Shown in pieces: positions 1 to 31,596 of a stretch of DNA of 31,596 nt (its first letter is position 1; each line of letters starts with the position of its first letter). A model generated the notes under the pieces. The model made no database searches, was not told the origin of the DNA, and worked only from the letters and a program-made list of their open reading frames with translations. The position numbers and the translations under genes were made by a program. Source of the DNA: Candidatus Schekmanbacteria bacterium RIFCSPLOWO2_02_FULL_38_14 (GTDB taxonomy: Bacteria; Schekmanbacteria; GWA2-38-11); assembly GCA_001790855.1 (NCBI GenBank), contig MGDH01000007.1, forward strand, positions 1 through 31,596, given 5' to 3'.

Positions 1-111
1 AAGGTTCCGCGGAATTCAGCCTTGAATAAAAGGAAGAGAAAAAGAATAAGAAAAAATGCTTGGGAAAGTCTCCTTGCAGTCTTCAGTATGTAAAGTTTAG
101 GATTCTTCATC

Positions 112-1083
112 TTATATACTGATTTCTCTTGTTCTGACTTTGCTTAAATCCATTCTGCCGATTCCTCGCGAGGCTGCCAGTCTGATGAAACTGAGGTCTT
201 CAGGTTTTTTCCCAAAAAGCGTTGCTCCAAAGGCATCAACTGCTACCTGGTCAATTCCTGCTGCAACAGTATTTATCTGTCTTACATCAGCCAGGTCGCC
301 TCCCTGAGGACCGTTTGCCACAAGGATTCTGTAAGCGTCGAGGATTGTCAGGGTTGGTTTCATAAATGTTGCAAGGTCGGCAATGCTCTCGTCAATTTTC
401 TGGTGAAGCACAGACCTGTGTCCGCCTAATATTCCATACCAGTTTTTAAGGGACATTGTAAGTCCTGAGAGGTTGTGGTGTTTTGCAATCGGTATATTTA
501 TGACCTTATCAGCTTCAATGAAATCCCTGTAAACAGGCCATTCATCAAGAACCTCTCCCTTTATTTTAAGGACACGGAATTTTCTTTCTGAAGGCAGATT
601 GACTATTGCACCGGCAGATAGTGCAGCATTTGCAATGCCGCTTCTCTGAAAAGAGCGCCTTGGGTCGTTACAGGAAACATCTGTGACAATTACAGTTTTG
701 GCGCCTGCGCTGTAACAGAGTTCAACAACTGCCTTGACAATTTCAGGGTTTGTGTTTGCTGCCTGAGCAGGAACTCTGTCCCATCCAATATTGGGTTTTA
801 TAACAACCCTGTCTCCTGTTGAAATAAACTTTTTTATCCCGCCAAGCTCTTCTATGGCAGTCTTGACAATCTTTGAAGGACTTTCTCCCCGGACAATTAC
901 CATTTCAGGAAACTCTTCAGAGATTTTTACTGAGTAATCCCTTACCTGCATCTTTAAAGAAACATCTTTAGATGAGACATCCCTGTTGTAGAGCCAGTAG
1001 GCAAGCGAGCCTGTTGCCGCTATGCTGATTCCTGCCTTCAGTGATTTTTCCAGAAAATTGCGCCGGTCCAAATTTTTTTCCAA
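112..1083 (-). CDS. DUF362 domain protein with Tat-type signal
   Basis: A 323-residue protein starting at TTG (1083-1081), preceded on the minus strand by AAGGAAGA. The N-terminus has a twin-arginine motif (RRNFLEK at residues 7-13) followed by a hydrophobic stretch around residues 17-30, so Tat-dependent export or membrane anchoring is likely. The body matches DUF362: a VVIKPNIGW segment near residue 95, a central IPIAKHHNLSGLTMSLKN stretch, and a conserved GGHRSVLHQ loop. DUF362 proteins are uncharacterised and often sit near redox genes. No ferredoxin cysteine motifs are visible, unlike the DUF362-ferredoxin fusions. It lies 121 bp downstream of the MFS gene on the same strand and may be co-transcribed with it. 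Family assignment is fairly secure; function is unknown. Confidence 0.85.
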   Translation of the reverse strand: MEKNLDRRNFLEKSLKAGISIAATGSLAYWLYNRDVSSKDVSLKMQVRDYSVKISEEFPEMVIVRGESPSKIVKTAIEELGGIKKFISTGDRVVIKPNIGWDRVPAQAANTNPEIVKAVVELCYSAGAKTVIVTDVSCNDPRRSFQRSGIANAALSAGAIVNLPSERKFRVLKIKGEVLDEWPVYRDFIEADKVINIPIAKHHNLSGLTMSLKNWYGILGGHRSVLHQKIDESIADLATFMKPTLTILDAYRILVANGPQGGDLADVRQINTVAAGIDQVAVDAFGATLFGKKPEDLSFIRLAASRGIGRMDLSKVRTREISI

Positions 1084-1204
1084 AGTTCTTCCTTAAAATT
1101 TTAAATTTAATTATCAAAATCTTAATATCAAATCAAGACAAATAAGAAAAGAGATGCTTTTTTAGGGAGAAATATTTGACTACTGTGCTACATTAGCAAC
1201 AAAA

Positions 1205-2533
1205 CTAATGCTGAATTTCGTGGCTGATTTTTGTATCCCTTGTAATCTTTGGAACATGCTTCCATTTTGAAATAACATAAATAAATGCAATAAGCTCTAT
1301 TGCGCCTACAAGAGAGAAGGGGCGTGAAAAGCCGACATAGTCAAACAGAAACCCTCCAAGCTGAACAAAGAATAGGGTTCCCAGAAACCCTATAGCGTTG
1401 GAGATGCTGAATACAGAGCCGAGAATCTTCTTTGGGGCAAAATCTGCTGTCAGGGACGAGGTTGAAACAGAAACCGCTGCAACACCAAGACCTGTCAATA
1501 TCCCGCATAATTTTACTTCTAATGAAAATGGATTTGAGATGATTCCGATAAGGGAAAACCCAATTCCGCTTGAGAGCAGTCCAAAGGCAAGGACCGGCAT
1601 TCTTCCAAATCTGTCAACAAATATTCCCCAGAACATAGTTGAAACCAGGGCAACCATGCTTGACAGTCCGATTATTATTCCACACATTGCTGTTGCTTTT
1701 GCAGGAGTTATATTAAAATCCCCTGCAACGCGTACAACCCATATATTAAGAAAAACTCCAAGCATAATGCGGTCTGAGGAGGCAGCAAAGTGTGAGAAAA
1801 AGCAAACCTTGAGACCCTGGGATTTTTCGATTACTGATGAAACTTCCTTCCATGTTTTTATTACGGAATTTCTTTTGACTGGCATTTCTTTGCTCTTATG
1901 TGGCATATGGTCAACAATAAAAAATTTGACAACTATGAGGGTTAAAAACATAAAAAACGCTCCAATGAGAAAGACATTGGCGCTTCCTATTCTTTTCTGG
2001 ATAAGGGAAAAGAATATAAAGGAGAGTGTAATACCTACTCCCATCATAGTACTCATGATTGCCATAGACTTTCCCCTGCTTCTTCTGTCCGTGTAGTCTG
2101 CGACCAATGTTACAATCTGGGGGAATGCAAAGGTCATAGAGAGTGAAAGAAGAAGACTAAAGAGAAAGACCAGCCATAAGGGATTGATTCCAAGAAAGTT
2201 TCCAATCACCGGTGAATAGTAATATAGAATGAAGGATAATGTTGCGCCTGACAGTCCTGAAAGCAAAAGAATTTTTCTTCCGTGCCTGTCTGATAATGAC
2301 CCTATAAGAGAGAGAAAAAGAATTGATGTTATAGTGCCAATGTTTTGAATGGCGGAATTAATCTCTCCAAAGCTTTTTTGCGGCACTCCTATTACTTCCT
2401 TTAAAAACCTTGGAAGTACTATTGTTGGAATCATGTAGACTGCCATTATAAAGGCAGTGGAGAGGAAAAGCGCATAAAAATTGCTTTTCCTGAGTCCTTC
2501 AGGGATATCAATGCCAAGTAGTTTTTGAGACAA
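1205..2533 (-). CDS. Major facilitator superfamily transporter
   Basis: A 442-residue polytopic membrane protein with about twelve hydrophobic segments and the MFS motif A between helices 2 and 3 (LSDRHGRK near residue 82). A related GIFVDRFGRMP motif follows in the second half. It starts at TTG (2533-2531) behind AAAGGAGA, and this ribosome site abuts the stop codon of the upstream hypothetical gene, only 11 bp away. The two are therefore almost certainly co-transcribed and perhaps translationally coupled. The two-half 6+6 organisation and the central cytoplasmic loop (HKSKEMPVKRNS region) are typical of drug or metabolite exporters. The substrate cannot be read from sequence. Confidence 0.88.
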   Translation of the reverse strand: MSQKLLGIDIPEGLRKSNFYALFLSTAFIMAVYMIPTIVLPRFLKEVIGVPQKSFGEINSAIQNIGTITSILFLSLIGSLSDRHGRKILLLSGLSGATLSFILYYYSPVIGNFLGINPLWLVFLFSLLLSLSMTFAFPQIVTLVADYTDRRSRGKSMAIMSTMMGVGITLSFIFFSLIQKRIGSANVFLIGAFFMFLTLIVVKFFIVDHMPHKSKEMPVKRNSVIKTWKEVSSVIEKSQGLKVCFFSHFAASSDRIMLGVFLNIWVVRVAGDFNITPAKATAMCGIIIGLSSMVALVSTMFWGIFVDRFGRMPVLAFGLLSSGIGFSLIGIISNPFSLEVKLCGILTGLGVAAVSVSTSSLTADFAPKKILGSVFSISNAIGFLGTLFFVQLGGFLFDYVGFSRPFSLVGAIELIAFIYVISKWKHVPKITRDTKISHEIQH

Positions 2534-2544
2534 AATATTCTCCT

Positions 2545-3276
2545 TTAAACTATTCTTCTTCCATATCCTTTTGGAGTTGCGCTGTTGTCGTAAACCTCTT
2601 CTACATTGAAGATATAAACAGGAAGATGGAGTTCGCTCGGGTCCTCTCCGAAGTAAACGTCATGCACAGCGTGGGTAAAATCAAAATATGGTCCTTCAGT
2701 ATGGATTTCAATTGAACACCTGATTTCATAGCTTATGACAGGCGGGGTAAAATAGAGCAGAGTGGCTTTTTTGTTTTTCTGCGCGAAATTCCACATGTGG
2801 GCAGGTTTTCCAGGATACTGGTTTCCGAGTTCAATAGTGCAAAGTTTTGTGAAGTCTATTTTCTGGCCTGCAATTTCTTTGTCAAAATACATGTTGTCTA
2901 TGAGAATCTTAAGAGATTTTCTCTGGAACTCCCTCATTTTTTCCTTGTCTTCTTTCGAGGCGAGTTCGTGCCTTCCGAAGGCTTCGGTTTTATCAGCAGC
3001 CATTCCTTCTTTTTTAATGTGGTCTCTGAAAATCTTTGATACTTCAGCAAGGCATTCCTGTTTTGGAACAAAACCTGCGCCTATTATTTTTGCGTTTGTT
3101 GACATTGAACCGTCAGAATTTAATTCAGCGCTGCAAAGGGCGGGAAGGATTCGGGTTGTATCAATGAGCATTTTGAACATATTATCGGGAACCTTTCCGT
3201 CAACCATTTCTTTTGCCCATTTTTGTCTCCAGAAATAAGCATAATTCAGAAACTCATCCGGTAATCTTATTGCCAT
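2545..3276 (-). CDS. Hypothetical protein, first gene of MFS operon
   Basis: A 243-residue soluble protein. I place the start at the ATG at 3276-3274 (MAIRLPDEF) because TAAAGGAGG lies just upstream. An open frame extends 21 codons further, but that part has no ribosome site and a low-complexity N-terminus. No signal peptide or membrane helix is seen. The C-terminal half (about residues 140-230) alternates beta-like strands with an ELGNQYPGKPAHMW segment and a LLYFTPPVISYEIR segment, vaguely like flavin- or PLP-type split-barrel proteins, though I do not recognise a family. It is tightly coupled to the MFS gene downstream and divergent from the TonB receptor, so the three may handle a common compound. 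Confidence 0.75.
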   Translation of the reverse strand: MAIRLPDEFLNYAYFWRQKWAKEMVDGKVPDNMFKMLIDTTRILPALCSAELNSDGSMSTNAKIIGAGFVPKQECLAEVSKIFRDHIKKEGMAADKTEAFGRHELASKEDKEKMREFQRKSLKILIDNMYFDKEIAGQKIDFTKLCTIELGNQYPGKPAHMWNFAQKNKKATLLYFTPPVISYEIRCSIEIHTEGPYFDFTHAVHDVYFGEDPSELHLPVYIFNVEEVYDNSATPKGYGRRIV

Positions 3277-3309
3277 ACAGTCCTCCTTTAAAAAATTATT
3301 TATATTTAT

Positions 3310-3339
3310 AAAATAATTTTTTTTATTTGCCTTAGTCAA
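3310..3339 (-). promoter_or_regulatory. Candidate promoter for hypothetical/MFS operon
   Basis: On the minus strand, TTGACT (3339-3334) is followed after 18 bases by TATTTT (3315-3310). This would start transcription about 27 bases before the chosen ATG. The match is partial and the region is AT-rich, so this is tentative. Confidence 0.35.
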
Positions 3340-3371
3340 GATAATTTATGTTTTATTTTAAAATTCTATGC

Positions 3372-3400
3372 TTGACAGTGTTTTCGTTCAATGGTAGTTT
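3372..3400 (+). promoter_or_regulatory. Candidate promoter for TonB receptor
   Basis: A perfect -35 box TTGACA (3372-3377) is followed after 17 bases by TAGTTT (3395-3400), a weak -10. A perfect TATAAT at 3444-3449 lacks a good -35 and is an alternative -10. No operator such as a Fur box was recognised. Confidence 0.4.
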
Positions 3401-3505
3401 TAAAAAAAATTTGTTAATAAAATATTCTTATTTTTAACTCTTTTATAATTTAGAAAAGCGTTGATGAAAAAAATGCTTTTCATGAAAAAATTTTATGGAG
3501 GATCT

Positions 3506-6277
3506 ATGAGGAGGGAATCAGTTTTTAAGATTACAGTCATTTTCATATCTTCTTTCCTGATTTTCGCTTTAACCTGTGCAGGCTTGTTTGCTGCAGAAAT
3601 GGGATTTGTAAATGGTAAAGTTGCAGACAAGAAAAGCAAATCGCCTCTTCCTGGTATCACCATTACTGTTGAAGGGAAGGATGCCATCGGATTTACAGAT
3701 GATAAGGGAAATTATTCTCTTACGCTTCCAGAAGGAACATACACGATAAGGGCTGAACTTCTTGGGTATAAAACAGCAGAGGCAAAAAAAGTTGTTGTTG
3801 AAGCAGGCGAAACCAATAACGTAAATTTTGCTCTTGAAGAGTTTGAGGCTATAAAGGGTGAAGAGGTAGTTGTTACAGGAGAAAGGACAGGTGTCCCCCT
3901 GTCAAAAACAACTGCCTCAGTTTCTGTAGTTTCTTCCCAGCAGGCAAAAGACCTTGCCTCTTCAGGGAATGCCTCAGACATGCTCGCATATACACCCGGA
4001 GTTCAGATGGAGGGTGGCGGAAGCGGAGCTAGCAAAACCATAAAAATAAGAGGCGCAACAATTGCCCCTCCAAAGGTTACAACCGCAGGAATACTGATGC
4101 TGGTGGATGGAGTTCCAATGAACGACCCTATCTCGGGATATGCATCTCTGTACATGATTCCTTCAGAGAATATTGAGAGGATAGAGGTTCTGAAAGGAGC
4201 TTCTTCAGCCCAGTACGGAGGGCAGGCTGCGGCAGGAGTAATCAACATTATTACTAAAAAGGGAAAGAAAGAACCAAGAACAAGCTTTGATATGTCCTTT
4301 GGAACATATCAGTCAAGAGCTAACGCTGAGGATGAATATACTCAGAATTACTCATTTTCCCACAGTTGGGGAAATGACTGGATTGACTACAACCTAAGCG
4401 GAAGTTATGGAGTAACTACAGGGTTTACAACTGCAGAAACAGCAAAGGTTGGAAAGGTTTTTATAGAGTTTGGGAAAGCATATCCTGATAATAAGGTTTA
4501 TGATCGCCACGGAATTAAGCATCTGCCCAACGGTTCTCTAATATATTCCTCAGGAGGTCCTAAATATTTCGGCAAGGATTTGAATATTCTTATGGATGCC
4601 GGAAGTGATATGGACGCGATGGAAAGATATTCTTTCAATTTAAGTTTAGGAATCAAACTTTTCAAGAACAACACACTCAGGATAAACCCGGGTTACTCAT
4701 ATCTTCAGTTTTTTGTTCCTTTTACGCCTGACATGAATCCTTTTAAGAGGTCAGACGATGTATTTCTCCAGATGTTTCTGAATGTAATAAACAAAAGAGA
4801 CTACATTAACTTCTTGGACGAATGGAAAATAACTCCAAAATTAACATACAAGTTAAGGGGCGTAGTCCAGAAATCAACAGAGGGAGGTATATTTATTCCT
4901 GTGCTTGATTATGTAGATGAGCCTCTGGAACGTGAAGCCTTAGGGTTCAAAGATGGATTTGCCGGCGGAGACGGGAAATCTCCTTTTCTTCCAACTCCCG
5001 GAACAACCATTGGCAGAAGCTGGACCATGGCAAATGACTTTTCCTATGATTTTGATATCCTTGATGGGAATACATTATCAGTTGGTCATGAATATCAGTG
5101 GATGAAACTTGATGCGCCTTTGAGCAAAAACGGCGGGAGCCAGCTCTATACAAAAGATATTCTTTACCGTAAATCCTCTTCTCTGTTTTTCCAGAGTCTT
5201 CAAAAGGCTGGAAAGTTAAGTGTTTCCCTTGGTGGAAGATGGGACCAGATGACAACTTTCATTAATGACCGTGAAGATGAATTTTCACCAAGGCTCGGAT
5301 TAAATTACGAGATTTCACCCGGAACAAGTTTAAGGGCATCTGTTGGAAGGGCAAGGCGTTTTATAGAATTTGCCAGAACCAATGGACTTGGCCAGAGCAA
5401 CGGGGTTCTTTTTGGAAATCCTAAAATAGGTCCGGAAATAAACTGGAGCTGGGAACTCGGATTCAAGTTTCTTGCCAAATACCTGGGCGGTGATATAGCA
5501 TATTTCTATAATGATTACTCTGATTTTGAAACACCGGTTCCATTGAATATAGGCGCCATTCCCGCTGAAATAGCTGGAGATTCTGCCAATGCGAGAGCAA
5601 GAAGGCAATATATGGAGATGTACAACTATGTCAGGAAATATTATCCTTTTAAAATGCCCACACCTGAAGAAGGATTAACAGCAACGAAATATATGCAGCA
5701 GTGGTTGGGAGCTTCTGTTCCGGCAGGAGTGGCTACTGAGAATGCTAATGCAGGAATGTTTGCCAATGGTACTAAAGTAGTTTATCAGGGGTTTGATACT
5801 TCTGTTGAGCTTAATCCTCTAAAAGATCTGAATATAAACTTGTCATATCTTTTTACAAGGGCAACTGTAGGCAATCAGAACCCTTTTGATTTTTCACAGG
5901 GTAAAAAACAGTCTGTTCTCCTTTCTTCTACAAGCAAAGGACTTGGTCCTGCATTTCACGGAGGAGACAGGCTGATATATATTCCAACCCATGTTTTTAA
6001 AATTTCCTCAAACTATACCTTGCCATTCGGGTTAAGAGTGATTGCATCAGGAAGGTACAAAAGTGAAGCGACTACAATTACAAGAACCGCAGTTGGAGGA
6101 ACATTCAATATGCCTAAACACTGGATATTTGACCTCAAGTTTGTTCAGCCATTTTTCAATAATAAATTTAAACTTAGTTTCTCTATCGAGAATGTCTTCA
6201 GCAGAAAATATTATGCAGAGAGTGTTATTCCTTCAAATGTGGCAAGATATGATTTAGGAATTAGTTATAGTTTCTAA
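3506..6277 (+). CDS. TonB-dependent outer-membrane receptor
   Basis: A 923-residue receptor. I choose the ATG at 3506 because GGAGG precedes it directly and it begins a normal signal peptide (basic MRRES start, hydrophobic core, cleavage near LFAA). The open frame extends 15 codons upstream without a better site. After the signal come a carboxypeptidase-regulatory-like beta-sandwich (about residues 35-110), a TonB-box-like EEVVVTGER segment, a plug domain (about 120-245, with IERIEVLKGASSAQYG) and a long 22-strand-type barrel. The barrel ends in a terminal phenylalanine (LGISYSF), the usual outer-membrane assembly signal. Such receptors import siderophores, cobalamin, glycans or other large ligands using ExbBD-TonB energy; the ligand is unknown. 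An IS element sits just past the stop codon. Confidence 0.93.
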   Translation: MRRESVFKITVIFISSFLIFALTCAGLFAAEMGFVNGKVADKKSKSPLPGITITVEGKDAIGFTDDKGNYSLTLPEGTYTIRAELLGYKTAEAKKVVVEAGETNNVNFALEEFEAIKGEEVVVTGERTGVPLSKTTASVSVVSSQQAKDLASSGNASDMLAYTPGVQMEGGGSGASKTIKIRGATIAPPKVTTAGILMLVDGVPMNDPISGYASLYMIPSENIERIEVLKGASSAQYGGQAAAGVINIITKKGKKEPRTSFDMSFGTYQSRANAEDEYTQNYSFSHSWGNDWIDYNLSGSYGVTTGFTTAETAKVGKVFIEFGKAYPDNKVYDRHGIKHLPNGSLIYSSGGPKYFGKDLNILMDAGSDMDAMERYSFNLSLGIKLFKNNTLRINPGYSYLQFFVPFTPDMNPFKRSDDVFLQMFLNVINKRDYINFLDEWKITPKLTYKLRGVVQKSTEGGIFIPVLDYVDEPLEREALGFKDGFAGGDGKSPFLPTPGTTIGRSWTMANDFSYDFDILDGNTLSVGHEYQWMKLDAPLSKNGGSQLYTKDILYRKSSSLFFQSLQKAGKLSVSLGGRWDQMTTFINDREDEFSPRLGLNYEISPGTSLRASVGRARRFIEFARTNGLGQSNGVLFGNPKIGPEINWSWELGFKFLAKYLGGDIAYFYNDYSDFETPVPLNIGAIPAEIAGDSANARARRQYMEMYNYVRKYYPFKMPTPEEGLTATKYMQQWLGASVPAGVATENANAGMFANGTKVVYQGFDTSVELNPLKDLNINLSYLFTRATVGNQNPFDFSQGKKQSVLLSSTSKGLGPAFHGGDRLIYIPTHVFKISSNYTLPFGLRVIASGRYKSEATTITRTAVGGTFNMPKHWIFDLKFVQPFFNNKFKLSFSIENVFSRKYYAESVIPSNVARYDLGISYSF

Positions 6278-6291
6278 AAATATTTTATTTA

Positions 6292-7189
6292 GGTGATTGT
6301 AAAACTTTTGGCACCAAATTATAGTGGTGCTAATGAATCTAAATACATTTGAATACCTATGTAAAACAGAAAACAAAGCACGGCTTTATTTTAAGAAAAA
6401 CTGCTGGAAAAACAGCCATGTTTTTTGCACAACTTGTAGAAGCTATAAAATCTATAGGATTCCAGATAAAAGATACCGTTGTAAGCGCTGTGGTTACAGA
6501 TTCCATGACTTTACCGGCAGATGGATTAATAGACTGAATATATCTTTTAAAAAATGGCTTTGGATTATAAAGCTTTTTGAACTTGAGGTATCTGCAAGAA
6601 AGATAGCCCAACAAGTTCAATTGAGCTACCCTACAGTTCTTAAGGCTGTTACTTTCTTGAGAATTACTATTGTAGTCAGCACTAAAGGAGCCCAGGAACT
6701 TCTTAATGGGGAGATAGAGCTTGATGAAACATATTTTGGTGGAAGACGCAAAGGTAAACGTGGCAGAGGTGCATATAACAAAGTCCCTGTATTCGGTATT
6801 CTCGAGAGAGATGGGGTTGTTAAAGTTGAAGTGCTTAAAGATGTTACTGCCCAATCCATTCTTAACATGACTATTAAAACTGTAAGAAGAGGTTCTATTG
6901 TTTACACTGATAAGTTCAGAAGCTATGATGCCCTTATGTTTTGTGGGTATAGACATTTGAGAATTGATCATGGTAAAAGATTTGCAAGAGGAAAAGTTTA
7001 CATCAATGGCCTTGAGGGGTTCTGGAGTTATGCTAAAGAAAGACTTATTAAGTTTCATGGCGTATCTCAAAAAAAGTTTCCTTTTTACTTGAAAGAAATG
7101 GAATTCCGTTACAATAATAGAAACAAAGATATATTCTCTTTACTGGTTAAAAATATGTGTAACTTCGTGCCAAATCTTTTATAATCACC
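6292..7189 (+). mobile_element. Complete IS1595-family insertion sequence (898 bp)
   Basis: The element is bounded by imperfect terminal inverted repeats at 6292-6315 (GGTGATTGTAAAACTTTTGG...) and 7166-7189, which agree at most of 24 positions. It encodes one transposase. The flanking 8-bp duplications are identical, the inverted repeats are nearly perfect and the transposase frame is open, suggesting recent and possibly still functional transposition. It lies just beyond the TonB receptor stop codon and may separate that gene from whatever followed. Confidence 0.92.
6333..7184 (+). CDS. IS1595-family (ISXO2-like) transposase
   Basis: A 283-residue transposase if started at the ATG at 6333; an in-frame GTG at 6324 is possible. 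The N-terminus has a zinc ribbon (CTTC near residue 31 and CKRC near 49). An HTH-like region follows (SARKIAQQVQLSYPTVLKA), then an ISXO2-like DDE-type catalytic domain: first acidic residue in ELDETYFGGRRKG, second in IVYTDKFRSYDAL, third in the INGLEGFWSYAKERL segment, with the trailing lysine typical of IS1595. The length fits the family. The frame ends inside the right inverted repeat region. No frameshift or truncation is seen. Confidence 0.93.
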   Translation: MNLNTFEYLCKTENKARLYFKKNCWKNSHVFCTTCRSYKIYRIPDKRYRCKRCGYRFHDFTGRWINRLNISFKKWLWIIKLFELEVSARKIAQQVQLSYPTVLKAVTFLRITIVVSTKGAQELLNGEIELDETYFGGRRKGKRGRGAYNKVPVFGILERDGVVKVEVLKDVTAQSILNMTIKTVRRGSIVYTDKFRSYDALMFCGYRHLRIDHGKRFARGKVYINGLEGFWSYAKERLIKFHGVSQKKFPFYLKEMEFRYNNRNKDIFSLLVKNMCNFVPNLL

Positions 7190-7210
7190 TTTATTTAAAC
7201 ATGGGATGAT

Positions 7211-7426
7211 ATGAAAAAAATAAAAATTATTTCTGTATATTCTCCTCTCAAAGTATCTTATTCACTCTTAGGTATGGTGGTCGGTGGAATTGCTTACGGG
7301 CTGACGCTTGGTAACAATCATGTTACAATGGGAATCTTGAATCCGTCTTGCAGAGGGACATATGTTATAACTCCAAAGATTCTCACTGCTGAAGGACCTG
7401 TTTATTTTGCAGGTAAAGCTGACTGA
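7211..7426 (+). CDS. Short hypothetical protein, possibly degraded lipoprotein
   Basis: A 71-residue frame with only a weak ribosome site (GGGATGAT). It has a glycine-rich hydrophobic segment (LLGMVVGGIAYGLTLG, about residues 19-34) and a C-terminal half with a PSCRGTYVITPKI segment. The segment YSPLKVSYS after a very short basic start looks like what follows a lipoprotein cysteine, with the signal peptide shortened and the cysteine lost. That reading is a guess. It lies just downstream of the IS, among other small or damaged genes. Confidence 0.4.
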   Translation: MKKIKIISVYSPLKVSYSLLGMVVGGIAYGLTLGNNHVTMGILNPSCRGTYVITPKILTAEGPVYFAGKAD

Positions 7427-7499
7427 AGATTCTTGAAAACAGATAGCCAATGCATTTCTCAGTGCTTACAGAATATTCTTTAAGGGTGGAGGATATTAT

Positions 7500-7678
7500 A
7501 TGCCTATTGCACAGTGCCGTGGATGCTGGGGCATAAAGTTAAGATTTTGCAGAAAAAATGCAGTGTCTGTGGCAGTACTTATCCTTCTTTGGATCACGGT
7601 TCTATAGTTGTGCTTTTAATTTTCTTTGTCACAATAATCATATTCGGAATTTACCTGTTTATTTACTTTTTCAGATAG
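7500..7678 (+). pseudogene. Zinc-ribbon plus transmembrane small protein, frameshifted
   Basis: An ATG at 7500 with a strong ribosome site (GGTGGAGG, 7485-7492) begins MPIAQCRGCWG and then ends at 35 codons in its own frame. Shifting frame at the GGGG run (7528-7531) gives a coherent continuation: HKVKILQKKCSVCGSTYP, then a single hydrophobic helix (IVVLLIFFVTIIIFGIYLF) and a stop at 7676-7678. The corrected product would be about 59 residues, with two CxxC pairs forming a zinc ribbon before a membrane anchor. One missing G in the run explains the break. This could be a true inactivating mutation or a sequencing/assembly error in a homopolymer. Confidence 0.65.
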
Positions 7679-7754
7679 AGGCATTGTTTTCAGCAGGACA
7701 CAGAGTTTGTTATATAAAGGTTTTTGATGTTGCTTATTTTATAAAGGAGAAAGA

Positions 7755-7919
7755 GTGGAAAAAAAAGTTGATGACGAGGAGATATTTAATCTTGAGGAAC
7801 TTGTGATCTCAACATCTCTTGAACTGGAGGCATTGATTGAAATACTGGTGGAGAAAAAGATAATCACAAAAGAAGAGATGATAACCAAAATGAAAAACCT
7901 TGCCAAGCTGATAGAATAA
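7755..7919 (+). CDS. Small acidic helical protein, 54 residues
   Basis: A GTG-started frame (7755) with AAGGAGA just upstream and a clean TAA at 7917-7919, nine bases before tRNA-Arg. The protein is charged and predicted helical, with a segment reading LELEALIEILVEKKIITKEE, like the short 'identify-and-extend' C-terminal helices found in many small proteins of unknown function. It has no cysteines or membrane segment. It follows the zinc-ribbon gene by 76 bp on the same strand and may be its operon partner. Function is unknown. Ribosome site, codon content and length make it a credible gene despite its size. Confidence 0.65.
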   Translation: MEKKVDDEEIFNLEELVISTSLELEALIEILVEKKIITKEEMITKMKNLAKLIE

Positions 7920-7928
7920 AATTTCTTT

Positions 7929-8003
7929 GCGCCTGTAGCTCAGTTGGATCAGAGTGGCGGACTCCGGATCCGCAGGTCGGGAGTTCGAGTCTCCCCAGGC
8001 GCA
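7929..8003 (+). tRNA. tRNA-Arg (anticodon CCG)
   Basis: A complete cloverleaf: acceptor GCGCCTG (7929-7935) pairs with CAGGCGC (7996-8002), discriminator A at 8003. The anticodon stem GCGGA/TCCGC encloses loop CTCCGGA, giving anticodon CCG. The T-arm GGGAG-TTCGAGT-CTCCC is perfect. CCA is not encoded. It reads CGG arginine codons. Confidence 0.95.
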
Positions 8004-8036
8004 TCAAGTGCGGAATTACAGCGTAGATTATAATAG

Positions 8037-8330
8037 TTGGGATATTATAACCCATGCTTTATGCATGGCAGTTCATTTTGCTGGTTTAATATATTGTATA
8101 AAACAGGTGAGAAGCCCGACTGGAAAATGGAAAAACTTGCAAAGATTTATAATGATATAAATTTAGTGAATATGAATTTCTCCAAAAAATTATCAGATAT
8201 AAAAATCAATGATGCGATACTCAATGCCATTGCAAAGCTTGGTTTCTTTGCTGAGAATATAAACATAATGATAAGCAAGGATAGGCTTGCTGAGATAGAA
8301 GACTTATTCCAGCCTTATTTCCTTCCATAG
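8037..8330 (+). pseudogene. Possible gene fragment between two tRNAs
   Basis: A 97-codon open frame running from the tRNA-Arg 3' flank to a TAG whose bases (8328-8330) are the 3' end of the opposite-strand tRNA-Glu. The first 25 or so residues look random (aromatic- and cysteine-rich). From about residue 27 onward the sequence looks like true protein: charged amphipathic helices, KMEKLAKIYNDINLVNMN and then ISKDRLAEIEDLFQPYF. No ribosome site is seen. I read it as the C-terminal remnant of a helical protein whose start was lost, or as a short gene starting near 8126. The family is not recognised. Confidence 0.35.
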
Positions 8331-8400
8331 TCCCAACGGGAGTCGAACCCGTGTTTCTGACGTGAGAGGCCAGTGTCCTAGGCCACTAGACGATGGGACC
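8328..8400 (-). tRNA. tRNA-Glu (anticodon CTC)
   Basis: Reading the minus strand, acceptor GGTCCCA pairs with TGGGACT (one G-U) with discriminator A at 8328. The anticodon stem CTGGC/GTCAG encloses CTCTCAC, giving anticodon CTC. The T-arm ACGGG-TTCGACT-CCCGT is perfect. It has 73 bases without encoded CCA. Confidence 0.95.
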
Positions 8401-8623
8401 AGTTTACAAAATTTTAAATTGTAAATTGCAAAGTTTAAAATGCAAAGTGCAAAATCAAAATTGCAGAATGCAAATTTATGGATGCGATAACAGAAGGATT
8501 TTTTTTTGTCAATTTTTTTGTAAAATGATTACACAGATTTTAGGAAGATTACACAGATTTTTGCGGGCTAAATTTTAAATAGAATTAGTAGAGAGTAGTT
8601 AGTCATAAGTTATAGGTTATAAG
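8401..8623. repeat. Degenerate short direct repeats, non-coding
   Basis: The stretch contains drifting copies of words such as AAATTGCAAA and AAAATGCAAAGTGCAAAAT (8405-8475), and the 15-mer GATTACACAGATTTT repeated at 8527-8541 and 8547-8561. It ends with TTATAAGT-type tandem words (8595-8625). No gene or RNA was seen. Similar TTATAAGT words recur at 9162-9200 and CTTATAGC words at 9310-9335, around the oxidase-like gene and tRNA-Gln. Confidence 0.6.
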
Positions 8624-9151
8624 TCAGTCTTTAAACCATGTTATTCCTCGATATCCATTCCGCGTATCCCTGTATTTAATCTTTTCCGGTTCGATGACAA
8701 TTATTTTAAAATTGATATCAGGCGGGAATCTTGTCTCATCAATTCCGAGTTTCTTTACAGTTGCTTTAAATTCATCACGTTCTTTAAAGCGTGCGTAAAT
8801 CTTTGCCTTTCCCCAGATTTGCAAACCTCTTGCACCGAAAAAGTTTTCCTTTGGGTTATAAGGAGAGGCAATTGACACAGCCACATTGGGGTTTTCCCTG
8901 ATAAAAGCAATCTTTGCCCCACCTTCAGAAAAAACATATAGATTTAGCCCCTTATGCTTGTATTCAAGAGGAGTGCATCTTGGGATATTGTTGCGTGAAG
9001 TTGCAAGATGAAGCACATTGTTTTCAGAGATGAATTCAGTTATGGCTTTTTCTGCTGATTCCGGTGTCAGGTTTTCTTTAAGCTTAATGCCTGCATTATC
9101 AAGCGCTTTTTTTAGCCTGTCGGAAGTCCTTGTAACTGTAATTCTTGCCAT
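8624..9151 (-). CDS. Pyridoxamine 5'-phosphate oxidase-like flavin-binding protein
   Basis: A 175-residue protein of the FMN-binding split-barrel superfamily. After a helical N-terminus (residues 1-45) come strands with the family signature: NVLHLATSRNNIPRCTPLEY (about 44-63), YVFSEGGAKIAFIRENPNVAVSI (about 72-94) and GLQIWGKAKIY. The KI-x-FIRENPNVAVSI pattern is the usual cofactor-proximal helix-strand in this superfamily. Such proteins bind FMN, F420 or heme; the true reaction is unknown, and it should not be called PdxH, which is longer and has different substrate residues. The ribosome site is weak (AAGAA). It is a lone gene between two minus-strand tRNA genes and flanked by TTATAAGT-type repeats. 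Confidence 0.82.
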   Translation of the reverse strand: MARITVTRTSDRLKKALDNAGIKLKENLTPESAEKAITEFISENNVLHLATSRNNIPRCTPLEYKHKGLNLYVFSEGGAKIAFIRENPNVAVSIASPYNPKENFFGARGLQIWGKAKIYARFKERDEFKATVKKLGIDETRFPPDINFKIIVIEPEKIKYRDTRNGYRGITWFKD

Positions 9152-9208
9152 ACAGCGTTCTTATAAAAGTTATAAGTTGTAAGTAATAAGTTATTGGTTA
9201 GTTTGTAA

Positions 9209-9279
9209 CTGGGGGACTAGGATTCGAACCTAGATAGACAGAGTCAGAGTCTGCCGTCCTGCCGTTAGACGATCCCCCA
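9209..9279 (-). tRNA. tRNA-Gln (anticodon CTG)
   Basis: Minus strand: acceptor TGGGGGA (9279-9273) pairs with TCCCCCA, discriminator G at 9209. The anticodon stem GCAGA/TCTGT encloses CTCTGAC, giving anticodon CTG. The T-arm CTAGG-TTCGAAT-CCTAG is perfect. The unpaired-type U1-A72 start is characteristic of glutamine tRNAs. CCA is not encoded. Confidence 0.94.
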
Positions 9280-9584
9280 AGAAAAAATTATCGTGATATT
9301 TTTTTCACTTATAGCTTATGGCTTATAGCTTAAAGCTTTTGTGTTGGAGAAAATACCTGAATAAAAACATGCTGTCAAATGGAAAAAATTTTAGGCTAAA
9401 ATCTTAGTTGCCATTTTAGTGTAAGATTAGTATTAGCAATAAGAAATTTTTAGATTTCTTTTTATTGTTTTGAATTTAGGTAATTTGAATTTTGAATTTG
9501 TTTACCTGCCTGACGGCAGGCAGGGGATTTAGATATTAGGATTTAGAATTTTGCCTTTTAAAATTACTAGCAGGAGATATTAAA
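9280..9584. other. Non-coding gap upstream of flavoenzyme
   Basis: No gene is seen in these 305 bases. They hold CTTATAGC-type degenerate repeats (9310-9335), a weak AT hairpin followed by T residues (AAGAAAT at 9441 with ATTTCTT at 9454-9460), and the 20-bp palindromic repeat at 9505-9524. A clear ribosome site (AGGAGA) precedes the next gene. Confidence 0.6.
9505..9524 (+). repeat. 20-bp palindromic dispersed repeat, copy 1
   Basis: CCTGCCTGACGGCAGGCAGG forms a near-perfect hairpin. Its exact reverse complement lies at 10977-10996, beyond the flavoenzyme gene, so the pair brackets that gene in inverted orientation. GC-rich against an AT-rich background. Confidence 0.85.
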
Positions 9585-10910
9585 ATGAACTGTGATGTTG
9601 TAGTCGTTGGCGCTGGACCTTCCGGTCTTTCAGCAGCAAGGGCGCTTGGGCGGAAAAACCTTAATGTAATTGTGGTTGATAGAAAGGCATTTGCCAGAGA
9701 CATAAACATTGGCATCATGGAGATGCTTTCACTCCAGCCAAACAAGATTGATGTTACAGATGAGAAAATAGTTTTCAAGGAGAGTGATTTTGAACTAAAC
9801 CGCAAAAAAGCTGTGAGAAGCGAAATTTACGGTTTTGCAGCTTTTTCTCCCTGTCTTAATTCCCTTGCAATGGTATCAGAATTCCCGACAAATTTTTCTG
9901 TAGATTACAAGTACTGGATAGAGAAATTAGAAGAAGAAGCCCTGCAGGCAGGAGCAAAGATTTTTTGCAGGGTTGAAGTCACAGGTTTGATTTTTGATAA
10001 AGAAAGAGTAGCAGGAATAAAATGTGTTGATGAGAAGGGAAAGGAATTTGCAATCAGGGCAAATATCACGATAGGTGCTGACGGCATAAGGTCTAAGGTC
10101 TCAAGATTTTCAGGGTTTAAAAAGGAGAGATGGGGGATACACAGAATTATTGGATGCAGGATTAAAAACTTTGATATTAGGTTAACTAAAGCTGGCAGGG
10201 GGTTTAACCCTGTATATCATAATATGTACCTTGGAAGCAGGTTTGTTGGTCCAAACACTCTTGGAATCAGCGCATATCTTGGCGAGAATGAGATTTATAT
10301 TATTAATGTTATCCAGACAAATGATATTTATGAGAAGCCAGAAATATCTCCAAAGGACTCATTAAACAAGTTTATCTTATTTTTAAAAAACCATCCTCAC
10401 TGTTCAGAAGCTTACAGGAAGGCAACAAGGGAAAAGAAGTTCTGCTTTTTACTTCCTGTGGATTCTCCTGTTGCAAAACCTTTTGAAAAAAGCGGTGTTT
10501 TCCTGATTGGAGATGCTGCGTTTACAATTGAAACCCAGTGGACAGGAGCAATGGCTGTTGCAACTGAGGCTTCAAAATCTATTTTTAATGTATTGAACAA
10601 TGAGAGAAGAACTGATGAATATTTTTCAGAATATGAAAAGTGGTGGGCAAGGTTTGTAAAAAATGCAAAAAGGCAGTTTGACTTTACAACATTTATGCAT
10701 TCGCTTGATGATGAAGAGCTTGATGAATTTATGGGGCTTTTTGAGGAGGAGATAAAGCTTGAGCATCTGGCAGGCACTGATGATGAGTTCGGAACTCCAA
10801 ATGAGTTTATAATACGGGTAAACGAGAAATTGTCAAGAACTAACCCTGATGAAATAAAATCTCCAAAGATAAAAATGGTTGTGAAAATGATACAGGGACA
10901 GAATGGATAA
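9585..10910 (+). CDS. Geranylgeranyl reductase family flavoprotein
   Basis: A 441-residue FAD-dependent oxidoreductase. The N-terminus has the dinucleotide-binding motif VVVGAGPSGLSAARALG (GxGxxG at residues 9-14), and VVDRK ends the second strand. The second FAD motif is IGADGIRSKVSRFSG (about residues 163-177), and the third is FLIGDAAFTIETQWTGAM (about 305-322). This order is shared by geranylgeranyl reductases, archaeal digeranylgeranyl-lipid reductases and FixC. Such enzymes saturate isoprenoid chains (quinone tails, lipids, polyprenyl phosphates) with electrons from ferredoxin or NAD(P)H. A tiny ferredoxin gene follows, which supports ferredoxin as the donor. AGGAGA is spaced correctly before the ATG. 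The exact substrate is not known; a FixC-like dehydrogenase role is less likely without FixAB nearby. Confidence 0.85.
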   Translation: MNCDVVVVGAGPSGLSAARALGRKNLNVIVVDRKAFARDINIGIMEMLSLQPNKIDVTDEKIVFKESDFELNRKKAVRSEIYGFAAFSPCLNSLAMVSEFPTNFSVDYKYWIEKLEEEALQAGAKIFCRVEVTGLIFDKERVAGIKCVDEKGKEFAIRANITIGADGIRSKVSRFSGFKKERWGIHRIIGCRIKNFDIRLTKAGRGFNPVYHNMYLGSRFVGPNTLGISAYLGENEIYIINVIQTNDIYEKPEISPKDSLNKFILFLKNHPHCSEAYRKATREKKFCFLLPVDSPVAKPFEKSGVFLIGDAAFTIETQWTGAMAVATEASKSIFNVLNNERRTDEYFSEYEKWWARFVKNAKRQFDFTTFMHSLDDEELDEFMGLFEEEIKLEHLAGTDDEFGTPNEFIIRVNEKLSRTNPDEIKSPKIKMVVKMIQGQNG

Positions 10911-10976
10911 ATAAATGCCAAAGCTCAAACGACTAAAACATTTGATTTTTGGATTTTGACATTCATTTGACATTTG

Positions 10977-10996
10977 CCTGCCTGCCGTCAGGCAGG
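10977..10996 (-). repeat. 20-bp palindromic dispersed repeat, copy 2
   Basis: CCTGCCTGCCGTCAGGCAGG is the exact reverse complement of the copy at 9505-9524. It lies between the flavoenzyme and its ferredoxin gene. It may act as a weak transcript-end hairpin or be a mobile palindromic unit. Confidence 0.85.
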
Positions 10997-11055
10997 GGTT
11001 TTGAAATTTGAACTTGTGATTATCTGCCAAAAGAAATTCATAAGGAGAGCAAAGA

Positions 11056-11229
11056 TTGTTTTTAAAAATCCAATTAAATGAGTGCACAAGATGTTGCAGT
11101 TGTGTTGATATGTGTGATGAAAATGCCCTGAGGTTAATTAAAGACGAAATAAAGGTTGATGATTTGCTATGTACGAGGTGCGGTGTGTGTGTTGAGGTCT
11201 GCCCCTTAGAACTGATAACAATGGAATAG
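11056..11229 (+). CDS. Two-cluster [4Fe-4S] ferredoxin, 57 residues
   Basis: A TTG start at 11056 follows AAGGAGA (11042-11048) at good spacing. The 57-residue product has two complete cluster motifs. The first is C10-x2-C13-x2-C16-x3-C20 (within ECTRCCSCVDMC); the second is C39-x2-C42-x2-C45-x3-C49-P (within LCTRCGVCVEVCP). Clostridial-type ferredoxins carry two [4Fe-4S] clusters at this size. It lies downstream of the geranylgeranyl-reductase-like gene on the same strand, 145 bp away, and is likely its electron donor. It is too short for most automatic gene callers and lacks an ATG, so it can be missed. Confidence 0.88.
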   Translation: MFLKIQLNECTRCCSCVDMCDENALRLIKDEIKVDDLLCTRCGVCVEVCPLELITME

Positions 11230-11245
11230 TATTAATTTTGATCCC

Positions 11246-11266
11246 CCCACTTTTTTAAAAAATGGG
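11246..11266 (+). terminator. Hairpin after ferredoxin gene
   Basis: CCCACTTTTTT pairs with AAAAAATGGG with a single bulged C, 17 bases beyond the ferredoxin stop. It has no downstream T-run on the plus strand, so it may be a weak terminator or simply a palindrome. Confidence 0.35.
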
Positions 11267-11316
11267 AGATAATTGCTAAGTCACTTGCACAGTTATATTT
11301 TTCAAAAATCTTACTT

Positions 11317-11332
11317 TATGATTTATATCATA
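11317..11332 (+). promoter_or_regulatory. CRP/FNR-family operator upstream of hcp
   Basis: TATGATTTATATCATA has the ATGAT-N4-ATCAT layout of FNR, DNR and HcpR sites (consensus TTGAT-N4-ATCAA), differing at the outer base of each half. Its centre (11324.5) lies 41.5 bases before the start predicted from the extended -10 at 11351-11359, the classic position for activation by CRP/FNR proteins. The Hcp gene begins at 11423. No regulator gene is in the window. Confidence 0.65.
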
Positions 11333-11350
11333 GCGACATATTTTCAGAAA

Positions 11351-11359
11351 TGCGATAAT
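11351..11359 (+). promoter_or_regulatory. Extended -10 promoter element for hcp
   Basis: TGCGATAAT is an extended -10 (TGn followed by GATAAT). No good -35 box is present, as expected when an activator sits at -41.5. Predicted start near 11366, giving a leader of about 57 bases. Confidence 0.55.
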
Positions 11360-11422
11360 GACCTTAACGTTATGGATAGTTTTTAATTAAAATTAACCTA
11401 AAAATTGAAAAGGAGGAAAACA

Positions 11423-12706
11423 ATGTTTTGTTATCAATGTGAACAGACCCCGACGGGAGGCTGCACAAAAATAGGGGTATGCGGCAAGAATGAAGATGTT
11501 GCGAGTCTTCAGGATACGCTGTTATTCGGACTGAAAGGCATTGCTGCCTACGGATTCCATGCAAGGGAGCTTGGTGCATCTGACCCGGAGATTGATTCTT
11601 TTATGTATGAAGCCCTTTTTTCCACAGTAACAAATGTGGACTTTGATGCAGGACGTTTTGTAAAGCTGGTTTTAAAATGTGGTGAAATGAATCTTAAGGT
11701 AATGAAACTTCTTGATGAAGCCCATACAAAACGTTTCGGCAATCCTGTCCCCACAGAGGTTACAGTGGGTACAAAGAAAGGAAAGGGAATTGTTGTAACA
11801 GGACACGATTTGCTTGACCTTTATGAGTTGCTGAAGCAGACAGAAGGGAAGGGTATTAATGTTTATACCCATAGCGAAATGCTCCCTGCGCACGGATATC
11901 CTGAACTCAAGAAGTTTAAGCATCTTGCAGGAAATTATGGAGGGACTTGGCATTCCCAGAAGGATGAATTTGAGAAATTCTCCGGTGCCATTCTTGGGAC
12001 CACTAACTGTGTCATGCCGCCTAAAGAATCCTATAAAGACAGGTTCTTTACCTGCGGCATAACAGGGCTTGACGGAGTAAAGCATATTGAAGGGAGAAAC
12101 TTTAAGGCTGTTATAGATAAAGCCCTTTCTCTTCCAGAGCTTCCGGAAGCGCCGGGAAAGAAGATTATGACAGGTTTCCATCACACGGCAATTCTTGGTA
12201 TTGCTGATAAGGTAATAGGTGCAGTAAAAGCAGGAAAAATAAAACGCTTTTTCTTAATAGGCGGATGCGATGCTCCGGGCAAGGGTGGCGAATATTTCAC
12301 TGAGTTTGCAAAGCTTGTTCCAAAGGATTGCGTTATACTGACCCTTGCATGCGGGAAGTACCGTATAAACAATATAGACTATGGAAACATTGATGGTATT
12401 CCAAGACTAATTGATATTGGTCAGTGCAACAATTCATATTCAGCCGTACAGGTTGCTGTTGCACTTGCAGGTGCTTTCAACTGCGGCGTAAATGACCTTC
12501 CGTTGTCCCTTGTGCTGTCATGGTTTGAGCAGAAGGCTGTTGCAATCCTTCTCTCTCTGCTGAATTTGGGGATAAAGAATATATATGTAGGTCCAAAGCC
12601 TCCTGCGTTTATAACACCGGGGGTATTCAAGGTGTTGCAGGATAATTTCAATCTCCAACTCGTATCATCTCCTGAAAAGGATATGAAGGCGATATTGGGG
12701 AAATAA
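11423..12706 (+). CDS. hcp: Hybrid-cluster protein / hydroxylamine reductase (short form)
   Basis: A 427-residue protein started at the ATG at 11423 (MFCYQCEQ), behind AAGGAGGAAAACA; the open frame runs six codons further upstream from a TTG. The N-terminal cluster cysteines are C3, C6, C14 and C20. The hybrid-cluster ligands are all recognisable: His in TGHDLLDL, Glu in THSEMLPAHGYP, Cys in GTTNCVMPP, Cys in LIGGCDAPG (the persulfide position), Cys in TLACGKYR, Cys in DIGQCNNSY, and Glu in LSWFEQKAV. It is about 100-120 residues shorter than the usual 530-550-residue class I/II Hcp, lacking one helical bundle near the N-terminus, as in short class III members. Hcp reduces hydroxylamine in vitro and acts as a nitric-oxide reductase in vivo. 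The upstream CRP/FNR-type site fits nitrosative control. Confidence 0.93.
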   Translation: MFCYQCEQTPTGGCTKIGVCGKNEDVASLQDTLLFGLKGIAAYGFHARELGASDPEIDSFMYEALFSTVTNVDFDAGRFVKLVLKCGEMNLKVMKLLDEAHTKRFGNPVPTEVTVGTKKGKGIVVTGHDLLDLYELLKQTEGKGINVYTHSEMLPAHGYPELKKFKHLAGNYGGTWHSQKDEFEKFSGAILGTTNCVMPPKESYKDRFFTCGITGLDGVKHIEGRNFKAVIDKALSLPELPEAPGKKIMTGFHHTAILGIADKVIGAVKAGKIKRFFLIGGCDAPGKGGEYFTEFAKLVPKDCVILTLACGKYRINNIDYGNIDGIPRLIDIGQCNNSYSAVQVAVALAGAFNCGVNDLPLSLVLSWFEQKAVAILLSLLNLGIKNIYVGPKPPAFITPGVFKVLQDNFNLQLVSSPEKDMKAILGK

Positions 12707-12730
12707 TCAAAATGAAGACCAATTCTTTAA

Positions 12731-12765
12731 CCTTGCCCTTCCTTTATAAAACAGGGAGGGCAGGG
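12731..12765. terminator. Hairpin between convergent hcp and ROK genes
   Basis: CCTTGCCCTTCCT (12731-12743) pairs with AGGGAGGGCAGGG (12753-12765) through 13 positions, allowing G-U pairs, with a 9-base loop. It lies between two genes that converge, as expected of a bidirectional terminator. The downstream T-tract is poor on either strand, so this is moderate evidence. Confidence 0.5.
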
Positions 12766-12845
12766 TGATTTCTAATAAACCTGTCAAGATAGTTACTTCC
12801 TTAATTAAGTTATCCTTTCAAAGCCAATCTCGAATTTAACTGATA

Positions 12846-13802
12846 TCATAAACTTTTAGATTTCAAAATCAAAGCCCCTGCGCCTATGAGGCTTGAGTTG
12901 TATCCGAGCTGCGGGCTTACAAGTCTTATATTGCGGTGCTGGTATTCATAGACGTAGTGTTTTAAGTTTTCTTCTATGAGTTTAAAAAGAATCTCATTAT
13001 TTACCATCACGCCACCTCCTATTACCAGAAGGTCAATGTCTGCAAGGTTTACAACATAGGACAGAGCCTTGCTGATGTGTCCTGAAACTTCTTTAAGAAG
13101 AGAAAAGGCTTCTTTGTCATTATTGCTGGCAGCCCTGACAACTGTTTCCGCAGTTATCTCCTCAGGCTTTATCTCAGAATTTATTTTTAAAAATTTCCTG
13201 CCTTCAGAAATCCGTTTTCTTGCAAGGTTTGCAATAGCAGTACCTGATGCAAGGGCTTCAAGACACCCCTTTCTTCCGCAGGTGCAGTCAGGGCCATTAT
13301 CATCTATAATCATATGCCCGATTTCTCCTGCAAGCCCGCGGTTACCAAGAAGAAGATTTCCGTTGACTACAAGCGCGCCTCCGATTCCTGTGCTAATGGT
13401 TATCCAGAAAAAGCTGTTCTCATTTTTTCCGTGACCAAAGTGAAGTTCTCCAATGGCAGCAGCATTAACATCATTTGCGACCTTCACAGGTATTGAAAAT
13501 TTATCTTTTAATAACCTTTTAACCGGAATATTTCTGAGGTTCCAGTTTGGGGCATAAAGGAGGACGCCGTTTTTTTCATCAACTATTCCCGGTGCTGCAA
13601 CACCGATTCCGCTTATCTCTTTCATGTCAACCCCTGCATCGGCAATTGCGCTGTCAATGGTTTCAAATGTAAGGTTCATTATATCGTCTATTCTTTTTGA
13701 GGCAGGTGTGCGTTTTTTCAGCGAGTGTATGATTTTTCCATCATCATTAATCAAGCCAATCAGAATTTTTGTCCCTCCTAAGTCTATCCCAATTGAAAGC
13801 AT
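12846..13802 (-). CDS. ROK family sugar kinase (glucokinase-like)
   Basis: A 318-residue protein. I place the start at the ATG at 13802 (MLSIGIDLGG) because AAAGGAG precedes it; an open frame extends 13 codons upstream without a site. The first phosphate motif is DLGGTK (residues 7-12), and the catalytic aspartate is D111 in VANDVNAAA. The ROK zinc site is complete: H163 in EIGHM plus C173, C175 and C180 in CTCGRKGC, followed by the LEALASG signature. ROK proteins include glucokinases, N-acetylmannosamine and fructose kinases, and regulators. There is no N-terminal helix-turn-helix here, so it is a kinase rather than a NagC/XylR-type repressor. Glucose is the most likely substrate but is not proven. 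It is monocistronic and convergent with hcp. Confidence 0.9.
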   Translation of the reverse strand: MLSIGIDLGGTKILIGLINDDGKIIHSLKKRTPASKRIDDIMNLTFETIDSAIADAGVDMKEISGIGVAAPGIVDEKNGVLLYAPNWNLRNIPVKRLLKDKFSIPVKVANDVNAAAIGELHFGHGKNENSFFWITISTGIGGALVVNGNLLLGNRGLAGEIGHMIIDDNGPDCTCGRKGCLEALASGTAIANLARKRISEGRKFLKINSEIKPEEITAETVVRAASNNDKEAFSLLKEVSGHISKALSYVVNLADIDLLVIGGGVMVNNEILFKLIEENLKHYVYEYQHRNIRLVSPQLGYNSSLIGAGALILKSKSL

Positions 13803-13983
13803 TTTTTCTCCTTTTACATTTACTTTACATTTTAGTAACAATTATTTACAGACTTTTTAAATTAATTTAAATATAACAAACCATTATATTAAAAACAATT
13901 TTTTAAGGAGGTGAAGAAAATCAGTTAATCTAATATGTCTTAGCATTTAAACTCAATTTCTAATTTTAAAGGAGGAACCTATA

Positions 13984-15147
13984 GTGTTCAAAAAAAATAT
14001 TAAATTAATTTTAATGCTCATGGCAATCGGAGTATTTGCAACCTTTTTAATAAGTATTTTATCCTCATTTGCCGGAGAAGAAGAAACCAGCCACGACATG
14101 TCTGCTATGCAGCAAGGGACCATGGCAACCCAGGGAACAACTCAGGGTAAGACTCCTGAAGCAGTACAGGGAACAGATAACAAGCAGGCAATGCCGCCGG
14201 GTATGACTCATGATTCCGGGAGCCATGCAAAACACTCAGGGCATTCATGGGAAGATATGAAGAAGTGGCCCGGTATGGAGAACAGGACAAAAGAAGAACT
14301 TGATGCAATGATGATGATGATGGCTCCTGACCACGAAGTTTATGTAAGCAGCAAGGATCTCAAGAAAGATGTTGGAGTTATTGTAATTGCTCATGGCGGA
14401 ACCAAAGTATGGAATGATTCGCTTGCAAAATCTTTAGCGAAGATTTCCAACACATTTCCAACAACCGTTGCATTTGGAATGGCAATGGGAAATTCTTCAC
14501 ACATTCAGGAAGGAATTAATCATTTAGAAGAGGCAGGTGCAAAGACAATTGTAGTTGTAATGGCATTTTTCAACGAGTACAATGAAGTTGCAGACCAGAT
14601 AAAATATATTTTCGGGCTTTCAGATAAACCGGAGTGGCCTCCTGTTGAAAGGGTGAAATCAAAGGCAAAAATAGTATTTGCTCACTATATGGATGACAAT
14701 CCTCTTCTTGCAGAGATTTTAACAGACCATGCAAAGGCAATAAGCTCTAACCCTAAAAAAGAGACAGTCATAATAGTTGGTCATGGCCCTGTTAACCCTG
14801 ATTACAACAAAAGAAATATTGGAGTAATGAAAAAAATAGCTAAAGAGGTGAAGGCTTCAGGCGGGTTTAATGATGTGAAGGCATGGAACCTTCAGGATGA
14901 TGCTCCAAAAAATATAAGAGATGCAAATGTTGAAAAAATCAGAGGAATGATAGGAGAAGCAACCAAAGCTGGTAACAAGGTTCTCATTGTAGGAATGCTG
15001 ATTTCAAGCAGAGGAATCCAGCATAAACTGAAAACTGACTTCAAGGATCTTGAATATAAATTTAACGAAGAAGGCGTTGTTAAGCATGAGAATTTTGGAC
15101 TGTGGGTTGGAGAAGCAGTAAGAAAAGTGATTATAAAAGAAGAGTAG
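13984..15147 (+). CDS. Exported CbiX-like chelatase with Met/His-rich N-terminus
   Basis: A 387-residue protein starting at GTG (13984), eight bases after GGAGG. A hydrophobic segment at about residues 7-30 ending LSSFAGEEE is a signal peptide or anchor, so the protein works in the periplasm. Residues 34-120 form a low-complexity, Met/His/Gln-rich segment (for example HAKHSGHSWEDMKK and five consecutive Met at 109-113), resembling metal-binding linkers. Residues 128-385 form a two-lobed CbiX/sirohydrochlorin-chelatase domain with H137 in VIVIAHGG and H267 in VIIVGHGPVN. CbiX/CbiK insert cobalt, or related enzymes insert iron or nickel, into sirohydrochlorin-type tetrapyrroles. Periplasmic versions such as CbiK(P) of Desulfovibrio are known. 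No cobalamin or heme genes are adjacent; a two-component system follows. Metal and substrate are unknown. Confidence 0.82.
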   Translation: MFKKNIKLILMLMAIGVFATFLISILSSFAGEEETSHDMSAMQQGTMATQGTTQGKTPEAVQGTDNKQAMPPGMTHDSGSHAKHSGHSWEDMKKWPGMENRTKEELDAMMMMMAPDHEVYVSSKDLKKDVGVIVIAHGGTKVWNDSLAKSLAKISNTFPTTVAFGMAMGNSSHIQEGINHLEEAGAKTIVVVMAFFNEYNEVADQIKYIFGLSDKPEWPPVERVKSKAKIVFAHYMDDNPLLAEILTDHAKAISSNPKKETVIIVGHGPVNPDYNKRNIGVMKKIAKEVKASGGFNDVKAWNLQDDAPKNIRDANVEKIRGMIGEATKAGNKVLIVGMLISSRGIQHKLKTDFKDLEYKFNEEGVVKHENFGLWVGEAVRKVIIKEE

Positions 15148-15160
15148 GGATAACAAGTTA

Positions 15161-15256
15161 GGATTCAAGGATTCGAGTGGTCAAGGGTTCAGGTGAGAAA
15201 TTTGTATTGTTGTTTTGTTTTTATATTTTCACTAGAACCCTTGAATCCTTTAACCC
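15161..15256. repeat. Inverted repeat with hairpin downstream of chelatase
   Basis: TCAAGGGTTCAGGTGA (15181) pairs with a complementary arm ending at 15244 (TTTTCACTAGAACCCTTGA), with a T-rich loop. Flanking copies of GGATTCAAGGATTC (15161) and the reverse-complementary GAATCCTTTAACCC extend the structure. The same words make up the repeat at 30368-30476, so this is a dispersed element that may also terminate the chelatase transcript. Confidence 0.65.
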
Positions 15257-15282
15257 TTTTCTAAAATAAGTGGATATTTATT

Positions 15283-15984
15283 ATGGCAAATATCAAGGTA
15301 CTCATAATAGATGATGACAAGAAGCTGGTAGGAATGATTAAAAACTATCTTGAAAAAGATGGTTATGAAATAATTGCTGCTTTTGATGGAGCAGAAGGAA
15401 TAGAGAAAACCGAGAGTCATCGCCCGGACCTTGTCATTCTTGATTTAATGCTTCCGAAACTTGACGGACTCGAGGTTTGCAAACTTATAAGGAAAGAATC
15501 CTCAATGCCTATTCTGATGCTTTCGGCTAAGGGAGAAGAAGCAGATATTGTTGTAGGTCTTGAGCTTGGCGCAGATGATTATTTGAGCAAGCCATTCAGC
15601 CTAAGAGAACTTTCTGCGCGTGTAAAAGCAATCCTGAGAAGGGTTTCAAAACTTAAAGAAGACGAAAAGAGTAAAAAGAAAATTCTGAAATATAAGATTT
15701 TACAGATAGATTTTCAAAAACACGAAGTTACAATAAATGGTGAAAAAACTGAGTTGACTGCTACTGAGTTTGCTCTTCTGGAAATGCTTGCAACCAACCC
15801 CGGAAGGGTTTTTACGAGAGACCAGTTGCTTGACGGAGTAAGGGGCAGAGAGCTTACTCCCTTTGACAGGTCAATTGACATTCATATCAGCCACCTCAGA
15901 CAGAAGATTGAACCTGATCCCAAAGAACCAACATATATAAAAACAGTCTGGGGTGTGGGGTATAAATTTGAAGATGAAGAATAA
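15283..15984 (+). CDS. OmpR/PhoB-family response regulator
   Basis: A 233-residue two-domain regulator. The receiver domain (about residues 4-116) has the acidic pocket D10-D12, phospho-acceptor D54 in LVILDLMLPKLDG, a conserved S in LMLSAKGEEAD and the lysine in DDYLSKPFS. The C-terminal winged helix (about 135-230) carries the trans-regulatory signature: LTATEFALLEMLATNPG, the GRVFTRDQLLD helix, RSIDIHISHLRQKIEPDP and VWGVGYKF. It overlaps the sensor kinase gene by one base (TAATG), so the pair is co-transcribed. The chelatase gene lies 135 bp upstream with an inverted repeat between, so co-regulation is possible but not certain. DNA targets are unknown. Confidence 0.95.
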   Translation: MANIKVLIIDDDKKLVGMIKNYLEKDGYEIIAAFDGAEGIEKTESHRPDLVILDLMLPKLDGLEVCKLIRKESSMPILMLSAKGEEADIVVGLELGADDYLSKPFSLRELSARVKAILRRVSKLKEDEKSKKKILKYKILQIDFQKHEVTINGEKTELTATEFALLEMLATNPGRVFTRDQLLDGVRGRELTPFDRSIDIHISHLRQKIEPDPKEPTYIKTVWGVGYKFEDEE

Positions 15985-17402
15985 TGATTAAGATTTCAAT
16001 TTTCTGGAAAACCATACTACTTTTTTTAGCCTACCTTTTTCTTGCAAATGGAGTGATGCTTCTTTTCTATTTTCTGACAGAATCTCCGGAAACAATAACC
16101 TCTGACATAACAAAAGCCGTAATCACTGATGCGTCAGTAATTACAAAAAATATAGAGGATGAAATAAAAAACAGAAAAGATACTCAGGAGGTAAAAAGCC
16201 TTGAAGAGCTTAAAATGTTAAAAGGGATAGTTGAGAAGGAAAACAGGTATGTAAGAGTTTTAAATCTATCAGGGGATATAGTTTTTGAGACGCCGATTGA
16301 AGCAGGGCGCAGAAGTGAAAGGCTTACAGAAAAGGAGATAATTGAAGTTCAGAAGAGAGGGTTTTTAATCGGCAAGGGGCATGCGACATTTTTCAGAAGC
16401 ACAATAGAAATTACCCTGCCATTAAAAGCTGAAGGAAAGACTTTAGGTTTAATTCAGGTATCTTACCCGAAAACAAACCCGTCAAGACTTAAGAAAATTA
16501 TCAGCTTTGCAATAGTGATTGAGGCGATTATCATTGCTTTTCTGGCAATGCTTTTTTCCAAATGGTTTTCAATACCCATAAGAGAATTAATCAGAGCAGC
16601 TGAACAGATAGCCAAGGGGAATCTTGGTTATCATGCAGAGGTAAAATCCTCTGATGAAATAGGAGACCTCACCAATACATTCAATTATATGTCAAAAACT
16701 CTTGCAGATATGACAAAACTGAGAAGGGAGCTGACTGCGGATATCTCGCATGAACTGAGGTCCCCTCTCACAAGAATCCGGGTTTCTGCTGAAAGTCTGG
16801 TTGATAAAGTGGTAGATGACGAGAATGAAAAAGAGATGCATTTGCAGGCTATATGCAAAGAGGTTGACGATTTGAACTCGTTGATTGGAGACCTTCTTGA
16901 ATTATCCAAGTTAGAACTTGACAGAGTTAAGATGGAATATTCCCCTACCAGCTTAAAAGAGGTTATTAACAGTGTAGTGACAAAGATGACCCCAGTGATA
17001 AAAAGGGGGAAAGTCTCTGTAGAGGTTTACATAGAAGAGCAAATTCCTGACATTCTTCTTGATGGCAAGGGGATTAGCCGAGTGTTGGCTAATTTATTGG
17101 ATAATTCTTTAAAATATACAAACAGTAACGGTAAAATAAAAATCAGTGTTACTGAGAAGGATAGCTTCATTAATGTGAGCATTGAAGACAACGGTAAAGG
17201 TATTCCTCAGGAGGAATTGCCATTTATTTTTGAACGGTTTTACCGTATAGATAAGTCGAGAGCAAGAGAAACAGGAGGAACAGGGCTTGGTCTTGCAATT
17301 GCCAAACAGATTGTAAAAGCCCACGGGGGAGAAATTTTTGCACAGAGCAAAGCGGGTGAGGGTACCATAATGACATTTTCTCTTCCCAAGAGGAGAAGAT
17401 GA
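15984..17402 (+). CDS. Membrane sensor histidine kinase
   Basis: A 472-residue partner of the preceding regulator. It has two membrane helices (about residues 8-31 and 172-195) around a periplasmic sensor domain of about 140 residues. A HAMP domain follows (SIPIRELIRAAEQIAKGNLGY, about 195-245), then a dimerisation/phosphoacceptor domain with H256 in ELTADISHELRSPL. The ATPase domain has the N box (LANLLDNSLKYT), the G1 box (DNGKGIP), the F box (FERFYRID) and the G2 box (GGTGLGLAI). All catalytic motifs are intact. The periplasmic domain was not recognised, so its signal is unknown; an envelope metal or stress signal would suit the exported chelatase next door. Confidence 0.94.
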   Translation: MIKISIFWKTILLFLAYLFLANGVMLLFYFLTESPETITSDITKAVITDASVITKNIEDEIKNRKDTQEVKSLEELKMLKGIVEKENRYVRVLNLSGDIVFETPIEAGRRSERLTEKEIIEVQKRGFLIGKGHATFFRSTIEITLPLKAEGKTLGLIQVSYPKTNPSRLKKIISFAIVIEAIIIAFLAMLFSKWFSIPIRELIRAAEQIAKGNLGYHAEVKSSDEIGDLTNTFNYMSKTLADMTKLRRELTADISHELRSPLTRIRVSAESLVDKVVDDENEKEMHLQAICKEVDDLNSLIGDLLELSKLELDRVKMEYSPTSLKEVINSVVTKMTPVIKRGKVSVEVYIEEQIPDILLDGKGISRVLANLLDNSLKYTNSNGKIKISVTEKDSFINVSIEDNGKGIPQEELPFIFERFYRIDKSRARETGGTGLGLAIAKQIVKAHGGEIFAQSKAGEGTIMTFSLPKRRR

Positions 17403-17418
17403 GATTTAGCTAAAATGC

Positions 17419-17447
17419 TTGACCTGTTCAATCAAAAGAGAGATGAT
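17419..17447 (+). promoter_or_regulatory. Weak candidate promoter for thiolase
   Basis: TTGACC (17419-17424) with GATGAT (17442-17447) after 17 bases, about 30 bases before the ribosome site. It could drive the thiolase gene independently of the kinase gene just upstream. Confidence 0.3.
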
Positions 17448-17485
17448 TTATTTTAAAGTATAGAAAAAATGTGGAGGGATTGATT

Positions 17486-18664
17486 ATGAGGGAAGCTGTA
17501 ATTGCAAGCGGTGTGAGAACCGCCATAGGAAACTTCGGAGGAGGCTTAAAGGATTTTTCTGCTGTTGACCTTGGGGTTGCAGTAGCAAGAGAGGCGTTAA
17601 AGAGGGCAGGGATTAAACCTGAGCAGGTAGATGATGTAATCTTTGGTGTTATCCTTTCAGCCAATCTCGGACAGAATGCTGCAAGACAGATAGGTGTTAA
17701 ATCAGGAATTCCAGTTGAAGTACCGGCGATTGCAATAAACCAGATGTGCGGCTCAGGGCTCAGGGCAGTGATGATGGCTGCTCAGGAGGTTTTAATTGGT
17801 GACGCTGATATAGTGGTTGCAGGAGGAGTTGAAAGCATGACACAGTCTCCATTTATTCTTCCGGCAGCGCGATGGGGTGCAAGGATTGGAGACATAAAGG
17901 TAATAGATTCTATGATAAAAGATGGACTGACATGTGCTTTTTCCAATCTCCATATGGGAATTACTGTTGAGAATATTGCTGCAAAATACAATATCTCAAG
18001 AAAGGAACAGGATGAGTTTTCCTGTGAAAGCCAGAACAAGGCAGAGAGGGCAATAAAGGAAGGGAGGTTCAAGGAAGAGATTGTTCCGTTTGAGATTCCT
18101 CAGAAAAAAGGTGCCAATGTTATTTTTGCTCAGGATGAGTTTCCCAGATTCGGAACAACTGTGGAACAGCTTAGCAAACTAAAACCTGCTTTTAAGCCTG
18201 ATGGAACAGTAACTGCAGGCAATGCATCAGGTATAAATGATGGTGCTGCAGCAGTTGTTGTTATGTCTGCTGAGAAGGCAAAAGAACTTGGATTAACTCC
18301 TCTTGCAAAAATCAGATCCTATGCAACTGTAGGAGTCACTCCTGAAATAATGGGCATAGGACCTGTGGATTCGACAAAAAAGGCTCTTGAGAAAGCAGGT
18401 CTTAAAATCAATGATGTTGAGCTTATAGAATTCAACGAGGCATTCGCAGCCCAGTCTCTTGGGGTCCTGAAAGAGCTCAAACCAAAACCTGAAATAGTGA
18501 ATGTCAATGGCGGGGCAATTGCTTTAGGGCATCCAATTGGTGCAAGCGGTGCAAGAATTCTCGTGACATTAATCCATGAAATGAAAAAAAGAGGCTTGAA
18601 CATAGGTCTTGCAGGGCTCTGCATTGGCGGCGGTATGGGAATCAGCATGGTTGTGGAAATGTAG
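17486..18664 (+). CDS. Acetyl-CoA C-acetyltransferase (thiolase)
   Basis: A 392-residue thiolase. I choose the ATG at 17486 (MREAVIASG), preceded by GGAGG; an in-frame GTG five codons earlier overlaps that site. The nucleophilic cysteine is C88 in [11 protein letters not shown]. The second-cysteine and histidine motifs are complete: [24 protein letters not shown] (catalytic His) and [15 protein letters not shown] near the end (catalytic Cys). The length is typical of degradative or biosynthetic thiolases that condense two acetyl-CoA or cleave acetoacetyl-CoA. No beta-oxidation partners are adjacent, so the pathway (butanoate, mevalonate-type or ketone metabolism) is not fixed. Catalytically it should be active. 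Confidence 0.95.
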
Positions 18665-18919
18665 GGTAATGTTAAAGAATATCATCAGATATTACATTGT
18701 TTGTTTCTCGTCATTCCCGCAAAAGAGGAAGTCGTTATGAACCTCAGATTTGCACAGATAGGAATGAAAATAATCAGGCGAGACGCCTGATCTACTGTTT
18801 AATTGTTGTTTGTTCATTTGTAGGACAGGCATCCCGCCTGTACGAGGGTATTATTTGTTCAAGGAAAAGACTATGAATGAAGGAGTAAAAACTATGAGCG
18901 AAGAAAGAAGAGTGCAGAA
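18665..18919. repeat. Paired hairpin repeats in thiolase-UPF0182 gap
   Basis: Two small hairpins face each other: ATCAGGCG-AGA-CGCCTGAT (18773-18790, perfect 8-bp stem) and ACAGGC-ATCCC-GCCTGT (18825-18841). The first is followed by CTAC and the second preceded by GTAG, so the whole unit 18773-18843 is an imperfect inverted repeat. Upstream, TCATTCCCGC (18711-18720) and GGAATGA (18761) look like a decayed copy of another palindrome. A mini-ORF occupies 18873-18923. Confidence 0.6.
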
Positions 18920-18923
18920 ATGA
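18873..18923 (+). other. Possible 16-codon leader ORF coupled to UPF0182 gene
   Basis: An ATG at 18873 with AAGGAAAA upstream opens a 16-codon frame whose TGA overlaps the next gene's ATG as ATGA (18920-18923). A second in-frame ATG at 18894 has GAAGGAG seven bases upstream. The downstream ATG itself has a poor ribosome site, so coupling through this short frame could supply ribosomes. The peptide has no recognised features. Confidence 0.35.
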
Positions 18924-21616
18924 AGTTATTAATTATTTTCTTTTTATTAATTGCAGTCATTATTCCTCTTTTTGGGAATGCCATCATTCTTACCACAGAC
19001 TGGCTCTGGTTTAAGGAAATAAATTTTGAAAATATATTTATTACATCACTGCTTGCAAAGGTAAAGGTCGGCTCCCTTGTAACAATTCTTTTCATCACAG
19101 TAGTTTTCATAAATATTTATATTGCCATGAATCTTGGCAAAAGAAAAACACCGCTTGTTTACTATGACATCATAGAAATCCCGCAGGTTGAGGCTTACAG
19201 GTCAACAGTTGATACTGCAGTTTTGACGCTGACTGCCATTGTGGGCTATATTCTCAGCGGGTGGGGTTCTTCCCAATGGGAAAATTATTTAAAATTTTTT
19301 AATTCGACTGCATTCTCCGTCAATGACCCGCTCTTTTCAATGGATATTGGTTTTTATGTTTTCAAACTTCCTTTTTACAGGTTTCTTTATCAGTTCTCTT
19401 TTCTTACCCTTATCTTTTCACTCATTGCCATTACAGTTATCTATATTTTTCATAAGAAAATGTGGTTTGTTCCAAAGGGTATAAAATTTTCAGATTCTGC
19501 AAGGATTCATTGCCTTGTACTTGGTGCCCTGATTTTTCTTTTAATGGCCTTCAAATACAGAATCAATGCGTATGACCTCCTTTATTCTGGAAGAGGGATT
19601 GTTTTTGGAGCAAGTTATACTGACATCAAGGCAGAGCTTCCGGTTCTTTATCTGATGATGGGTTTGTCTATAATTGTTGCAGCAACATTTCTTTTAAATA
19701 TTTTTGTTAATTCTTACAAGATGATAATTGGTGTGATTGTCTTAATGCTTGCTGTCGGGTTTATAGGAGGGAAAGTATACCCTGCGCTTATTCAGAAATT
19801 TGAGGTTGCACCAAATGAAATTTCTAAAGAAAAACCATACATCAATTTCGGAGTAGAATTCACAAGAAAGGCTTATAAGATTGACCATGTTGAAGAAAAG
19901 AATTTTCCTGCCTCTGACAGATTAACTATTGAAGATATAAATAATAATGATTTGACCATAAGGAATATAAGGCTCTGGGATGGAGCGCCTCTGCTTTCAA
20001 CATATGCACAGCTTCAGGAAATAAGGACATATTATGATTTTGTGGGTCTTGACAATGACAGGTACTCTGTCAATGGCGAGTACAGGCAGGTTATGCTTTC
20101 TCCAAGAGAGCTTTCATATCAGAATCTTCCAAGCAGAAGCTGGATAAACGAACATCTCACTTACACTCATGGATACGGGCTTTGCATGGGTCCTGTAAAC
20201 CAGATAACAAAAGAGGGGCTGCCGGAGTTTATGATAAAAGATATTCCGCCAGTATCAACTGCAAATATCAAAGTTACCAGACCTGAAATCTATTATGGAG
20301 AGATTGGAAACAAATATTGTTTTGTTAATACAGGCTCGAAAGAATTTGATTATCCGTCAGGAGATAAAAATATTTATACCGTTTATAAGGGAAGCGGTGG
20401 AGTAAGAATTGATGGATTTCTGAAAAAAGTTCTTTTTGCAGTGAGATTCGGAGAAATCAAAATGCTTTTTTCAGGTGATATTTCAGAGAACAGCAGGATT
20501 ATGTATTACCGGAGTGTCCTTGATAGGGTTAATAACGCGGCTCCATTTATAAGATGGAGTTCTGACCCCTATCTTGTAATTTCAGAAGAGGGAAGGCTTT
20601 TCTGGATAATAGACGGGTATACTACAACTTCTGAATACCCTTATTCAGAGAAAACTCTGGGGATTGGAAACTATATTAGGAATTCTGTCAAAGCAGTTAT
20701 TAATGCTTATGACGGAAAAATAGATTTTTATATAAGCGATGAAGAGGACCCGCTGATTAAAACCTACGGAAAAATCTTTCCCGGAGTTTTTAAAAAACTG
20801 GAACAGATGCCTGAAGACTTGAAAAGCCATATAAGGTATCCGCAGGAATTCTTTTCAATTCAGGCTGAGAAATATGCGACCTTCCATATGACTGACCCTC
20901 AGGTTTTTTATAATAAAGAGGATGTCTGGAAAATTCCGAGAAACACAAAAAGCGGTTCTGACCAGGAAATGGAGCCCTACTATACAATTATGAAGTTGGC
21001 TTCTGAGGGGACTGAGGAAGAATTTATTCTGATGGTGCCATTTACTCCAAGCAAAAAAAATAACATGATTTCATGGATGGCTGCAAGGTGCGACCAGCCA
21101 AACTATGGGAAACTCATAGTTTACAATTTCCCGAAACAGAAGCTTGTTTATGGACCTCAGCAGATAGAATCAAGGATTGACCAGGACCCTGAAATCTCAA
21201 AACAGCTTACTCTGTGGAACCAAGGGGGGTCAACTGTTATCAGGGGAAGTCTCCTTGTAATTCCAATTGAGCAGTCCCTCATTTATGTCCAGCCCCTTTA
21301 CCTTTCAGCAACTCAGAGTGGTGGTCTTCCAGAATTGAAAAGAGTAATTATTGCTTTTGGAAACCAGATTGTAATGGAGGAAAACCTCGAGAATGGAATT
21401 GAGAGAATATTTGGGGAGGGTGTTAAAAAGGGAGAGGTCAGAGAAGAAATTAAGCCCGAAGTAAAGGTTAAAGAATTATCAAGTAATACTTTGATTAATA
21501 ATGCTATCTCTCATTACGAAAAAGCAGTAAAATTCCAGCGCGATGGTAATTGGACAGGTTATGGAGAAGAGCTTAAAGAACTCGAGAAGGCATTGAAGGA
21601 GATGAGGGGGAAGTAA
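18920..21616 (+). CDS. UPF0182 family large membrane protein
   Basis: An 898-residue protein of the UPF0182 (COG1615) family, close to the usual length of 850-1000. The N-terminal third has about seven membrane helices, starting with a hydrophobic segment at residues 2-22 and the family-typical TDWLWFKEINF just after. About 600 residues of soluble, presumably extracytoplasmic domain follow, including IRNIRLWDGAPLLSTYAQLQ and YVQPLYLSATQ, both recognisable family hallmarks. The C-terminus is a charged coiled-coil tail (NNAISHYEKAVKFQRDGNW, ELKELEKALKEM). Function is unknown for the family. The gene stops exactly where a truncated yjbQ fragment begins on the other strand. Confidence 0.9.
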   Translation: MKLLIIFFLLIAVIIPLFGNAIILTTDWLWFKEINFENIFITSLLAKVKVGSLVTILFITVVFINIYIAMNLGKRKTPLVYYDIIEIPQVEAYRSTVDTAVLTLTAIVGYILSGWGSSQWENYLKFFNSTAFSVNDPLFSMDIGFYVFKLPFYRFLYQFSFLTLIFSLIAITVIYIFHKKMWFVPKGIKFSDSARIHCLVLGALIFLLMAFKYRINAYDLLYSGRGIVFGASYTDIKAELPVLYLMMGLSIIVAATFLLNIFVNSYKMIIGVIVLMLAVGFIGGKVYPALIQKFEVAPNEISKEKPYINFGVEFTRKAYKIDHVEEKNFPASDRLTIEDINNNDLTIRNIRLWDGAPLLSTYAQLQEIRTYYDFVGLDNDRYSVNGEYRQVMLSPRELSYQNLPSRSWINEHLTYTHGYGLCMGPVNQITKEGLPEFMIKDIPPVSTANIKVTRPEIYYGEIGNKYCFVNTGSKEFDYPSGDKNIYTVYKGSGGVRIDGFLKKVLFAVRFGEIKMLFSGDISENSRIMYYRSVLDRVNNAAPFIRWSSDPYLVISEEGRLFWIIDGYTTTSEYPYSEKTLGIGNYIRNSVKAVINAYDGKIDFYISDEEDPLIKTYGKIFPGVFKKLEQMPEDLKSHIRYPQEFFSIQAEKYATFHMTDPQVFYNKEDVWKIPRNTKSGSDQEMEPYYTIMKLASEGTEEEFILMVPFTPSKKNNMISWMAARCDQPNYGKLIVYNFPKQKLVYGPQQIESRIDQDPEISKQLTLWNQGGSTVIRGSLLVIPIEQSLIYVQPLYLSATQSGGLPELKRVIIAFGNQIVMEENLENGIERIFGEGVKKGEVREEIKPEVKVKELSSNTLINNAISHYEKAVKFQRDGNWTGYGEELKELEKALKEMRGK

Positions 21617-21617
21617 G

Positions 21618-21773
21618 GTTTATTGTAACTGTCGCTGTTGTATGGGGGACAAAAAGATAGCAGATGCCGTTTTTGATTTTGCTCTCATCAACTACTTTTT
21701 GAACCTCGTCTGTAATGTCTATCAGTTCTGTTCTTCTTGTGATTTTGATGGGGATTTGTTTTAGCGTTTGTAT
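21618..21773 (-). pseudogene. YjbQ/UPF0047 N-terminal remnant
   Basis: On the minus strand, about 52 codons immediately after and overlapping the end of pilU encode a clear YjbQ-type N-terminus: ITRRTELIDITDEVQKVV and then CYLFVPHTTATVTIN, the family's strand-turn with the conserved HTTA. The full family is about 130-140 residues, so two-thirds is missing. The match stops at 21618, next to the UPF0182 stop codon, and the frame then reads unrelated sequence. The expected start codon is ATA (21773-21771), which cannot serve well. A deletion or rearrangement joining two loci explains it. YjbQ proteins have been linked to secondary thiamine-phosphate synthase activity. Confidence 0.8.
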
Positions 21774-22894
21774 GGGTCTTGAGATTTAATCTTGAATGAA
21801 GGCTCTTTTTCCTTTTTCTCATCTTTCTTATCACTAATCTCATCCATTTTTATTCTCAGCCTGAGGTCATTTGCGCTGTCAGCATAGGCAATGGCATTAT
21901 CATAGGTTATTCTTTCTGCTTTATATAAATTATAAAGAGCCTGGTCAAAAGTCTGCATTCCTTCCTGAGTTCCTTCAGCCATTACTTCCTTTAAAATACC
22001 AACCTCGCCTTTAAGAATAAGGTCTTTAACTCTTGATGTATCAAGAAGGACTTCAATTGCTGCTGCTCTTTTCCCGTCAACTGTTGGGATAAGGCGCTGT
22101 GAAATTATTGCCTTCAGGTTCAATGAAAGAAGGAGATATATCTGAGAATGGCGCTCGGTAGGGAAAAAGTTCAGTACCCTTTCAATTGACTGGTTTGCAT
22201 TGTTGGCGTGAAGTGTTCCTAAGCAGAGATGGCCTGTTTCAGCAAAGGTTATTGCTGATTCCATTGTTTCAGTATCCCTTATCTCACCTATGAGAATCAC
22301 ATCAGGCGCCTGTCTCAATGTGTTTTTCAGTGCATTTGCAAATGAATGGGTGTCAAATCCAACCTCACGCTGGGTAATAACAGATTTCTTATGGTGATGA
22401 ACGAATTCAATAGGGTCTTCAATTGAGATGATGTGCCCGGAAGAATTACTGTTTCTGTGGTCAATCATTGCTGCAAGCGAGGTTGATTTTCCTGAACCTG
22501 TACCACCTACAACCAAAACCATTCCCCTTTTTGCCATTATTATGTCTTTTAGAATAGGAGGAAGTCCAAGCTGGTCTACGGTTTTTATATCAAGTTTTAT
22601 CTGCCTTATTACAATCCCGACATTTCCCCTCTGAACAAATATATTCACCCTGAACCTTCCAAGTTCAGGAAAAAAGAGGGCAAGGTTCATCTCTTTTGTC
22701 TCTTCAAATTCTTTTTTCTGCCAGTCATTCATTGTGGAATAAGCAAGTTCTTTGGTCTGTTCCGGAGTAAATTTATCATTTCCAAATGGTTCAGTTACCC
22801 CTTCTGTGCGGTACATAGAAGGAAGCTCTGCAGTTATATAAATATCTGATGAATCTCTTTTAACCATTTCTCTGACAAGGTCTTGTATAGTCAT
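21761..22894 (-). CDS. pilU: Type IV pilus retraction ATPase, PilU-like
   Basis: A 377-residue hexameric motor ATPase of the PilT/GspE superfamily. Walker A is GGTGSGKST (residues 130-138). The Asp box and Walker B region (DVILIGEIRD) and the His box (GHLCLGTLHANNANQ) are intact. The wording FAETGHLCLGTLHANNANQSIERVLNFFP and TLRQAPDVILIGEIRD is nearer to PilU than to PilT. The charged C-terminal tail (KKDEKKEKEPSF) is typical of PilU. It follows PilT on the same strand, with GGAGG before its ATG. PilU assists PilT in pilus retraction, powering twitching, adhesion or DNA uptake. Confidence 0.88.
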   Translation of the reverse strand: MTIQDLVREMVKRDSSDIYITAELPSMYRTEGVTEPFGNDKFTPEQTKELAYSTMNDWQKKEFEETKEMNLALFFPELGRFRVNIFVQRGNVGIVIRQIKLDIKTVDQLGLPPILKDIIMAKRGMVLVVGGTGSGKSTSLAAMIDHRNSNSSGHIISIEDPIEFVHHHKKSVITQREVGFDTHSFANALKNTLRQAPDVILIGEIRDTETMESAITFAETGHLCLGTLHANNANQSIERVLNFFPTERHSQIYLLLSLNLKAIISQRLIPTVDGKRAAAIEVLLDTSRVKDLILKGEVGILKEVMAEGTQEGMQTFDQALYNLYKAERITYDNAIAYADSANDLRLRIKMDEISDKKDEKKEKEPSFKIKSQDPYKR

Positions 22895-22917
22895 TTTCGA
22901 ACCTCCTTTTTAACTTG

Positions 22918-23005
22918 TAAGTGAACAGTAGTTAGTGAATAGTAATCAGTGAAGAGTCTTGAAAAAATATTTTTTCTTACTAAATACTATTCACTGTTAA
23001 CTATT
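22918..23005. repeat. Degenerate AGTGAA-type inverted repeat between pilT and pilU
   Basis: GTGAACAGTAGTTAGTGAATAG (from 22921, tandem-like words of AGTGAAT/AGTAAT type) faces a reverse-complementary block ACTATTCACTGTTAACTATTC (22985-23005). The pair could fold into a long imperfect hairpin in the pil message. It resembles the other drifting repeat families in the window. Confidence 0.5.
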
Positions 23006-23017
23006 CTCTTCTTTCTC

Positions 23018-24058
23018 TTATCCCAGGACTGACGGGCTTGAAACCAACTGCAGAACTTCATTCTTTGCAACTATGTTTTTCTGAACAAGGTCCTTGATTG
23101 CCTGGTCCATTGTCTGCATACCGAATTTCTGGCTTGTCTGGATGATTGACGGAATCTGCGATATCTTCGCTTCCCTGATAAGATTTCTTATTGCAGGAGT
23201 ACCCATCATTATTTCAATAGCAGCAACCCTTCCCTTGCCATCCCTTCTTTTAATGAGTGTCTGGGTAACAACAGCCTGGATAGATTCTGAGAACATTGCC
23301 CTTATTTGTTCCTGCTGTTCAGGCGGGAAAACATCAATGACCCTGTCAACAGTCTTTGGTGCGCTTGATGTATGAAGCGTTCCGAAAACAAGATGCCCTG
23401 TTTCTGCTGCTGTAAGGGCTAACTGAATGGTTTCAAGGTCTCTCATTTCTCCAACAAGAATTATATCAGGGTCCTCCCTGAGTGAGGCTCTCAAGGCATT
23501 GGAAAAACTGTGGGTATGGGGTCCGAGTTCTCTCTGGCTAATCAGGCACTCTTTTGATTTGTGGACAAACTCTATTGGGTCTTCAATCGTAATTATATGC
23601 CCCTTGAATTCATTGTTTATCAGGTCAATCATTGCAGCCAATGTTGTTGATTTACCGCTTCCTGTTGGACCTGTTACAAGAACCAGCCCTTTTTCAGCCC
23701 TCGCTATGTCTGCGAGGGTTTTTGGAAGCCCGAGTTCTTCAAAGGTCATAATTTTTGTCGGGATTGTCCTGAAGACTGCTGATTCACCGCGTGCCTGGAC
23801 AAAGGCATTGACCCTGAACCTTGCTATCTCTTTAAGGGCGATTGAGAAATCAATCTCGTGGCTTTCTTCAAAAACCTTTCTCTGCTGGTCATTAAGTATG
23901 TCGTAGAGGAGGGAGTGGACTTCTTCTTTTGAAAGGGACGGCATATCAACTTTTTGCATATCGCCGTTAATGCGGAGCATTGGTGGTTCTCCTGAGCTTA
24001 TGTGGAGGTCAGAAGCACCCTGACCGTGAGAGAACAACAGAAGTTCGGAAATATCCAT
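23018..24058 (-). CDS. pilT: Type IV pilus retraction ATPase PilT
   Basis: A 346-residue PilT. The N-terminal PAS-like domain begins GASDLHISSGEPPMLRI, followed by the RecA-like domain with Walker A GPTGSGKST (residues 130-138). Then come the Asp box, Walker B (DIILVGEMRD) and the His box (GHLVFGTLHTSSAPKTVDRVIDVFP). The C-terminal IRNLIREAKISQIPSIIQT segment contains the AIRNLIRE motif needed for retraction in known PilT proteins. Length is normal. It starts behind GGAGG and is followed on the same strand by PilU, 123 bp away. It disassembles pilin at the inner-membrane platform; no pilus structural genes are in the window. Confidence 0.94.
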   Translation of the reverse strand: MDISELLLFSHGQGASDLHISSGEPPMLRINGDMQKVDMPSLSKEEVHSLLYDILNDQQRKVFEESHEIDFSIALKEIARFRVNAFVQARGESAVFRTIPTKIMTFEELGLPKTLADIARAEKGLVLVTGPTGSGKSTTLAAMIDLINNEFKGHIITIEDPIEFVHKSKECLISQRELGPHTHSFSNALRASLREDPDIILVGEMRDLETIQLALTAAETGHLVFGTLHTSSAPKTVDRVIDVFPPEQQEQIRAMFSESIQAVVTQTLIKRRDGKGRVAAIEIMMGTPAIRNLIREAKISQIPSIIQTSQKFGMQTMDQAIKDLVQKNIVAKNEVLQLVSSPSVLG

Positions 24059-24141
24059 CTTATTCCTCCTTGAAAAGCAAAATGGAAAAAGAAAAATTAA
24101 TGGTTAACGAAAAAGATTCCAAGAAAACATTATTTTGTTAC

Positions 24142-24170
24142 TTTTAATTAAAAGATCATTGTCTTGTCAA
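24142..24170 (-). promoter_or_regulatory. Candidate promoter for pilT-pilU
   Basis: On the minus strand a perfect -35 TTGACA (24170-24165) is followed after 17 bases by TTAAAA (24147-24142), a weak -10. Confidence 0.35.
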
Positions 24171-24210
24171 GGGAGAAAACTTCATTATAACTTTTTCAAA
24201 CCTTTTCCTC

Positions 24211-24239
24211 TTGACGTCTCACAGGGCTTAAGATAGATG
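24211..24239 (+). promoter_or_regulatory. Candidate promoter for ferredoxin-AOR pair
   Basis: TTGACG (24211-24216) and TAGATG (24234-24239) are 17 bases apart. A ribosome site (GAGGTGAG) precedes the ATG at 24266. Confidence 0.35.
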
Positions 24240-24265
24240 GAGGCAATATTTTAGTGAGGTGAGAT

Positions 24266-24616
24266 ATGGCACTTAAAGTTATACCTGAGAAATGCATTGT
24301 TTGTTGCGCATGCGAAATGGCTTGCGGATATTACCATGACCAGGCTTTTACAACCCTTTCATCAAGCATCATAATCTACAGGGCAATGGAGAAAAAAAAT
24401 TACTTTGGAATGATGGTAAAAAGGCCCGAGGATATATTGATTGGAAGGCCTGAGAGTGTTGAAGCAAAAAGACCCGGTGATTTTTCAAGCGGAGGAGGAG
24501 CAGCGAGTGCTTCAGCAAAACCAATATTCATAAGACCAACCTGCGACCTATGCGCAGGTGCAGATGAATATAACTGTGTTATGGCATGCCCGACAGGGGC
24601 TTTAGTTAAGGAGTGA
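24266..24616 (+). CDS. Two-cluster ferredoxin, electron partner of AOR
   Basis: A 116-residue iron-sulfur protein with two [4Fe-4S] motifs: C10-x2-C13-x2-C16-x3-C20 at the N-terminus (CIVCCACEMAC) and C93-x2-C96-x7-C104-x3-C108-P at the C-terminus. Between them is a less ordered linker with a glycine/serine/alanine-rich stretch (FSSGGGAASASAK). The pattern fits the small HycB/AOR-associated ferredoxin subunits. It ends four bases before the aldehyde oxidoreductase start, so the two are co-expressed and probably form a complex that passes electrons from the tungsten or molybdenum site to a soluble carrier. Confidence 0.9.
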   Translation: MALKVIPEKCIVCCACEMACGYYHDQAFTTLSSSIIIYRAMEKKNYFGMMVKRPEDILIGRPESVEAKRPGDFSSGGGAASASAKPIFIRPTCDLCAGADEYNCVMACPTGALVKE

Positions 24617-24620
24617 AGAT

Positions 24621-25985
24621 ATGCCTTTCTTATATTCAGGAAGGATTTTAATTGCTGACCTTAATTCCCAGACAACTGAAGAAAGAGCTTTTGATGAGTC
24701 ATTTATTGAAGAAAACCTGGGCGGTGCATTGGCAGGGCAGACACTCTATGAAGAATTTCAGGGTGATGACCCATTGGTTATTTCAACAGGTCCTTTTACA
24801 GCTACCATGTTTCCTGCAGGCGCTTTGGGAGTAATTACAGGGAAAAGCCCGATAACAGGCAAGCTTTCCCATGCGCCGTTAGTTCTGATGAACGGGATGG
24901 ATTTAAAGCTTACAGGATTTGATTTTATAGTAATAAAGGGAAAGGCAGAAAACCCCGTATATTTCTGGCTTCATGATGAGATTGCAGACATTCAGGATGC
25001 TTCAGGACTCTGGGGCAGGGATACATGGGAAACAACAGAAACCATAAGGAAAGACCTTGGGGAAGACCTCATTCAGGTTCTGACAATCGGCACTGCAGGA
25101 GAGAAGGGGAGAAACTCGGCACAGGTAATTTCAAACTACTGGGGGACAGGTGATAAATGGGGGTTTGGAAAAGTATTCGGAGACAAGAAACTTAAGGCTA
25201 TTGCTTCAAGAGGACTTGGATTGATTGAGGTTGCGCACCCTGATGAGTTTGTAAAAAAGGCAAACAGTTTAAAGTCAAAAATAAAAAATGGCAACATAGC
25301 AGGTAAAAACGGAATAATGGATTTCTGCGCTTCAATCGGCGCTGAACCTGCAAAGAACTGGATTGCTCCGGTACTGCACAGATACAAGGCTTGTTTTGCA
25401 TGCCCTTACAACTGCAACACTTTTTTAAAATACAATGAGAACCCAAAAATAATTGCAATGGATGGTGTTGAGGAGCCGGGTTTTCTGATGACAGATATTG
25501 CATCGGCAATTGCTTTAAAAAAGGCAGGGTTGTCGGCTGATGACGCAGGAAAAGTTCTTGAGCTATGCGCAAGGCTTGGAATTGAACCGACCTGTGCTTC
25601 AGGTGAAGTTGTAAAATCAGGAGCAAAAGATTTCTCTTCAGCGAAAAAAGCAGTAGAGGCGTTGCTTGATAAAGATATTGAAAATACCTCACCTTACAAA
25701 ATGAACTGGGGTGATGATGCCGGAAGTTTTGAATCTTCATTCAGCCCATGGCCACCTTTAAAACCGCTTTTTTCTGATTTTGGCATTGGAAGCGACAAGG
25801 AAAAAAATTCATCATGGTGGAAGAGGAGGAATTCCCTTTCCTATATACTTGGAATATGCCCGATATTTTCCCTTATGAGTCCTGAAATGGGAGAAAATGA
25901 TATGCTTGAATTTATAAAATCAGGGCTTGATATTGACAGGGGAGAAGGCTTCTTAGATGAAACAGTAGGGAAGCTGAAGATTTAA
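24621..25985 (+). CDS. Compact aldehyde:ferredoxin oxidoreductase family protein
   Basis: A 454-residue member of the tungsten/molybdopterin aldehyde:ferredoxin oxidoreductase (AOR) family. The N-terminal domain has the family hallmarks: the opening FLYSGRILIADLNSQTTEE, then ENLGGALAGQTLYEE, ISTGPFTATMFPAGALGVITGKSPITG and GRNSAQVISNYWGTGDKWGFG. The cluster cysteines C258, C261 and C265 are in CFACPYNC, and the fourth, C413, is in LGICPIFS. The best-studied AOR (Pyrococcus) is about 605 residues. Here about 50 residues are missing between the cysteine groups and about 70 after the last cysteine, yet all four cysteines remain. Whether the active site still closes is unclear. The reaction would be aldehyde to carboxylate, or carboxylate reduction, with ferredoxin. 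Substrate unknown. Confidence 0.87.
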   Translation: MPFLYSGRILIADLNSQTTEERAFDESFIEENLGGALAGQTLYEEFQGDDPLVISTGPFTATMFPAGALGVITGKSPITGKLSHAPLVLMNGMDLKLTGFDFIVIKGKAENPVYFWLHDEIADIQDASGLWGRDTWETTETIRKDLGEDLIQVLTIGTAGEKGRNSAQVISNYWGTGDKWGFGKVFGDKKLKAIASRGLGLIEVAHPDEFVKKANSLKSKIKNGNIAGKNGIMDFCASIGAEPAKNWIAPVLHRYKACFACPYNCNTFLKYNENPKIIAMDGVEEPGFLMTDIASAIALKKAGLSADDAGKVLELCARLGIEPTCASGEVVKSGAKDFSSAKKAVEALLDKDIENTSPYKMNWGDDAGSFESSFSPWPPLKPLFSDFGIGSDKEKNSSWWKRRNSLSYILGICPIFSLMSPEMGENDMLEFIKSGLDIDRGEGFLDETVGKLKI

Positions 25986-26011
25986 TTTCCATTCTGATTT
26001 CCTTCAGAGAG

Positions 26012-28645
26012 TCATAGCGCCATCCTGATTATTTCTGTAATGTCCCTCATCTTGAGCTTTGAACCGCTTGAAGTGATTGCTGTGAGAAGTCCGGAATAGC
26101 AGAACGGGCAGGTTGAAACCAATTCTGATGCACCTGTTTCTTCAGCATCTTTTACCCGTTTGACAGAGATTTTATTCTGGATATCAGGATAGGCAATGCG
26201 GAATCCCCCTCCAGCACCGCAGCATTTTGCATTTTCACGGTTTTTTTCCATTTCAATCAGCTCAACTCCGGGTATTGCCTTTAAGATTTTGCGCGGTGTT
26301 TCGTAAACTCCTGCATGCCTTCCGAGATGGCAGGGGTCATGGTATGTGACTTTGAGGTTTACTTCTTTTGTGAATTTAAGTTTTCCTTCCTCAATGAGCT
26401 TTTCAAGAAACTCGACTATATGCATTGGCTTGAAGTTTATCTTTGCGAGCAGCGGGTAGTCTTTTTTAAATGTTTTAAAACACCCTGAGCAGGATGTTAC
26501 AACTGTTTCAACACCAAGGCTGTTGTATAAATCAAGTGTTTTCCTTGCGACATTTTCAAATTCAGGGTCTCCGACTCTTTTAAGAGTACTGGCACAGCAC
26601 AATTCCTTTTTTCCCAAGATTCCAAAATCGACCCCTGCCTGCTGCAGTATATAAGATGTATTGTAGGCGACTTCTTTGACATTTGCATCAAAAGAAGCAA
26701 TGCAGCCAACGTGGTAAAGTATAGGGGCTTTTTCAATACTTATGTCTTTTATCTTCTTAACCCCTGCCTCCCTCTGGGCATTTCTTACCCATCTGTCTCT
26801 GCTCGTTCTTGGCTGCTGAAGGGGATTGTCATAGCTTTTAATGCTCTTTATCAGGGTTTCATGCTGAGGCAAGGGGCCTATTCCCATTTTGCCAAACATC
26901 TTTCTGCAATTTTCCCAAAGCTCAACAGTATCTATATCAGTCTGGCATACCTCGCGGCAGGCACCGCATGTGGTACACTGATAGGCTCTTGATATATACT
27001 CCGGTGGAATTTCTTTTTCCTTTCCTGAAAGCAGTTCTTTCATAAGAAAGATTTTTCCTCTCCCTGCAACAGATTCCCAACCTATTTCTTCATATACTGG
27101 GCAGACTGACACACAGAAACCACACTGAGCACATGACCAGAGTTCCGGATGTTCCTCAAGCTCCTTGATTTTTTCAATTAACTGAGAAGGGCTCGCCTCC
27201 TTTGGAAGAAATTTAAGTCCTAATTTTGCAAGCTTTCCATTTCCAAGCATTCCTATTGACTGAAGGAATGGAGGTATGCTTATTCCATAACGGGTCTGGA
27301 AGCTGAAAAACTTGCCAGGGTTTAAAATGTTTTTGGGGTCAATTTCTTTTTTAAGTTTTTTAAGGCTTGAGAGCTTCTCTTTGGGAAATCTTTTTTTTAC
27401 ATAAAAGGAATTCCATATTCCTGTTCCGTAAGGTTTTCCTTTTAATTTAAAGCCCGTGCGCATTATTGCATCAACAAGGAGGAGGTCATTTAAGTATTTT
27501 TCTTTGTCCCTTTCATCTGTCAGATAGGTTACCATCAGCAAAATTTCCTCTTTTCCTATCAGATGAAGTTCTGTCATCATCTTAATATTGTTGCTTTCAA
27601 AAATTGACTGAACCTTTGCGAGGCAGAGAGACAGGTTTTTTAACGGCAGGATAAGTTCTGCTGCAAGCATTGATGGACCTTCTTTTTTCAGCCTCATCGG
27701 ATAGAATCTGTTTTCCCAGTGGTGAAGTGCAGTTTTTGCGTCAGCTTCTCTACCCTTGCATGAAACAGCAAGCTCTCTTGCCTTAAAGACCTGGTCAGTT
27801 ATTTCATCATTTTCAAATCTGACAATAACAGAGGCGTCAACTGATGTTTCTCCGTTTTCTATTTTTGAAAGGAGAGTGTTGTAATTTTTATTTTCAAGCT
27901 TGACAAAGAATGGTTCCATGTCTGTCTTTGGCAATTCCTCCAGAAATTTGACTGCAGAGGCATCATCGCTGAAATTAAAATAAAGGGTTGCGATGGACTT
28001 TGGAAGGCTTCTGAGCCTTAACGCGATTTCAGTTATGATACCGAATAAGCCTTCAGTCCCAATGAGGGATTCAATCTGATTATCATCCTTTACGGATTTA
28101 AGTTTTTTAATCTCACCCTGCGGATAGACTACCTCAATATAATCGATATGGTCTTTTATGTGGCCGTATTTGTATGAGCCGACTCCAAAACCGCCTGTTG
28201 AAATCCATCCGCCAACTGTGCTTGATGGTGCGCTTGTTGGATAAGCTAAGACTGAGAGTTCTTTTTTTGCTAAAACCTTGTCAAACTTTTCCCAGACAAT
28301 CCCCGGCTGTACTCTTGCAAGTTTTTTTTTAGAGGAAATTTCAATAATCTGATTCATCTTTGTAAGGTCAATAACAATTCCACCTCTTAAAGGTATGATA
28401 CTGCCAAGGGCTGATGAGCCTGCACCCCTTACAGTTATTGGAATCTCTCTGGAGTAGGCTAATTTTAAAATTCTGCTGATTTCATCAGCGGATTCCGGCC
28501 TTAAGATTGCTTCTGCCGGCTTTTTCTGAACAATGTCTTTAAAAAGAAGCGGAATTGAAGCAATGTCGTGGCTATACTGCTTTATTTCATTGGAATCAAA
28601 TGAGGCATCATCGCTGCCGACTATTTCTATAAATTCTTCATACAT
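26012..28645 (-). CDS. FAD/iron-sulfur oxidoreductase (GlcD-HdrD type fusion)
   Basis: An 877-residue multidomain enzyme. The domains, in order, are a FAD-binding PCMH domain (about residues 45-215, with TVRGAGSSALG and GGFGVGSYKYGHIKDHI), a FAD-oxidase C-terminal domain (about 240-450, ending DPKNILNPGKF), and a ferredoxin-like domain with C505, C508, C511, C515 and C557, C560, C563, C567. Two CCG/HdrD-like domains follow (GCIASF, CCAS and SCSGCF; then DPCHLGRHAG, CCGAGGGF and CPFCYSG). This architecture is typical of D-lactate or glycolate dehydrogenases and related 2-hydroxyacid oxidoreductases that pass electrons to quinone, ETF or ferredoxin. The ribosome site is AAGGATT before the ATG. 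It converges on the AOR gene with 26 bp between, so co-transcription is not expected. The hydroxyacid is not known. Confidence 0.9.
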   Translation of the reverse strand: MYEEFIEIVGSDDASFDSNEIKQYSHDIASIPLLFKDIVQKKPAEAILRPESADEISRILKLAYSREIPITVRGAGSSALGSIIPLRGGIVIDLTKMNQIIEISSKKKLARVQPGIVWEKFDKVLAKKELSVLAYPTSAPSSTVGGWISTGGFGVGSYKYGHIKDHIDYIEVVYPQGEIKKLKSVKDDNQIESLIGTEGLFGIITEIALRLRSLPKSIATLYFNFSDDASAVKFLEELPKTDMEPFFVKLENKNYNTLLSKIENGETSVDASVIVRFENDEITDQVFKARELAVSCKGREADAKTALHHWENRFYPMRLKKEGPSMLAAELILPLKNLSLCLAKVQSIFESNNIKMMTELHLIGKEEILLMVTYLTDERDKEKYLNDLLLVDAIMRTGFKLKGKPYGTGIWNSFYVKKRFPKEKLSSLKKLKKEIDPKNILNPGKFFSFQTRYGISIPPFLQSIGMLGNGKLAKLGLKFLPKEASPSQLIEKIKELEEHPELWSCAQCGFCVSVCPVYEEIGWESVAGRGKIFLMKELLSGKEKEIPPEYISRAYQCTTCGACREVCQTDIDTVELWENCRKMFGKMGIGPLPQHETLIKSIKSYDNPLQQPRTSRDRWVRNAQREAGVKKIKDISIEKAPILYHVGCIASFDANVKEVAYNTSYILQQAGVDFGILGKKELCCASTLKRVGDPEFENVARKTLDLYNSLGVETVVTSCSGCFKTFKKDYPLLAKINFKPMHIVEFLEKLIEEGKLKFTKEVNLKVTYHDPCHLGRHAGVYETPRKILKAIPGVELIEMEKNRENAKCCGAGGGFRIAYPDIQNKISVKRVKDAEETGASELVSTCPFCYSGLLTAITSSGSKLKMRDITEIIRMAL

Positions 28646-28675
28646 AATAATAATCCTTATATTAGCTATAGGCTA

Positions 28676-28815
28676 CTAACAGGTTGCTGAAAAAGGGTTT
28701 ATCTGATGTCATTACGAGGAGCATAGCGACGAAGTAATCTCAAATTTATAAGAAACTGAGATTGCTTCGCTTTGCTCGCAATGACAGTTGAAAGGGTTTT
28801 TCAGCAACCTGTTAG
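28676..28815. repeat. Nested inverted-repeat element, MITE-like (140 bp)
   Basis: Perfect 19-bp outer arms CTAACAGGTTGCTGAAAAA (28676-28694) and its reverse complement (28797-28815) enclose a second inverted repeat: GTCATTACGAGGAGCATAGC (from 28708) against GCTTTGCTCGCAATGAC (to 28785). The inner motif is a word widely seen as dispersed repeats in Desulfobacterota-like and Nitrospirota-like genomes. No coding capacity. The element could be mobilised by a transposase acting in trans. Confidence 0.85.
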
Positions 28816-29013
28816 TTTGAGTTTTTACCTCTCAGCTTTCAGCAATCGGCAAAATTGATTGTTGCAGATTTCTTTTACTCAATAAAATTAATATATGTCA
28901 ATTTTTTTGTGTTGATTTTTGAGGCTTTATAGAGAAAACTCTTTTGGGAAGAAGGATAATGACTCTGAAATAATAAGATTGCTTTCTTACTTTGCTTTTT
29001 GCAATGATACCTT

Positions 29014-29068
29014 GTAGAAACAGACCTTCAGGTCTGTTAAATTAACAGGTCTAAAGACCTGTTTCTAC
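29014..29068. repeat. Imperfect inverted repeat with internal hairpins
   Basis: GTAGAAACAGACCTTCAGGT (29014) faces AGACCTGTTTCTAC (to 29068). Each arm itself folds (ACAGACC-TTCA-GGTCTGT and ACAGGTC-TAAA-GACCTGT). The design, two facing hairpins bounded by GTAG and CTAC, is the same as at 18773-18843. Confidence 0.75.
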
Positions 29069-29109
29069 TTATCAAATAAAAATAAAATTAAAAACTCAAA
29101 ATATTCTAT

Positions 29110-30360
29110 ATGAAAAAAAATATTGCTGATAAATCAAGCAACATCCAACTCTGGTCATGGATTCTTTATGATATTTCTGACACAGTCTTTTCATTATTTA
29201 TTGTAACCCTGATTTATGCAGTGTATTTCAAAGAAGTGGTGTTTAATTCCTCTTCTTCAGGCGACCTTGCATGGGGGTTGTCTGTTTCAACATCAATAAT
29301 AATTGTTGCATTAACATCACCTGTTTTAGGTGCTTTGGCTGATTATTCAGGAATAAAAAAAAGATTTCTCGCCATAACTTCTTTCATGTGCATATTTTTT
29401 ACCTCAATGCTCTACTTTGTAGAGAGGGGAGATGTTATTTCTGGAATAGTATTCTTTATCCTTGCAGATATCTTTTATGCGTCAAGCCTTACTTTCTATA
29501 ATGCCTTTCTTGTTGATGTTGCAGATAAAGACAACTTTGGGAAAATATCAGGAATCGGATGGGCAGTTGGATATGCAGGTGCTTTGATAATACTGTTTTT
29601 CCTTTATCCGCTGGTTAAAGAAGGCTTTTCTGAGGCTAATATTCAGAACATACGCTACTCTTTTGTGCTGACAGCATTTTGCTATCTTGTTTTTACTATC
29701 CCAATTCTTGTTTTTCTCAAAGAGAAAAGAATTATTGAGAAAAGAGTCAAAGAGTCATATGTGAGAATAGGGTTTAAAAGAGTCTATGAGACATTGGGCA
29801 GAATAAAAGACTTTAAAAATCTTTCTTTTTTTCTTCTTGCTTATTTTTTTTATAATGACGGAATTACAACAATAATAGTTTTTAGCTCCATATTTGCTGC
29901 AGGGACTTTAAAGTTTTCAATGAAGGAATTGTTGACATTTTTTATAATTGTTCAGATTACAGCAATGGCAGGTTCTTTGATTTTAGGTTACATTGTTGAC
30001 AGGGTAGGGGCAAAACGGGTTATCATTGCGACTCTTTTTATATGGTGCGGTATTGTTGCAGGGACATATTTTGTTGCAAGCAGGACAATTTTTTATATCA
30101 TAGGTCTTATCGCAGGTTTTGCAATGGGTTCATGCCAGTCAGCAAGCAGAAGCCTCATGGCAATGTTTACTCCAACAGAAAGAAGCGCTGAGTTTTTTGG
30201 GTTTTATTCTTTTTGCAGCAAGGCTTCTGCAATTCTTGGGCCAGTTGTTTTCGGGGCGATTTCATCATTAACCGGGAACCAGAGGACAGGAGTCTTGTCA
30301 GTGTTGATTTTTTTTGTAATTGGCTTGGGATTGATGTGGAGAGTGAGTGAGCCAGTTTAA
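29110..30360 (+). CDS. UMF1/Atg22-like MFS transporter
   Basis: A 416-residue polytopic membrane protein with about twelve hydrophobic segments. It opens with WSWILYDISDTVFSLFIVTLIY, the characteristic first helix of the UMF1 (Atg22-like) MFS group, and carries the motif A relative GALADYSGIKKRFL near residue 76. A second-half counterpart is GYIVDRVGAKRVI. The GSCQSASRSLMAMFTPTERSAEFFGFYS stretch near residue 340 is also family-typical. Vacuolar Atg22 exports amino acids in yeast; bacterial substrates are unknown. The ATG at 29110 has no strong ribosome site. It stands alone after a repeat-rich gap. Confidence 0.88.
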   Translation: MKKNIADKSSNIQLWSWILYDISDTVFSLFIVTLIYAVYFKEVVFNSSSSGDLAWGLSVSTSIIIVALTSPVLGALADYSGIKKRFLAITSFMCIFFTSMLYFVERGDVISGIVFFILADIFYASSLTFYNAFLVDVADKDNFGKISGIGWAVGYAGALIILFFLYPLVKEGFSEANIQNIRYSFVLTAFCYLVFTIPILVFLKEKRIIEKRVKESYVRIGFKRVYETLGRIKDFKNLSFFLLAYFFYNDGITTIIVFSSIFAAGTLKFSMKELLTFFIIVQITAMAGSLILGYIVDRVGAKRVIIATLFIWCGIVAGTYFVASRTIFYIIGLIAGFAMGSCQSASRSLMAMFTPTERSAEFFGFYSFCSKASAILGPVVFGAISSLTGNQRTGVLSVLIFFVIGLGLMWRVSEPV

Positions 30361-30367
30361 CAGTTTG

Positions 30368-30476
30368 GGAAAGGGTTCAAGGATTCAAGTGAAAAAACTA
30401 AAACCTAAAAGTGCCAAGCTCAAAACTAATTGATTTAACTTAAACCCTCGAACCCTAGACCCCTTGAACCCTTTCC
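30368..30476. repeat. Inverted repeat with perfect 15-bp arms
   Basis: GGAAAGGGTTCAAGG (30368-30382) and its exact reverse complement (30462-30476) bound an AT-rich core. A further CAAGG/CCCTAGACC series extends the arms imperfectly. The words match the inverted repeat downstream of the chelatase (15161-15256), so both belong to one dispersed family. Confidence 0.75.
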
Positions 30477-30493
30477 TTAGTAAGGAGGATTAA

Positions 30494-30979
30494 ATGAATA
30501 GTACAAGAAAAGAGATTATAAAAAGAATCGTTCTCATAACTCTCTTCTCCATTGCCTTTGGTAATGTAGAGGCAATGGTAGTTGTTTATTTGAGAAGGGT
30601 TCTCCCCCCATATGATGAGATGGTAGTTGGAACAGTGGATAGCCTTGTAATATTATTTAAGGATTACGGAGTCTATCGCATTGAGCAAATGAGAGAGATG
30701 TTTACAATGATAATGCTTGTGAGTTTTAGCGCTCTATGCGGTAAAAATCTTCTGGAAAGATTCGCAGCCTTCTGCCTGAGTTTTGCTGTATGGGATATCT
30801 TCTATTATATTTTTTTAAACCTTCTGATTGATTGGCCCCAGACTCTTTTTGATATTGATGTCCTTTTTCTTATCCCTATTCCCTGGATAGCTCCTGTAAT
30901 ACTCCCTGTCGGGATTTCTATGATGATGATAGGGACAAGCTTTTATATATATTTTATCAGACTTAAAAAAGAAGAGTAG
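30494..30979 (+). CDS. Hypothetical small membrane protein
   Basis: A 161-residue protein with GGAGG before its ATG. Four hydrophobic segments are visible: about residues 11-30, 70-95, 95-120 and 130-153 (VILPVGISMMMIGTSFYIYF). A polar loop follows the first segment (MVVVYLRRVLPPYDEMVVG). No enzymatic motif or known family is recognised. It begins 18 bp after the 15-bp-arm inverted repeat, in the same orientation as the MFS gene upstream and the toxin-antitoxin remnant downstream. A function cannot be assigned. Confidence 0.75.
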   Translation: MNSTRKEIIKRIVLITLFSIAFGNVEAMVVVYLRRVLPPYDEMVVGTVDSLVILFKDYGVYRIEQMREMFTMIMLVSFSALCGKNLLERFAAFCLSFAVWDIFYYIFLNLLIDWPQTLFDIDVLFLIPIPWIAPVILPVGISMMMIGTSFYIYFIRLKKEE

Positions 30980-31048
30980 AGATTAAAAGTTCATTCATTC
31001 ATAAACTAAACTTGACAATAATAACTCTCTGAAATTAAAATTAAATAT

Positions 31049-31453
31049 ATGGAAGACATGGAAGACAAAAAACTTAAAAGCTTCTGCAAGAAAAATAATA
31101 TTGAACTTCTTGTCCTCTTTGGATCTTATGTTTCAGGAAAAGTGCAACCAGAAAGTGATATTGCTATTAAACTAAAAAGAAGCTCAGAGATTTCAAAACT
31201 TGACTTGATTTATAAACTTGATGATTTATTCAACGGGAAGAATATAGACCTTGTTAACCTTACAAAAGATACTGATCCCTTACTTCTATACGAGGTTTTT
31301 TTCAGTGGGAAGCTCCTTTATGAAGAATATTCTGGTCTTTTTGGTAAGGAAAAGTTAAAAGCATGGAAACTTTACATTGACTCAGAGAAATTTCGCGCAG
31401 TGCAAAGGAAATACTTAAAAGAATTTGTGGAGAGGGTTTATAATGTCCTCTGA
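31049..31453 (+). CDS. MNT-type nucleotidyltransferase (MntA antitoxin-like)
   Basis: A 134-residue protein of the minimal nucleotidyltransferase family. The motif GSYVSGKVQPESDIAIKL (G25-S26 ... D37) has the GS signature and the first metal-binding aspartate, but A39 replaces the second aspartate of the usual D-x-D. A later acidic residue is in KNIDLVNL. In MNT/HEPN modules the MNT protein is an antitoxin that AMPylates the HEPN RNase toxin, and the full D-x-D is normally required. A HEPN-like start codon overlaps its end. The ribosome site is weak, and an alternative ATG lies three codons later. The missing aspartate suggests reduced or lost catalysis. Confidence 0.82.
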   Translation: MEDMEDKKLKSFCKKNNIELLVLFGSYVSGKVQPESDIAIKLKRSSEISKLDLIYKLDDLFNGKNIDLVNLTKDTDPLLLYEVFFSGKLLYEEYSGLFGKEKLKAWKLYIDSEKFRAVQRKYLKEFVERVYNVL

Positions 31454-31538
31454 TGTTATAAGCAAAAAGCTTGTATCAATGACAACTTATCTTAATGACC
31501 TGTTGCCTTATAAAGACACCACTCTCAAAATATTATAA
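31443..31538 (+). pseudogene. Truncated HEPN (HepT-like) toxin remnant
   Basis: An ATG at 31443 overlaps the preceding stop by 11 bases, the usual coupling for MNT/HEPN pairs. The frame reads KKLVSMTTYLNDLLPYKDTT, resembling the first helix of HepT toxins (a KLxxLxxYLxxL pattern), and stops at TAA 31536-31538 after 31 codons. HepT is about 130-140 residues. No frame continues with the second helix or the Rx4-6H RNase motif within the remaining 58 bases. The gene was cut by deletion or mutation. Confidence 0.6.
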
Positions 31539-31596
31539 GCAATTCTCCTTAGGTTTATAAAAGCCTCGTAAAGACCACGATGATTAAAATATTTAA

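Follow-up and report, generated by a model that had tools for sequence, protein, structure and literature searches.

Closest Described Systems

To our knowledge, class II chelatases have been studied almost wholly as cytoplasmic enzymes that build cofactors. Their catalytic His pair lies either in the N lobe, as in CbiX-L and SirB, or in the C lobe, as in CbiK and Paracoccus CbiX, and in HemH one catalytic His is replaced by Glu (PMC7689651, PMC4063343). In B. megaterium, CbiX-L carries a C-terminal His-rich region that has been proposed for metal storage (PMC7689651). FetB/IhtB from Porphyromonas gingivalis has been described as a putative ferrochelatase/reverse ferrochelatase and as a metal-exchanging chelatase, and metal removal from or insertion into imported tetrapyrroles has been proposed for it (PMC13227078, PMC13402209). 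A different type of system is found in Synechocystis, where CopM, a copper-induced periplasmic copper-binding protein, is encoded beside CopRS (PMC4335983).

The locus analyzed here is located in a stretch of 31,596 nucleotides (the window) from the 2.68-Mb genome of a member of Candidatus Schekmanbacteria (G000) and, like copMRS, encodes an exported Met/His-rich protein beside an OmpR-type regulator and a kinase (table 1). However, CopM is composed of two DUF305 domains, whereas the window protein has a chelatase fold and no DUF305 match in Pfam; copMRS has been described as an operon, but in two of the three genomes here hairpins stand between the genes; and the metal is known to be copper for CopM, whereas we infer that of the window protein as well as any involvement of a tetrapyrrole. 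The window protein has the same two-lobed fold as SirB from B. subtilis (5ZT7-5ZTA) and CbiX from Paracoccus (4CCS), with Z scores of 17 and 15, respectively, and may share with the latter a C-lobe His pair, as placed by sequence alignment. In contrast to SirB and CbiX-L, which are cytoplasmic siroheme/cobalamin enzymes, it has an export signal and a Met-rich tail, its N-lobe pair is broken, and its extension is N-terminal and Met-rich rather than C-terminal and His-rich as in B. megaterium CbiX-L. Chelatase folds of the cell envelope are also represented by FetB/IhtB (9B86, Z 13.6) and by CbiK from Desulfovibrio vulgaris (2XVZ, Z 12.4). Unlike the window protein, FetB is linked to the handling of haem and porphyrins, and CbiK is a member of the CbiK-like branch and not of CbiX; we take FetB to belong to the CbiK-like branch as well. 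We know of no Met-rich tail or adjacent kinase for FetB/IhtB or the periplasmic CbiK.

Table 1. Features of the Chelatase-Like Locus, in Window Coordinates
Feature	Position	Strand	Evidence
Direct repeat TTTACATTTAC-TTTACATTT, candidate regulator-binding site	13813..13832	+	11-bp period; further TTTACA 21 bp on
Chelatase-like gene	13984..15147	+	ORF of 387 aa; GTG start; AGGAGG upstream
Signal peptide, residues 1-30 (predicted)	13984..14073	+	Basic start; hydrophobic core 9-25; (-3,-1) rule; cleavage SFA/GEE
Met/His/Gln-rich linker, residues 35-129 (~95 residues)	14086..14370	+	Composition test
Two-lobed class II chelatase domain	14371..15144	+	Alignments, fold search
OmpR/PhoB-family response regulator (receiver and winged helix)	15283..15984	+	Pfam Response_reg 2.8e-32, Trans_reg_C 1.4e-28
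Membrane histidine kinase	15984..17402	+	Pfam HAMP, HisKA, HATPase_c

Organization of the Locus and Its Kinase

A gap of 135 bp separates the chelatase-like gene from the regulator gene, which in turn overlaps the kinase gene by 1 bp. The coordinates, the length of the gap, and the presence of an OmpR-type regulator and a kinase downstream had been read correctly in an original prediction made from the sequence, as judged by ORF calls and Pfam matches. The kinase has a periplasmic sensor region at approximately residues 30–170 that is followed by HAMP, HisKA, and HATPase domains. Its alignment to TIGR01386, a model of heavy-metal kinases, is full-length, but the score of 195.9 is below the cut-off of 292.55; for the regulator, the score against the heavy-metal model TIGR01387 (161.3) is also below the cut-off (279.2). 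No Met/His motif was found in the sensor domain, the structure model of which was unusable (pLDDT 39). Based on the ORFs and Pfam matches in the window, no haem or cobalamin genes adjoin the chelatase gene, as had been predicted, and neither does a copper gene. A TonB haem receptor adjoining the chelatase gene was found in none of G000, G001, and G002; the window's own TonB receptor is ~7.7 kb from the chelatase gene and is not haem-specific.

Signal Peptide and Met-Rich Tail

The N-terminal signal or anchor proposed originally is predicted by rule to be a signal peptide, and the same holds for the orthologues, with paralogues likewise carrying a signal peptide by rule. The linker that follows contains 12 Met (including the five consecutive ones that had been pointed out, residues 109–113) together with 6 His and 6 Gln, lacks Cys, and is significantly enriched when compared with the composition of the protein's own chelatase domain (P = 8e-6); the corresponding values for two orthologues are P = 3e-8 and 1.5e-4. 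Including the window protein, the tails of the three orthologues have 12, 15, and 15 Met and 6, 6, and 1 His, respectively, the single His being that of the more distant one. Thus, Met-richness is kept in all three and His-richness in two, and the Met/His/Gln-rich segment of the original prediction is real as an enrichment, but as a His-rich segment it does not extend to the distant orthologue with its 15 Met. Variable low-complexity sequence had been named as an outcome that would speak against the segment, and here the two properties part: the sequence varies, but the Met-richness is constant. In the alignment, identity among the orthologues is low for residues 35–100 and higher for approximately residues 101–129, and AlphaFold assigns a pLDDT of <50 to residues 27–89. 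In the other exported homologues and paralogues (~35 proteins), the linker has 1–46 residues with 0–1 Met, and therefore the tail is a special feature of the sensor-linked clade. The tree recovers this clade as monophyletic (support 100/98). Met-rich tails are typical of metal binding, especially of copper. The tail also matched SMBP (small metal-binding protein), but the score was below the cut-off and the similarity is probably compositional.

Fold and Active Site of the Chelatase Domain

The window protein scores 18.7 bits against the CbiX model from Pfam (PF01903), for which the cut-off is 22, whereas an orthologue that is 70% identical to it (L008) scores 25.8 and the paralogues score 22.1–24.3; a further orthologue (L009) does not match the model. 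A match to the NCBIfam model for CfbA is significant (E 7e-12), but with 45 bits against an equivalog cut-off of 120 for NF033198, the protein fails as a sirohydrochlorin chelatase equivalog. Using residues 128–387 of an AlphaFold model of middling confidence (mean pLDDT 64), the best hit in a fold search was B. subtilis SirB (Z 17.2, rmsd 3.2 over 234 residues), followed by Paracoccus CbiX (Z 15.1), FetB (13.6), ferrochelatases (~13.5), and periplasmic CbiK (12.4). The CbiX relationship proposed from the sequence is therefore clear from the two-lobed SirB fold and from the CfbA match, with Pfam giving a weak match.

Alignments of the three orthologues revealed that H137, H267, H347, H368, and D305-D306 are invariant, and a DDAP motif is present. 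The N-lobe His pair is broken, with H137 kept but E201 (Ser in G002) at the position of CfbA H75. By contrast, H267 and H347 of the C lobe were placed in both motifs by sequence alignment, in a protein for which the model is poor at residues 340–345. In some class II chelatases, the catalytic His pair is confined to the C lobe (PMC7689651, PMC4063343). Chelatase chemistry in the C lobe of the window protein is possible. Conservation across the domain is much higher than in the tail. G000 additionally encodes a separate small CbiX (G000:C21, 64.6 bits) without an evident signal peptide, and therefore this genome has a CbiX besides the window protein.

Conserved Gene Order and a Shared Promoter Repeat

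The phylum Candidatus Schekmanbacteria comprises four genomes here (G000–G003). A scan of genome contigs with narrow search patterns, which returned two loci only, identified the nearest orthologue in Candidatus Schekmanbacteria GWA2_38_11. The order chelatase, regulator, kinase is found in G000, G001, and G002, that is, in three genomes from two families, with identities to the window proteins of 71% (G001) and 45% (G002) for the chelatase, 81% and 70% for the regulator, and 64% and 41% for the kinase; by identity and order, the regulators and kinases are orthologous among the three loci. In G001, the entire neighbourhood is the same, and this genome is therefore weak evidence for linkage. 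G002, however, belongs to another family and has different neighbours (alaS, a nitrogenase-like gene, rho, and prfA), so that the three genes stayed together there in different surroundings. In G003, the regulator and kinase genes are present in the G002 arrangement; however, only 95 bp of contig precede the regulator, and the sequence breaks off exactly where the chelatase gene would be expected, which accounts for its absence; we therefore dropped the reading that the fourth member of the phylum lacks the pairing. Thus, in the three of three genomes that are informative, the two-component system is adjacent to the chelatase gene, as the original prediction had proposed checking.

The direct repeat is located between a divergent ROK gene and the chelatase gene. 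The exact pattern, which reads the same backwards, occurs once in the 2.68-Mb genome against a Markov expectation of 0.0014, and an identical pattern is found at the orthologous promoter of G001, whereas that of G002 has a looser TTTACA pair at 21 bp. Matches with one mismatch (G001:C7 and G003:C255) are near genes without an evident link. Regulators of the OmpR/PhoB family bind such phased repeats, and we infer that the adjacent regulator binds this one, although another regulator may do so. The link between chelatase and sensor, which had been drawn from adjacency, is strengthened by the gene order conserved across two families together with the shared repeat. RNA folding identified strong hairpins 3′ of the chelatase gene and before the regulator in G001 (z -5.1) and G002 (z -4.7) that were not picked up by a consensus terminator scan; given these hairpins, the effector is probably transcribed alone in those two genomes.

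Exported CbiX-Like Proteins in Other Genomes

A second exported CbiX-like protein, paralogous to the first, is encoded in G000, G001, and G002, and in G001 its gene follows that of a P1B-type ATPase that contains a heavy-metal domain. At the search threshold used, CbiX-like proteins were identified in 54 of 298 sampled genomes from one other high-GC phylum, where export was checked for the examined loci. No relative was found on viral contigs, and the search of plasmids gave a single type of hit, a tandem homologue carried by those of Candidatus Manganitrophus, in which no export signal was found. In ~10 examined loci from several phyla (L015, L029, L030, L085, L086, L090, L096, L100, L109, and L110), a TonB receptor is encoded directly upstream on the same strand. 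The exported proteins of these loci have the same domain as the window protein and, with the exception of L030, most have in common a [RQ][DE]D[AW] motif, which is absent from the canonical CbiX-L sequences. Unlike the window protein, they lack a Met-rich tail, and no orthologous two-component system is linked to them; several keep the N-lobe His pair without having the second C-lobe His. The receptor of L015 passes both haem-receptor cut-offs (TIGR01785 and TIGR01786), and a pseudoazurin gene follows the chelatase gene in this locus. In three loci, all from one clade, genes for multicopper oxidase and for outer-membrane efflux lie nearby. A P1B ATPase near L092 was rejected as evidence for copper because it scores as the zinc/cadmium type. 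We found no assigned function for the exported family, the neighbourhoods of which suggest handling of metal or metallotetrapyrrole in the envelope.

Possible Functions of the Locus

The best explanation of the locus, to which we give an even chance, is that it forms a small module for metal stress or metal supply in the periplasm, in which a sensor controls an effector with a chelatase fold, the metal most likely being copper. A module is supported by the gene order kept in three genomes, G002 having an otherwise different neighbourhood, by a promoter repeat that is unique and common to G000 and G001, and by Met-richness that is kept in three of three tails despite low identity. A role in metal handling is supported by a layout that is that of copMRS (PMC4335983) and by the full-length alignment of the kinase with TIGR01386, though below the cut-off. 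For copper, the support comes from exported relatives near the P1B ATPase (G001), multicopper oxidase and efflux genes, and pseudoazurin (L015), although these contexts elsewhere may be due to chance or a single lineage. We place copper or another soft metal first as the leading candidate and a haem-type tetrapyrrole second. In such a module, the kinase would sense a periplasmic cue (metal or envelope stress), and the regulator would switch on the chelatase gene via the TTTACA direct repeat. The exported effector would capture a soft metal, most likely copper, with its Met-rich tail, and its chelatase domain might bind or exchange metal and/or metallotetrapyrrole through the C-lobe His pair. 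The periplasmic module with its own sensor that had been proposed originally is partly supported: the export signal, the Met-rich tail, and the sensor link are strengthened, whereas handling of a tetrapyrrole, or chelation of any kind, is a possibility for a domain in which the N-lobe catalytic His pair is broken and only that of the C lobe remains.

Observations that point away from such a metal-handling module are that no copper gene adjoins in the window, that the sensor domain of the kinase has no Met/His motif, that hairpins precede the regulator, and that the repeat in G002 is loose.

The effector could instead be a periplasmic (de)chelatase or binder of haem or other metallotetrapyrroles that acts on imported tetrapyrroles, with the tail collecting the released metal or the metal to be supplied. 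This would fit the exported relatives directly downstream of TonB receptors in ~10 loci, the haem-receptor scores at L015, the fold matches to FetB and periplasmic CbiK, the description of FetB/IhtB as a putative ferrochelatase or metal-exchanging chelatase (PMC13227078, PMC13402209), and a C-lobe His pair that is intact by alignment. However, the sensor-linked clade has no linked TonB or haem gene, the window's distant receptor not being haem-specific, the N-lobe pair is broken, and the long Met tail is absent from the TonB-linked relatives; we regard this alternative as unlikely, albeit deserving serious consideration. The conservation of the domain far beyond the tail, with its invariant His residues (H137, H267, H347, and H368) and DDAP motif, makes it improbable that a degenerate chelatase fold is a mere scaffold for a Met-rich metal sponge in the periplasm without tetrapyrrole chemistry, even though the equivalent of H75 is replaced (E201, or Ser in G002), the scores are far under the equivalog cut-offs for sirohydrochlorin chelatases, and the enriched tail is the distinctive feature of the protein. 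An ordinary chelatase of siroheme or cobalamin synthesis, the N-terminus of which is irrelevant or was misread, would be in line with the CbiX fold and with a two-component neighbour that, by adjacency alone, can be accidental. We consider it highly improbable in view of the signal peptides of orthologues and paralogues, the small CbiX that G000 encodes separately and in which no signal peptide is evident, and a pairing that is conserved across families.

Returning to the module reading, we tentatively propose, as a broader view that may well be wrong, that a class II chelatase has moved to the periplasm as the output of a dedicated envelope sensor and has acquired by fusion a Met-rich metal-loading tail for metal buffering or tetrapyrrole-metal exchange. 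It would be one of a broad group of exported CbiX-like proteins, for the most part unrecognised as a family, that are coupled either to TonB receptors or to copper genes. If true, the clade would show how a chelatase fold is reused in the envelope, either in metal defence or in metal exchange in imported tetrapyrroles. For an uncultured phylum, the locus offers a specific candidate pair of regulator and promoter, and it draws attention to a CbiX-like family of exported proteins beyond Schekmanbacteria, one of which is encoded in a gammaproteobacterium.

CbiX-Like Proteins Related to the Chelatase

Three Schekmanbacteria genomes encode a second exported CbiX-like paralogue, which is without the second His in either lobe and has a His/Met-rich C-terminal end in two of its three representatives; in G001 a gene for a P1B-type heavy-metal ATPase lies close to it. 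Outside Schekmanbacteria, a large exported CbiX-like family was identified in 54 of 298 genomes of another, high-GC phylum (loci L062–L112; export checked in a subset), often with a TonB receptor gene directly upstream, and a search for an assigned function of this family found none. The tandem double CbiX-like gene of Candidatus Manganitrophus is followed downstream by TonB receptor, PepSY, and ferritin-like genes.

Features in the window and in other loci
Feature	Position	Remark
TonB-dependent receptor, 938 aa	window 3461-6277	about 7.7 kb upstream of chelatase
Putative IS1595/ISXO2-type transposase ORF	window 6324-7184	by eye
Hybrid cluster protein (hydroxylamine reductase), 433 aa	window 11405-12706	model match
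Two tandem putative PilT-like ATPase genes	window 21761-24058	by eye
Second exported CbiX-like paralogue	L010:5358-6353; L011:3718 onward; L013:6137-7138	3 Schekmanbacteria genomes
Tandem double CbiX-like protein	L016:9200-10831 (CP114559.1)	Candidatus Manganitrophus plasmid
Lone nitrogenase component 1-type gene	L009:4308-5735 (G002); L050:2246-3613 (G003)	convergent with kinase

Genome Context of the Chelatase and Kinase

Relatives of the nitrogenase component 1-type family function in tetrapyrrole and F430 synthesis, and the neighborhood formed by such a gene beside the kinase in G002 and G003 may therefore be relevant. Within the window, the top matches of the TonB-dependent receptor are to SusC, siderophore, and haem classes, all below threshold, and the hybrid cluster protein has an N-terminus that is short relative to the model.

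An imperfect inverted repeat of the GGATTCAAGG / CCTTGAATCC type, which may be a dispersed element, lies in the chelatase–regulator gap (window 15148-15282). At the corresponding place in G001 (L008, about 7060–7300), an apparent remnant of a GIY-YIG-type gene was seen by eye, with an internal stop and repeats on its flanks.
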